From: Fistulifera solaris
Taxonomy: Eukaryota > Bacillariophyta > Bacillariophyceae > Naviculales > Stauroneidaceae
Length of the DNA stretch: 64,000 bases
Assembly (NCBI GenBank): GCA_030295235.1
Contig: AP026125.1
Span: forward strand, 1,426,001-1,490,000
Direction of reading: 5' to 3'
In this document: one piece after another, positions 1 through 64,000 of the stretch
How positions within the stretch are numbered: position 1 is the stretch's first letter
How the letters are laid out: each line of letters opens with the position of its first letter
The notes under the pieces: model-generated
What the model was told of the DNA's origin: nothing
The model's input: only the letters and a program-made list of their open reading frames with translations
Database searches by the model: none
Position numbers and translations under genes: made by a program

Positions 1-14
1 CTGCTGCTTTGCAG

Positions 15-635
15 GGCGCTTATCGATGCGAAATCCTTTCTCAGCAAGGGAGAGTATTCTTACAGTTAGGTGCCACAAATGAGGCACGACAAATATTTGA
101 CATGGCAAGAGACGCGGCGACTCATGGCTCTGTTGCGGAAGAGACCATGCAAGTAATGCGGCACTCTCTTGTTCCGTTCGTCCCAGCGCATATGTCTCTT
201 AATGATGGCTTGCTAAAATTCTCCGAAGGTCAATACAACGAAGCCCTGGAATGCTTTCGGCATTGTGTCGACTTGATAAGGCAAAGGATTGAAATGAAGT
301 CGGCGGTTGCGTCTTCCAACAGTTTTGATATGAAAGCCTTGATACCCATGCCCACAGGAGCAGCGCCGGAAGATGCTCTTTATAGTGAGGCAATCAATAA
401 CATGTCTTTGTGTGCGCTATACACGTGTAACTTGCATGAAGCCATTTTATTGATGGAATCTTTGATTCGAGAAGACCCCATTAAATTTTTGACCGAGCGC
501 GTTTGTCTCAACCTTTGCATATTGTACGAGCTGAGTAATGAGACATCCATGGCTGCCAAGAAGAAAAAGGTTTTGCAATTGATTGCGAAACGTTTCATGC
601 TTCATGATATCGGGCCATCTAGCTTTCGACTCTAG
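15..635 (+). CDS. TRAPPC12: TRAPPC12-like protein, C-terminal exon (5' part outside window)
   Basis: The reading frame follows a typical acceptor (TTTGCAG ending at base 14), so this is the last exon of a gene that begins before the window. About 206 residues are visible and are rich in tetratricopeptide-like helices. The stretch ESLIREDPIKFLTERVCLNL, followed by CILYELSNE and a basic helix, matches the C-terminal end of TRAPP complex subunit 12. That subunit belongs to the tethering complex acting in ER-to-Golgi and endosomal traffic. The stop at 633-635 sits where the family normally ends. The assignment rests on recalled family similarity; another TPR protein is possible but less likely. 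Confidence 0.7.
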   Translation, partial: GAYRCEILSQQGRVFLQLGATNEARQIFDMARDAATHGSVAEETMQVMRHSLVPFVPAHMSLNDGLLKFSEGQYNEALECFRHCVDLIRQRIEMKSAVASSNSFDMKALIPMPTGAAPEDALYSEAINNMSLCALYTCNLHEAILLMESLIREDPIKFLTERVCLNLCILYELSNETSMAAKKKKVLQLIAKRFMLHDIGPSSFRL

Positions 636-737
636 GTTTTCATCTTAATTACATAGTGATATTGACACAGGTAAACAATTATTAAAATGATCTGAGCAAT
701 TAGTCTAACTTCCCCACAGCGATGATTCAACTACAAT

Positions 738-1554
738 TTATTGCACGTGGCAAGCAGCCAACGCGAGATCCGCATCCGATGCACACATCTTCATATTCGT
801 TCCATGTGAAGGCATTACCGCATCACCATGATCCAAAGCATGCTTTCGCTTTATCACTGCCTTCCACATATCCGCAGGATCGGGTCGCAAGGGACCTCCT
901 TTGTTACCCGGCTGGTCACAGGCATGCGTCCATTCAAAGACCGGGGCAGCCTCGTGGTGCCCATAGCATACAATGCCTGGCATCACAATTCCATTCGGGT
1001 ACGCGCCGGCTTCGACTAAATCGCTCACTCCCGCTTCTTCCGGAGACATGATTTTCAAGTGCTCCAGGACAACGTCGTCAATCAAGTAATTCGCCAATGC
1101 ATTGGAGCTATCGCCCACGACTTCCGAGAAACCGCATTCTTTCGTCAGGCCCCACTGTTCATCGGCTTTCTTAGCGCCAGCCTCGCCTTCGCTGGTCCAC
1201 GCAATCAACAAGCATTTCTCGTCTTCTTTTTGTTGTGCTTTGAGGAAGCTTCCGAGGCGTTGAAGATAGTATTTGTCGTACTTACACCAAGAACCACGGA
1301 AGAGGACTAAACAAAGAATATCCGGCTCGGTGGCTTTTTCAATGATCCACTGTAATTTATAGTTCGGGCGACGAATGAAAAGAGCAGCGTTAGATGATGA
1401 AATAAATAAAAATAAAGTTTCGGTAATTCTTCAGTCGTTTACGGAAAATCAACTGTGCTCTGAGCAACGGGAAACGAAGAATATCTCGAAGGGTGACGAA
1501 AAACATTAAGTTCCTTACCTTTTCCGGGTCGGATACAAACGTAGCTTCAGACAT
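738..1554 (-). CDS. AhpC/TSA-like thioredoxin-fold protein with a single active-site cysteine
   Basis: Two exons: 1554-1519 (12 codons, MSEATFVSDPEK) and 1349-738, separated by a GTAAGG...ACAG intron of 169 nt in phase 0. The product is 215 residues. The second exon opens with a strand and the motif VLFRGSWCKYDKYYLQ, which has the position and flanks of a peroxiredoxin-like or thioredoxin-like active site. The second cysteine of a CxxC is replaced by Asp. The helix that follows (LGSFLKAQQKEDEKCLLIAW) fits the fold. No signal peptide is seen, so a cytosolic place is inferred. Activity as a thiol peroxidase is not proven; it may be a divergent regulatory relative. The gene is tail-to-tail with the upstream TRAPPC12-like gene. 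Confidence 0.6.
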
Positions 1555-1989
1555 GTTTTACGCGTGATTTGCAATGACAAAGCTGTCTTTCTTGTTGATT
1601 CAATTGTGTTGATTGCGTTGCAATTGCACAGCAAGGTGGCCATTAAAATCAAAGGCGGTGCGTTTTGCGGGGCTTCGATCTTTTTTATAGCATCGAGCGC
1701 GGTGATATCCGCGAGAGAAGGCCGAAATAAGCCGCAAGCCGCAAAGGACTGTGTCTTTAATGTAGTTGTTTTCTGATACAAAAAGTAAGGAGAAACGTGT
1801 TACACGGATCTTGAAAGGAAACGAAAGAATTTAAGCGATACACAGTATCCGAGCGCGACTCACCGTCGTCGGCCGGACGAGTGATGAAATCAAACACAAA
1901 AACACACGTGAACGTCTTCTTGAATGCTATTCATTCGAATTCAATGTCTCTTTAGTGAGCGTTTCTTATTAGTTTTTTAATCAATAAAA

Positions 1990-3264
1990 ATGAAAGCATA
2001 TATGACATTCCAGCATGGCAGCCAGCCGCTGGGGACATTGTACATGGAACTGGAACAAAAGGTCGTTCCCAAAACCGTGCGAAATTTTGAGGCATTTCTT
2101 CGAAAGGGTTACAAGGGAACAAATGTGCACCGACTGATCAAAGGCTTTATGCTTCAAGCGGGTGATATTACAGCAGGTGATGGAACAGGCGGGTATTCTA
2201 TTTACGGGAAAACATTTGCGGATGAAAATTTCATTCTGCGACACGATCGCCCCGGGCGGCTGAGTATGGCGAATGCGGGGCCGAATACAAATGGCAGCCA
2301 GTTTTTCATTACGTTCAAACCGACACCTCATTTAGACGGGAAGCACGTGGTGTTTGGGAGCGTTGACTTGCAGAGAAGTGGGACGTTGCTGAAAACACTG
2401 GAGCAAATTAAAACGCTATCAAACGACAAACCAAAGCAAGAATTGACGATTGTCGATTGCGGTATCATAGAGGAGGCCCCCGACAGCGCAAAAACGGCAG
2501 CGGTCGCTGAAGCTGTTGATGCGGATGCAGATGAAATCGACTTGGAAGAAGAAGAAGAAGAAGAAGATGTTGAGGCTAGAAACGATGTTGTACAAGAAGT
2601 TGTTGAATCGGAAGATGATGACTCGAAACCGTTAAGTAAATCAGAAGCTTTGAAGAGGCGATTAAGGAAGCTAAAACAAAAGGTCAACCAAGCGAGACAA
2701 CTTAATAGACAGGCAGTAAAAGACGAAGGAGAACGGTCAACTGTCGAGGGCAGTGCGTCCGCCCGGAAGAAACTAGCGGCTGCGAATAAAGAGGGCAAGA
2801 ATTCCACCTGGGCACAACAGAATGCTAAGGCTTTGTCCATTGCCAACGAATCGGGGGTAGATGCGAAGCATCTGACAGAACAGGCTGCAGATTCAGTTTA
2901 TAAAGCGCGACTAGCCGCTGAACGAGCGGAAACGCAACCTCACAAGTATCTACGAGATTTGAAATCTATTCCTCGAAATTTGCCTCAATCCTCAGAGACT
3001 GGTATTTCAACCTTCAACCCACTACAGAATGAAGTGAATCCTGACAAAGAACGAGAAGGAGCGCGACGGTTGGCCCTGGAAATGCACAAAAGAGTGGAGA
3101 AAAATACGAAACGATTACTGTCTGTCAAGCGCAAAGGTGGCGATGACGGTGACGTTTCTTACATCAACAAGCGGAATAAAATTTTCAATGAGAAAATCAG
3201 TCGCGATTATGACAAACACACGGCAGAAATTCGAGAAAGTTTAGAACGGGGCAGTGCTTTATAA
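1990..3264 (+). CDS. Cyclophilin (peptidyl-prolyl isomerase) - SYF2 splicing factor fusion
   Basis: A single exon of 424 residues. Residues 1-160 are a cyclophilin: [14 protein letters not shown] carries the catalytic Arg, and [20 protein letters not shown] carries the Phe pocket. The cyclosporin-contact Trp is His, as in many spliceosomal cyclophilins. Residues 190-225 are an acidic linker with a run of seven Glu. Residues 225-424 match SYF2, a protein of the Prp19/NTC-associated spliceosome: [20 protein letters not shown] mirrors its N-terminal helix, and the end ([20 protein letters not shown], then [15 protein letters not shown]) mirrors its C-terminal signature almost residue for residue. 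There is no stop, intron or frame change between the halves. A nuclear role in catalytic-stage spliceosomes is inferred. Confidence 0.88.
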
Positions 3265-3833
3265 AAAAAAATGTTTATCGATCATCGCTAGTCCGTACGG
3301 TATGATGGAAATCGTGCGGCTCGTTGCCTTCCTTTTTACTACTGTATTAACCCAAGATTTTTCGAGCCAGACTGCTACCTAAATTCCGTAACAGTACAAG
3401 ATCATTGCGATGCAACGTCCTGTGGCATTTTGGGTCGATTATTAACGACGATCGACTATACCTCCAAACTGTAGACGACTTTCACCACGACTGCATTCAG
3501 TCATGAATAACGATTCGATTCCGAGCTACAGAACCTTCGTTCACTAAGCAAGCTTGACAGGCTACATGGCATGCTTTTCATTGGGACCAGAATGCCAACA
3601 GCTTTGCGATGCACCAATATCTCGTTGGTCTCTGGTCTGTATCTGTACTTAGAATCTTTGTCAAGGTCTTTGCGCATTCAAGAGGAACGCTCGCCCGTCC
3701 ATCGTCCGTCGCATTTAGCCGCTGCGCAGCATTTTTTGCTGCCGTCGCACAACACAAAAAAGTGATTGTTGCTTGGTAAAGTCTCTTTTGATTAAGTCGC
3801 TTTGTGCATTACTCTGCATCTATTTACGAAAAT
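3265..3833. other. Intergenic region without recognisable gene
   Basis: About 570 bases between the cyclophilin-SYF2 gene and NUP93. A short open frame at 3571-3765 has no recognisable protein character and is taken as chance. The last part must hold the NUP93 promoter; no clear element is seen. Confidence 0.5.
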
Positions 3834-6309
3834 ATGACGGCCATGGACTGGAATGACCTCGCGGCTCGACCTCTTTCGAGTGTTGGAGGGACTCCGGGAA
3901 ATGCGAGAACTCCTCGTGACTTCCTCCCTCCTTCCGGAGATCAGAATCTAATGGGAGACCTGCCGCGCTGGATGAATCAAAGCTGGAACACAAACGAACC
4001 AGATTCTTCGTCGCATCAACAAGCGTCTGAAACACTTCATTTTGATAGCTTGGAAGAGCATCTGTTGCATCACGAACAAAGAATCATGACGAGAATCTTA
4101 CAGGAGGCGACAGAACAAGCCATTGCTAGTGCCGATGCGATGATTGAAGCGCAAATTCAGTCTGCGTGGGAGAAGGAACGCGAACGCTGGAAGAAAGAAT
4201 GGTTTGGTTCCGTTGTGCGTCGTCATCCGAACCGTCATGGTGCTCTTGTGGAAAGTAACAATGCGGAGGCGGGCCTGCTGATTGCCAAAAATGACGCTCA
4301 CTCCCCGATTGAAAGCTCTACACGCGGATCTGCGCTACTTGCGTTGCCATCCTCGTGGCAGCCCAAGCCCGCTGACGGAAGATTGCCTCCTACTCAGGCC
4401 CCATTGGACTTGGCGTCGGCATCAGCTCACCTTCAAATCTTTCAGCGGATGGAAAACTCTGACAAGGCGGTGAACGAATTCCTCAACTTGCTCACACCTC
4501 AACCAAATTTTCCAAGCTCTCCTGTCGACTTGGGATATCGGTTCGCCTGGCAAGTTACGAGAGACTTGCTTCGTCATAAGCGATCTTTGGCGCTGTCACC
4601 GGTCGCGCAAGCCACGGCTGCGCTGGAGCATCTTTGTTTGAACTTTCAATCCATGATAGCGAATCGTATTCGCATCGATCAAACAATCGCGCCACATCAT
4701 TTCCGGAATAATATAGCCAATCAATGCGTGGTTTTCTGCAAGCTGGTATTGGGTGGGGACGAGCAGTCCGTGTGGCCGCCCGTATTTTATTGCTTGCGCT
4801 GCGGTGATGCTGTGGCCGCTCTCGAAATTTACCAATCGACTCCAGAACCAGATGCCGCCGTTCTTCAGCTGCTAATGAGTCTTGCCGGTAAGCAAGGGAG
4901 CCTACCGACAGTTTGGTCGCCTCCAGACACCACTTCGTCTGGTTTGGTTGTTACGCCGTCTCCGGCAGACCGCAGATCCGTCGGTGATCTCTGGGAAAAC
5001 TGTCAGCATCGAGACAAACCTGTCGATCTTCATGAACAAGGTGTCTATGCCTTACTGTCAGGAGTCGCCTTGCTCCCCGCCTCCGAAGGCAGCAGTGTCC
5101 CTGGGCTCTCGACCATCGAGGACTACTTAGTGGGCGCCATTTGGAAGGGCCTGTCACAGCCAAACCCTGCTCAAGAATTAGAGAATCTTGCTGCTACGAT
5201 CCGCGACTTTGGTCCGGACTACTTTGGAAGCCCCGGCTCCGGAGGATGGGACTTTGCTCGTCCTCTTTTCTTGACGCAGCAATATGAGCGAGCATTGCTA
5301 CACTTGACCGAGTCGGGAGGTGTCAATGGTCTTTTGCAAGCCACGCATTTGGCTTATGTCATGATTGCTAGTGGCGTTGTGCCTCGGGAATTTCTGAGTG
5401 ATTCGATTGTTACCTCATTGTTGGTTTCGTACGCACAACAGCTTGTGGGGCGGCGAATCTGGGTGCCAAAGCATCGTTGGAATATGTTGCCCGAATTCCT
5501 GATCGACGTCAATCGCGACAAGAAGTCGCGAAATTGATTTCGAGTACGGGCAAAATCTTCGAATTGGTTGGAAGTATCAGTCCCGAAGGAACGAGGGTTC
5601 GAAGCGAATCGGTTATTGACATGTTCTTCTCGGAGTCTGAAGTTTCCATGTTACTTGCGGAAGCTGCCGAACTGATGCTTCATGGCAACTACCAACAGGG
5701 AACGTCAAAGACGCATTCGGTAGGTCTCGCGGCCATGTGCTATATGTTGGCTGGACGATACAATGATGTCGTGAGTCTGCTCAATCAAATGATTTCTCCT
5801 CCCGAGAAAACCGACGAGAACCGAACATTTTGGTTGCAGCAAGTCAAAGACTTTCGTGATACATATCTGAGCAAGAAGACTGAAGTTTCGGTAGCGTTGG
5901 AAGAGATGGCACCCAAATGTTGGAGACAAACAACATTTTGGTCGAATTGAACAAGTTCTTCATCGCGCAGCAGCAAGGACAGTTTCAAGAAGCTTGGAGT
6001 ATGATCGACCGACTCAACTTGCTACCAACTGCGCAAGCTGATTTGGGTTCGAAGGAACGCAGCTATCAGAGTCTCGATCCGCTGGTGAAACAGTCCTTCC
6101 CTGCTATCCTCGTCGCATCAATGGAAATGCTTCATGCTGACTATCGTCGATTGAAAATGCAAGTTCAACCCAATACTGAGGGAATTGTGCGTGATCGTTT
6201 GGGGCAGATTCGGGCAAGAGCCAGCTTGTTCGTCACCCTAGCTGGCTTGGTAGGAGTTGCTCCTGACGAAATGGAGAAGATTTCTCGGCTAGGATCGCTC
6301 ATGATTTAA
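3834..6309 (+). CDS. NUP93: Nucleoporin Nup93/Nic96 (frame broken twice)
   Basis: Scaffold nucleoporin of the inner ring of the nuclear pore, about 825 residues across three frames. I take ATG 3834 (MTAMDWNDLAARPL) as start. The N-terminal third has a charged helix (EEHLLHHEQRIMTRILQEAT). The alpha-helical core shows the family signature YFGSPGSGGWDFARPLFLTQ, then QYERALLHL. The C-terminal part (ILVELNKFFIAQQQGQFQEA) matches the Nup93 end. The frame changes at 5447-5450 (GGGG, one G short) and at 5915-5917 (AAA, one A short). Adding a base at each place restores a continuous family-like protein, so both look like homopolymer consensus errors rather than introns, since no splice sites are present there. 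Confidence 0.85.
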
Positions 6310-6367
6310 AGTCTAATAGTACAAATAATAGCTAGGATATGCGTTGAATAGTTGTTTTTACAGCGCT

Positions 6368-7195
6368 TTACTTTAGTCTCTTTCTTCGCCATTTGTACTG
6401 GGCAGGTTGCCCTTGCTCGGCTTCCTTGATTTTTCGTTTGCGGCCCTTTCCTGCCACTAATTTCTCTGTGACTAAATGTGCTTCTGCTCGACTCATCGCA
6501 GCCGCGCGCTTCTCTCTTGCTTTCAATTCACGATACGAACTTTCCTTAGCTTTCGCCAGCTTCTTTGCTGCTTTCTTTGCTTCTATCATTTGAGCCACTA
6601 AATCTTCTCGAGACTGTACGAGGTCTTCATCGTCGTTCGACTCCGCACCTCCCAAAATATTTGACTGGATACTTTCGATCTTTTGACGATTGTATGCTCG
6701 TCCAACAAGCTCTGGCAATGTACCAAAGTGAGAAGCTGCATCAAAACTCTCCGCAGCCTGCTTGTCCGCAACAAAAATGGTATGTTTTCTCTTTTGTGCC
6801 GGTGCATCTAATCCGTGCAGAGTGGCTCGCAACTTCTCAGCCTTCTTTTTGTCTTTTTGTTTCTGCATGCGAATGTAACTGAGATCTTGGTCCTTCATAA
6901 TTCGTATAGTATCGGATCCGACTTCTTCCTCGAATTTTCGATGCTCCGCTTCCTTCGTTCTCCGATGCTTTCCGTCCTGAACTTGCGCGTTGTGCATCCC
7001 AAAATAGAATTCTTCAGGATTTTTCATGGATGCTTTTAGCTTCATCGCGTTAATGCGATCTTCCTTTTTGTGATAATCTTTCGCTCGAACGACATAGTCT
7101 TTCTTCTTTTGCAAAAACCCCAAGTGCGATCGGTGTTGCGGCTGCGAGCGCTCCTTGTGTGTAATGCGTTTGACCGCATTCCGAAGCGACGACAT
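6368..7195 (-). CDS. UTP11: UTP11, U3 snoRNP / small-subunit processome protein
   Basis: 275 residues, single exon, very basic. Begins MSSLRNAVKRITHKERSQPQ and continues with the conserved block of the family: LGFLQKKKDYVVRAKDYHKK, then NPEEFYFGMHNAQVQDGKH. The C-terminal end KYKWRRKRLK-like basic tail is also typical. UTP11 acts in the nucleolus in early processing of 18S rRNA. An upstream in-frame ATG at 7357 lies in a low-complexity stretch (repeats of TGATTGG) and is less likely to be the start. The gene is convergent with NUP93 (59 bp apart). Confidence 0.92.
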   Translation of the reverse strand: MSSLRNAVKRITHKERSQPQHRSHLGFLQKKKDYVVRAKDYHKKEDRINAMKLKASMKNPEEFYFGMHNAQVQDGKHRRTKEAEHRKFEEEVGSDTIRIMKDQDLSYIRMQKQKDKKKAEKLRATLHGLDAPAQKRKHTIFVADKQAAESFDAASHFGTLPELVGRAYNRQKIESIQSNILGGAESNDDEDLVQSREDLVAQMIEAKKAAKKLAKAKESSYRELKAREKRAAAMSRAEAHLVTEKLVAGKGRKRKIKEAEQGQPAQYKWRRKRLK

Positions 7196-7625
7196 GATTA
7201 TCACGCCTGTTTCGGCAATTAAAGTCGTTCCTCGAGTGGATGTTGCGCTTTGTAGCGACTGAATTGAATTAATCGGTTGTGTTTGTGTTTTTCTTTTTCT
7301 TTTTCGTGGTCGCGATTTGCGATTGATTGGTGATTGGTGATTGGTGATTGGGGACACGGAATACGGAATCCGATTGTATCTGTTTACGTAGTATTCTAAT
7401 TTATAACTTATAACCTTATCTAAAATTCCAGGTTCCTAAGGAACGGAATATCACTGACGTCACGATTGGCCTGACTTTGTATGGTGTGAAGTGTTGAAGC
7501 GCGGCTGTCCGTGCGAAAGCGTGCGAACCTGTGCGGAGAGGCTGTTTGCATCCGCAACCAGCAACCATGTCAACCTTTCGACCATCATAAAATAATTGCA
7601 ACCCCTGCAGTTGTTGATATCGAAA

Positions 7626-8339
7626 ATGAAGCTCTTCAAAGCATCCGTATTGCTTTCGGCTGTCGCACATGCGGCGGCCTTTACTTCCCGCAGCGCTTTC
7701 GGCGTGCGCTCCATGTCCGCTCTCGGAATTGCCGTCGGCGACAAGATCCCTGACGTCGGTCTTATGAAAGGCTTCCCTGATGTCAAGACGACCAGTGTTG
7801 CTGACTATGCCAAGGGCAAGAACGTTATCATTGTTGGGCTCCCCGGAGCCTTTACCCCCACCTGATCTTCAGTGCAGGTCCCGGGTTACCTCGAGAAGGC
7901 TGGTAAGTCAAGCAGAATGCTTTTCGACTTTCTGAACTTATTTCATGATAACCTAACTATTCATTTACTCTCACTTTTACCCAATAGATGCCCTCAAGAG
8001 CGCCGGGATCGACGGAGTACTTGTGTACTGCGTCAACGACCCTGCTGTCATGCAGGCCTGGAGTGAAAACCAGGGTGTCAAGGGTGACTTTGTTACCCTC
8101 ATGGGTGATCCATCGGGAGCCTTCACCAAGGCCCTCGATTTGAAATGACCCATCCCGGCCCCGTTTCGGTCGGTATCATTGGTCGCAGTAAGCGCTTTGC
8201 TTTGATCGTCAAAGACGGTACTGTGACTCATGTTGCCGTCAGTGAGGCCGAAGGTGACCCAGCCGGTGATTCCGATCCTTCTGCATCTTTGGCCGAAGCT
8301 ATGCTTGAGGCCATTGAGAAGGGTGCCCTTTCCAAATAA
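7626..8339 (+). CDS. Plastid-targeted type II/Prx5-like peroxiredoxin; TGA at the peroxidatic position (candidate selenoprotein)
   Basis: Exon 1 runs 7626-7902, intron 7903-7987 (GTAAGT...AATAG), exon 2 7988-8339. The N-terminus (MKLFKASVLLSAVAHAAAF) is a signal peptide ending in the diatom A-A-F plastid motif. The active-site block reads PGAFTPT-TGA-SSVQVPGYLEKA, where relatives have Cys in place of TGA. Bases before and after the TGA (7863-7865) are in the same frame, so this is a codon replacement and not an indel. Later blocks (GDPSGAFTKALDLK; THPGPVSVGIIGRSKRFALI) are normal. A second defect, one A short in the AAA at 8143-8145, shifts frame and resembles the homopolymer errors seen elsewhere. 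A SECIS-like fold lies about 180 nt after the stop. Predicted role: reduction of hydroperoxides in the plastid. Confidence 0.85.
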
Positions 8340-8510
8340 ACTGTAGGCTATAGTAGGCGAGCACCATTATTGGAACGGTCACACGGAGATTGCGCATCGA
8401 GCTGAATGATGTCCATGTCGTCTACGACAATGGGCTGAGCAAGCATTCGAACGTACTTTCTTTGTGGTTGTTGTTGTATTGGTGCTTGTCTGCGGTTGAT
8501 GCTATTGCCA

Positions 8511-8580
8511 GTATCATGGAATGACGTCGCTCTTGTGGAATCTTGAGTTCGACTCGAGAGACTGATAGTAAACGAAATTG
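8511..8580 (+). promoter_or_regulatory. Candidate SECIS element in the peroxiredoxin 3' UTR
   Basis: ATGA at 8521-8524 can face TGAT at 8563-8566 to give the U.U, G.A, A.G, C.U non-canonical quartet of eukaryotic SECIS cores. Above it, GTC/GAC and CTC/GAG pairs with one G.A mismatch form an imperfect helix of about 13 positions. An AA (8539-8540) sits at the start of the apical loop, at the usual distance of about 14 nt. The lower helix is weak. Found by eye only. Confidence 0.45.
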
Positions 8581-8712
8581 GTCCGATGGCTTCGGTTGCA
8601 GACTTTGCAGAGTTCTGTCGCCTATATACAATTAACTTAGAATACAATCAATCATATGTGGAGGCATTATAATAAAGTTTAATGTAGCTGCTCCTCCATA
8701 CGCGCTGACTGC

Positions 8713-9779
8713 TTATTCGACGGGCTCAAATTTGCTGCCGAGTTCGGAAAGCTTCTTGTGAGCTTTGGCGTACGATTCGAAAAAAGCATCCTGCGAATCG
8801 CGAAACTTTTCAGCGAATGGCTTGAAACCGTCATCGTCAAACAAAGTTTTATCCGTCGACAACTTGAGAAGTTCAGGGTCAGCCTTCGAGTCCGCCATCG
8901 TAGTGAAATACGAGTTGTCAAAAACGACTATAATTGAACAAAGGATGTGTGAGTGTATCGCACGAAGCCAAGTATAAGAATACTATTATCACTTACGCCA
9001 GCGCTCCGTCCAACTGCTGCCACCAGGATTGTACTTGGCTTCAGTCCCATCAGCTCGAACTTGCTTACTTCCGTTCGTGAACTTGGTTTCTGTTGCGCCA
9101 AGACCCGAGCGATCCTTGTACGCGCGTCCGAAGGTATGAGCTCCGCTCAAGGCGACAATTTCTTCGTCGTTAAGCCCCATGCGGTAGAAAACCTTTCGCA
9201 AGTGGCCATTAGGAGTCTTGTCTTCGGTAGATGCCGTGCCACCCGGTCCGCCGTACTTTCCCTCCGGAGAAGGTTCGGCGTCGGGAAGATTACCTTCCTT
9301 GCTGCACTGGTGCGGGCCTGTGGTATCGCAGCGACCGTACTTCATATCGATTTTGGGTCCACCCGCGAGTTCGATAGAACGCGCTGACGCCATTTGAAAG
9401 ATATCAGCGTAGCTAACATCAGGAAAGGCCGCTTTGACAGGCTCGAGGAGTTTGACGGCACCTGCCAGACCTGCGTTGGCGCCGTGATTGATTTCCGGCT
9501 CGAATCGGATAGAGCCAACAGCCCCTCCTGCAGCGGGCCACTCTTCCTTGATCGATGCATCATAGGTACCTGCATCGTGCCAAGCGAGGCGGACCATGAC
9601 AGGTCCGCAGTTTCGCTCGAGAAGGATCTTGTCAATCATTTCTTGGGCTCCTTCTAGGTCGGCGCGGGTGACTTGGAGAGGGAGACCCGCGACGAAATGG
9701 CAGGCTTGTTGTGAACAAAAGCCGCCACATCGCTGGTGGTCAGTGCAAGGACAAACAAAGTCAACGGTGAAAGCTTCAT
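8713..9779 (-). CDS. APX: Ascorbate peroxidase (class I haem peroxidase), predicted plastid-targeted
   Basis: Exon 1 9779-8997, intron 8996-8928 (GTAAGT...TATAG), exon 2 8927-8713. About 333 codons. The precursor starts MKLSPLTLFVLALTTSDVAA then F, a signal peptide with the diatom A-A-F motif. The peroxidase body shows the distal site (VMVRLAWHDAGTYD with Arg, Trp and His) and the proximal His in VALSGAHTFGRAYKDRSG. The C-terminal exon opens WLVFDNSYF, as in the family. The frame changes at about 9672, where one G appears to be missing between the targeting sequence and ADLEGAQEM. It removes H2O2 with ascorbate as donor. It converges on the peroxiredoxin, so two plastid peroxide-removing genes share one 3' intergenic region. 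Confidence 0.85.
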
Positions 9780-10230
9780 GATTGCGCTAAAAAGCTGGGA
9801 ATGCTATCGTATCTTGTATAAGATGTAAGACAATAATGAGATTTGAGTCGCCGTCAGAGGTGCACGTTGGCAATTTTTACCTTTCACAGACATCCGTCAG
9901 CCATCACCATAATCTTGTGGTTCGGACCTACAGTCAGCACTCTACACTTTCTGTCTATACAATCCTTTCCGAGGATCTTCATTGGCGTTCCTTTGGTTCT
10001 TCCATTGGCACAAATTCTGGACCGTAAAGTTAAAGCCTCTAGAGCTAGAGTTCTGAAGTACTATACGTAGTCTATGTTCAAACACTTCAAAGAGTAGCCT
10101 TAGTCTATAATGCAATATTTCAATTGTTAACGCCTCTTGTCTAAGAAACTAGCATAGCTCCCAAGTTCGATTGACTGTTGTTGCTTGAAAGAGGACTGAA
10201 TAATTAGGCATCGATAAATCATGACATTCA
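9780..10230. other. Intergenic region, nothing recognised
   Basis: About 450 bases between the APX start and the RING protein stop. Short open frames on the plus strand have no protein-like character. It should hold the APX promoter; no defined element is visible. Confidence 0.45.
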
Positions 10231-11501
10231 TTACCCGATTCCAGTTTGCAAGTTTCTTCGGCAAAGCGGACATGTTGTTCGTTTGGCTCGCCTTCTTCGC
10301 CACGATGAACTCGTTTCTGGGTTACTATTACCTTGCCATCTTCCTCCAATCCACCTTGCAATGCATTGCTGATGAAATAGATGATCACACTTCGTCGCAC
10401 GCACAATTTCTTCGTCGGCATCTCCCACCTTCTCCCCGCTTTCAATATCGCACTGAAATCTTTCATCCTCGTCTTTGATCTGGAAATCACTCATACAAAT
10501 GGCGCAATCATGAACGCCCCGTGCATCACGTCCTTGTTCCATCAATTTCTCGCCCTTTGATATAATCCAGACCGAATCATTTGTATTGCCTTGACCTCCA
10601 TCTTCCTTTCGTCTTATGAGTTGCACTGTCTCAAGCTGATCGATTATATCCCCAGCTGATACGGTCGGCGCACCTGACAACAAAGTCTCTTCCTCTTCTC
10701 GAAAACGTTCTTGTAACAGATTCAGCGCTTCCTGATCTGCCGTCACTTGTCTCAGAAACCAGAGATACACACAAGGCAAACAAAGAAGAGGCAGTATCAA
10801 ACTCAACGTGAAAATCTCCAACGCGGCGACATATACTGAGAGCGCAGGGTATAAATTCGGACAAGTAGCAGTACATGTCCCCGGGCGCGCACCGCTTGAG
10901 TTGGTGACATCTTCTTTCTGTCCAGCGGGGATACTGTCTTCGTCCCCTCTACAGGTCTGTACCAACGTTATTCCAGCATAAACGTACAAAAGAGCCAAGG
11001 TGTGAAAAATCTGATCGTATCGCCGCACAATCAATGGGCGATTCGGTCCATCGCGTGATCGATCGTAGGAAAACAAATAAGCTCGGATGCTGGTGTGCGT
11101 AGGCACATACACTATCCAGAAAATTGTGGCCGCCGCAAATGATTTGAGAGGTCGCGAGCAAGGCTTGTTGATATCAAGTAATAGTGCGTATAGGAACCAC
11201 AAAGGGCAAGGAACGCGAGAGTACCTGTGGGTACGATCGGCCAGGTGATGACAGCAAACAGACAACGCAGACGTGTTGTCAGCGTAGACAGCGTTCTATT
11301 TTCGGTCTCATCATCACTTTGTACGGAATGTTGTTCATCGTCATCGACGTTATTTCCGAGTAGATGGTTATTACGGGTCAATACAGCATCAAGGTGCGTT
11401 CCGTAAGAGAATCGAGACGGTTCATCAGCGTCTGACGGGCTTGCCGGATCACGCGGTGAACCGGATCGTAAGCGAGTGCTTTCGTCCGGCATTACACTCA
11501 T
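10231..11501 (-). CDS. Membrane-anchored RING-H2 E3 ubiquitin ligase candidate
   Basis: About 423 residues after joining two frames at 11201-11203 (AAA on the plus strand, apparently one base short). The N-terminal 90 residues are hydrophilic and acidic (GNNVDDDEQHSVQSDDE). Several hydrophobic segments follow, such as VITWPIVPTGTLAFLALW and ALEIFTLSLILPLLCLPCVY. The C-terminal third holds a RING-H2 finger: CAICMSDF, then CDHLFHQQCIARW and CPLCRRNL, with a 45-residue insertion between the first and second metal pairs. The topology suggests a ubiquitin ligase in an endomembrane. The substrate cannot be inferred. The start at 11501 (MSVMPDEST) could equally be the second Met. Confidence 0.75.
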
Positions 11502-12076
11502 CGATGAGTATCTGGTACGATTGGGTTTCTTCGGCCAAGGTTGTAATCGTTTAACGTCGATGGTATTGTTTGACTCTGTTTCTTTTGTGTAGTCTATATT
11601 AGTCTATTTTGATCTCTTCTTTCGACGTGACGATTTTTTCTTTTTCCTTGTGAAGCGTGTGAGTACCACGAGACACTGTCGGACGTCGTACCAGTACCTC
11701 CAACTGTGAGATTCACACTCTTGCAACTTAGTTTACACTTAACTGGACACCTCACTCAGAAACTACAATAAGCACCACAGTCAAACCCCAACAGGTATCC
11801 GTTGGTTTCAACGGAAATATATCGCCTATCTGTTTCAACCGCAAATATTATACTCGTAAACGATTATTTATACAGATAGATCAGAATGTTAATGCTCTTC
11901 ATAGCCACATTTTGCGCATCGTTGCAGAACGTTGGAGGTGCGCCATATTTGTTCCGCTGTCACTGAAAAATCAAACTGTTAGTCCTTGCAAAGATCTCGC
12001 ATCTTCTCTTATTATTTTGTTGCAACTTTCAGCAACTACTTCAAGGCCTGTTCACTCGGAGAAAAGAACTGCAACT
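11502..12076. other. Divergent intergenic region
   Basis: Shared upstream region of the RING gene (minus) and the membrane protein gene (plus). AT-rich, with a near-repeat of GTTTCAAC(G/C)G(G/C)AAATAT at about 11807-11820 and 11835-11850. No RNA gene was seen. Confidence 0.4.
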
Positions 12077-13475
12077 ATGTTCAAAATAGGAAACTTGGCT
12101 GCTGTGGTCACCTTGTTTGTTGGTCAGGCAGTCGCCGTCGATGCTGGATACAACATAATTCCCAGAGATACGCATCGTCGTCATCTGCAGCCCCCGGCTG
12201 CATCTCCACAGCCAATTAGTTTTGATGGAGACTTGGAAAGAATCATTTCCCTTGCGATGGAACGTGCTGAAGGCTTCAATCCCGATGAAGCCTCGTCGCC
12301 GACGGTAACTCCCGCGCCTACGATCACTCCCTCGCCGACGGTCACCCCCGTGCATGCTCCGAATGTCTGTGAAGGAGCTGACCTGAGTCGGTTGGAGCTG
12401 TTCAAGTGGAAGTATACGATCGAAACCGTCGCGCAGGCAGATGTGAATGCCGTGATTGGACAGGTGGAGGAAATGTTGCAAGAACGGCTGGTTCCCTTGT
12501 TGCTGTCGTGCAATGCCAAAGATGTCGCAAACGCTTCGATTGTAGCTATTGATTGCACGCTTCCTTTGGATACTATTTCTTTAGAAGGTGAGTTAATATT
12601 TTGCTCTTCATTTATTTAATCACTGCTTTTGACTAACAATTAATTTTCCAGCTGTGTGTGCCCCTGAGCTCAACGCCGATCACAATTGCACTGCAGTCGA
12701 TGGCACAATGCGTGTCTTCCTCTCCGATCCCGAAGCTGCCTCGGAAGCACTTTCTCTCACCGATCAAACGGTAAAGAAAGTTATCGAAGATCCTGCATTC
12801 GTCGATCAAGTGGGCAAAGGATTGATGAAAATCACTTTGATTGACAACAATGTTCCAGTCGACAGTATTTCTCCGGACCCAGAAAGAGCTGTCGGCGAAC
12901 AAGGGTTTAGTCCGTTCTCGTTTGTCATTGTTGCTGTGGGCAGCGCTGCCCTCATCGCTTTTGTCGGCTCTGTGTACTACTGGAGACGAGGGGGTGAAGC
13001 GGACGGTGATGCTGCAGGAGCAGCAGGCTCGTCTCTTTACACGGATACCTTTACATCAGGTGGCAATACTGAATCACCTTTCGCCGAGATGGTACCTTCA
13101 GCATATGCTTTTAACGGAAACATGAGCGTGTTGACTCCCCCCAATGGAATGAGTCCTGTTTTGGAAGACGACAATTCTTCTCATAGCCCTCTCGAAATGG
13201 ACTCGTTCGACATGCCAGCTGCATATTACGACTCAAATTCTGAATCACAAGATACATTGGGAGCTCGAAAGCGTGCAGGAGGTGCTTTGACTGCGGGACA
13301 TCACTTATCAGACAGCCTCGATGCAGGAGAGGGAACTCCGGCTGAAATTGATGATACGCATGGCCCCGCCGACAATGAAGACTTGCTTGGTCTTCAAGAC
13401 ATTGACATCTCCACCGATAACGAAAGCAAGGTCTCGGAGACGATATCTCAACAGCTCTTCAGTGACTTCGTCTAA
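12077..13475 (+). CDS. Secreted/type I single-pass membrane protein, unknown family
   Basis: Exon 1 12077-12587, intron 12588-12651 (GTGAGT...TCCAG, 64 nt), exon 2 12652-13475; 444 residues. Residues 1-20 (MFKIGNLAAVVTLFVGQAVA) are a signal peptide. A Thr/Pro stalk (SPTVTPAPTITPSPTVTPV) follows near residue 75. Two similar-sized luminal segments, each with a few Cys, come next. A single membrane span (FSFVIVAVGSAALIAFVGSV) lies near residue 285 with YYWRRGG as stop-transfer. The cytosolic tail is long, acidic and Ser-rich. The layout resembles diatom cell-surface or silica-vesicle proteins, but no family was recognised and no function is claimed. Confidence 0.7.
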
Positions 13476-13633
13476 GTGGGTGGTGCAAAAGAGTAGATTT
13501 GCGATGTCTGGATGAAATCTGGAGAGATCATAGAAGAAGGGTCTAGAAATAAATTATAAAGTCTCTTACAACAGAGTGCTTCTAGTATTGGAATTTGCAT
13601 CTGTAATTCAGAAACATCATTCCATAGAGCGGT

Positions 13634-16600
13634 TCATTGACTCGCGTAAAAGAGGAGAAACAGCTCGTCACTCCCTGTTGTTTTCTCTCCCCATTGAGAT
13701 CGTTTGCGAATGTAGCTTTCAAGAAGCCGATAATTTCTTTTCAAATCTGCTGTCGTTCCTCCTCGACACAAAGAAAGAATCAAAGGAAGTGATCCATCCG
13801 TGTCCTTTAGTAAACATCCTTCCAAAAGACTTAACAAGACGTTGTCTGTATTTCCGTTCTCTGCGAGCAAAATTCTATCGAGTGAAACTGAAGTTCGAGA
13901 CCTAGTGCTCGATAAGAGTGATCCACACGCCGTAGAGACACTTTGACAAGATTGGAGAGCATCTAGCGGAGTGGATCGCTTCTTGACGAAGATAGTGCTA
14001 CATCTTTGGTGGTCTTTAAATCGAAGCTTCAGAGGAAAATACTCTGGCGATGCGATCTGTATCTCTTGCCGTTCACAATCAGAATTTCTCAAAAGAGCTG
14101 GAACTGTGACACAATCCGGGTCGGCACAATCGTCGGACCAAATTTCGAGCTGAATGGCAACGTCTTTACCGGAATCGACATCCACAGCCCGGACCTCTTG
14201 TCTCTTGACTGCTAATGCGTAAAGATGCCGCAGGGGTTGAAGATGACATTGGTTGTCAGAAGTCGTAGATGGGAATCTTGGGAAAAACGATACTAACAGA
14301 ACTGCGATATCCTCAGGTTCACGTCCCAGTGTACCGGTTCCACCGCCGAGAAACAGAAGACCTATCGCCATTCCACAAATCATGTGGAATCCATATCGCG
14401 CTTCTTCGTCGCACCGCCAACGGAGCATTTTAAAAACTTTTAGGCAATTGATATCGCCACTTCCGGCCATTACCATGGCAAGAGAAATCGCTGCGCATCC
14501 TAAAGCCGTCTCTAGAATTTGAAGCTCAGGCTTCGAAGCCACGGCAACTGGATCTTTTGATTCGCGGAGCGCGTAAAGCTCAAGAACAAAATATTCAATT
14601 GCTTTTTGAGCATCTTTGTTTCCAGTTCCGGCAAAACGCAACCCCATGCCAAAGCAAGCACCTGCGATAGAGTGTACATAAATTTGGCGAGTAGCTCGTC
14701 GATCAAAATTCTTCTCAACATTGTCTGTTGCGAGAGGGCCTTGCCCTCTGTTGCACGCTTGGCCATTGTGCGCATAAGCGCGTAGGCTTTGTTTACAACG
14801 GATGGTACCTGGCTCTCAATCCATTCGATAGATGGTACGACATCGTCCCAAAGAATCAAGGATCTAGCAATGATTCTGTATGTTAGAAGATCGGGTCGGA
14901 CAAATTCCAAAAGAAAATGTGTATCGGGAAGAGCAAGCGCAGATGCCAGTGTGTGATTCCCGGATTTCATGTGCATCAACCCCAAAGCGAGAGTTGCACC
15001 AGGAGAAGTCACTTCGGTGTTAATTAGATCCCCTTCATGAATCGTCGAGCACTTCTCGTTGTCGCCACCATGCACAGTACTGGGTAAACTAAAACGGTCG
15101 TTGGCTTCTCTCGTTCGTTCTCGTTCCTCCTTGTCGACGCCACCCACCACGTATTTATGAAGCCTTTCTTCGAGGTGAAGATCCGCCAGACCTGCTGCGC
15201 GATCAATTCCACCACTTTGATCGGAAAGACATAAGTTGACCATTCCCAAAGCTATGCCGCAAACCAAATTGTACGATTCCCTATCGAACGTACTCGCATC
15301 GCTGTCTGGACGCTTTCCTATTTCATTCAAGAGGAACTCGGTCATCATTCTATGTGAAGATCCCTGAAAAAGTAAGCCGGTTCCAAGAATGGCTGCTGAT
15401 TGAACGGTACTAGCCACATCTACAGCACTGAAATGTTGCGGAATCAATGACGGTATGTGAAGGCACAGCATCTTTGAAACGGCAATGTCGCAAGAGCCCC
15501 GCTTATCGGCAGCTAGGCCCAACAATATACCTACTGTTGTAGTAACGGTGCCCTGGGTCAAGTATTCATATAGATCAGACATTTCCAAAGCGGTGAGGTG
15601 CCCCCGCAAACCTAAAGCTAAGAGAACGCCTCCATGAGAATGATTCTTAAAAAGGATCTCGGTGTTTGGCTCTGCTCCTTCGGTAGTCTGTTCCTTATAG
15701 GGTGGTGGTTTGTTGTAAATTATCCACGTTCGCGAAATATGAAGATCCGATGAATCATTTTTGCTCGGTAGTCTTAAACCGGCAGCGACTCCATTGTGAA
15801 ATTCAGGCCAAACTCTCAAATCCGAAGGACTATCCGTCAAATCCAGGGTAATTCCTGCGTTTGTGGGCGGCACCCGTCCACGAAGACAAAGCTCGGGTAC
15901 AGGCAAGGGTTCAGCTGGAATTGGTTCAAGATTTCCAATAGTCAACATACCACGACCAACGGGGAGTGCAAGACTCGAAGAATCAAAGAATGAAGTCTCT
16001 TTTGTTTAAGCCGCTCAAAATCGTGGTCATTTAGTTCAACTGCCCTCGCCACTTTCAAAAACATTGGACGCGATGAACGCAGGAGTCGAGTCGCTTCGTG
16101 AATTCTATTATCTTCAGGAAACAGTAATGCCGAGCTTAACTCAAGTGGCACCAGACCGTCCATGTCGGTATCAGTGAACGTCTTCGCGTCAATCTCCTCA
16201 ATCATCTTTTCTAACAAACCTCCTTTCCATCTTTCGAATAGATCTGTTTGGGAAATCGCGTCTCTTTGCTGGGCGAGATTCATGCTAATATCCTCTCTTC
16301 CGACTAATTTCCAACTTTGTGGGGTCCATGAACGCATTTCTTCATTTGATATATCGCTCAAATCTCGAAATTTCTTGAGGACTTCTAACATCGGTAAAAC
16401 AAAACCAGGTGGAAAGCTTTCGCTTAATTCGAAAACGCTTGTATGGCCTTCAGTCAAAATGCGACTGATCACATCCTGGCCATTCCGTTTACCATTCAAA
16501 GGAAAGAGTACTTCCGCTATTCTGACGAGCGAATTTGTTTTGACGAAATGAGAACATAGTGGATAGCTTGGAAAGCCAAACGGTTTCACATCACGCAGAT

Positions 16601-18715
16601 CTCCGCTCATCCTTTTCTCGAACCAAGCAAATATTGAAGGAACTTGCTCGTTATCCGCTAACGAAGAGAGCACCGGGGAACCACTAGTGGATACGTTTGT
16701 CCCAGCTCTTGGTTGATAGCTAACATTTGCGCCGAATTCAGCTTCATAGAATCCCCGAAACTTCAGAATATTCAGACTAGTCCTGTCCGGAAAAGCATGA
16801 CATAATTTTGCAAGAAGCCGCTTCACACTTGCAGCATCTACCCCCTGTGATTTCGTCAGTTTCATATCTTCATATAGTAAGTGGAAATGATCAAAAACGC
16901 AGGGGAAAAGACCACTCTAAGCTTTCCGACTTCATAAAATGAATGGATAAACTTGCCGTTTCTGTCGAAAAATCCTGTATTCCACTAATTGACGCAACGC
17001 TTGTATGCTTACTTAACGGCGTTTCATAGCCACATTGTTCGAATTTTCGATGGCAATCGGAAGCGAGAAGTCGCTCCCATACAGACAAATCGCCTCCTGT
17101 ACTGTTCTCCGACGCAAAGGAACCATACCATTCGAATTTCGCGAGCGCAACGAGAACATGTTCCATTGCCACGAATGTCGAAGCGACTTTGGTGGCGAGC
17201 CTGTAGCAGTCGGCACGGATTTTCAATGCTAGGATTCGGTACTGGTGTTCCTTTCCCTCTTGTTTCGACGCTAACCATTCAAAAGCCGCATCCAGCGTCT
17301 TCAAGACACGATCAGTCAGTAGGTCGGTGTCTATTTTGAGCGAAAGCTTAGTACGAATCCGCCGGTCAGCATTTTGCAGAGTGAGAGTGACACGATCAAG
17401 GAAAGGGTCTTGCATACTCAAAACCCGATCCGGAACGGAACAATCACTTATTAGGTGCCATGCACGAAAGCATGACAACGTCCCGTCTACTCTGTGTATG
17501 AGAACTTCGATGCTCTCTGGTATCGTCTGCAAAGGGAGTGCTCCAAGACATGCTATACTTGGGTAGGATACTACTTTGACGACATTGCTAGCGTCCCTTT
17601 CGATGGACCAAAATTGTAAAATTTTCGCAGAACTATCCGGAGAAACACAACAAAGCACACTGTTTGATGTTGCGGATGTATTCGAAACGAGAAATGACGA
17701 CTCCACTTCGAGTTGGACTGGAGAAGAATACAGAAGCTCCAAGGCTAATCGAGCGTGCAGAGGTGCGAAAGGACTTTCACTAGTGGAGGATCCTCTCGGA
17801 CGGGGGAGACAAATAAGCCGTATCTGCTTTTCGTGGAGACCTTCTGAGCCCCAAGGCATCGGCTAATGCTTCTTGGCGAGAAGCAAACGGAGTGAGTTGC
17901 GAGGAGCCCAACAGGTCCATGTCGAACACCATCAAATCGTCGTGCGCCGGAAATCGCGCCTGTTCATAAACAGCGGGTTCCCGTGGCGGTGGAGGTGCAT
18001 CCCGAACTTCCCACAAACGGTGACGTTTTTGCAGGGTGTGGTAGGATAATACCAGGAGCAAAGGTTCCTCCCCTTGTACGGTCCCCATCCATGTCCATTT
18101 CTCGTGTACATCCGTCACAGGAGGACAATCCATGCCAGTTTTCGACATGAGACACACCGGTAACACATCTTGCAGCGGATGAGTTAGAGAAAATAGGGAA
18201 GGAACTGCCGAAATGACACGCCGCGTTGCCGTGGGCGGTGACTTCAATATGAAACCGTCGACGGCCGTTTCTTCATCTTCCGCGTACTCGAGCCGCTGCA
18301 ATAATATTCCGCGTCCTTGAATCGCCAAAATGTTCGAACACTCAAACGGCAGTGATATCGTCCATCCTTCTGCGGGTAAACTAAACGAAGCTTCCGACTG
18401 TTGCGGGTAAACATCCCAAATGCATATTTGTGTCGTGTGTAGTAAGGCACAGAGCACGGAATGATGAGGAGCATCCTCGAAAGACGTCCACACCACGGCA
18501 GAGATATCAGCATGAATAGCGAACGAAGCATGTAAAATGCGAGGCGAGGAATCAGGGCCACTGTAAACACAAATTTTCCCATTGTTCCAGGTCGTTTCGA
18601 GCGAGGCATCGGGAAAGAGGGGGTGTGCTGTGACGATACGTTGCGACGGCGGACATGTCGACGCGTCCTTCAGCTCAAGCAGTGTCTGCATAGGAATTGC
18701 GGCAGTGTCTGTCAT
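13634..18715 (-). CDS. APC1: Anaphase-promoting complex subunit 1 (frame broken four times)
   Basis: Largest scaffold of the APC/C ubiquitin ligase, about 1690 residues from ATG 18715. The N-terminal part is a beta-propeller-like region. Hallmarks of the C-terminal PC-repeat region are clear: IPAEPLPVPELCLRGRVPPT and FHNGVAAGLRLP, then GATLALGLMHMKSGN, ARSLILWDDVVPSIEWI, GMGLRFAGTGN and MVMAGSGD. Frame changes lie near 17802-17806 (CCCCC on the coding strand, one extra), 16893-16897 (TTTTT, one extra), about 15975 and about 14745. No splice sites fit these places, so homopolymer consensus error is the likely cause. It controls mitotic exit through degradation of cyclins and securin. Confidence 0.88.
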
Positions 18716-19880
18716 TGTAGTTACGTTGCTTTGGTGAATTTACAAATCAATATTATTCTTTCTTAATATTTGACGATATTATTATTGGCAACGGCGCTTT
18801 TTTTCTTGTCATTTTTATGTGTATATAAACAACAACATCATCTTCTGTCCTCCGTTCAGTCTAAGGGCTGGTTACACGCAGAAAGGTCCTCTCGCGATAG
18901 CTCCGTATAAGTACACTCTGCGTTACAGTAATCCATAGAAACAAAAAACTCACCATGGTAAAACAACGCACAAGTCAAGCCTAAACATGATGGGGCGCCG
19001 CTCAATTAAACAATGCTTTCTTGACATTGTCTTCGTAGTTATCATATAATTAGAATTAAGCGGTTCCAATGGTTGTTTTATTTTTATCAGAGCCGATTGG
19101 GTTGTGAAGAACGGTCATCATTCGATTCTACCCGTGCTTTTTCACCGTAGAAAATTGACGTGAAACCCGAAAACTCCATCCCAGTTGCGCCATTTTCTCT
19201 CATTTTGGGCGAGATGCGTTCCTACCGTGAGAGAATCATATATATCAGGTTTGAGAGAAATGCGCAGCCTTTAGCACAAGTTATAGCAACATGAACGGCG
19301 TTTCGCCATGGTCGTCGTGCTTTTATCGCGGCGGAGGTCGATTGACCATATTGACCAAAACAAGTTTCGACTATAATAGCATAATGTACTTACGTAGAAA
19401 TATGTACTATTTGAACGAGGGAACCTTTGAAAAAGTAACCAGCCCTTACCAGAACTCAGAAGTTCTGTAAGTTGAGAAGAACCGTATCCAGAATTTCTGG
19501 AAGGCACACAGAATATGACGGGATTTCTGGAACGTACACGGCATTTAATGAGGCGAATAAAGGGTTCGAGGAACTCCAATCTTCGAAACACTGTACTGTA
19601 CCACAAAATTACTCTACTTGTTTATTTTGAGGTGACAATCTGCAGTCGCGGTCTCCGAGAACTAAAACGAGTCCTATAGAAAAAACCGAAGACAACGTTC
19701 GGAGGCTTTTCAAAGTAATCTCTAGAAATTGTTATTGACTAGTGGTATTGCATTTCAAAAACGATAAGCGGAGCTCAAGAACGGAAAAAAGGATTGAAAA
19801 TGGACAGTAATGAAAGTATTTTTTTTTATAGTAACGAGGTCCCTAGCAACAGGAAATTGGTGGGTGAGGTGACACAGGTG
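18716..19880. other. Gene-free intergenic region upstream of APC1
   Basis: About 1.2 kb with no convincing coding frame. AT-rich near APC1. At about 19485-19560 it carries CCAGAATTTCTGG and two related half-sites, the same kind of palindrome that forms the satellites at 35.4 and 55.5 kb. Confidence 0.5.
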
Positions 19881-19889
19881 ACACGATTT

Positions 19890-21062
19890 GTGACTGAAAT
19901 GCAGTCGTGGTCTCCCTAGTGGGTCCATAGTAAAATAAGGCAGACAACGTTTCGCAAGGCTTTTCGACGTGAATATAATGACGTATAAAATGACAACACT
20001 GTTGAAGACTGTTTTATTGCAACAATGACAAAAGAAGCTTAAGAAACTGGGCGATCGAACGACTTGTAGGTAACATCCGTCGCTCGAAAGAAAAAATGCA
20101 GTCGTGGCTCGTGGTCTCCGTAAACCAACACTTTGGATCCATAGTAAAATAAGGCAGACAACATTTCGCAAGGCTCTTCGACGTAAATATAATGACGTAT
20201 GACGACAACACTGTTGAAGACTGTTTCATTGCAACAATGACAAATAAAGTTCAAGAAACTGGCGATCGAACGAATTGTAGGTAACATCCGTCGCTCGAAG
20301 AATATTGATTCACGACTGAAATGCAGTCGTGGTCTCCGTAAACCAACACTTTGGGTCCATAGTAAAATGAGGCAGACAACATTTCGCAAGGCTTTTCGAC
20401 GTAAATTTAATGACGTACTGTATAATGACAACACTGTTGAAGACTGTTTTATTGCAGCAATGACAAATGAAGCCCAAGAAACTGGCGATCGAACGAATTG
20501 TAGGTAACATCCGTCGCTCGAAAGAATATTGATTCACGACTGAAATGCAGTCGTGGTCTCCGTAAACTAACACTTTGGGTCCATAGTAAAATAAGGCAGA
20601 CAACGTTTCGCAAGGCTCTTCGACGTAAATATAATGACGTATGACGACAACACTGTTGAAGACTGTTTCATTGCAACAATGACAAATAAAGTTCAAGAAA
20701 CTGGGCGATCGAACGACTTGTAGGTAACATCCGTCGCTCGAAAGAATATTGATTCACGGCTGAAATGCAGTCGTGGTCTCCGTAAACCATCACTTTGGGT
20801 CCATAGTAAAATAAGGCAGACAACGTTTCGCAAAACTTTTCGACGTAAATATAATGACGTACTGTATAATGACAACATTGTTGAAGACTGTTTTATTGCA
20901 ACAATGACAAATGAAGCTCAAGAAACTGGGCGATCGAACGACTTGTAGGTAAAATCCGTCGCTCGAAAGAATATTGATTCACGGCTGAAATGCAGTCGTG
21001 GTCTCCGTAAACCAACACTTTGGGTCCATAGTAAAATAAGGCAGACAACGTTTCGCAACGTC
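19890..21062. repeat. Tandem array of a ~224-bp unit (about five copies)
   Basis: The marker GCAGTCGTGG recurs near 19901, 20098, 20323, 20548, 20768 and 20992; the first spacing is shorter (about 196) and the rest are 220-225. Each unit contains a short inverted repeat GACTG-AAATG-CAGTC, then GGTCTCCGTAAACCAACACT, a TTTCGCAAGGC block and an ACAATGACAAA block. The copies are 90% or more alike by eye. The last copy breaks off at about 21058. Open frames across it are by-products of the repeat and are not annotated as genes. Confidence 0.9.
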
Positions 21063-21246
21063 CGTCCTTCTCGGCGTTACCTGCTACCATGAACTTTGTT
21101 GTTTTACAAGTACTCCGTACCAGTACCGTATCTCTTTTTTGTTCGTTGTCATTATTAGACTAGGTCTACCCTAACATTGTTTTTAGCAGTTTACGCAACA
21201 GATCGACGTTTCTCTGTATTTCTGAACAGCTCCTTATAAGAAGAAG

Positions 21247-22725
21247 ATGTTGCGACGGTTTCTTCCATCCCCCAGAATAGCAACGAGGCGCGTTCGACTC
21301 CTGTCGACGACGGCTTCCGATCGTCTCGTGGGTTACTCACCCATGGCGCAAGGAGGACCGGTAAACACCAATAGCACGTATATTCCTACAGAAAAAGATG
21401 TCACAACTGCGGGAGGTGTTTGGGCACCGACTTCCGCCAAACGGGATGCTTTAGCCGAGTTCAAAACGGCCGCGGCGGGGAAATCACTCGACGAACAAGC
21501 TACGAAAGAAGAAAAGTTGGATTTGTATCTTGTGGATGGAATGATTCTGATTGGAAAATGTTCCGATAGTTCAGTATTACATTTATCAGAACCAGCTGAC
21601 AAAATGAATGCAGTCGAGACGTGGTGGATGAAAGAGAAGGTTACCGAAGATGCCCTATTGTATCAAGTGCAATGGAAAGAACGACTCACAGATTTGAGCA
21701 AGAAGATGGATGCACTTTTGGCTTCGATGCCGGCCGATCGATGTCTACGAGATATTCGCGACTATATGGACGCGCAAGATACGTTAAGTGACGAAGAAAA
21801 GAAACAAGGGACGCCACTCGCCGAACGCGCATTTCCCTTGATGACTGTTTTGGAAGGGGAGGAGTTAACACAGCAGAAAGTAACGGAGGAGAATCTGGAG
21901 CAAGCAATTTCACGATTTCGTTTGATCATAGCACAAGAGGCTGCCAAAATGTTGATCGAGCGATGGGATCATTTGACAACACCGTCGGATCATGATGTCG
22001 ACCGGGCGGCTGTCCAGGGGATCGATTTGACCAAACAAGACAAAGTGCTTTCGCAATTACAGATGCAATCCGTTCTAGAATCATTCATTCAGGGTGATTG
22101 CGCCAGTAGAGTAGAGTCGCTTTGGGCTTTGTTCGATAAAGAAGAGGATGGTCTACTCGATGAGGATAAAATGAATATGGTGTGCGAAATGGCTATAGAA
22201 CCAGTAGGAAAAGCTCTAGAGCGATTGCACGACGAGTCGCTAGCTGCGTCTCCCGCTCGAAAGCCACTGGAAGAGTTTTCTGCAGCTCCGCCTTCGATGG
22301 GATGGAGAGAGCGTCGCAAAGACAATTGTTTGAAAAAGAATTTGAAAAAGATGTTTCGAACAACATGTAAAAATCACTTTCGCGATGAAGTCGAAGTGAA
22401 TCATAGATTAAGGTGCATTTATGCATGGGCGAACAAGAAACACCAGGACAATAAGATAGAATCCGTTCATGTCGAAGAACAAGGCCTTGCAGGACGGAAA
22501 CGATATGTTGAGTTGAAGCCGAAAATAAGTTTGGAAGAATTTCGCGAAGTGCAACAAATCCATTTTGCACACTTGGACCGCGTAGCTCAAGAGTTTTTGA
22601 AAAGCTATCGGGAGGATATTCTTATCAAGCAGGGCAAAGGAAGACAACGCTCCGAATTTTATCGTGAGTCGGCTCTCTTTCTGACCGTGGTTGCTATTGC
22701 TGACTTCATCATTACGTCCTTATAA
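21247..22725 (+). CDS. Predicted mitochondrial, tail-anchored protein of unknown family
   Basis: 492 residues, single exon. The N-terminus MLRRFLPSPRIATRRVRLLS is Arg-rich and lacks acidic residues, typical of a mitochondrial presequence. The middle is charged and helical. Near residue 300 is FDKEEDGLLDEDK, which resembles an EF-hand loop but lacks the twelfth-position Glu, so calcium binding is doubtful. A basic, Cys-containing segment (CLKKNLKKMFRTTCKNHF) follows. The last 20 residues (ALFLTVVAIADFIITSL) form a membrane anchor. No known family was recognised. The gene converges on MCM9 with about 110 bp between the stops. Confidence 0.65.
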   Translation: MLRRFLPSPRIATRRVRLLSTTASDRLVGYSPMAQGGPVNTNSTYIPTEKDVTTAGGVWAPTSAKRDALAEFKTAAAGKSLDEQATKEEKLDLYLVDGMILIGKCSDSSVLHLSEPADKMNAVETWWMKEKVTEDALLYQVQWKERLTDLSKKMDALLASMPADRCLRDIRDYMDAQDTLSDEEKKQGTPLAERAFPLMTVLEGEELTQQKVTEENLEQAISRFRLIIAQEAAKMLIERWDHLTTPSDHDVDRAAVQGIDLTKQDKVLSQLQMQSVLESFIQGDCASRVESLWALFDKEEDGLLDEDKMNMVCEMAIEPVGKALERLHDESLAASPARKPLEEFSAAPPSMGWRERRKDNCLKKNLKKMFRTTCKNHFRDEVEVNHRLRCIYAWANKKHQDNKIESVHVEEQGLAGRKRYVELKPKISLEEFREVQQIHFAHLDRVAQEFLKSYREDILIKQGKGRQRSEFYRESALFLTVVAIADFIITSL

Positions 22726-22836
22726 CGAATAATGAATCTAACATAGTAAAATTTCAGGCAACGCATCTTTTACTATTTGGCACAATCATGCAAATAGTCT
22801 CCCAAAAATCCTTTCAATGTACTCATTGCATCGTTC

Positions 22837-25431
22837 TTACATTCGCGGACGCTTGCTTTGCGACCGATCAAAATGGAACCGGCCATAATGGTCTTGCGTC
22901 ATGGTCGGTTCGAAAGCGTTGTGCTCAAATAAGGGAGACGGATTTTCGACGTCATTCCAGCTCTTCGGCACACCCAGTGCTGTTTGACTTAGAAGAGCAC
23001 CGGCCCTCTTTTTCGTTTCCTCATCCATGTAATTGAGCATGTTGTAGCGATTCAGGGTACGATATTGGTGACAAATGAAGTCAGAATCAGGATCATCACA
23101 AAAGTCGATGGTCATTGGATCGCAGTACGATCCATCATGGTCGCTTCCATCAAATCCACCGCAGGCAAATGCAGTGCATTCCATTACTTCCAAAACAGCC
23201 ACAGCGTCTTCGAGTATTACTACAGAACGAAACATGAGTCTTGCGTGGGCTTGCGATAACCTGATCAGAGATTCGAGGAAACGAACAGTTACAGGGATCG
23301 TTGTATTTCCATTATAGGATCGACATTTCTCGTAGTGCCGCTCAAGAAGCAGCGCCGCCTCGTCACTGATTGAGGGCTGAAAACGATCCTTGACGATCGA
23401 AATGTAAGCACGAAGTTTTTCCATGTTCCAAGGTGTGCTACTGGATGGGCTTTCCTCTCCTTCAGTGGTGTTCATCTCAAAATTATCATTCTGGATAGAT
23501 TGGTTCAGCAAGTAGGTTGTCACATTGTAGTCTCGGTCGGCATCGGAGCTATCAATAAGTTTAAATATCAAATCGAACCGAGACAACAAGGGAGTTCCCA
23601 GACCCGTGTTGACGGATAGACTAACATGATCATCATACAGGCAATCACGCGGATTCATGACAGCAATGATAGTTGCACGGCAATTTAACTTGCATACGAT
23701 GCCAGCCTTAGCTACAGAAAGCGTCTGTTGCTCCATGGCCTCATGGATCGTAGTTCTGTCTTGATCACGAATGCAACCAAACTCATCGATACAACAAACC
23801 CCTTTGTCGGCCAGCACGAGCGCCCCGGCTTCTAGTGAGTACTCTTTCCCGTCACCATCGCGCACTGCTGCACAAGTGAGACCAGCTGATGTAGTCCCCA
23901 CGCCCGTCGTCAAAACAGAACGGGGAGACAAAGCAGCTGCAAAACGTAAAAATTGTGACTTTCCCGTCCCAGGATCTCCCACGAGCAGCAAATGAGACTG
24001 GTGACGACGACGAGTTTGTACTTGCTGGGGAGCACGGGGCTGTCTTGCTTTTCGTTGACCGTCATAGTAATTTGTGACGGGTTCGTCCCTCGTTTGATTC
24101 GTCATGACCTGGAAAGGTATCGGACCTTCGTCATCTTCACCAGCTCGACGTTGTGTCACATTTTCTTCCGTAGCATCGCTCGATGCACCGCCGATAATGG
24201 TCAACAATAAACCCAACTTGATCATTTTCATTCCATAGAGTTTGGGACAAACTGCCTGGCAAATAAAATCACGCGCCTTGATACCGTGATTGTTTCGCCA
24301 GTAGGTCTCAAACTCTCCCCTAAAGTGATCAGTACTCTGCAGAGCCGATGTCTCGGCTATAACTCGAACCGAGTGAGCGGATAATGCCAAGCCCACGGAA
24401 CATTCTTCGTCGGGAAATACCGATTGCCACTGCGCGAGTAGACTGCCAACGATTACCACTTCGTCACCTGGCTGACACGTATCCACCAGATCATGATGCA
24501 ACTTGACTAATAAAGACCTAGGTAGCTTTTCATCGGATGCTGACTCTTGCAACTTGATTTCTTGGTAGTCGGTGTGAACGGACCCTTCGGGAACAATTTG
24601 AAACTTGCATTTTCCTTTGCACTGATGAGGACAACTTGTGGGCGTGGGCAAAGCATTGTGTCGTTCCTCCAGATCCGCGTGAACAATAAATGGACGCTTG
24701 CAGTTGGAACACGTGTACGCTCGAGCGGACTCGTACATTTGAACGGGTCGAGTGCGAACAACCGTCCCGGACACTTGAAGAATTTTGCCGACACTCGCTG
24801 CCGACCAGGTGGTTTGACAGCAAGAGGGCGGTAAGTGTACGAGTCGCGCATGCACGCGGGTAACGCTGGGTCCTTGTTTGAGGCCTTTAATAGAGAGTGC
24901 TTCGATGTCAACACTGTCTTGAGGGTACTCTTGTAGGAGGGCTTTCTGACCGCGAACGATCGCGTTTTCGAGTAATGGTAGCAAGGTAGCAGGAAAACGG
25001 AGAAGCATTTGCCCTAATATCGGATCATTGTCGAGCAAATCGAAAGCATCGATTGTGACGGAGTAATCTCGGGTCGTTGTACTATTCTCCGCCAAAAGGT
25101 TCCGCATCGATTGCACACACGACGGGTCACCCATTAAATGCCGGTAAAAACGTTCTTCCACCACCGCAGGACTTGCCAGCTCTTTGTAGGAAGCTTGAAC
25201 TAATTTTTCGGCGCTCCATACTTGTTGAGTTGTATCGTCCTGGACGAAAGAATCATTTTCGTCGTCATAGTCGTCGCTGTCCATGGTCGATGGAGAAAAA
25301 TGAAAAAAGGACGAGCTTTCGTCGTCGTTCATCAATGACATCCTCGTACCGGTACTCAACCCCCCAGAAACTAACTCGAGACTCGGATCAGCAGTCCCGG
25401 AAGCTGAGGCAAAGCATTCGGACAATCTCAT
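22837..25431 (-). CDS. MCM9: MCM9 DNA helicase
   Basis: 864 residues, single exon, intact. The N-terminal half holds an OB fold with a zinc site (CSNCKRPF ... CPHQCKGKCKF). The AAA+ core near residue 480 reads GDPGTGKSQFLRFAAALSPR (Walker A), LEAGALVLADKGVCCIDEFG (Walker B) and LLSRFDLIFKL (arginine finger). The wording AGALVLADKGVCCIDEFGCI and TIHEAMEQQTLSVAKAGIVC is closer to MCM9 than to MCM2-8, as is LESLIRLSQAHARLMFR. MCM9 works in homologous recombination and mismatch repair, usually with MCM8. A basic insertion (RKARQPRAPQQVQTRRRHQ) just before Walker A is unusual. Upstream, EndoU is divergent with about 175 bp between starts. Confidence 0.9.
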   Translation of the reverse strand: MRLSECFASASGTADPSLELVSGGLSTGTRMSLMNDDESSSFFHFSPSTMDSDDYDDENDSFVQDDTTQQVWSAEKLVQASYKELASPAVVEERFYRHLMGDPSCVQSMRNLLAENSTTTRDYSVTIDAFDLLDNDPILGQMLLRFPATLLPLLENAIVRGQKALLQEYPQDSVDIEALSIKGLKQGPSVTRVHARLVHLPPSCCQTTWSAASVGKILQVSGTVVRTRPVQMYESARAYTCSNCKRPFIVHADLEERHNALPTPTSCPHQCKGKCKFQIVPEGSVHTDYQEIKLQESASDEKLPRSLLVKLHHDLVDTCQPGDEVVIVGSLLAQWQSVFPDEECSVGLALSAHSVRVIAETSALQSTDHFRGEFETYWRNNHGIKARDFICQAVCPKLYGMKMIKLGLLLTIIGGASSDATEENVTQRRAGEDDEGPIPFQVMTNQTRDEPVTNYYDGQRKARQPRAPQQVQTRRRHQSHLLLVGDPGTGKSQFLRFAAALSPRSVLTTGVGTTSAGLTCAAVRDGDGKEYSLEAGALVLADKGVCCIDEFGCIRDQDRTTIHEAMEQQTLSVAKAGIVCKLNCRATIIAVMNPRDCLYDDHVSLSVNTGLGTPLLSRFDLIFKLIDSSDADRDYNVTTYLLNQSIQNDNFEMNTTEGEESPSSSTPWNMEKLRAYISIVKDRFQPSISDEAALLLERHYEKCRSYNGNTTIPVTVRFLESLIRLSQAHARLMFRSVVILEDAVAVLEVMECTAFACGGFDGSDHDGSYCDPMTIDFCDDPDSDFICHQYRTLNRYNMLNYMDEETKKRAGALLSQTALGVPKSWNDVENPSPLFEHNAFEPTMTQDHYGRFHFDRSQSKRPRM

Positions 25432-25605
25432 GATTAACTATGAGACAAATAGTAACAAACGCGATTCTCCGATGCCGTATCGGTACTGGCAGGGAGGATG
25501 AAAGATCCGCCAACAAAAGATCTTTTTGCCTGCTTTTTGCCACAAGATCTTTTTTATTTCTTCCACTTTTCACCATTGAAGCGGCGCTTTGCAACGAATC
25601 TCGCC

Positions 25606-27144
25606 ATGAACACCCAAGCCACTCAATTCTACCGCGAGTTCTTTTCCGATCTATCCATCGATCGATCCGAAGCCGGCGAATTAGCGGCATTTTTGAGCAA
25701 ACTGCAACCGCCTCCAGGGAAACTTGTTTGGTTGCGCTCACAGGCCTTCCGCGTTGGTAATGAGTTCTTGACGGACGACAAAGAGAAGAACAAATCCTTG
25801 TTGCGTGCTATCAACTATATCGTGCATGCTATCGAAACAAACTGCTTGCAGTAAGTAACGGATGCTACCGCATCTTTTGTGTGTTTACTCTCCCTCAACG
25901 CTCATACTACTCAGACCCAAGAACGTGGATCGCGTCGATGTAGAAATGGATACACTCAAAGAGTTTTATGCGAATCTGTATCAAGACTTGACCGTGAATG
26001 CGGCAGAGAATCAAGATATTCTCCGTTTCTTCCAGAAACATCCTCCCAGTGATCTGATCACGGCTCGAGCCACGGCATTTCAAGTGGCTTGTGATTTTCT
26101 CAGTGAGGACCGAACCACGAATGTTGCTTTGTTGGGCTGCATCAATGCGGCTGTTAACAGTCTGGAGTCAGCTTTGTATGAGCCACGAGACTATCATTTA
26201 GAGGCGCCACAAGAAGACTTGTCCGGTCTTTCGTTGGAACAAGCTGTGCAGAAACTTTGGGAGCTCGACGCGAACCGATTGGAGTCCGGCGATGATTACG
26301 TTATTAACGTTCAGGGAGGCAAGAAACCTTACTGGAAAGAAGACACGGCGACGGATCCTTTGTTCCAGTCGGTGGATAACGAGGTTTGGCAACGACCCAC
26401 TTACAAAGCCTTTCACACGCTGTTAGATAATTACTCCAGCGAACTAGGTGTTTCGGAAAGCGTTTCGGGAGTTGAAAGTCGTGAAGTTCTCGCATTCTTG
26501 GACGCTATTTGCCAGACTGCACCCATGCAGTTCTGTCATTATTATTGTCGGGCAAAAGATCCGGACCGTATTCCAGAAGATTTGGTTGAGTTCAAGACCC
26601 TTGTCCACAAGATATGGTTTGAGTTGTATCATCGTGGCGATACCGATGAGAAGGACAGTTCTGGATTTGAGCACGTTTTCCTGGGTGAAGTTCGCGACGG
26701 TGAGGTCACTGGCTTTCACAACTGGATTCAATTCTACTTCGAAGAAAAGAAAGGCGAGCTAGACTACCGCGGCTACCTTAAGCCTAGGTCGAAGAATGAT
26801 GCCGAATCCGACGGCAATGATCACTTGTTGACCTTGCAGTTTCATTGGAAGGGTGTCGAGAAATTTGCCGGTACTTTCTTTGTTGGCGTTAGTCCCGAAT
26901 TCGAAATGGCCTTGTATACTATGTGCTTTTTGATTGGCGAGGGAAGAGAATAACGTCGAGCTCGATACCGGTGTCGACGTGTTTGGCCTGTGGTAAGATT
27001 GTACATGCTTTTGTTGATCTTCTTATTTCGTGCACCTCTAATGGAACTTTTCAAATGAAATCGTTTAGTATCAAATGCTACCGGATGGCTCGAGATAAAA
27101 TTGGTACAGCTTTTCCGGAAGTAACCTCTCAATCGGAAGAGTAG
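25606..27144 (+). CDS. EndoU/XendoU-type poly(U)-specific endoribonuclease
   Basis: Exon 1 25606-25850, intron 25851-25914, exon 2 25915-26992, intron 26993-27068, exon 3 27069-27144; about 465 residues. Residues 1-80 and 90-170 look like two diverged copies of one helical unit (FYREFFSDLSID; FYANLYQDLTVN). The nuclease core has both catalytic His motifs: SSGFEHVFLGEVRDG and VTGFHNWIQFYFEEKKGELD. The family end DKIGTAFPEV lies in exon 3. At about 26941-26943 one extra G in a GGG run shifts frame between LIGEG and ENNVELDTG. EndoU enzymes cut RNA at uridines. The doubled N-terminal module is probably lineage-specific. Confidence 0.85.
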
Positions 27145-27224
27145 AATTTCTTATTCATGATATTCGAAGACGTTTTTTTATGAAACAAATCATTAAAACG
27201 AAAGATAAAAAAAGTTATCAAAAT

Positions 27225-28457
27225 TCAGTCCTCGTCTACCAATGCAGGATTGAGCAACGGTGCTTCTCTCTTCCAATCCGGCCTCCTTTTAGGTTGCTTT
27301 CCCATTATCCAATCACAAACTTCTTGAACAAGTTCATTCAATTCGTCTTCGTCACCGTAGCTTGCTTTTTCGAATCCTCCCATGGCGTCTTTCACCATAT
27401 TCCGCGCGTCAATATCCGGAATGGTATCCAAGCCAAGCTCAAAAAAGACCGGTGTCAAATGCGTCCCGTCCAGACCAGACACATCAATCAAAGAGCACGC
27501 CTCGGATAATTGAGCACTGTTGTGAAGCGTATCCCGATCCATGGCAAACAATCGCGTTTTTCTCTGTATATTCTCGTCAAACCTACTGGCTATCAATTGA
27601 TAAGTTTGAGAAGACGTAGGACTGAAATCAATACCCATGGCTGACACGGCTGTTTCCGCAAAGCCAAAGAGTTGATTGAACAGGGCATCACTTTGTGGCG
27701 GCATGTTTCCACCCGGTCCGCCGATATTGCTCTGCAGCTGCTGCGCAAACTCACGCGCCATACGGACCGTTTCTCCGAAACCAAAGTTGTTGAACCCGAT
27801 GATCCCCATCCCGGCATATTCGGGCTTCATGGCACAATAGTGTATGATACTCAATTTGCCTCCTAAACTGTGTGACAAGGAGTATACGGAAAGTCCTTCA
27901 GGATACTGGAATTTGTCTTGACAGTACGAAACTGCCTGCAAAGCCCGTTCTCCTGTTTCTTTCGCCAAAGCAAAATGGTCCAAGGCAATCGTGTAAGGCA
28001 CCGCCAAAACTGCGGCATTGAGTCGATTCGACAAACGCAATAGCAATTCATTATAGGCAATTTGCGGGTATGTACCCAAACCTGCTCCTCCCACAAACAG
28101 AATCATACAGCTCGGTGTCGATCCGTACGGTGGTTCCAGTAAATATACTTTGTCTTTACTAGTACTATCAGCAAAAAGAGCCCCCAAAGGATCGCTTGAT
28201 GTAGGTCCGGAGGAGGTTGCGGACGATTCGGAATCTAACCGCAAAGTCTTCCAGCGCGATGCACCCGCTTTCGTCCTTTGCTGAATCTTCCATTGTTGAT
28301 CGAGTCTGGCTAAAGTGTTGGTAAGTTCCGAGAAATTATCGCTGTACAATCGTGTCCTTGAAATTATTCGATGTTCACGATTCAAGACCGAAAAAGCAAG
28401 AGCGTGCCCGAGACAAAAGAACAACAGGATCGAAGCAATGCGAGAAGCCGCAACCAT
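27225..28457 (-). CDS. DUF1350 alpha/beta-hydrolase-like protein, predicted plastid-targeted
   Basis: 410 residues from ATG 28457 (MVAASRIASILLFFCLGHAL then AF), a signal peptide with a diatom plastid-type A-F junction. The core shows CMILFVGGAGLGTYPQIAYN and the conserved PYTIALDHFALAKETGERAL. The elbow-like YSLSHSLGGKLSIIHYC has Ser in the place of a hydrolase nucleophile. These match the DUF1350 family of cyanobacteria and chloroplasts, whose enzymatic role is not established. The gene ends 80 bp from the convergent EndoU gene. Confidence 0.82.
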   Translation of the reverse strand: MVAASRIASILLFFCLGHALAFSVLNREHRIISRTRLYSDNFSELTNTLARLDQQWKIQQRTKAGASRWKTLRLDSESSATSSGPTSSDPLGALFADSTSKDKVYLLEPPYGSTPSCMILFVGGAGLGTYPQIAYNELLLRLSNRLNAAVLAVPYTIALDHFALAKETGERALQAVSYCQDKFQYPEGLSVYSLSHSLGGKLSIIHYCAMKPEYAGMGIIGFNNFGFGETVRMAREFAQQLQSNIGGPGGNMPPQSDALFNQLFGFAETAVSAMGIDFSPTSSQTYQLIASRFDENIQRKTRLFAMDRDTLHNSAQLSEACSLIDVSGLDGTHLTPVFFELGLDTIPDIDARNMVKDAMGGFEKASYGDEDELNELVQEVCDWIMGKQPKRRPDWKREAPLLNPALVDED

Positions 28458-28559
28458 TTCTAGATATCGATATCTTTTGCGAAACCGTGCTGTATTATAT
28501 CCTTGATAAGAGGCATGCAATGTTGGAAGACGAATGCATGAGTCAACCTAGAGCGCTGG

Positions 28560-29160
28560 CGGGGCAAAAGGATTTTTACATTGTTGTCCAGATTCCAGAT
28601 GACTCCGAAAAATGGCGGGTTATCGAAATTGAACAAAATCCGGGTTCGCCCCTGTCGATAAATTTCCCTACGAGTACGAGAGCTACGTGGCGTGAAATCA
28701 CGTGGACATTCGAAGGGCTGCGTCATTCGTTTGATCAGCGTTTTGTTTTCAAATCAATGGCGGTTATTGTTTCCTGGATACAAAGGAAATACGGTGGACA
28801 AGGGAACGTTGACATCTGGGCACTGTAGGTCGAAGAATTGGATGATGGCGAAAAACACAATAACCGGGTGCCCCTGCAGAGATAAATTTCCTACGGCGGC
28901 TACGTAGATTACGCGTAGACATTGGAAGCGTCGTATCTTTCTGCTGTTTCATGATTCACTATCGTTTCACTATCAAACAAAAGTCGAATATTATTTCATG
29001 GCTTGCATAAGCGATGTTGGGCAACGTTTTGTTGACATTGGTGTCCAAAAGACGCGAAAAATGGTGTGTTCAAAATTGAACCATATCCGGGTTTCCCTCT
29101 GTCGATAAATTTCCCTACGAAAGCTACGTGAAGGCTACGTACCAGGTAGATACTTTGAAG
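28560..29160. repeat. Three diverged copies of a ~250-bp unit
   Basis: The blocks CCGGGTTCGCCCCTGTCGAT-AAATTTCCCTACGA (about 28641-28675), CCGGGTGCCCCTGCAGAGAT-AAATTTCCTACG (about 28865-28896) and CCGGGTTTCCCTCTGTCGAT-AAATTTCCCTACGA (about 29088-29121) are clearly related. Similar flanks (CGAAAAATGG, GCTACGTG) occur on both sides. The copies are too diverged to be recent. A 158-codon frame running through the first copy is probably not a gene. Confidence 0.7.
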
Positions 29161-29256
29161 AAAGCCCACACCCCGTTACTTCAAACGAGGCGTCGGCGAC
29201 AACCATTGATCATACTACGGTACAAGCAAGCAAATTTTTATTAACCAAATTCATCA

Positions 29257-30200
29257 ATGTCATCCGATTCATCAAATGCAGAAGAAGCCTTGCGAGAGAG
29301 CCTGCGAGCTGCGCTGCAAACGCTGAGTCGCCGAGAGCCTTTTGATCCGACGTACAAGCGCCTCCTCGTCAACAACACTCGTCTGGCAAACCCTCCACTT
29401 TTATCGAGGGATAAATTCTATCGAAAGGTTGGATCGGATTTACGAGCGCGTGTTGAACTCTTTCTTGCGCAAACAGCTGGAAAGGAGCCTTTGGATCGCA
29501 TCGCACAGCGCCAGCCACTGGAAGACTCGGCTATGCGAGCATCCTTTACGTTGCGCGAAGCGAAAGAACACGAGCAACAAGCCTTTTGGATGCTACGCTA
29601 GCTTTATTTCCGAAACGAAATGGGATGGATGCTCAACAAAGGAAGCGTTATTTTCATGAAATGGTGCTCGGATTACAAAATCAGAAGAAAAAGATTAAAA
29701 CCAAAGCTTCGTCCGGAGTATCCGAATGGGAGCGTCAACGAGATCAAGCCAGAGCCAGGGAAGAAGCGAGGAGACTAAAAGAACAGGAAGAAAACAGACA
29801 GAATGATGATATGAGAAAGGCGCATACGCCTCAACAAGCGTTATACAAGCATTATTTTCCTATTTTCAAAAAACTATGGGAAATGGAATTCGCGCATTTG
29901 GGAGGTATCAACCCATTCCGCGTGGTGATTGATCGAGAAAACTGTGCTTCGGTGGGAGCACCAGACTACTTTGATATCATTGAAAAACCGATGAATTTGA
30001 CCTACATTCAACAGAAAGTAGAGGGCCGGAAGTATGAATCATTGCGGCCCTTCTTCGAAGACGTCGAGCTGATGCTCCGGAACGCAATTACTTACAATAG
30101 CGACGTCTCCAATCCTTACCGAATTGCAGCAGAGGAAATGAAGAAGATGTACATCAAACTAAAGAAAAGGCTACGTGATGCCATTCAAAAGAAAAGTTAG
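29257..30200 (+). CDS. Bromodomain protein (one frame break)
   Basis: About 314 residues after joining two frames at 29584-29587 (TTTT, apparently one T short, between EHEQQAF and LDATLALFPKRNG). The middle is a charged coiled coil (WERQRDQARAREEARRLKEQ). The C-terminal 110 residues are a bromodomain: PIFKKLWEMEF, PDYFDIIEKPMNLTYIQQKV with the ZA-loop Pro and Tyr, then ELMLRNAITYNSDVSNPYR with the acetyl-lysine-binding Asn. It presumably reads acetylated histones. The short single-bromodomain layout is typical of stramenopile chromatin readers. The partner complex is unknown. Confidence 0.85.
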
Positions 30201-30300
30201 TGTGTCAATGAATAGTTTTTAAGGCAAGATGTGCTTGTTTTCGACTACTAAGCTAATCATTACTCCGTACTTTCTGGTTTAATTTTTTAGTCAAGGGGAC

Positions 30301-33300
30301 TTAAGCCAGAGTTCGAGCACTAACTAGTCCACTTTCGCTTATGTTGAGCAGTTCAAAATGCTTTTCAAGAGCTCTTTCCATCTTACTGCGAGCTGCTAGC
30401 AGGTCTGCCAGAAAGACGCTTTCAGCGTTAGCGTTAGCTTTCACTTCCAATTCGATGGCATTCCACAAAAGGTCTATTTTGCGATAAGGGACGTAATCGA
30501 TGTCGCCCTTTTCTGGAAGGCGGGAGGATGCTTTCGTCTGACGACCCCAGGATCCAGAGCCGCTTAGTACGGAGCTGACAAGCTTGCACGCTTCAATAAA
30601 CATACCACGTTTCATGTACAAACTCAATAAGGCATTTGGATCCCCCGAGTAAAGCGAATCGTCACTGTTTGATCGCTTTGCGAAAAGACCTGGTCGTTCA
30701 ATATCAGCATTACCGTAAGTCAAGAAATATTCGAGCCATGATGGTAACTGCGCGGCGCCGCTTTCTGAGAAAAGAAAAGCTTCAGCAACTTCCTTTGCAA
30801 TATTGTTTTCAGGAGTTGTATATATAGTGGTCAGGCTGTGACACAGAGCATTGGCACCACATTTTACAGCATCCGCGTATAACCCCGGCAAGAAGATGCC
30901 TGATCGTAGCGCCAAGACTGGAGGGCGCATAATAACTAAACCAGTTGTATCATGGGCTGATTGGAGTTGCGAAAGGGTCGGTCGTGTGGTAGGCACTAGT
31001 TCACCGGATGTCAGCGGTATTAAATAAGTGCACAAAAGATGACCAAGGGCATCGGCAAGGACGTCTCGACCACGAGGCTTGCTTTGGAGCATCTTCTTTT
31101 GCTGGTAGGTAACAATTAGTCCGTCGTGATAGTATCCGCAAGCAAAAAGGGTGTCGACGCATGTCTTTAGAGTGTCCCTTGTAATTGTTTGTTGTTGAAG
31201 AGCGGAAGTCGCAAAAGCTTTCCCAACAGGTGTTAAATCTTCATACAAATTCTTCAAGGCGATTGTCCAGACCGCTCTGGTCGCAAGCTCATCTTTGTGT
31301 GAAACGCGACATCATTGCCAATTCCATCCACTAATGCTTGAGAGCCCATGTTGGGTGCTAGAAAATCGCCTTGTGTACCTGGTACTTGATTCAAGGCAAG
31401 ACGACACCCAGATGAACCCAAAACAAGATCCTCAATGATCAGCTGTTCTCTGCGATCTAACGCTTGAAGGGATAACTCCAAAATATCCGTGGTATTTTGG
31501 TAAGCGATTGAGCTCTTTTGTATCTGACGTACATCGAGTGAGCCGCGTTCTTCCATTTACCCTGCGACACATGGAGGGAGTAAAGAGCACCAAAGTAGTC
31601 TGACAAAGGCTCGGGTTCAATTGCAAGGTGTGAGTAATGGTCGCGACAGCTATTCTCCTGGAGCGTTTCGACGGCTATAGAATACAACTCATTGTTTTTA
31701 TGAAGTGCTTCAATAAGGCCTTCTTCTTCGACACTATTGTCTAAAAGGAGACTCATCTCGCAAAGACTAGCCAAAGCACCACTGTCAACCATGGCTCTGA
31801 CGAGCCTCTCCACACGTTCACGCCGTGCTTGGACGTCGGAACAGCTTATTGATGCCTTCATCGCTGTTTTCCAATCCCTTACCGAAATTGGAAACAGAAA
31901 AAAGGGACAACCATAGCTTTTCCACACCTTCTTCGCCGTCGACAAGCGTGCAATGAATTGCTTCCATGATATAATCCTGCAAGACACTCGCATGTCGCTC
32001 TTGTCCTGCAAGGTGGTGGCATAACGTTTGCAGATTTTGCATCGACAAGCCCATATCTGAGGTATCAAATGCCAGCAGAACCACTGCCCGTTCAACCATG
32101 TAGCCGGCTTCCGCGTCGTTCGCCGTACGAGACGCAGTCAACAAGCACATAGCGAAAATGTGTTTCCGTTTAATTTCTACGATTCGACTGTCAACCGGCT
32201 TAGGCAATGACATACTGACTGCCAAAAGTCTCAATGCGAGCTTAGGTTCATCAGTTACGTTCCCAGTTGAAGGAGGAATAGGTGCCAGCTCCGGAAGTTT
32301 GACGTCGTTAAATGTTGAGCCATCTGCGTACGAGTCGCACATGTAGCGGTGGATGGCATCGACAGCAAGCTGAGTTACCGACGTGGTAAAGGCTGGCAAT
32401 GTTGGCGAGATTTTATTGTCGGAAAGATAAATCAGTAACGAGTCGATTGAGACCGTTTTCTCACGCATACCGTGAACCTCTAGGACACTGCTCAATCCCG
32501 CAGTGGGCACACGTAATGGTGTCTGTGATCCAGACGCTAGCGCCTGCAAAGGACCAGGCCTGGAGAAGACAAAGCGCATATTTACACGCTGAGCCGATAC
32601 ATACAAACCCGTCACAGCTTTTAGATAGGCCCTCAAAGAGGCAACGGCAAAATCGCCTGTCACTGTTTTCAGAACAACCAATTGACCCAAGAATACACGA
32701 CGGAGAATATCAATTGTTCGAATGGTCAGACCTGCAGCAGCAAGTCTTTGTTGTGTGGACATAATCCCTTTCCCACTAGAAGCACCAGGAGTTGAGACAT
32801 CCTTTGAAGACAGCAATTGAATGAGCGGAAGATGGTCAATTCTTTGAGCATCTTCATGTGCGTAATCAATATTTTCAATATCTGAAACTTCGTTCGCGGT
32901 CAAAAGGGTTTCAAAAAGCGGCGAAGCTTTCTTGCATACTTCAGTAAGGCATATTTCGAGACGGCCAATACTGTCAAGGTCAATCCCAAGTTTACCTCGA
33001 CGAACACAATCACGGGCGATACACTCAAATTTCGCAAGCGTCGAATACTCGTTTGAACATTCCACAGCGTTGAAAGCTTTCCAACTGACTTCGTCAAGAA
33101 GACTTTTACTCTCTGGAAGTCCTAAGCATCGTATAATAGAAATAGAACCCGCACGGACTACAACAGCTTTGTCGGTACCGGCACTGATCGCAGAAAAACA
33201 TAGCTGTACTCGCTCGAGACGCTCTTGCTCCCAAATTTCAGTTAAGAAAGATTTCCACCTGCTCTCATGATCTTGGCATGCAATGCGCCAATCCCCATCT

Positions 33301-35089
33301 ACTTGTGTTTGTTCGAGCTCAACTACGTCTTGAGCTTCCTGCGCACTTTCTCGACGAGATAATTTTTTGATTGAATCATAGATGGAAGTGCTGCCACTGT
33401 TCCCCGGAATGAAGCTGAGCTTCATAGATGTATTGGGTTGCATGCGCGACGCGTCTTTTCGACGCCAAGCTTGCACAGCCTGCAAAGTCTCAAGCTCGAT
33501 TGAAATGCTGTTATTAGACGGATAGCCTTGGTGAGTTCGATTCAGTTTCATCAAACCACGTCGAATGTAGAAGGGCAACGGTGGGAGAACTGTCCCTGTC
33601 CCTCGAGGATGCGAGGGCCGAAACAAGAAATTTAAGAAGTGTTGATCAATAAGCTGGATTCGGTCTTCAACTGATACAGGGCCGTCGGAGTCCATCGCGA
33701 ACGTAGTTTCGCTCATAAAAGTTAGCTTTTCTATTCGCTGTCTTTCTCTCGTTGCTAGATCTTCGAGAAAGAGAAATTCCGAACGAGCATACGGTTTACT
33801 TTTCATCATTGAATTTCCGTCTTTCTTGAATTCGGCATGGATGGAGCACTCGGATAAAGTGCTCTGAAAGACGACACTGAGCAAAACAATTCCGTCGTCT
33901 CGGAATGACATTGCAAACACAGAAGTCGCATCAGCTGGCGCCTGTAGTCGCATCTCGAGTTCCTTTCCTGTAGAATCACCATCTAGGGGTCCTTCCAAAA
34001 CAAATAAATTCGAATATCCCCTTGACATCAAGGAATCATTAGATTCGAGCACCTCTAGATCGGTGTCTTCCTCCATTTCAGTATCGAGAATGCGCGTTCG
34101 AATATGAATAGCCAAAGCATAATTGTCATGATAGCGTTTTGCTGTCATGGAAATAGCAAAACTATCATTCCCATCCCAAAGTTCTCCTCGTGGAATGCCC
34201 TGAACCGAAGGTTCTGTTACAGCCCACGGTAGCATTGATGGCAGCGGCTCATTTGAGTCTTCGAGTGTCCAGTGTCGCACTTTCCCATCAGTGTGCAAGG
34301 AGAACACGTGACGCGGATCATTATCCGCAACAGCCAGAGCAGAGACGGGCTGCATGTCAAAAAGGTCTCATTGATTGCAGAAGCAGAAGCGCGAAAAACG
34401 CTAGTGTATCGGAAAAGAACAGATGCGCGTTCTTTCATTCGTTCCTCGCATTTGACTTTGCTCCATTGCAACGTCTCCCTCGTCTCCAAATCACCGGCTA
34501 ACAAGAACGGATTCAAAGCAAGCAATACTCGAGCATGTGAGAGAACGGCTACCATCGAAGAATTTAGGTGAGCACGCGTCACGGATTCAAGCTTCTCCGC
34601 CAACTCTTCACCAGCTTTCCATAGAACAATATCTTCGTGCGGTTCGAAAAATTGGAGATCCAGTTTGATTCGGAGAATGGTTGCCTCTTCCGTTACAACG
34701 ATCAGGCCCACTGCATCGGACTGATCCCAAGGCACAGCTTGTACTTTAATAGGATTACTAAAGCATGAAGCTTCTGAACCGAGGTCAATTTGGATCATAG
34801 ATGGTGCGGAGCCATCATCCGGTAATAATGTGACAACCAACACAGACGGGTTTTCCGCAAGCGGCGATGTCACAACCTTGCAGTTCGCCAATGACGAAAC
34901 GCTGGCCATGCCTCTCAAGCGAGACAAGTCATCCTCTAGAAAATTATTAAGGGGCGAGTTGTACAACGTCAAGGACGAATCATCGCTAACCAATCGGAGA
35001 GTATGGCTGATATCATTGACAGCATATCGCCGTATGCCGACTTCCAAGGAGGGGAATACGACAGGAATTTCAATAGCAATTTCCCTCAT
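30301..35089 (-). CDS. NUP160: Nucleoporin Nup160/Nup120 (frame broken four times)
   Basis: Scaffold of the Y-complex (outer ring) of the nuclear pore, about 1590 residues from ATG 35089. The N-terminal half is a beta-propeller region (RHVFSLHTDGKVRHWTLED). The C-terminal half is an alpha-solenoid. The end is diagnostic: LPSWLEYFLTYG, then DPNALLSLYMKRGMFIEACK and LVSSVLSG, YVPYRKIDLLWNAIELEV, matching the vertebrate Nup160 end. Frame breaks lie near 34360, 31860, 31550 and 31258, without splice sites, in line with the homopolymer errors seen in other genes here. With NUP93 this window holds two scaffold nucleoporins. It converges on the bromodomain gene. Confidence 0.82.
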
Positions 35090-35339
35090 GAAACGGACGT
35101 TTCGTATACGTAGTAAGACAATGAAGATTTAGTTGACAGCTTTACCTGGTATCGCAATGTCATCAACAATGCGGTTCATGAGGTCGACGCATACCTCGTG
35201 ATATAGATACGCGCGCTGCACACTACATGCTGGCGAGCCAAGGCCAGACGGCCATGATGATATCCGTGAGGAGTCATGAGTGAAATTCAGTCTTGGTTAC
35301 GAAGACTTAAGTTTGGGATCATAACGAAAGTACTTGCGC

Positions 35340-36690
35340 GATCCAGAAATTCTGGAAACTGTGTTTGGGATTATAGTTACAGAAGTTGCGCAATATAGAA
35401 ATTCTGGATACTGTGTTTGGGAAAATAATTGAAGAAGTTGAGCGTTCCAGAAATTCTGGAATCGTTAATTATGATCATACAGAAATTCTGTGGTGGTCCA
35501 GAAATTCTGGACCAGTATTTTCGATTCGACCGCAATGCTGTGCCCTTTCGAGAAATTCCGGAGACGGTGTTTGGGATCATAACGAAAGAAACTGAGCGTT
35601 CCAGCAATTCTAGAAACTTTGTTTGGGATCATAAATGAAAAAGTTGCGCGTTCCAGAAATTCTGGAATCGTTAATTATGATCATACAAAAATTCTGTGGT
35701 GGTCCAGAAATTTTGGACCAGTGTTTTCGATCTGACCGCAATGCTGTGCCCGATCCAGAAATTCTGGAAACTGTGTTTGGGATCATAACGAAAGAAACTG
35801 AGCGTTCCAGCAATTCTAGAAACTTTGTTTGGGATCATAAATGAAAAAGTTGCGCGTTCCAGAAATTCTGGAATCGTTAATTATGATCATACAGAAATTC
35901 TGTGGTGGTCCAGAAATTCTGGACCAGTGTTTTCGATCTGACCGCAATGCTGTGCCCGATCCAGAAATTCTCGAGAGGGTGTTTGGGATCATAACGAAAG
36001 AAACTGAGCGTTCCAGCAATTCTAGAAACTGTGTTTGGGATCATAAATGAAAAAGTTGCGCGTTCCAGAAATTCTGGAATCGTTAATTATGATCATACAG
36101 AAATTCTGTGGTGGTCCAGAAATTTTGGACCAGTGTTTTCGATCTGACCGCAATGCTGTGCCCGATCCAGAAATTCTGGAAACTGTGTTTGGGATCATAA
36201 CGAAAGAAACTGAGCGTTCCAGCAATTCTAGAAACTTTGTTTGGGATCATAAATGAAAAAGTTGCGCGTTCCAGAAATTCTGGAATCGTTAATTATGATC
36301 ATACAGAAATTCTGTGGTGGTCCAGAAATTCTGGACCAGTGTTTTCGATCTGACCGCAATGCTGTGCCCGATCCAGAAATTCTCGAGAGGGTGTTTGGGA
36401 TCATAACGAAAGAAACTGAGCGTTCCAGCAATTCTAGAAACTTTGTTTGGGATCATAAATGAAAAAGTTGCGCGTTCCAGAAATTCTGGAATCGTTAATT
36501 ATGATCTTACAGAAATTCTGTGGTGGTCCAGAAATTCTGGACCAGTGTTTTCGATCCGACCGCAATGCTGTGCCCGTTCTAGTAATTCTGAAGAGGGTGT
36601 TTGGGGTTATTACTCATTGTTTGGGATCATAACGAAAGAAAATGAGCGTCTCAAGCATTCTGGAAACTGTGTTTGGGATCATAACGACAG
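35340..36690. repeat. 206-bp satellite with palindromic cores and dimeric higher-order structure
   Basis: CCAGAAATTCTGGAATCGTT recurs at 35447, 35653, 35859, 36065, 36271 and 36477, an exact 206-bp period. Each unit holds several perfect or near-perfect CCAGAAATTCTGG palindromes. Copies 35653 and 36065 share one set of variants (a TTTTGG core, and CTGGAAACTG); copies 35859 and 36271 share another (CTCGAGAGGG). The array is therefore partly organised as a 412-bp dimer. Degenerate half-units flank it on both sides. Open frames of 67-69 codons on both strands repeat with it and are not taken as genes. Confidence 0.92.
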
Positions 36691-36699
36691 GGGTTGCAC

Positions 36700-37053
36700 A
36701 TTTCCCTGGAAAAAAGACGAACGAGCAGGTTACTGGTAGACGCACACATAAAGACTGTGCCGATGGTAACTGCATTGCGATAACTACACAGTATGCTTAC
36801 CAAGCTAGCATAACTTCCACTATAAACAAGTCAAACAGCTAAAAATTGTGATTATCAGTCATGAATGAATCATCACGGTGATTTCTCTAGTTTTCGACGC
36901 AAGCTTTTGTTCCATCGAACAGATTGATAGAGCAAGAGACTAAATATTCTTAAAATTTAAACTTAGTAACATCCACCGATAAATACAGGGGTAAGCACAA
37001 TGAGAAGTATAATAGGTGTAGTTTGAATCCTGCAGCACGAAATCTAGAATTTA
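36700..37053. other. Intergenic region between satellite and channel gene
   Basis: About 350 bases, AT-rich, without a gene. It should hold the 3' UTR of the channel gene. Confidence 0.4.
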
Positions 37054-39534
37054 CTATCGCATCATTTCACGTTCGAATAGAACGGCGACCAGTCTTTTGA
37101 TCTCATTCATTTCATTCACAATTTCGTGCTTTTTCTCCGCGACGAGAGACTTCATTTGCATAACTTGCGTGCGGTCCAATGCGAGTTCTTGGAGGAGTTC
37201 GTACTTGAGACCGTTTACTTCCTCTTCAAGCTTTTTGACCTGAGTTTTCCGGAGCTCATCCTCCATCTCAATATCCGAAGAATGCTTTGAAATCACGCTA
37301 GTAAACACAGCCTCACGGATCTGGGGCGGCCAGAACCAACCCATCGTTAAAAGACCCAACAAAATCCATAGCGGAATAATGAATACAGCTGCCACCACCC
37401 GTAGCAGAGTGTAAGCGAGAAAATCGAAGGAAAAGTAGCCTTCTTCGACCTCGTCCTCAAAAAGTTCTGTTATCTGCTTCCACAAATCTTTCCCGAAAGG
37501 CCGACTTTTAGTTTGCGAAACGCCCGGCGAGCCCAAGTAATTTGCGATGGCGTCCATCTCAGACACGAAATCAAGGCGATTGGTCCAGAAGACAATAGCC
37601 GCGCGTTGATCTTGAATAACCTTGTATGAATCTGATACGATCGCAATGAGCACATTGGCCAAGAGAATGACAACTAAAAACATAAACAAAACAAAAAGCG
37701 TGGTGGCTACCCCAGAGTCCGCAAAGCTGCTCTCATCGACTTCTCCCAACAACATGGTATAGACACTAAGGAACGAATCCCATAAATTGCAATATGACTG
37801 AATCTGGCTGACTTCGCACCGAGTCTCATGCAAGGTTAATTCAGGATCCTGTTCAGGCCTGATCAAGCAGTAGGGCGTTTGTTGAAATGTCGTGTGAAAC
37901 ATTTGCGCAAAGGCAATCAATATAACAATCAATGCTGTCAAGAAGGCAACAAGCCGACGGACAACGTAGAATACACCACCGACAAAGACAGCAAAGTCAA
38001 TCATCATGTTTCGTAAGTAGGAAAGCAACTTCAACCACATGATCGAAGCGCTTACAGCGGCTGCTACCCGAAAGTAGTCTCTGTCACCCGTGCCAGTGTT
38101 CATCCTTATGGTCCAAAAGAAAACCAAGAAGACCAGCGATAAATTGACGGAGTTACTTGAATCATACAAGTACAAGTTCAGTGACTTGAGAGACAGCAAA
38201 CTGATTACTTGAACAATCTCACGGAGAGTGAAGTAAGCCCCACCGACATACAACGGCAAGAGTTCGATCAAGCCTAGAGCATCATCATTAGGGTCGTCAT
38301 TGAATCGTAGCTTGATCGACTTTTCGACAGATCTGAAGTAAAAGACAATAATCATGACGAGCACGTAAAAGTCGAGCATAAGAACTGCCGTAGGAAAGCG
38401 CTGTGAAATCTTTTCGTTCAATAGATTTTGCACGATAGGCATGACAACAGCTCTTTCTGACAACCAAACCGGGAGAGACTGGAGAGCCGTCAGAAAGTCA
38501 GCACTGGGTTCTGGATTTGCGTTTAGCAAATGTTCTAAGCAGCGAAATACAGATTCTTGTTTTTCTTCCCGCTTGTCGTCTTCGGTTCGAATCGTCGATG
38601 CGTACTCGGCCAAGACACGTAGCGGGAGGGGCCCGTTGTCAACCGAGTTGACAATCTCTCGATTCAGACTCAATAACAATCGGACCGCGGAAGGCACAGA
38701 CTTTCGTCCTGCATTCGATAGTGCGAAGTGAAGAGGCGTGCGATCACGCTTATCTTTTGTTTGAATCGCTTCAGGGTAAGCGTCCGTGAGCACATAAAGA
38801 ACCTCTTCCGACGCACCAAACGCACACGCGTAATGCAAGGGCTGTTAAGTTTTATGAGAGATTGTGAGATGTAGAGCACAGCAAATCGAAACATAGCACA
38901 AAGGAAAACGTACCAACATTCCAATTTCGTCAGGAAGTTTCGCTGCTCCCGATGAGCTCAACAGAAAGATAACATCCGGAGAGGCAGGCTTGTCACCCAA
39001 TGCAAAGTGTAGCGGCGTACGTCCGCGTCGATCGACGGCTGTCTTACTTTCCGGATAAGCGTCCGCCAACGCCTTGATGACCTCGGCCGAAGACCCGGAA
39101 GCGCATAGATAATGAATGGGCAGCCAGCCGAACGAATCCGGCCATCGAACAGTATCAGCCGCGATAGACAAGAGAACATCAATTACGTCCAGAGGAGGTA
39201 CGTGTCGACACGCAAAGTGCAAGGCCGTCAAACCGGACTCTCCTCGTTGTTCGGCCGCAGCTCGAACTTCAATGGCGTTGCGAGATGAGAGCCACTCTCT
39301 CACAGGATGCCAAGATTCTTCTGCTTCAATGTGTGATTCCGGGGTGTCTTTTGGAGCTTTGGCTCTTGCACAGAGAAAGTTGAGCAGCATCACATCGGGG
39401 ACGCTGTCATCACCTGTTGTAAAGGTGTCATTCGCGTCGCTGAGGAAGGAAGCCTCTTCACGCATGTTGTGCATTCCAGCGTCCTCTTGGCGTGCCGGGC
39501 CCATTTCGTACGATTCATCGTCATCTTGCGACAT
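37054..39534 (-). CDS. Ankyrin-repeat TRP-like cation channel
   Basis: Exon 1 39534-38914, intron 38913-38842 (GTACGT...AACAG, 72 nt, phase 0), exon 2 38841-37054; 802 residues. Residues 95-330 are ankyrin repeats (GLTALHFACRHVPPLDVIDV; GRTPLHFAL; LPLHYACAFG; DRTPLHFAL). Six hydrophobic segments follow (AVLMLDFYVLVMIIVFYF, LVFLVFFWTI, FAVFVGGVFYVVRRLVAFLT and others). A pore loop reads LWDSFLSVYTMLLGEVDESS, then the S6 helix LFMFLVVILLANVLIAIVSD. The tail is a coiled coil (ELRKTQVKKLEEEVNGLKYE). The fold is that of TRP channels; the GEVD sequence suggests a cation pore. The stimulus is unknown. Confidence 0.85.
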
Positions 39535-39862
39535 GGTTATGTTCTTTTTATCAAGAAAATGAGGTAATTATTGTTTTTCCGAATGCCGTTCCTTTGCTTT
39601 AAACAACAATAACTCATTCAATCGTCGAGAGACATTTTCTGCGCTTTTTTGTCCCGCCTCATCTCGATGACTTTTTCTTTTCTAAATGAAAGGTATCCTA
39701 GCGGTATAAAGCTCAAATAACTCGAAACTCTATGGTAGCAGATGAAGCCCGCAGCAATGCGAACAGAGACGACAAAAACAGCCTTTTTTCGCGGACGCTT
39801 TTTTTCATTCAAAAAGAAATGGGAAATAAAAAGAAAGGCAAAGCATTTGTAATAATACAAAC
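39535..39862. other. Divergent promoter region of channel gene and ATG4
   Basis: About 330 bases between two divergent start codons, rich in poly-T/poly-A tracts. No further element is defined. Confidence 0.4.
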
Positions 39863-41418
39863 ATGACTACCGCGTCAATTTCGTGTGCCATAGACCGTAA
39901 CGATGCAAGCTTTCCGACGGACACTCATTGTTCACGAAAGGATGAACAAAGTCTACAAACAACGGCGGATGAACATGACGCAACCGAATATCGCAATCCA
40001 CTCATGAATTTGTTCGGAAGCAATAGCACGAAGCGTTTTGATCAAAATGAAACAGAGTTGGATGATATTCGTGTTCTTTCTTTCGTCAGCCGAGAGCGCG
40101 AACCCGGCTTTGACGATTGCCCCGAATACAGCTATGATTCTGACAATGAAAATACTTCACAGAACGATTGTCATGAGACACATGGTTCCGACGACGCACA
40201 CGGATCCTTGCAAGCTTACATTCTTGGAAAGAAATATCATCCCGTTCATGACTACACGCTTCGGAGAGAGGACGAAATATCACTATTTTGGTTCACCTAT
40301 CGCTGCGATTTTCCCGAAATAAAGCCATATCGAATTCAAAGTGATGCTGGCTGGGGTTGTATGTTGCGATCCGCTCAGATGATGCTCTGTCAAGTCTTAC
40401 GACTACATTACAAATCACGTACATGGAGACCTCCCAAGTCGTTAGCGGCACGGCGACAAGACCCATTCGTCAGTAGATTGATGACTTGGTTTGCCGATTT
40501 TCCATCGACCACAGAATGTTTTTATTCCTTTCAGAATATGGTAGCGGCTGGACTGAACTATGATAAATTACCTGGCGAATGGTACGGACCTGGCACGGTG
40601 AGCTTTGTCATTCGCGATTTAGTAGCTATACATGACCAACAAAGGCAAGAGCTCGACAAGACTCTATTTCGAGTGCACGTTGCAAGTCAAGGCACGGTGT
40701 ATCGTGACGAGGTACGCCGATTAATGATACAAGGCGCAAATACCGCTGCAGCTCTTACAAAAGGAGGAACCGCATCGAGGCCAGGTGCTGCGCATCCGCT
40801 AGACCACGCTGCTTGGGAAGAAGATCATCTTGAAAAAGTACCCGACTGGGACACTGCCTTGCTGCTATTGATCCCTTTGCGTTTGGGTCTGAAAACATTT
40901 AATTTGGACTACGTCCGAGCACTTGCACATACCTTTTCGTTGCCTCAGTCTGTCGGCGTGTTGGGGGTCGCCCACGTGGAGCGCGGTATTTTTACGGCGC
41001 ATTTTCCGATGGATCAAAAATTTTTGGTCTCGATCCGCATACTGTTCAAGCTGCACCACAGCGTGCTTCTGTGAGCATCAACGGAGAGTTGTCGTCAATG
41101 ATAGATTTATCAGACGAAAATCTTCGGTCCATACATACAGCCTACCCCGAATCTATTTCGCTCGAGAAAATGGATCCGAGCATCACCCTTGGGTTTTACT
41201 GTGAAAACGAACGTGATTTACAATTTATTTTTGAAAGCGTACAACAGTGGAAGACCGAAAATCCTGGGTCGCCGGAGCTGTTTACGACGGCAAATTATTC
41301 GCCGGACTACGCAGCAAATATTTCGTCAACCATGAAGAAAATCATGCTATCCAGTTCCTCGCTCCTTGACACGGAGGAAGATCAAATAAGCGACGAAGAT
41401 GACTATGTCATGCTGTGA
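39863..41418 (+). CDS. ATG4: ATG4 cysteine protease (one frame break)
   Basis: About 519 residues. ATG4 trims and delipidates ATG8 in autophagy. The catalytic Cys is in SDAGWGCMLRSAQMMLC. The regulatory and active-site segments continue to LPQSVGVLG. At 40963-40967 (GGGGG, one G short) the frame changes; downstream the catalytic Asp and His are present in GLDPHTVQ, and the C-terminal region ends EDQISDEDDYVML. That last tetrapeptide YVML after acidic residues fits an ATG8-interacting motif, as found at ATG4 C-termini elsewhere. Upstream of residue 130 the protein is acidic and probably disordered. No introns. Confidence 0.88.
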
Positions 41419-41673
41419 GGTATCCGAAGGTATAACGTTGACAAAATTTCATCTATTTTTATAATAATTTAATTTAACCCAAATTTGTTATCGAGTGCTG
41501 CGCGTTGCTGCGCGATGCATAGATTGAATACCGCACCCGTAAAGAAAGTCCATCCACAATCGCACTGGTATCCAATTGTATGCTGCAACATGTGAGCGGT
41601 TTTAAAAGCACCAGAACAAAAAAAACTTCACCATGGCGCGCAAAATTTTTATTGCAAGCATCACATGATAACC

Positions 41674-41677
41674 AAAA
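41674..41677 (-). terminator. RNA polymerase III terminator (TTTT) of the permuted tRNA
   Basis: Minus-strand TTTT one base after the GCGTT arm that closes the precursor; the right place for Pol III termination. Confidence 0.7.
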
Positions 41678-41776
41678 GAACGCTCATAAGACCGGCACTC
41701 TAACCACTGAGTTACTAAGGCATTTAGCAATACCTTAGGCGAGGTTTGAACTCACGACCTCCGGCTCACTAGCGTT
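41674..41776 (-). tRNA. Circularly permuted tRNA-Ile(UAU) gene (3' half upstream of 5' half)
   Basis: On the minus strand the 3' half comes first: 41766-41731 = A38, GCCGG, variable loop AGGTC, T-arm GTGAG-TTCAAAC-CTCGC, acceptor CTAAGGT, discriminator A. After a 9-nt linker (41730-41722) comes the 5' half: 41721-41685 = acceptor GCCTTAG, TA, D-arm ACTC-AGTGGTTA-GAGT, G, CCGGT, CTTATG. Joined, all four stems pair (acceptor 7 bp with one G.U, D 4, anticodon 5 with one U.G, T 5 with one U.G). The loop is CTTATGA, anticodon UAU. The outer flanks AACGC (41776-41772) and GCGTT (41683-41679) are complementary, and both strands carry a TGA bulge, giving a bulge-helix-bulge-like junction at the usual 37/38 intron site. 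T-arm and D-arm wording agrees with eukaryotic tRNA-Ile(UAU). No CCA is encoded. Confidence 0.85.
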
Positions 41777-41795
41777 GGGGTTAAGCCATTTTATC
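41775..41795 (-). promoter_or_regulatory. TATA-like box and CAA start motif upstream of the permuted tRNA
   Basis: Minus strand GATAAAATGG at 41795-41786 followed by CCCCAA at 41780-41775, spaced like the upstream TATA-like box and CAA start motif of plant tRNA genes. The internal A and B boxes are in inverted order in this gene, so an upstream promoter would be useful. Confidence 0.4.
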
Positions 41796-41829
41796 CTCAA
41801 CACCCGCGTGTTGACACTATGGTTCGAAC

Positions 41830-42505
41830 AGCGCAACTGACGAATTTCATGCTATACAAAGTTGTTTCTTTTGTAGACACTAGTATTAGCTGTACCGTAT
41901 CTGGAATTAAGATTAAGGATATCTCCGCTGCAGCAAGCAGTAAAAGCAAAAGCCATCGAAAAAAAACGACCATGATGACGACCACCAGCGATGCATATAA
42001 AAAGTGCGGCCGCTGCTGTCCCCTTGCAATCAAACACTCTCTCTTCCGGCCTTACCGATAGACTAACACAAATGGTTACTTTCGAGCACATGACGAAGCT
42101 CGTAACCGCATTAGAAGCATCGCAATCTAAACTTTTGACCTATGGCACCAATTGATACGTTAGTTGACTTGATGATTGAAATGCAATACGAATTATATGA
42201 GAAGTTACTACGGTGCCTTAGGGTGTCTCGAATAGAGACTTCTCATTTGAACAGAGAGATTCTCATTGAATCATCCGAACCTAGAGCGTACCAGTCCCGG
42301 TTGATTCGTGAATCAACCATACACTGTAGTTTTTTATAAAATAGAAAAAATATCCTCAATAAACAAAAAGTCAGCGAGCGCGACCGTCTCAATAAAGAAA
42401 ACCCAGCCTACGTGACTCTCTCTATCAGCACAGCCATTTCCAGTTCAACTTTATCCTTTTGCAGATCTTCCTATCCTTTCCTTCTTCAAAAACGCTATAT
42501 GTCGT
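41830..42505 (+). pseudogene. Decayed partial duplicate of the LSM2 5' region
   Basis: This stretch aligns in order with the DNA upstream of LSM2 at 49390-50330. Shared blocks include ATGCTATACAAAG, AAGATTAAGGATATCTCC (AAGATTTAAGGAATTTCTCC in the other), CGACCATGATGAC, AAACACTCTCTC, CTTACCGATAGACTA, an ATGG start context at 42071 and CGTAACCG...GCATCGCAATCTAA. After an unrelated 310-bp insertion comes the LSM2 exon-2 start CTTTTGCAGATCTTCCTATC at about 42461. It stops after roughly ten codons. It lacks the rest of LSM2, so it is a broken copy. Confidence 0.8.
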
Positions 42506-42832
42506 ATCAAGATTATGTCTAATGTTTATCACTATTTCGTGTTGTGCCGCGATCGTGCTCGCACGGAACATTGGATCACATACAAGTCCACCGACTCAGA
42601 GCGAAGGCCCGATTCACTAAATCGGAAAAGCAATCAACCAATACTCTGTTTACAATGAAAAATTGACCAAATCGCTTTGCCGAAAGCGTGCATCAAAGTG
42701 TCAACTTGCGATAAGATGGCAACCCAAAACTTACTGTCCGCACGAACGCGTCTCGTGGCTTTTCTACGCTCATGCGTCTACGCCACCCCAATTATTTTCT
42801 TTTAGATGCAATATAATTAGTTTTCTTACTTC
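42506..42832. other. Intergenic region, nothing recognised
   Basis: About 330 bases downstream of the accessory gene at 42833-46371. No gene, RNA or repeat was recognised. Confidence 0.4.
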
Positions 42833-45800
42833 TTAGTCTTCCCCAGAATCGTCGTTGAATGCATTGTCATTTTCGTCAACCGGCGCTTCATCCGAGGGCT
42901 GGACGTTTGTCACTTCCAACAAGTCAGAAGGATCGTCGAGCATCACTTGCGAAAGTTCGGAAAGCTCAGACGATACCGCAACAATTTCTTCCAAAGGTTC
43001 TAGAACGACACAGGGGGGTGGTCCCTCCGACCCTTCTGTCCTCTTGGCATTACGCAACAACCTCGCCGCTCGCTGAATTTTCTTTGTCTCATTGTAGCAA
43101 TCATTGCACTTTGACTGCTATTGCTTCCAACAATCCCACGCATCATAGAACTTATCAAGGTCCTTTGCTTCAAAGCACTTAGAACATATTTTCTGGTGAG
43201 GTAGTTCATTCGTACGGTCAACTTTGCTTCTTGCAATTTTCCCCGTCTTCGGCTTTTTGCAAGCAGCTGGCTTTCTCTTGGGCGCGAGCTTAATGGTCTT
43301 TGTGACTTTGGTCTTTGATTTACCCATCCCCATATTATCATCCATTCCCTCATCATCGGAGTCGTCAGAATCATCACCCTGAAACGGATCCTGGCGACCC
43401 AAGTCACTTTCGAGTCCCTTCTGCCGGTGCGTGGCTAGCTTTTTCAACCGTTCCACCTCAAAATTCTCACCCTGGTCACTATCAGCGTCGTCGTCGTAGT
43501 CAAAACAGGTTTGCGGAATCGTCGGAGGCACTATCTGCACGTCAAAGTTTATGCGGTTTCGATACGAGTGATTCTTTCGATGCTCTATTGCTTTTTCCCT
43601 TGCTCCTTCTTCCCCCCAATCTCGAGTAGAAAAATATGCTGGCCTTGGAATTGAACCAGTGGGTCCGCTTGATGTGTATTCACGACCCAATGCCACCCAC
43701 TGTGATGGTTTATCAACGTTCTTACTGCTCCTGAAAACACCAAGTACTGTTCCGTCTTCGCGTCGTTGCCCTTCTGTTCGGTCTTTCTTTTGGTTGTTGG
43801 CTTGATGGATAACCCCTCGTGGCAGCAGATTTCCACAGCTATTGTTTGTACGGTCTATGTCGGCATGGTCACATGTTTGGCCTCTCTTCAATTTCTTTCC
43901 GGTATGGCATTCAACGGCAAATCGAGAGAAATTTACAGTCCTTTAACACGCGCAATCGTAAAAGTGATCCGAAATGAAATCCTCCCATCCACTCTGCTGA
44001 CCCTCATTTGAATGGGGACGTGTCTTTTGGTTCGAGAGTTATAGACATACGTCCCTTCGTCGTTGACGTAAAGATACGGAAAACGAGGGCTTTTCCGCCA
44101 ATTATCTATGCCCTTGTGAAAGCGATTCTTGTCGCGAAACAGTGTATATGTATCGTACGTTTTCTCCTTCTCACTAACATAGCAAATCCAGAAAAAGATT
44201 TTGATGAGTCGTCTCGATGGTTTTCTAGTACGCAAGAGGAAAGTGGAAAATACCTTTTGTTTTGCTTCAGATTGTGTTTCTTGCTGTTATCTGACCGCGA
44301 TACCCAAGCTAGCTTTGTAATTCGATTGTCCCAAATGGGGCCATGGTGGTGTCCGACATGCCCACGTGGTCGTCTACCACGGAATGTAACCAACATAAGG
44401 TTGTGCAGATGGAAAGTTTTGTGAGCACCATTGCAAAGATTGCAAAAGATAGTCATCATCCGGTAACCGTCACTATCCAGTCGATAACTAAGAAGGTAGT
44501 AGGTTCTGGTGAAAACATGCCCCCGGAATAGCCCAAAAATTCCATATACACACTGTCTGCGCCTCGTTTCTTGTACGTTTGCCCCCAACTGACATGGCAA
44601 CTCACGACGAAGCCATCAACATGGCAGAAATACACGACGGGATAGTGGTTGCATACTGCTCCGCAGATATTCTTTGCAGCGACAATTGTCACTTGTCCTC
44701 TATCATCACTGTCATTCATTCTCTCTCCTATATTGGTTGGCTTCAAAGTAGGGTAAGGAATGCGTTCGGTATTGTGTCCTAAAAGAAAATGCGCACGGTT
44801 GAAATCGGCCGCTTCGTCTGGGTCGGCATCAATGTCCACAGGCTGTTCGGTGTCTGCTAATTGGGGGTCCATGTCATCCTCCTCGGGCTCTGAGTCCGAA
44901 TCCGTGTCCAATTCTGCATCTGAATCAACTTCAGTGGAGCCAAAACATTTGTTCAGTTGAGCTGCATCAAATGGGATCTGTTTCAGTTTGCCAGCATTCA
45001 TCCATTCTTTGATTAGTTTTAGTGGGACTTTTACTTCTTTATGCGCATTCCCCTGGCTGGCGTTAGGAGGATTGGGGGAATTGGAAATGATTCTTGAAGA
45101 AAAAATACGCTCGTGAGTGCAGCGATCCAGATTTCATTGAAGCCCGTCCACTTACTCGTTCATGTAGTAATTATTTGTCAAAATTCTCAACAAATCACTA
45201 TTTTCGGGATTCGTTTTCCCCGTAAAAGCCCCCGGTTCTAATTGTTGGACGCCCAAGTGTCTGCTTTCGCTCTCATCGCCTTCGCTTGAACGACTTTCGC
45301 TCTCATTGCTTACACTTGCAAGTGAATCTTCTAAATCTTCCGTTTCAAAAGCATGCTCGACGCCCCTTTTTGCTTCGTAAACAAAACCCTGAATGTCTAA
45401 GTCTTTGGCGCCGTACGTATCTAGAATGAACGACGTCAGCGACGCCTGTCCCCTGCAGCGAGTGCGCGTAGCACACTTCGTAGTAGGGTTCTGATGAGAA
45501 TCGACAAAGTCGAAAATGATGTCGCCATCGTCACTGGCGTACTTCAACACGCAGAAAACATGATCGCCGATGAGGATTGTGCCCGCTGCTTCCTGGCTTG
45601 CGGTCGCCAGTGCGCTCAAGAACTCATGTAGTGTCCTATCGTCTTTAATCGTCCCTTCATACCCCGGAGATCCGTCAGGTGAGTCAATCCGTTGCAGGTC
45701 GGACAAGAGTTCCGCATTCACATGCAAATGGTCGAGAAAACCATAGCGTGTCGGATTTTGTTTCCGTTTCTTTTGTCCTTGATTTTGCACCGGTCGGGGA

Positions 45801-46371
45801 TATTTGGGTCGAAGTCTTTCAAGTATTGAAAGGCAGTCAAGATCGATAATATTGAGGATTTGAAAATTATCTGGCACAGCAGCAACAGCCGACCCCAGAA
45901 ACAAACGAGCAACAAGTGCCGAAATGACTGGACATCCATTTTCCGACGTATAAGGATTTCCGTCCTTTCCCAAAAAGGGCGGATTTAATTTTCGGCCTTG
46001 AAATGTATTGATGTGGACTTGTATAGGTCGAGAGTCCTCAGCGACCCTTTGGGACTCGGCTCTAAAAATGACAAGAAACAACCACACCGTGAGCGTAGCG
46101 GCACAGAATATCTTCGACGTTCCCGTAACTTACTCTTTTGTATCATTCTTGGCGTGCCCGGTCCGTTTCGTTCTGTTAGCCTTTTTCCAGAAGGGCCGCT
46201 TTTCAATTGTGACGATGCGGGCTCGAAATCGAGTACACGCTTGATTGAATTGAGCCCCGTGTCCTCAAGATCAAACCAGAGTGGTCCCCTTGAGGACATT
46301 CCGGTCGCTGTGTCATTCTCTTCAGCACAAATATTCTCGGAGAATGCGAAAGGTTGCTTCAGCGAGTCCAT
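42833..46371 (-). CDS. Composite protein: predicted Cys-His-Asp domain plus HNH-nuclease and zinc-finger module (disrupted)
   Basis: Exon 1 46371-46134, intron 46133-46060, exon 2 46059-45156, intron 45155-45093, exon 3 from 45092; splice sites and phases agree. Exon 2 holds NGCPVISALVA, IGDHVFCVLK, FDFVDSHQ and TKCATRTRC, all shared with the neighbouring gene at 46432-48370 and consistent with a Cys-His-Asp hydrolase. Exon 3 has an Asp/Glu-rich linker. Further 3', near 43890-43790, is an HNH-like block: GQTCDHADIDRTNNSCGNLL, then HQANNQKKDR. Near 43190-43080 is a zinc-finger-like CSKCFEAKDLDKFYDAW ... KCNDC, interrupted by an in-frame TAG at 43118-43120. Frames between 44600 and 43890 are broken and exon limits there are unsure. 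The two parts could be separate genes. Confidence 0.5.
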
Positions 46372-46431
46372 TGTAACCGGATGCTGGAAAGCCGAGCCGG
46401 CATCTGCGTGTTGTCGAGTTGCAGGCTTTGA

Positions 46432-48370
46432 TTAAGGGAGTAAAAAAGTAAGCTTCTGGTTTGTACTGCAAGAGGCAACTGGAAATTTCGAGCTACTTAC
46501 CGAGATTTCGTTCGCAACTCCCTCCTCCGGTTCATAGACGTAGCCCAGAAACATCTCTCCTGCGCAGCCATACGTCTCCAAAATGTAGGACTCCAGAGCC
46601 TTCTGTTCTTTGAAAAGAGTACGCGTGGCGCATGAATAACGATATTTCTCAATGTTTAAAGAATCGACAAGATGGAAATCGACGTCACCATCGCCAATGT
46701 GATGCTTCAAAATGCAGACAGAATGACCGCTGATGAGCAGTGTGGCCGCTGCATTGTTGCGCGTATTCGCAAGTGCACTCAAAAATTCCCCTAGCGCTTT
46801 AGAATCATCAGCAGGTCCTCCATACGCCGGATAATCCTCGCCTCTTTCAACCGCTTTCACTTTGCCTTCGCCTAATTGCCCGAGTATGTAATTATTAACG
46901 TCCATGGCCTCTAGATAATCACCGTAACTGAGATTCGACATATCCCGAAGAAACTTGAGCAATGGAACACATTCCTCATCAATAATTTCAATGAGCCTGG
47001 CTTCAGAGGGCACGGGATCTGTGGATGCATCAGCGCTCTCTACTTTCAGAAAATCAAGTGCGACGAGTGCCGAAATGACTGTACAACCGTTCAACGACGT
47101 ATAGGGGCTTCCATTGTTATTTAAAATGGGATTCCGGTAACGATCCTTGACCGGCTGTAGAAGTTTTCGTCCTTGAACGGTATGGATGAAGAATACTTGA
47201 CTTGACCGAGAAGACCCGGTGCCTCCCATTAGTCGCGCTGACAAATGCAGTGTCGAGTCCTTTCGAATGTTATAGTCACGCAAAGTACGACCATCCTCGA
47301 GCACTTTAGTGGAAAAGCTCAAACATTGTGCATCAGGAGGAATACCTTCCTTCTCCTGAATCAACGACTTGATTTTGCTTATCGAGTAAAGAGCGTCGGC
47401 GTCCAGGACAAGAGTCTTTCCCGCAAGACCCTTCATAAAGATTTGCAAACAGGGGGCGTTGGGTGCAGGCGTTTGCTCAGCGTTACTCGGAACGGGTTTC
47501 GACGGATAAAATCGAGCGTTTCGAAGACGAATTGGAAACGAACGATGAACCAAACCACGATATGACAAAAATCGACGACTTCGGTGCTTCTGCTGTTTCT
47601 TTTCCCAACGTTCACGGGCACGACGAGCACGTCTAGGCGACAAATCGTCGACAGCAAGTCTGTAAAATAACAAAAAAGCAGAATTTACAGTGAGTGCAGA
47701 TGCTCGCTCTTTTGTAAAGCAATTGTGGCTACTTACGGCATTGCTACTTCCGGAGTTCTCCAAGGCCCCGGTGGCTCACGGTTCTTCCAAAAGAGTCCCT
47801 TCTTTTGTAGTAATTCTTCTTCCTCTTGTAGTTCTTCTTCTTCTTCGACTTCTTCTTCTTGTTCTTCTTTTTCTTCCGGCTCTTCTTCTTTTGCGGAAAG
47901 TGCGTATGAGAAGAAGAGGTCGCACCAACTGGGACAGGGGTCGTGGTGGTTCGTTCAGCAGCGAGGAAACCAAACACCGTCGAGAAATTTAAAGCAACAA
48001 AGGCGAAATTCTTTACTATCGACCAAGAATTTACAGCTCCAACGACGAGCTGCCGTAGACTAGTCATTCGAGCCCAAATTCCAAAGAGAAAAGCTGCCCA
48101 GTCGCTCTTCTTCGGGTCGCGGTTGAACGGGGTATCTTTCTTGTCACACAGTAGATGCTGCCCTTTTTCAAAAGACATGAAACTATCCACCGGTTCATCT
48201 TGAGCATCATCATCTTCAAGACAAGCAAACCGGTTGTTATGAACAACGACAAAAGAGAGTTTTTTGTTTCCGGCAGTAAAAGAACTGCTTTTTCCCGAGT
48301 CGAAAATAAAGCCATTCGAATCCAGGCCAGGCGGGTCTACGATCAAATTGCGATGTCGTTCCGACTTCAT
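46432..48370 (-). CDS. Ubiquitin-like domain fused to a predicted Cys-His-Asp (protease-like) domain
   Basis: An intron at 47736-47660 (GTAAGT...TACAG) joins an acidic exon (ending [12 protein letters not shown]) to [10 protein letters not shown]. The protein then shows a clear ubiquitin fold: [58 protein letters not shown], ending SARLMGGTG, with GG where ubiquitin is processed. About 240 residues follow with [34 protein letters not shown] and SCATRTLF, aligned to the paralogue at 45156-46059. Upstream of 47740 the gene probably extends to ATG 48370 ([15 protein letters not shown]), but a GAA/AAG-rich stretch at 47820-47900 leaves the frame uncertain. A GTAAGT just after EIS at about 46497 may be another donor. 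A self-cleaving or deubiquitinase-like role is only a guess. Confidence 0.6.
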
Positions 48371-49380
48371 AGCTTCTTTCGATTCGAGGGAAAGCTTTTG
48401 TGTGATAATGAGACAAGACGAGACCGCGTTGTGCCGTTTGCGGCTCCGTTTGCGGCTGGTCGGAAAAAGATCATGATGTTTTCCACAGTTCGAGGAATTG
48501 ACGAGGAATGCATTTTGTATAAAAGGAAAAAGTAAGTTCTATGGAACGAACTGTGCTCGATCGTCTGCTTACGGGATACGGGACCAACCGACCATCGACA
48601 ACGCCACAATGTGACGCACTAATAGGTTTTCGAATTCATAGTGACTTAACTCAAAAGTCCAACTTGCGACATACAGGCGACGATTGCAAAGACCAAACTC
48701 TTCCACAACTGATTGCCCGATGGACAAACGATAGTCACCACTTAACACCACAGCCATGCAGTGCAAAATACGCTGGGTCAATATGATTGTCAATAAAGAC
48801 CGACAACATCTCGACGTGACGATTTTGTGGCTCTCCAAGACCGATTTCATTTGGCCTCTTTTCAATAATCCGAGAGGGTTCCCTCTAATTTCGTTGCAAG
48901 ATATCAACAACCCTCGCTATCAGCGAATGGGAGAGAGACATATTTGGTGAGTTGTTAAAAGCGTGGCGGAGAACCAAGGAGAATTTTCCAAATTTCCGGC
49001 CTTTGTCATCCATGTTAGCCCGGCTTCGTCGCTTTATGTTCGCTCTGCGCTGGCTCCGTAAAGCCTTTGTAAGAAAGCATCATTTCGACAGAAATTAAAA
49101 GGAGAAGCGACGCCCGAAGGTAAATGAATGGTTGTTGTGATGTTGTGATGCAAAAAGATGTGACGAAACTTCCACGTTCTTCGAGGTGTGAGGGATAGGA
49201 GTGCGTCGAGCTTTTCGGTATGTCGAGGTTGGTGTGCGGACGGCGGACGAACGAGGAGGGGGATGCGGGATCGGATCGGATCCGGGATGGCTTACAAAGT
49301 ACTCCGTAATAAGCAACGCGAGATGAAAAACCCTAATCGAAAAGATCTTTCCCGACAACTACGAGCAGCAGAAATAATGG
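48371..49380. other. Intergenic region, no assigned gene
   Basis: About 1 kb. Short frames occur on both strands (for example plus 48756-48950) but none has a recognised domain. TACTCCGTA occurs at about 49300. Confidence 0.35.
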
Positions 49381-49529
49381 AAAATTTTACTACGGTATGC
49401 TATACAAAGCTCTTGTATGTTGACCGTAGTATTACTGTATCCGGAACTAAGATTTAAGGAATTTCTCCACTCCAGCAAGCAGCAAATACAAGTAAAGCAG
49501 CAAAAGCAGAAGCGATGGAAAAATAACCA

Positions 49530-49950
49530 CACGCCCACATTTTCTGGACACGTAAAAATACCACACACCCACATTTTCTGGACACGTGAAAAGTAGTCTA
49601 CTTTCCCACATTTTCTGGACACGTAAAAATACCACACCCCCACATTTTCTGGACACGTAAAAATACCACTCGCCCACATTTTCTGGAGACGTGAAAAGTA
49701 ATCTACTTTCCCACATTTTCTGGAGACGTGAAAAACCACACCCCGACATATTCTGGTAACGTAAAAAACCACAATCCCATATTTTCTGGGAACGTGAAAA
49801 AACCACTCGCCTGCATTTTCTGGACACGTAAAAATACCACACCACAATATTTTCTGGAGACGTGAAATTACCACACCTACATATTTTCTGGACACTTGAA
49901 ACTCTTGCATGAAAAAAAACCTCCCAAATTTTCTGGAAATGTGAAATTAC
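49530..49950. repeat. Minisatellite of ~33-39-bp units with CCCACATTTTCTGGACACGT core
   Basis: About a dozen tandem units, each with (C/A)CCACATTTTCTGG followed by (A/G)(C/G)ACGT(A/G)AAAA, with variants TATTTTCTGG toward the end. It sits inside the LSM2 5' flank; the diverged duplicate of that flank at 41.8-42.1 kb lacks it, so it expanded in or was inserted into this copy. The TTTTCTGG core resembles half of the CCAGAAATTCTGG palindrome of the two satellites. Confidence 0.85.
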
Positions 49951-49980
49951 TACACACCCAATTTTTTCGGGACAGGAAAC

Positions 49981-50049
49981 GACGTTAAAATTCTGCCTCG
50001 CCGTAGGCGCTACGTAGAAATTTGTACTGAGAGGCAGAATTTTAACGTC
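49981..50049. repeat. Perfect 19-bp inverted repeat (hairpin or fold-back element)
   Basis: GACGTTAAAATTCTGCCTC at 49981-49999 is the exact reverse complement of the bases at 50031-50049, with a 31-nt spacer. The outer flanks (CAGGAAAC and its partner CGTTCCTA) extend the pairing imperfectly. It lies immediately after the minisatellite and about 170 bp before the LSM2 start. Confidence 0.85.
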
Positions 50050-50220
50050 CGTTCCTACGTGAAAAAATGAACGACCATGATGACCGCACCAGCAATGCAT
50101 TCTAAAAATTAAGTGCGCCCGCTGCTACGCCCGCTGCTGCTGCGTCCACTTTGCAATCAATTATTAAACACTCTCTCCCATCAAAACAATCTTTCCGGGC
50201 TTACCGATAGACTACTACAA

Positions 50221-50600
50221 ATGGTAAATTGAACATCGAGCTCATCACGGAACCCGTAACCGAAATAGAATCATCGCAATCTAACTTAATCCTTTTGCAG
50301 ATCTTCCTATCCTTCTTCAAAACGCTGGTGGGCAAAGAGGTGGCTGTGGAATTAAAAAATGATGTGGTAATGATGGGGACTCTTCACAGTGTAGACCAGT
50401 ATTTGAATGTCAAATTGTTAAACGTTCAAGTCGTTCAGCCAGAAAAATATCCGCAACTCACGGCGTTACAGAGTTGCTTTATTCGAGGAAGCGTCGTGCG
50501 GTATATCCAAATTCCACCGGAACACGTTGACACCGAATTGTTGCAAGACGCAGCGCGCAAAGAAAATGCACCCGCTTCTGCCAAAGCAGTGAAATCGTGA
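50221..50600 (+). CDS. LSM2: LSM2, U6 snRNA-associated Sm-like protein
   Basis: Exon 1 is only the ATG (50221-50223). The intron is 50224-50300 (GTAAAT...TTTTGCAG, 77 nt) and exon 2 is 50301-50600, giving 100 residues. The joined protein starts M-IFLSFFKTLVGKEVAVEL, exactly like other LSM2 proteins. Sm1 (KNDVVMMGTLHSVDQYLNVK) and Sm2 (CFIRGSVVRYIQIPPE) motifs are intact. LSM2 is part of the LSM2-8 ring on U6 snRNA and the LSM1-7 ring in mRNA decay. It ends 40 bp before the convergent ATG11 stop. Confidence 0.95.
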
Positions 50601-50639
50601 GCATAAACGACGTCGTTTAAACATATGGAATAAGTTATA

Positions 50640-53199
50640 TTATTGGGACGATTTAAGAACTTCTACAGTGAGGACCCAAAATTTAGTACCAACATGCAGC
50701 CCATAAGGATTCGCATCAGTCCCTATTTCTCCAGCAACAAGTTCTTCTTGGTAGATAATGCGGCCAAGAACAAAGTCGGGTGACCCCTTGATACAATCGG
50801 TCGACAGGTATCGATGCGGACAATTCGTATGAAACGCCAAATACATTCGCTTGCCCCCTGTTCCGCGACCGGTAGGCATGAATAGACCAACATCCCCTAT
50901 GCGGAAGCTGCTATGACTAATTTTGTCATTGAGGTTATTCGATGCCTCCAATTGATGCGTCGCTTTTTCCAAAAGAATTTTTGTCTTCTCTAGTTCTTTC
51001 CGAACAGCCACAACTTCCTCTCCAGCAACATCAGCAGCACCATCCTTAGCGCGTGCTTCTTCAATGTAGGCTCGAGGTGGCTTTGCGCCTAGGCGTTCTA
51101 ACGTTTGTCGCAAAATAAAGTTCTCGTAAGCAAGAGTCTTGGCTTCAGCTTCAATGGCAGTGTTTGAAGCAGGATCGAGAATAATCTCATCTCCACTTTG
51201 TTCATCCGCACTAACAATCAAGTGCTCCAGCTGTCGAGCTGGTTCTTGTCCTGCAGCTGCTGCACTTGTCATCATATTCGAACTTTGCTGTGGGTGCTGA
51301 CTCTCGGCGGTAAGTGTTGATGCACTGCCCCCTCCTTGCTCGGCAACAGTGGCGCTCTGATGCATCAAGGCATCTGCGGCTGAATCCGCAGCGGAAGACA
51401 TCCCAACGTTCGGCAGTGTGTCCAACTCCACTAGCGCCGGAAGCTGCGGCGTAAACAATGGAGGAGGTGTAGCCAAAGTAGGTACAAAAATGTCATAAAA
51501 CGCCGGCATTAAATGTCTCCCAGCACCCCTCAAAACTTTTCTCTCGCTCGGACCTCGTCATCTCTCATTGCCGCCACGCGATCCATCATCGCTGTTGCGG
51601 ACGCCATGACCGCCTGACCATAGGCTCGGCGACGGCGTAGCTCCAACAAGAAGACTCGATACGATTCGGGAAGTTCAGCAACATGTTCCAAGTGAACCAT
51701 ATTTTCGGCTTGCTGTACAAGCGCTTCACGAAGAACGCCAACGCTAGACAAAACCTTCTGTATCGACGACTGAGCCACACTGACTTCCCGCAGCCTGGCT
51801 TTCATACGTCTCATCATACGATTCTTTGCACCAGCCACACTCGCCATCAATTCTTTTAATTGTTCATCATCTTTCAGCATTTGCGAAACCAAATCCTTTG
51901 TCGAATTCGACATTTCGCGAAGAGGAGTAAAAACATTCTGTATCTCGTCATCGCTCTGAGAGTTCATAGCATGTGTTATCCTTTGAACAGCATCCCGGTG
52001 AGCAATTGTGAGCTTTTCTAGTCGCTGCGCTTGCGCTTCATTTATATTTTGGACTGCGTCTTCAACTTTTGACCAAAGGTTGTTGATTTCGTTTTCAGCA
52101 TCGTGATCTCTTTGTGCAATGTCTTCACGCGAAGAAGGAGAAGCAAGCTGATTGAATGTGATTTCAAGCTCTCCAAAGAGAGACAGGAGCCTCTGGTGAG
52201 AATGTAGGCATTGCGTAGCCCATGCTCGCTCACGTTCTACAGGAACCGTGTCAAGGAGGTTCTCCATGTTGCGCCCAGCAGCGCGTGCAATCGACACTAG
52301 TGATGGATGCAAAGGAATTGTAGCCAAGTTCGAAAGAATAGCATCAAAGCGCTGCAAAAGAGCTCCATGTGCGGATGTTTTTGCTTGAAAGTTTGCCGTA
52401 AATTCTGCACGTGTTCGTGCCGCCCCATGATAGTGATCTGAAAGATTCGAGACTGCGGCACGCAGAGACCTAGCCATAACCGCCTGCTCCTGCACGCATG
52501 TTCGACAAGCTGCCATACGAAGATCTGCACCGTCGGCTAGAACACGTCCTTGAGACATGTGAAGCATGAACTGTCGTTCAAAAGCAAACAGGGGAAGATG
52601 CAAAGGCGGCGCCCCGCTAGGATCAAGCGACAAAGGACTCGGACCAGGTGCTTCCGTTGGTAATGTCAAAGTAGTAGGTTCTAAATGACAAATGGGAGGG
52701 TCGGGTGCGTTTTCGGACAGATCAAGCTTCGAGAATAGAAAAAGGCGTTTCGCACCCGAACGCTCAGATCTCGTTAAAAGAGTTCGCGGTTTGGTGACAT
52801 CTTCCTGGATAGGGTCATCTTCCATATCCCCTAGACGCAATGCATTCAATATTTCCTCCGATTGTAAAGTTGTATTTTTGGGGACTTTGTACGGTGGTCC
52901 TAAGAGAAGAATTTGATTTTGTGGAGGGACAGCAGCGGCCAAATGACTGCGAAGATTTGTCACCCTGCAAAGCATGACGTTGTCAGAAGAAATCGATACA
53001 CAACGATAGCAATACTAGATGAATAGACTTCGGAATCAAAGAGAGATTTGAACAAAGCAACCACCAACAAAAGTCTTCCGCAGTCACAGAAAATGCTGAC
53101 TTACGTGAGTTCTGAAAGCAGCAGCTTTATCTTATAGGTCATCCCTGTACTCGCAGCGAGCACGCGTATCGTCACCGACTGCGAATGATTGCTTGCCAT
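50640..53199 (-). CDS. ATG11: ATG11/FIP200-like autophagy scaffold (one frame break)
   Basis: Exon 1 53199-53105 (MASNHSQSVTIRVLAAST...), intron 53104-52965, exon 2 52964-50640; about 805 residues. The N-terminus is a ubiquitin-like fold continuing over the splice into NQILLLGPPYKV, as in ATG11 and FIP200. The middle is a long coiled-coil region. The C-terminal ATG11 domain is clear: SFRIGDVGLFMPTGRGTGGK, YLAFHTNCPHRYL, FVLGRIIYQEE, NPYGLHVGTKFWVLTVEV. The frame changes at 51532-51535 (TTTT on the coding strand, one T short) between REKF and LRGAGRHLMPAF. It scaffolds the ATG1 kinase and selective-autophagy receptors. ATG4 lies 9 kb away. Confidence 0.82.
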
Positions 53200-53450
53200 G
53201 ATTATTTGTGCATTCTATTGAAAACAAGATTAGATGTCAAGGAGTAGGAACTGCATCAACGCCTCAAGAAGTCAAACATGTTTTTTTTCACTCTCCTGTC
53301 GAGCAGTCGAAATAGAACACGACAAAAACGAGGCGCGAGAGGACGAAGACCTATGCGAAGAGCGAAGAGCACAGTGAAGTTACCGCTACGACTTTTTACA
53401 ATTATAGTGATGTCGCTTTGCTTATTTACAAAACATGAATAAGCAGGCCT
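53200..53450. other. Divergent region between ATG11 and NTAQ1
   Basis: Contains the ATG11 promoter; no other feature seen before the solo repeat that begins at about 53456. Confidence 0.4.
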
Positions 53451-53455
53451 GCTCA

Positions 53456-53600
53456 TGACTGAAATGCATTCGTGGTCTCGTTGAACCTTCACTTTGGTCC
53501 ATAGTAAATACGGAGGACAACGTTTCGCAAGGCTCTTCGACGTAAAATATCTGCTGCAATTGATTTTTTTATTATGCCATTGCAAAAACCGTAGCGAGGA
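53456..53600. repeat. Solo diverged copy of the 224-bp array unit
   Basis: GACTGAAATGCATTCGTGGT, CACTTTGGTCCATAGTAAAT and GACAACGTTTCGCAAGGCTC followed by TTCGACGTAAA match the unit of the array at 19.9-21.1 kb in the same order, 33 kb away. It ends about 30 bp before the NTAQ1 start, so it may serve as that gene's promoter region. Confidence 0.85.
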
Positions 53601-53626
53601 GTCGTATTCAAACATAAATATTCTCG

Positions 53627-54274
53627 ATGTTTGTGTCGCGTCCCAATAAATTGCACCACCAACCCGCAGCACGAACCGCGGTTGAGGCGCCGTGTGACAA
53701 TGATCTTCGTGTACCTTATTTTTGCGAAGAAAACGTCTGGCGCCTTTGCTACCGCAAAATGCTTGAGCAGCCAGACAGTCACTTCTTTGCTGTGTTTATC
53801 TCCAATAGCAAGCAGTGCGTACCGATGTTTCATCAACATGCCGCTTCGAATCCTCGTAAGCCTTGCTGTTGGGACTATCATGTTATTTTACTTTGCGCAT
53901 CGCGGAACGGTGAAGTTTTTGTGCACGACATCGATAGTACCTTGCCGTACCCAACTCCGTTGCGAACCTATCTCGAACTTTCTTTTTTGCAAGATGAGAC
54001 CTCGCAGTTTGCTCCTTTGTTTCGAGTAATTCCTGGACAAGTCTACGTCCGAGAATTTGCCAGTGATCGGAGTCACATGTACAATGCCGAAACGGATAGC
54101 TGGAATGCCGCTCCGCCTACCTATGATTGCATCAATATGAGCCACGGCAGACAAAGTACTTTCAAACAGTTTAACGATTTTGCTCACGATAATGTGCGAA
54201 AGCAAGATCCCATTATTTACGGAGCCATTATTACGAAAAAAAGAATTGGAGGAGTATGTTTGCATTGGAGTTGA
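53627..54274 (+). CDS. NTAQ1: Protein N-terminal glutamine amidohydrolase
   Basis: 215 residues, single exon. Converts N-terminal Gln to Glu, the first step of one branch of the Arg/N-degron pathway. The catalytic Cys is in PYFCEENVWRLC, the His in CCWDYHVILLC and the Asp in EVFVHDIDSTLPYP. Later blocks (FRVIPGQVYVREFASDRSHM; PPTYDCI) match the family, and the length agrees with the usual 200-210 residues. The start ATG 53627 follows directly on a solo repeat. The homologue's terminal region is complete. Confidence 0.92.
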   Translation: MFVSRPNKLHHQPAARTAVEAPCDNDLRVPYFCEENVWRLCYRKMLEQPDSHFFAVFISNSKQCVPMFHQHAASNPRKPCCWDYHVILLCASRNGEVFVHDIDSTLPYPTPLRTYLELSFLQDETSQFAPLFRVIPGQVYVREFASDRSHMYNAETDSWNAAPPTYDCINMSHGRQSTFKQFNDFAHDNVRKQDPIIYGAIITKKRIGGVCLHWS

Positions 54275-54342
54275 AGACAAGAAATGATAGGTATTCGCGA
54301 CAATGATCTTTCTGTCATTTTCCGTTCAAAGTTTACGTTTGA

Positions 54343-55306
54343 CTATGTACACGCCATCTTAATTCCTGCTTTGGTGCTTAAATGGTTGGCAAGGACTTCG
54401 CATGCGACAGCCATGGAATGAGGATTTTCATTGTTGACAATCACATCCGCTTTGTATTTGGAGGGTTCGACGAACTGTAAATAGAATGTGAGAAACCGTC
54501 GGGTTGTTGCGACGTCCCTACTAGCTTTCAAGACGTACCATCTCGTGCATGGGACGAACCGTTTCATTGTATTGACGAAGAACATCATCGACTGTGCGTC
54601 CTCTTTCTCGTAAGTCTCTCGAAAGGCGACGAACTAATCGAATATCCGCCGCAGCATCCTGCAATTGTAAACAAAAGAATTAGTCGGTAATTCATACGAC
54701 TCGACATATCCTTTACTTCATGTAACGCACCACATAGACCATGACATCCAATTCTCGCCTTAGATTTTCATCGCTTAGAATAAGAATACCCTCGACCAGG
54801 ATGATTTTCTGCGGTGTCACACTCTGTGTTCCTTTGGCTCGCGTGTGTGACGCAAAATCCCATTGCGGTACATCCACAGCTTCGCCTCGCTTGAGACTTT
54901 GAATGTGTTCGATCAGTAGCGATGTTTCCAGCGAATCCGGATGATCAAAGTTGTTTTGAGCCCGGGCTGCGGGTGTTAGATGCGAAAGATCCCGATAGTA
55001 CGAGTCGTGGTGCAAATAGGATACATTCTCACTCTCGTCGAGTTTCTGGAAAAGACGATGGGCTAAGGTTGTCTAATGATGGCGAGAGGCAACATTGAAC
55101 TGTAAGAAACGCTCCTTCCTAAAAAGGAGTCTGACCCAAACTCTTAATCATACCTTGCCAGCACCTGTGCCTCCCGCGATGCCTTGATGTTTGCAAATGG
55201 TTGTTAGCAATTGAAAGTATTGTAAAGGAGGTGAGTAATAGGGACTGTGACGACTTTTTTCCGTGGATCATTCCATCGTACCAATGGTTACAACCGGAAT
55301 CGGCAT
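54343..55306 (-). CDS. Uridine kinase
   Basis: Five exons: 55306-55282, 55182-55154, 55072-54731, 54658-54539 and 54474-54343; all borders are GT...AG and the phases agree, giving 215 residues with no frame break. The start reads [26 protein letters not shown], so the P-loop [12 protein letters not shown] is assembled from three exons. Further motifs are [50 protein letters not shown] and [13 protein letters not shown]. It phosphorylates uridine and cytidine in pyrimidine salvage. The C-terminal UPRT domain found in longer homologues is absent. This is the most intron-rich gene of the window. Confidence 0.9.
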
Positions 55307-55498
55307 TTTCTGTAATAATCTTCTTCTTCTTCCTAAAAATACGTTTCCTGTAGCTTTCGTTTTGTAAGCTACGAAAGTGTAATCTGATTGCTTCGTTGCA
55401 AATTTGTTATTCTCATTGGCGTTGCTGCTCTGCTCGAGCTTTTATTTGGCTTTTTGTTGAGTGGAATGCGAGGCAGAATAAGGTCACGTTGCGTACGT

Positions 55499-56300
55499 GC
55501 CAGAAATTCTGGACCAGTGTATTACTCCGTATTTCTTATTTCATTCATACAGAAAATCTGGTCTGTTCCAGAAATTCTGGACTAGTGTATTTTTCATTCC
55601 TACAGAAAATCTGGTCTGGTCCAGAAATTCTGGACTAGTGTATTTTTCATTCATACAGAAAATCTGGGGTGGTCCAGAAATTCTGGACCAGTTGTATTTC
55701 ATTCATTTAGAAAATCTGGAGTGGTCCAAAAATTCTGGACTTGTTGCATTTCATTCATGCAGAAAATCTGTGCCGCTCCAGAAATTCTGGACCAGTTGTA
55801 TTTCATTCATACAGAAAATCTGGAGTGGTCCAGAAATTCTGGACCAGGTTTACCTGGTAGTTTCATTCATAGACAAATTCTGGAGAGGTTCAGAAATTCT
55901 GGACCAGTTGTAGTTTCATTCATAGAGAAATTCTGGGGAGGTCCACAGAAATTCTGGACCAGTTGTATTTCATTCATACAGAAAATCTGGGTTGCTCATT
56001 CTGGACCATTTGTATTTCTTTCATACAGAAAATCTGGGGCGGTCCAAAAATTTTGGACCAGTTGTATTTCATTTGTACAGAAAATCTTGGCCGCTCCAGA
56101 AATTCTGGACCAGTTGTGAGTTGTGAGTGTATTTCCAAGGGTATTTCATTCATACAGAAAATCTCTGCCGGTCCAGAAATAATTATGGACCAGTTGAATT
56201 TCATTCACACAGAAAATCTGGGCTGGTCCAGAAATACTGGACCAGATGTATTTCATTCATACAGAAAATCTGGGGCGTTCCAGAAATTCTGGACCTTGTA
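55499..56300. repeat. ~53-bp satellite with CCAGAAATTCTGGACCAG core
   Basis: About fifteen tandem units at roughly 53-bp spacing (55500, 55568, 55620, 55673, 55726, 55779, 55830 and on to 56279). Each has CCAGAAATTCTGGACCAG, a TTGTATTTCATTCATACAG block and AAAATCTGG. A unit near 55990 is truncated. The palindromic core is the same as in the 206-bp satellite 20 kb away although period and spacer differ. Open frames through it are repeat artefacts. Confidence 0.9.
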
Positions 56301-56516
56301 CTCTCGTGACTGTGACCTTATTCGTTTGCGAAAGAGGTGCGATATACCAGGTAGCAGTGCACGCAATGATGATTCTTCATTCATTCTAATTCATTTCATT
56401 CTTTCAGGCGACTCTGATTCAATTACCTGTTTGCCCCTTTCACTTTTTTTAATCAAATAAAATTGCGGTTTTCGAAGGTTTTTGTGGTCGATGAACCTTA
56501 GAATTGGAGATTTGTA

Positions 56517-58979
56517 ATGCCAGCCATTTTACTTTTTTCGAGAAGGACCGCGTTGGGGGGAGACGACCTTCAGCCTGCGGCATTTGTGTCTATTATTCTC
56601 CGCATCGGGCAATTCTTGGTGCTACTGATCCCCATATTTGCACGAATGCGTCGAGATGTAATACGGGCCGGCGGTTTTATCGAATATCTCCTTTACGATC
56701 CCAATGATCAAGATCCTACCTGTCGCAATTCACATTTCTACTGCTTATTGACATTGATATATGCTCTTTTGACAACAATATACATTATTGCTGCTATCAT
56801 TCTTGACCAGAGAATAGCTTATTGGTCCAGTCAAGGTTCACCGACCGAGCGTGAACCTCGATCATCCAAAGTTGCCTATCTCCTTGAATTGAAGCTGCTA
56901 CCTTTTACCATTGTGCTCCTTCTCGTCTGGGCAACTGGCTTGAGCACAATATCAACCGGAAAGCGGTACTACCGTTGTGCATACGAAAACGAATCGGCAA
57001 AAGATCCAACTTCTACGCCAGTTCTTTACTGGTGGGTCCCGTTGGTTATACTGCTATCCTTGCAATTCACCGAGATGCTGTTTTCTTGGAGATTCCTTTT
57101 CGGGCTGTGTCGACAACCCAGAGTAATAAATTCCTCATCATGGATTGGAGACGAAGAAGCCTATTTACCGGATCCAGTCAATCACGAACTGATCGAGGAA
57201 ATGTGGGCGGAACGATGTGCTTCGTTTTGCCAGTGTTTGTCGTGGATGAGCTGCTTTCTTTTCGGAGGAAGCGAGTTAGCGGGGCAAGCAGAATTTGGAG
57301 ACGTGGCTAGAGCGCTAGCAGATTACCTTGAGTATCGCGGAGTGCTAGATGTAGTGCCATCGGATATTGTCACCGGGCTGATCCTTGTCCGAAATATTCA
57401 GCAAGAAAGGATCATGAGTTATCGACGAGAACTTCGATCAAAAGCCACTAGCACGTTGAGCACAGAATCGACGCCTGCGCAACGAACTCAGACGAAGAAA
57501 ACTGGCGAAGACAGCGGGTTACTGGGCAGTGAGACTGTGTCACCTGTCAATCTACCAGCTGCGAACAGCCCTACTCAACCACTGATGGATGAAATAGACC
57601 CACTCGATCCAGCCGATCGAAATGGAAGGCTACTGGACAGAAACAGCTTTTCGGATATGCAATGTCTAGAAGAAGGCGCCCGCTACGCTAGCTACGCGCT
57701 GGCAATATATACTTGGGTTTTGTATGTGTATGAGCGCCCAATCACCGGTCCGCTCGAACTCCTAGGTCGCGGTTGTATAGCATGCTGTCGAGGAAAATAC
57801 AGAAGAGCGGATTCTTCGGAAGGACTGAGCATATCAGGGGAGAGTGAGCTTCTTGAAATTGGAGAAGCTGAATTTTATGGCGATAATATGTGCCATACAC
57901 ACCGAAATGCATTGCTCCTCAGTGCGAATCTATCCGACGCTGATTTGGTGTATGCTCAGTTGCGCAGCGGCTTTCGCGATAACCCATACTGTATAATTTT
58001 GGACCACGCATGGAAAACGGTTGTCGTCTCCATTCGAGGGACTTTCAGTTTGGAAGATTGTGTGACCGACGTTTTAATTCAACCGGAGTCACTTGAGAAA
58101 CTTGGTGAAGAGTTTGGCTTTGATGGACACGGGCAATTCTGCCATGGTGGAGTGATGAATTGCGTACGGAATGTTTACAGAGACTTGGAAAGGCATCACC
58201 TTCTAGAAAGACTTCTACTTGGACCAAATGCTGCATACCCTGACTACTCGCTGCGAATAGTTGGTCACAGTTTAGGTGCGGCAACTGGAACGCTTCTTTC
58301 TTACATGTTACGGCATAAGTACCCGAACTTGAGGTGCTTGAATTATTCCCCAGTTGGCTGCGCATTCACATGGGATCTCGCCACTGGCTGCTCTGAATGG
58401 TGCGACTCTTTTTTTGTTGACTCGGATATTGTACCCAGACTTTCACTTGAATCAATGGACAAGCTGCGCGATGATATGCTTGAAGGAATTGGAAGGCTGA
58501 AGGTGCCGAAGATTCACGTCGCCCGCCGCGCCGTTGGCCACTACGGTTTACTCGCGTGTGGGAACTTTTGCTACACACTTTTTTCAGATGAACACGCCTT
58601 ACAAGATACGGCGGAGCTTCTTCACGAACCTGAGAGTGTGCCTGATTCTGCGTTCCAAGATCAATTATCTCGATTTAGGCAGATGCAAGCTGAACGAAAG
58701 CGTTCTCGAGGTGTGATTCGGTCCACTAGGCTCTATCCTCCTGGTCGCATGATCCACTTGGCAAAAATAGGAGAAAAGCGATCTTGTCTTCATGGATGCG
58801 CGAGATGCTTGACGTGTTTCTCGACCAGTTTCGGCTCCGAATACGTTCCTGTATGGGTTAGAAATGATGAGCTTCTTGAAATTGTGGTAAGCCCAACAAT
58901 GGGCACGGACCACTTTCCGAATCGTTTGCGCAAAATCCTTGTTGATGTTGCATCGAGTCATGGATTAAATGCTTTTTGA
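56517..58979 (+). CDS. Class 3 lipase, sn-1-specific diacylglycerol-lipase-like
   Basis: 820 residues, single exon. The N-terminal 200 residues contain four hydrophobic segments (AFVSIILRIGQFLVLLIPIF; CLLTLIYALLTTIYIIAAII; LPFTIVLLLVWATGL; WVPLVILLSLQFTEMLF), the layout of animal DAG lipases. A regulatory loop of about 100 residues follows. The hydrolase domain has the nucleophile elbow LRIVGHSLGAATGTLLSY near residue 585, and FFVDSDIVPRLSLESMDKLR carries the likely acid Asp. The upstream strand TVVVSIRGTFSLEDCVTD forms the oxyanion region. It would release monoacylglycerol from membrane diacylglycerol; in diatoms this may feed oxylipin formation (inference). Confidence 0.85.
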   Translation: MPAILLFSRRTALGGDDLQPAAFVSIILRIGQFLVLLIPIFARMRRDVIRAGGFIEYLLYDPNDQDPTCRNSHFYCLLTLIYALLTTIYIIAAIILDQRIAYWSSQGSPTEREPRSSKVAYLLELKLLPFTIVLLLVWATGLSTISTGKRYYRCAYENESAKDPTSTPVLYWWVPLVILLSLQFTEMLFSWRFLFGLCRQPRVINSSSWIGDEEAYLPDPVNHELIEEMWAERCASFCQCLSWMSCFLFGGSELAGQAEFGDVARALADYLEYRGVLDVVPSDIVTGLILVRNIQQERIMSYRRELRSKATSTLSTESTPAQRTQTKKTGEDSGLLGSETVSPVNLPAANSPTQPLMDEIDPLDPADRNGRLLDRNSFSDMQCLEEGARYASYALAIYTWVLYVYERPITGPLELLGRGCIACCRGKYRRADSSEGLSISGESELLEIGEAEFYGDNMCHTHRNALLLSANLSDADLVYAQLRSGFRDNPYCIILDHAWKTVVVSIRGTFSLEDCVTDVLIQPESLEKLGEEFGFDGHGQFCHGGVMNCVRNVYRDLERHHLLERLLLGPNAAYPDYSLRIVGHSLGAATGTLLSYMLRHKYPNLRCLNYSPVGCAFTWDLATGCSEWCDSFFVDSDIVPRLSLESMDKLRDDMLEGIGRLKVPKIHVARRAVGHYGLLACGNFCYTLFSDEHALQDTAELLHEPESVPDSAFQDQLSRFRQMQAERKRSRGVIRSTRLYPPGRMIHLAKIGEKRSCLHGCARCLTCFSTSFGSEYVPVWVRNDELLEIVVSPTMGTDHFPNRLRKILVDVASSHGLNAF

Positions 58980-60182
58980 ATTCACTGAGCTGACATGTGC
59001 GATAAGTGAACTTTCTTGCTTACCACTTTACTTGTGTCCTTAGTTAGCTGAGTCTTTTCGAGGGTACCCAATTGAGTTGGCACTTAGCAGTCATTAGCAT
59101 CAGCTATCTCCATGCATACTCAAGAGACAAGCTGAAAGTGCGGAAGGTGAGGCCGAAGCTCGAAGCGTTATCTCAGATCTCAAGAGAAAGCGAAAGACTT
59201 TTTGTGACGATAGTGACCGATGAAGGAAGTTTTTGGCTCCCGTATCCCCTACATAGCAATTCAAATTTCAGATAGAGGTGATAGGTGACACAGTATGTGA
59301 TCGGGGACACATGATAGATGGTAGATGGTAGCATCACGATTTAGAAATGTTCTTGTTTCTAGAGTTTCTAGTTTAGTTTAGTAGAGTTCTCTAGGTTTCC
59401 CTCACGGAACACCTAGTCGTAATAATAATTGTTGTTCCAGGCTCCAAAGTCCTGCGACAACAAACTAAGGAGTCAGAAGTCAGAAGCAAGAAGTAGCCAG
59501 CGAGCAGCAGCAGCGGGGCGCGGGCGTAAGCAAGAGTTGCACGATGCACGATATTAGATGATGATTCGGACTTGGGAATGAATGGTACAAATGTACAAAT
59601 TCCTACAGCAAATGATCGTCAATTTGGTCAATGGGTCAATGGTCAATGGTCTTGTGTCCATCAGGCCCTAAAGACTACGCATAGTACTTTTCTGAATCAA
59701 CTCACACCTCACACCCTCACACCCTCACACCTCACACCATCAGTAGCAAGTAGCCAGTAGACCGTACTGGTTTGGGAATTCGTTGAGATACTGTCGGCCA
59801 AGGGGGGCCGTTAAGACTTAAAAAACCCATAAATCTCACACCTTCAAACACAAGAGTCCGATGTCCGAAACCCGATAGGTCATTGTGGACTTTTTACGCT
59901 CAAACTGTTACACGTTACACATACCACATACCTCACTCATACCACACACCACATACCTTCCGTTGAACATCGAAAATGACTGTGATAGCTGAGAGCATTC
60001 TGCCCTTTGCCAAGGTCGTGAAGTCGTCAAGTGACCGTTTTATTTGATGGCACGAACAAAACGCATGCCGATCGCTCACAACTCCATCGCTTCTTTCATA
60101 GAAATGGGACCAGTACTTGTACAAGTCACATAAAAGCAAACTCTTTCACCACCCGACCAAATTTCCTCCCTTAGAAGCTAGC
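58980..60182. other. Intergenic region with low-complexity DNA
   Basis: About 1.2 kb without a convincing gene. A (CTCACACC)n-type microsatellite lies at about 59698-59748. A second CATACCACATACC cluster lies at 59918-59960. GGTCAATGG-type short repeats occur at 59625-59650. Confidence 0.5.
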
Positions 60183-60538
60183 TATGTGCATGTCGACCTC
60201 AAATAATAATTGCGAAGTGGAACCTACTTCACGAACTTTCTCTGAGCATATCCCGAAAAAAACCGGAGGTGCAATTTGCGATCGGCACCGTTGGATCCAT
60301 TCATGACGTGGAATTGCAGTCGCACAACAATCGGCGGAAGTATGCTCGAAGAGGTTCTAAAACTCCCTTCATGTTGATGCTGAATGTGAAGCAGCTATCG
60401 CCAGTCAGTGATCGCGACATTTCCATGAGCGACAGCACCCCCAGCCGCAAACGACGCATGTCAGTCGTCTCGTCTCTCATACTGCAGTTTGAAGATTCAA
60501 TATGCATTGAAACCAAGTGTGCAAAGAGAGACCGCTAG
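60183..60538 (+). CDS. Possible small protein of unknown function
   Basis: Two overlapping frames can be joined in the run of seven A at 60255-60261: MCMSTSNNNCEVEPTSRTFS ... then QFAIGTVGSIHDVELQSHNN to the stop at 60536-60538, about 118 residues. The second part is basic with Ser/Pro-Arg-Lys clusters (DSTPSRKRRMSVVSS), suggesting a phosphorylated nuclear or regulatory peptide. No family was recognised. It may be chance. Confidence 0.25.
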
Positions 60539-60807
60539 CAATTGTCTATACCTTTCATAAGCCGAATGTATCGTAAAGCTTATAAATCGCTATTCTTTCA
60601 CCTCTCTGGTCTTTGTACTTCAGCCTTTTCGTCAGACTCGTACCAGATACTCGCGTGTTGTCGACATGACATACTCAAAACATACTAGAGAGAGAGCCAA
60701 GACCCACCGCTGCCAGGTGCGGCGTTAAAATTCAAAGGATGCAGCTGAGTTGAAAAGCAAACTTAGGATGTTTTACGGTTCTTTTATACATCTCGCCTCT
60801 CATACTC

Positions 60808-61497
60808 TTACTCCGAGTCATCTTCCGCGTCCTCTTCTCTTGCGTAGATGACATTATCAATGACTCCAAACGCGAGCGCTTGCTCGACATTCATAAAGTA
60901 ATCACGATCCATACGACGCTCAATTTCTTCCAAAGACTGACCCGTGTGATGAACAAATAGATTGTTCAAATTGGCCCTCGTGCGCAGAATTTCCTTGGCT
61001 TGAATATCAATGTCAGCAGCCATTCCTTGTGCACCTCCACTGGGTTGATGAATCATGATGCGCGCATTTGGCAAAGCCTTGCGACAACCTTTGGCACCTC
61101 CCGCCAACAAAAGGGAGCCCATAGATGCCGCCTGACCCATACACATGGTGTGTATTTCCGGACGAATGTATTGCATGGTATCGTAAATCGCCATACCCGC
61201 CGTGACTAATCCACCGGGGCTGTTAATGTACATGTGCACGGGCGAGCGGGGGTCTTCGGCTTCTAAAAATAAAAGCTGAGCTGTCACAAGAGATGCCATC
61301 TGATCGGTGACTTCTCCATGCACACAAATAATCCGTTCTCTCAAAAGGCGCGAGTAGATATCGAACGATCGTTCACCCATCGCCCCACTTTCTAAAACAA
61401 TCGGGACAGTATAAGATCGAGTCGTTGCAATGGCGGATCTGGTGCACGGCGCTCGTGCTGCTTGTGCAAGGTGTTTTATCAGCAATAAGTGCGTCAT
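60808..61497 (-). CDS. ClpP: ATP-dependent Clp protease proteolytic subunit, predicted mitochondrial
   Basis: 229 residues from ATG 61497. The first 28 residues ([28 protein letters not shown]) are basic and Ser/Thr-rich, fitting a mitochondrial presequence. The protease starts [20 protein letters not shown]. The catalytic Ser lies in [14 protein letters not shown], the His in [11 protein letters not shown] and the Asp in [11 protein letters not shown]. The acidic tail (EEDAEDDSE) is unremarkable. With a ClpX ring it degrades unfolded matrix proteins. No frame break. An in-frame upstream ATG at 61623 is less likely because the sequence before 61497 lacks presequence character. Confidence 0.93.
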
Positions 61498-61994
61498 AAT
61501 AGGGTTAATATGACGGTGTTGGGAATGAGTGAGATTACAATAGTTAACAGAGACAAAACCTGAATGATTTATTCCATCGTCACGGCGGATGATAGCAAAT
61601 CGAAAAAGGTCGAGAGGTGTCAAAAAGAAAAAGACATCGTCGTCGCAATGACGACTGACTCATGACCGAAATCCAGTCAAAATAAAAAGTAATCTACTTA
61701 TCGAGATATAGTAATACTTTTACTATAGTTTGAGAAGTCACGGTACGATATGAGTGCCGTCCATCATGCGTCCGTCTAAAGCGATTTTCGAACAACAAAG
61801 AATTCAACGCGACGACGAGCACAGACGCAACAACCGAAAGAACAGTCAAGAATGCAAATAAATCAAAGCATTTTGATCACAACAAAGCCACTATCATTCT
61901 TCTTTGAGTTACATACTCATAATTTTGGAGAGTGTTGACCGAACGCGCACAATAAAGCATTACACGTGTCATTTGCAAATTGACAAATTTGAAT
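61498..61994. other. Divergent region between ClpP and the HMA gene
   Basis: About 500 bases. At about 61662 it holds CTCATGACCGAAATCCAGTC, a diverged copy of the head of the 224-bp repeat family. No gene was seen. Confidence 0.5.
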
Positions 61995-62990
61995 ATGTAC
62001 GCTTTCCGTTTACTTTTTGTCGCTCTCCTCTCGGGGCCCTGGTCCTTTACCTCCAGCACTATAGTACAACCTGTCCTTGGTTTTACACCAGCGTCTTCGC
62101 CAGGGCACAGCCGGACCGGAATAGCTTCGCCAGAAACGGAAACTTGTCAAGCCGTTTCTTCGTCTCAATCAGATGCAACGAACCGTCCGCCCACATGGCG
62201 ACAAAAAACTTAAAAAGGGGGTCGAATCTTCTCAGTTGAATACGTATCATTTGATTTGGTCGAAAGGGGCGTGGAAGAAGTTTACGGTGGGATCCATATC
62301 TTTATTTGCGGTAAATACTCTGTTTTCTTTTTTACCCTCAAGCAAATATCTTTCAGACAACTTTGGATTACTTGAGCAAATCGCAATTCGAACCGCTCTC
62401 TACCTTGGCTACGGACATTGTTTTGCCTTTTTTGGCCAGTGCATGCTGTCTTCTACAGCTCTGGATCAACTTACTGGCGGGCGGCTGTGCGGGATTCAAC
62501 ACGACCTTGGGGCCCGTGCGTCCTTACTTTCTCTCTATTTTATTTTTACATCACGCTGACCACTGGGCGATGGAACTCCGGAAAATGGTATTTGGTGACA
62601 ATAACTCGTTGGCTGGTGGCGCTTTCGCCTGAGTTGCTGCATATCTGGAATGTTTGGAGTGAAAACAATCGTCAGCACGTCTCTTCTGACGTTTCAGCGA
62701 TGCCATTCCAGGCCACTTTGAAGTTGGATATACCCACCATGGGATGTGTGGCATGTATCAACAAAATCAATTCGGCACTAAACACAGATGGTCGCATTTT
62801 GGAGGCGAATTCCGAACTAAATCCGTTGGGCGCGAAAGGAGGATATGCGACTGTTCGTGTCGCGTCGCAGACACGAGAAGAGTTGGATCAGTTATGTGAG
62901 AAGATTGTTCAGTCGATTGAAAAGGCGGGCTTTGAACCGTGCCGTATAGAATCGATGGACCTGGTCAAGATAGCCGATCTTCTGCAGTGA
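61995..62990 (+). CDS. HMA (heavy-metal-associated) domain protein with N-terminal membrane part (frame broken)
   Basis: About 330 residues spread over three frames. Starts MYAFRLLFVALLSGPWSFTS, a signal-peptide-like segment. A hydrophobic region follows, seen best in the frame holding ATDIVLPFLASACCLLQLW and LAGGCAGFNTTLGPVRPYFL. The C-terminal 90 residues are an HMA fold: KLDIPTMGCVACINKINSAL with the metal-binding MGCVAC, then LDQLCEKIVQSIEKAGFEPC. The order of blocks is clear although the frame changes at several places between 62190 and 62600. It probably binds copper or another soft metal at a membrane, perhaps in the plastid; no P-type ATPase core is present. Confidence 0.65.
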
Positions 62991-64000
62991 CGTTAAGCTA
63001 GTTTGAAGCCAATGTAGAAACATCATTTGACTAGACATGAAAATGTAAACGTCTTTGGCGGAAATCTGGAAAATCGACGATAAATGGTAAATGCCTGACA
63101 AAGTTATCTAACCGTGGTGCTTACAAAACATCAAAAGTTGTCCGTTTAGTCTTATTCATCTCACTCCCTGAGCGTATTACTTCCGAAATTTTTTAACGGT
63201 AAAGCTTCAGTCGATGGAGTAACTAAAAATTAGATTGAATCAAACACAAACTGACCGAAGAAAGACGCGAAAGGCGACTTACTTAACTCATAGAAACGCG
63301 AACCCGGCTGCTGGAAATCTTAAGTTTGTATCGAGCCGCAGCTTTAGTTTGCATCAATCATTGCAAGTATAGGTCAGCGATTCCTATGATGCCGCTTCTT
63401 TCCTAAACGCAGTTTCAGCAGTTAATGTTGCAAGTTAAGAGCACATTTTGTTGACGTTTGGTATCATTTTCTTATCTTCATATTTGACGTGAACGTGAGC
63501 ATCCATTTGTGCCGATAGTCAACAAATACCAGGTACTGAGGATGACATTGCTTGCCGGTCAAAGGGGCTAGCAAGTCGAGATGCTTTGTTTGTAGCGATA
63601 AATCAACGACCAGAAACAATGTTCGCCTCTATGTGACTCCGCCATTGTGTTAGACGCTCTTCCAGTGAGGTTAACGACCGTTTCAGTCGACTATGAAGAA
63701 GTAAATGAGGATATCTAGTGCCTCAATCATCATCTTCGTCGCGATAAAGAAAGGCAGTCGATGCCCAAGAGCTGTTATCATCCTACCATAAAAGTAATTG
63801 TACAAATTTCCTCAAGCATATGTAGGCTGCATCAAGCTGGATAAAGCAGGGCAACTTGGCAAAAATAATCATTTCTCGAAAAATGATTTTAGCAAACGAC
63901 CGCCGCATCCACGATCTTATGATTGTAAAGTAGAAAACACTTCGAACAACATCAGCCCAGGAATAGATGGTTTTAGCTGAAATTGATCAGTGTGACCATT
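62991..64000. other. Terminal kilobase, nothing recognised
   Basis: No coding frame above about 60 codons has protein character. No tRNA-like or repeat structure was found by eye. Confidence 0.45.

What the first reader, a model, noticed from the sequence alone, without database searches (positions are those of the whole stretch)
41674..41795. Circularly permuted nuclear tRNA-Ile(UAU) gene
The 3' half of a tRNA lies upstream of its 5' half on the minus strand, with a 9-nt linker. Seen directly: all four stems pair after rearrangement (GCCTTAG/CTAAGGT, ACTC/GAGT, CCGGT/GCCGG, GTGAG/CTCGC). The T-loop is TTCAAAC. The leader AACGC pairs with the trailer GCGTT, and a TGA bulge on each strand places the cut at 37/38. 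TTTT follows at once and a TATA-like box precedes. Established: permuted tRNA genes are known from Cyanidioschyzon, some prasinophytes, a nucleomorph and one archaeon; I am not aware of any in diatoms. Oddity: position 37 is G, where A is usual beside U36.
Basis: partly seen in the sequence, partly recalled or inferred. Interest (0 to 1): 0.95.

Follow-up and report, generated by a model that had tools for sequence, protein, structure and literature searches.

The report
Circularly permuted tRNA-Ile gene in diatom
In the nucleus of the diatom Fistulifera solaris the gene for a transfer RNA is written back to front (second half first), and the same layout is kept in both halves of its hybrid genome and in a second tRNA gene, so this rare gene form also occurs in a diatom.

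Summary
On the minus strand at 41674-41795 the 3' half of a tRNA precedes its 5' half, with a 9-nt linker. Joined at 37/38, the halves form a complete tRNA-Ile(UAU) (ARAGORN, circular). A permuted-tRNA covariance model built without this gene scores it 67.3 bits. The genome is that of the allodiploid diatom Fistulifera solaris. The homoeologous contig C6 carries the same permuted gene beside the same neighbour (ATG4). Eight substitutions separate the two mature tRNAs; all 21 base pairs survive, three by changes on both sides. That rules out misassembly and chance, and argues against a relic. BLAST and three pattern searches found no linear tRNA-Ile(UAU); this is not a full census. A partial screen (113 of 343 B-box-like sites) found a second permuted gene, tRNA-Arg(ACG), on C3 and C4; BLAST added a decayed third copy on C4 and no linear Arg(ACG). 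Most likely mechanism: Pol III transcript, cut at the junction by tRNA-splicing endonuclease, circularised by a ligase, opened at the acceptor stem by RNase P and tRNase Z. RNA evidence is lacking. It is a type II (37/38) permuted tRNA gene in a lineage for which my limited searches showed no report. Position 37 is G where A is expected; unexplained.

The parts
41731..41766 (-). 3' half of tRNA-Ile(UAU), positions 38-73, upstream in the transcript
   Evidence: T arm with TTCAAAC, pairs with the 5' half; CCA not encoded
41722..41730 (-). intervening linker TTGCTAAAT between A73 and G1
   Evidence: 8 nt (TTGCTAAT) in the C6 copy
41685..41721 (-). 5' half of tRNA-Ile(UAU), positions 1-37, downstream in the transcript; anticodon TAT at 41688-41686, G37 at 41685
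41767..41776 (-). leader AACGC-TAG-TG; AACGC pairs with the trailer; CTAGTG also lies before the Arg(ACG) 3' half on C4 (TTAGTG on C3)
   Evidence: identical in the C6 copy
41679..41684 (-). trailer A-GCGTT, pairs with the leader
41674..41677 (-). TTTT, RNA polymerase III terminator-like
   Evidence: TTTTT in the C6 copy
41788..41795 (-). TATA-like GATAAAAT, probable upstream promoter element
   Evidence: GGATAARAT kept in the C6 copy while the 300 nt upstream are 65.6% identical (162 of 247 aligned); function inferred

Best explanation
It is a working nuclear type II (37/38) circularly permuted tRNA-Ile(UAU) gene of Fistulifera solaris, found once on each of two homoeologous contigs, and it is probably the cell's only source of this tRNA. 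RNA polymerase III would start at the upstream TATA-like element and stop at the T run, giving leader, 3' half, linker, 5' half, trailer in that order (inferred). The halves fold into the tRNA body (shown by structure and covariation), and leader and trailer pair beside the anticodon loop. The tRNA-splicing endonuclease cuts UG/A on both strands at 37/38, a tRNA ligase joins G37 to A38 into an 82-nt circle, RNase P and tRNase Z cut out the 9-nt linker, and CCA is added (all inferred from the known algal pathway).
For: Structure and score. Homoeologous copy next to ATG4 on C6 with 8 differences in 73 mature positions, all 21 pairs kept, 3 pairs changed on both sides; three or more such pairs arose in about 0.0001 of 200,000 random transition sets. 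Leader-to-TTTT is 92.2% identical (94 of 102) against 65.6% in the 300 nt upstream. No linear copy by BLAST of the rearranged tRNA (4 matches, all halves of the two permuted genes) nor by patterns (ARAGORN on the hits). Same layout in tRNA-Arg(ACG) on C3 and C4. Splicing endonuclease domain hits on C19, C20, C10 (C19 and C10 rechecked). ARAGORN predicts a linear tRNA-Lys(CTT) with a 16-nt intron and a tRNA-Tyr(GTA) with an 18-nt intron. A published tRNAscan-SE/ARAGORN census found 76 genes of 34 anticodons, which its authors suspected to be incomplete (PMC5935921, passages).
Against: No RNA data. G37 is unusual for an A-starting codon (recalled rule; t6A37 is named for yeast in PMC9602550, passages). 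D-stem A10-U25 replaces the usual G10 (recalled). Minimum-energy folds show a longer leader-anticodon helix rather than a clean bulge-helix-bulge, and the fold is less outstanding with other ends. That all 21 pairs survive is by itself weak: 12% of random transition sets do so. The tRNA ligase was not identified: no RtcB, and the PF09511 search had no positive control. The downstream flank is also well conserved, 85.9% (128 of 149) over 150 nt.
Confidence: 0.9

Rival explanations
1. It is a real and expressed permuted gene, but redundant: a linear tRNA-Ile(UAU) gene also exists and was missed.
Against: BLAST of the rearranged tRNA found only the permuted copies; the A-box plus UAU patterns, open to introns at 37/38, gave 6 and 21 hits of which the only UAU tRNAs are the permuted ones. 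Both homoeologs look constrained.
Confidence: 0.15
2. It is an inactive relic: two tandem tRNA-Ile copies lost their outer halves and what is left is not expressed.
For: No RNA evidence; odd G37 and A10-U25. A third Arg(ACG) permuted copy on C4 shows that such copies can decay.
Against: A relic would not be expected to gain compensating changes in T stem and acceptor stem between homoeologs or keep leader and trailer identical. The decayed Arg copy has a broken T arm, whereas the two intact Arg copies differ at a single mature position.
Confidence: 0.06
3. The tRNA is made, but G37 gives it a role other than ordinary AUA decoding, for example a poorly charged or differently read tRNA.
For: G37 in both copies; A at 37 is the rule for A-starting codons (recalled).
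Against: A73 and a body resembling eukaryotic tRNA-Ile(UAU) (resemblance recalled) point to isoleucine. AUA codons occur (5 in the 368 codons of the ATG4 frame at 39863-40966 and 3 in the 152 codons at 40960-41415) and no other UAU tRNA was found.
Confidence: 0.08
4. Chance resemblance or misassembly.
For: None found.
Against: 67.3 and 69.9 bits with a model that never saw the gene; same layout at the homoeologous place on another contig with 8 mature-tRNA differences and diverged upstream flank.
Confidence: 0.01

Closest known systems
Circularly permuted tRNA genes, type II (37/38), of Cyanidioschyzon merolae and the green algae Ostreococcus and Micromonas (Soma 2014 review, PMC3978253)
   Same: 3' half upstream of 5' half, junction 37/38, short linker (7-31 bp for C. 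merolae type II in its Table 1), upstream TATA-like element and downstream T run (most C. merolae genes), no encoded CCA.
   Different: Host is a diatom (stramenopile). Neither Ile(UAU) nor Arg(ACG) is in that table of 34 genes.
Permuted tRNA-Ser genes of the Bigelowiella and Amorphochlora nucleomorphs (PMC4494063, passages)
   Same: Type II in B. natans, linker 5 bp (Table 1 of PMC3978253).
   Different: Located in a relict green algal nucleus, serine tRNAs; here it is the diatom's own nuclear chromosomes.
Permuted tRNA genes reported for Auxenochlorella (PMC12636532, passages)
   Same: Nuclear, found after tRNAscan-SE gave an incomplete tRNA set.
   Different: Green alga; details are in a supplement not read.
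Intron-containing tRNA-Ile(UAU) genes of other eukaryotes, including the three-intron gene of C. merolae (PMC9602550, listing and passages)
   Same: Same isoacceptor; splicing at the anticodon loop.
   Different: That C. merolae gene is described as intron-containing, not permuted.

Membership tests
Circularly permuted tRNA gene, type II | 3' half lies upstream of 5' half on the same strand | tested here: met
   also on C6
Circularly permuted tRNA gene, type II | Joined halves form a complete tRNA with U8, R15-Y48, G18G19, U33, U54U55C56 | tested here: met
   ARAGORN on the circularised piece; T8, G15-C48, G18G19, T33, TTC read from the sequence
Circularly permuted tRNA gene, type II | Bulge-helix-bulge at the junction of leader, trailer and halves | tested here: inconclusive
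   AACGC/GCGTT helix and UGA on both strands are present and C32 can pair with G at -3, but minimum-energy folds extend the anticodon-leader helix instead
Circularly permuted tRNA gene, type II | Upstream TATA-like element, downstream T run, no terminator in the linker | tested here: met
   GATAAAAT, TTTT, linker TTGCTAAAT; block kept on C6. Presence only; promoter function not tested
Circularly permuted tRNA gene, type II | 3' CCA not encoded (eukaryotic) | tested here: met
   A73 is followed by TTG
Circularly permuted tRNA gene, type II | Circular RNA intermediate and mature tRNA in the cell | not testable with these tools
   no RNA data available
Circularly permuted tRNA gene, type II | Host has a tRNA-splicing endonuclease | tested here: met
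   PF01974 at C19, C20 and C10, over the cut-off in all three. On translated frames the C19 exon scores 49.8 bits (cut-off 27) and the C10 frame 24.9, just under it; C20 was not rechecked
Circularly permuted tRNA gene, type II | Host has a tRNA ligase | tested here: inconclusive
   RtcB not found; PF09511 no hit but no positive control. A review says Trl1 homologs occur in diatoms (PMC4090602, passage)

The most novel reading that the evidence does not exclude
Fistulifera depends wholly on permuted genes for at least two isoacceptors, Ile(UAU) and Arg(ACG), inherited from before its two parental genomes split. Permuted tRNA genes are thus an established feature of a diatom lineage that arose independently of the red and green algal cases, and its tRNA-Ile(UAU) reads AUA with G37 instead of modified A37.
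Probability: 0.5. Interest if true: 0.82.

Novelty: new member of a known kind. Interest (0 to 1): 0.72.

Why it matters
The 2014 review lists permuted tRNA genes only from red and green algae, a green-derived nucleomorph and one archaeon. A conserved set of them in a diatom nucleus would extend the trait to stramenopiles, may partly explain why standard tRNA finders gave an incomplete set in this species, and fits (without proving) repeated origin by duplication of intron-bearing tRNA genes. The allodiploid genome gives a natural experiment: two diverged intact copies of each gene and one decayed copy. F. solaris has been genome-edited (PMC13276009, start of abstract in a search listing), so dependence on a permuted tRNA can be tested.

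Tried and rejected
Linear tRNA in the window: none by ARAGORN or Rfam. Chance and misassembly: rejected. Other circular tRNA candidates: a scan of the 104 fetched loci plus pieces of L001 and L002 with ARAGORN in circular mode gave wrapped hits in 16 locus-strand combinations. L089, L131 (Arg) and L002 (Ile) gave 466, 449 and 132 hits, many of them with an odd anticodon because most cut positions tried are wrong. L124 gave 127 but its 'tRNA-Trp' has broken stems and I rejected it by eye; the other 12 gave 2-30. Controls: shuffling everything but the B box gave 0 regions; shuffling only the downstream letters gave wrapped hits in 62 of 1040 constructs, at most 70 each, so small counts mean nothing. 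The window copy itself was not matched in that scan; its T stem does not fit my B-box expression. Viral contigs: two exact patterns, 0 matches each. Fold z-scores of the Arg precursors are not significant (-0.78 and -1.36; 36 and 20 of 200 shuffles as good), and the C4 fold is not the cloverleaf. Any diatom report: I saw none, but the searches are limited. One search listed 40 of 2,130 papers, 31 of 33, (diatom plus permuted tRNA) 5 of 6; I saw passages of four of those five works, not PMC4929541. One search listed 2 of 2 (one seen), one work. One search listed 10 of 2,144 papers, none holding 'permuted tRNA', so it says little.

Full report
What is there. The minus strand of 41674-41795 reads TATA-like GATAAAAT, leader, 3' tRNA half, 9-nt linker, 5' tRNA half, trailer and TTTT. 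Neither ARAGORN nor Rfam finds a tRNA in the linear window. Cut at 38 and 37 and closed into a circle, the 82-nt piece is called tRNA-Ile(tat) by ARAGORN; the same holds for the 81-nt piece of the C6 copy, and neither is called when left linear. The joined tRNA carries T8, G15-C48, G18G19, T33, TTC at 54-56 and A73 (read from the sequence).

Is it more than chance. From tRNAs found in this genome by the Rfam search and ARAGORN a script permuted 23 at 37/38 with random linkers; I used 14 of the 23, of which 13 lie on contigs C57-C61, taken as organellar, and one on C23, and built model R2 without the gene in question. Over the window and 44 of the 70 loci then held (198,347 bases) R2 gave 47 matches at E up to 10: 69.9 bits for the C6 copy, 67.3 for the window copy, and 27.8 for the next. 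E-values of such models are rough. An earlier model R1 that included both copies gives 80.7 bits in the window, where it finds nothing else; that score is biased by construction. The leader-to-TTTT precursors fold at z -3.72 and -3.47, with 0 of 200 shuffles as good; pieces with other ends are less outstanding: z -2.65 (1 of 200), -2.31 and -1.77 (5 and 12 of 200).

Whose genome. The neighbouring gene at 40004-41415 is ATG4. Its protein is 100% identical over 80% of the query to a record named Fistulifera solaris, and tblastn of that record covers 40004-41415. F. solaris is a diatom of the Naviculales, described as allopolyploid with 42 homoeologous chromosome pairs and 75% overall homology (PMC5935921, passages). 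The held genome is 51.7 Mb in 61 contigs.

The homoeolog. A 251-nt query hit two places in the genome: itself and C6:1401259-1401462 at 86%. On C6 the copy also lies just beyond ATG4 (L002), so this is the homoeologous place. Leader, trailer, anticodon arm and D arm are identical. The mature tRNAs differ at 8 of 73 positions (4, 47, 49, 50, 52, 62, 65, 69), all transitions. Pairs 4-69, 49-65 and 52-62 change on both sides, 50-64 goes from U-G to C-G, and 47 is in the variable loop. All 21 pairs remain. In 200,000 random sets of 8 transitions, three or more double changes occurred with frequency 0.0001, while all 21 pairs were kept in 12%. So the double changes, not mere pairing, are the strong evidence. 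Leader-to-TTTT identity is 94 of 102 aligned, 300 nt upstream 162 of 247, 150 nt downstream 128 of 149.

Is there an ordinary gene. BLAST of the rearranged tRNA at E up to 10 found 4 matches, all halves of the two permuted genes. An intronless UAU plus T-loop pattern gave 10 hits, none called a tRNA by ARAGORN. An A-box plus UAU pattern, open to introns after 37, gave 6 hits: the two permuted genes, a tRNA-Lys(CTT) with a 16-nt intron and 3 without a tRNA call. A looser form gave 21 hits with the same outcome.

A second permuted gene. The B-box pattern GGTTCRANTCC has 343 places, 100 of them listed. I fetched regions covering all 100 listed places (90 regions), 13 further nuclear places listed by a stricter pattern with 71 places (its 38 places on C57-C61 were left out) and one extra Arg region: 104 loci, 113 of 343 places. 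R2 found full permuted matches in L089 (C3, 51.3 bits) and L131 (C4, 47.4 bits); the next best was 28.0 bits, at a linear tRNA-Leu locus. Circularised L089 is tRNA-Arg(acg). BLAST of its rearranged tRNA found 6 matches, all halves at C3:1501452-1501533, C4:1431067-1431148 and an inverted third place, C4:1437312-1437397. The third copy also has the permuted order but a broken T arm, was not reported by R2 at E up to 1, and looks like a pseudogene. The two intact Arg copies differ at one mature position while the 90 nt upstream are 67% identical (58 of 87). Ordinary linear tRNAs were called in 11 of 60 and 14 of 44 of these loci; none is Ile(UAU) or Arg(ACG). Only junctions upstream of an intact B box of this form could be found, and the screen is partial, so further permuted genes are possible.

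How it most likely works. In C. merolae and green algae, permuted pre-tRNAs are cut at the junction, closed to a circle and opened at the acceptor stem (PMC3978253: outline and passages, sections 4 and 10 first parts, sections 6 and 8 whole). Here leader AACGC pairs with trailer GCGTT, and UGA stands at both cut places, so cutting UG/A on both strands gives loop CUUAUGA whichever of the equivalent positions is used. The Arg genes have TTCAG (C3) or TCAG (C4) before the 3' half able to pair with CTGAA or CTGA after the 5' half, and CTAGTG (C4) or TTAGTG (C3) before the 3' half, like CTAGTG in Ile. RNAfold prefers a longer helix between anticodon loop and leader in Ile and in C3 Arg; this recalls the anticodon-intron pairing that yeast endonuclease recognises (PMC3978253), but a clean bulge-helix-bulge is not shown. 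Endonuclease-domain genes are present: a C19/C20 pair and one on C10. RtcB was not found although the control rang in 9 of 14 genomes. PF09511 gave nothing, but the control rang nowhere. A review states that Trl1-type ligases occur in diatoms (PMC4090602, passage). Transcription, cutting, ligation and linker removal are inference.

Oddities. G37 sits beside U36 in both copies; for A-starting codons A37 is the rule (recalled). Yeast t6A37 is named in PMC9602550 (passages). D-stem A10-U25 departs from the usual G10 (recalled), perhaps because an internal A box no longer matters in the permuted order; the Arg genes keep a regular A box (sequence; consensus recalled).

Comparison and novelty. The review's table lists 34 permuted genes; none is Ile or Arg(ACG), and no host is a stramenopile. 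Later additions I saw are a second chlorarachniophyte nucleomorph (PMC4494063, passages) and Auxenochlorella (PMC12636532, passages). My literature searches (limits told under Tried and rejected) showed no report for diatoms; the 2010 survey is not held, so a mention there cannot be excluded. The 2018 F. solaris census by tRNAscan-SE and ARAGORN found 76 tRNA genes of 34 anticodons and suggested an incomplete draft as the reason; missed permuted genes may account for part of that gap (inference; its Table S3 was not read, so I do not know whether UAU or ACG is in it).

Verdict. A real, conserved, very probably functional type II circularly permuted tRNA-Ile(UAU) gene in a diatom nucleus, with a permuted Arg(ACG) companion: a new member of a known kind in a lineage where I found no earlier report.

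Noticed in passing
L089 (C3:1501452-1501533), L131 (C4:1431067-1431148): Second permuted tRNA gene, tRNA-Arg(ACG), on both homoeologous contigs; no linear Arg(ACG) found by BLAST.
   Followed up: yes
L161 (C4:1437312-1437397): Inverted third copy of the permuted Arg(ACG) gene about 6 kb from the intact one, with a broken T arm.
   Followed up: partly
window 40960-40966: ATG4 frame changes here relative to the F. solaris record (two overlapping tblastn pieces), while the C6 copy aligns in one piece; possibly an assembly indel or a tiny intron.
   Followed up: no
L002:1280-1382: On C6 a short duplicated fragment of ATG4 (residues 275-308) lies between the end of ATG4 and the permuted tRNA gene.
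   Followed up: no
L052 (C6:500626 region), L080 (C1:1923393 region): Linear nuclear tRNA-Lys(CTT) with a 16-nt intron and tRNA-Tyr(GTA) with an 18-nt intron by ARAGORN; the C2 counterpart of the latter (L138) is called Asn(GTT) with a 19-nt intron, probably a miscall.
   Followed up: no
genome G000: No RtcB ligase found in this diatom genome although the control search rang in 9 of 14 genomes.
   Followed up: no
C4:1009994/1010271, C4:1855610/1855884, C5:1532295/1532568, C7:587036/587309, C7:891283/891560: Pairs of GGTTCGATTCC sites 273-277 bases apart recur on several contigs; perhaps a repeat family rather than tRNAs.
   Followed up: no
window 46432-47763 (-): Reading frame with an internal ubiquitin domain (PF00240).
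   Followed up: no
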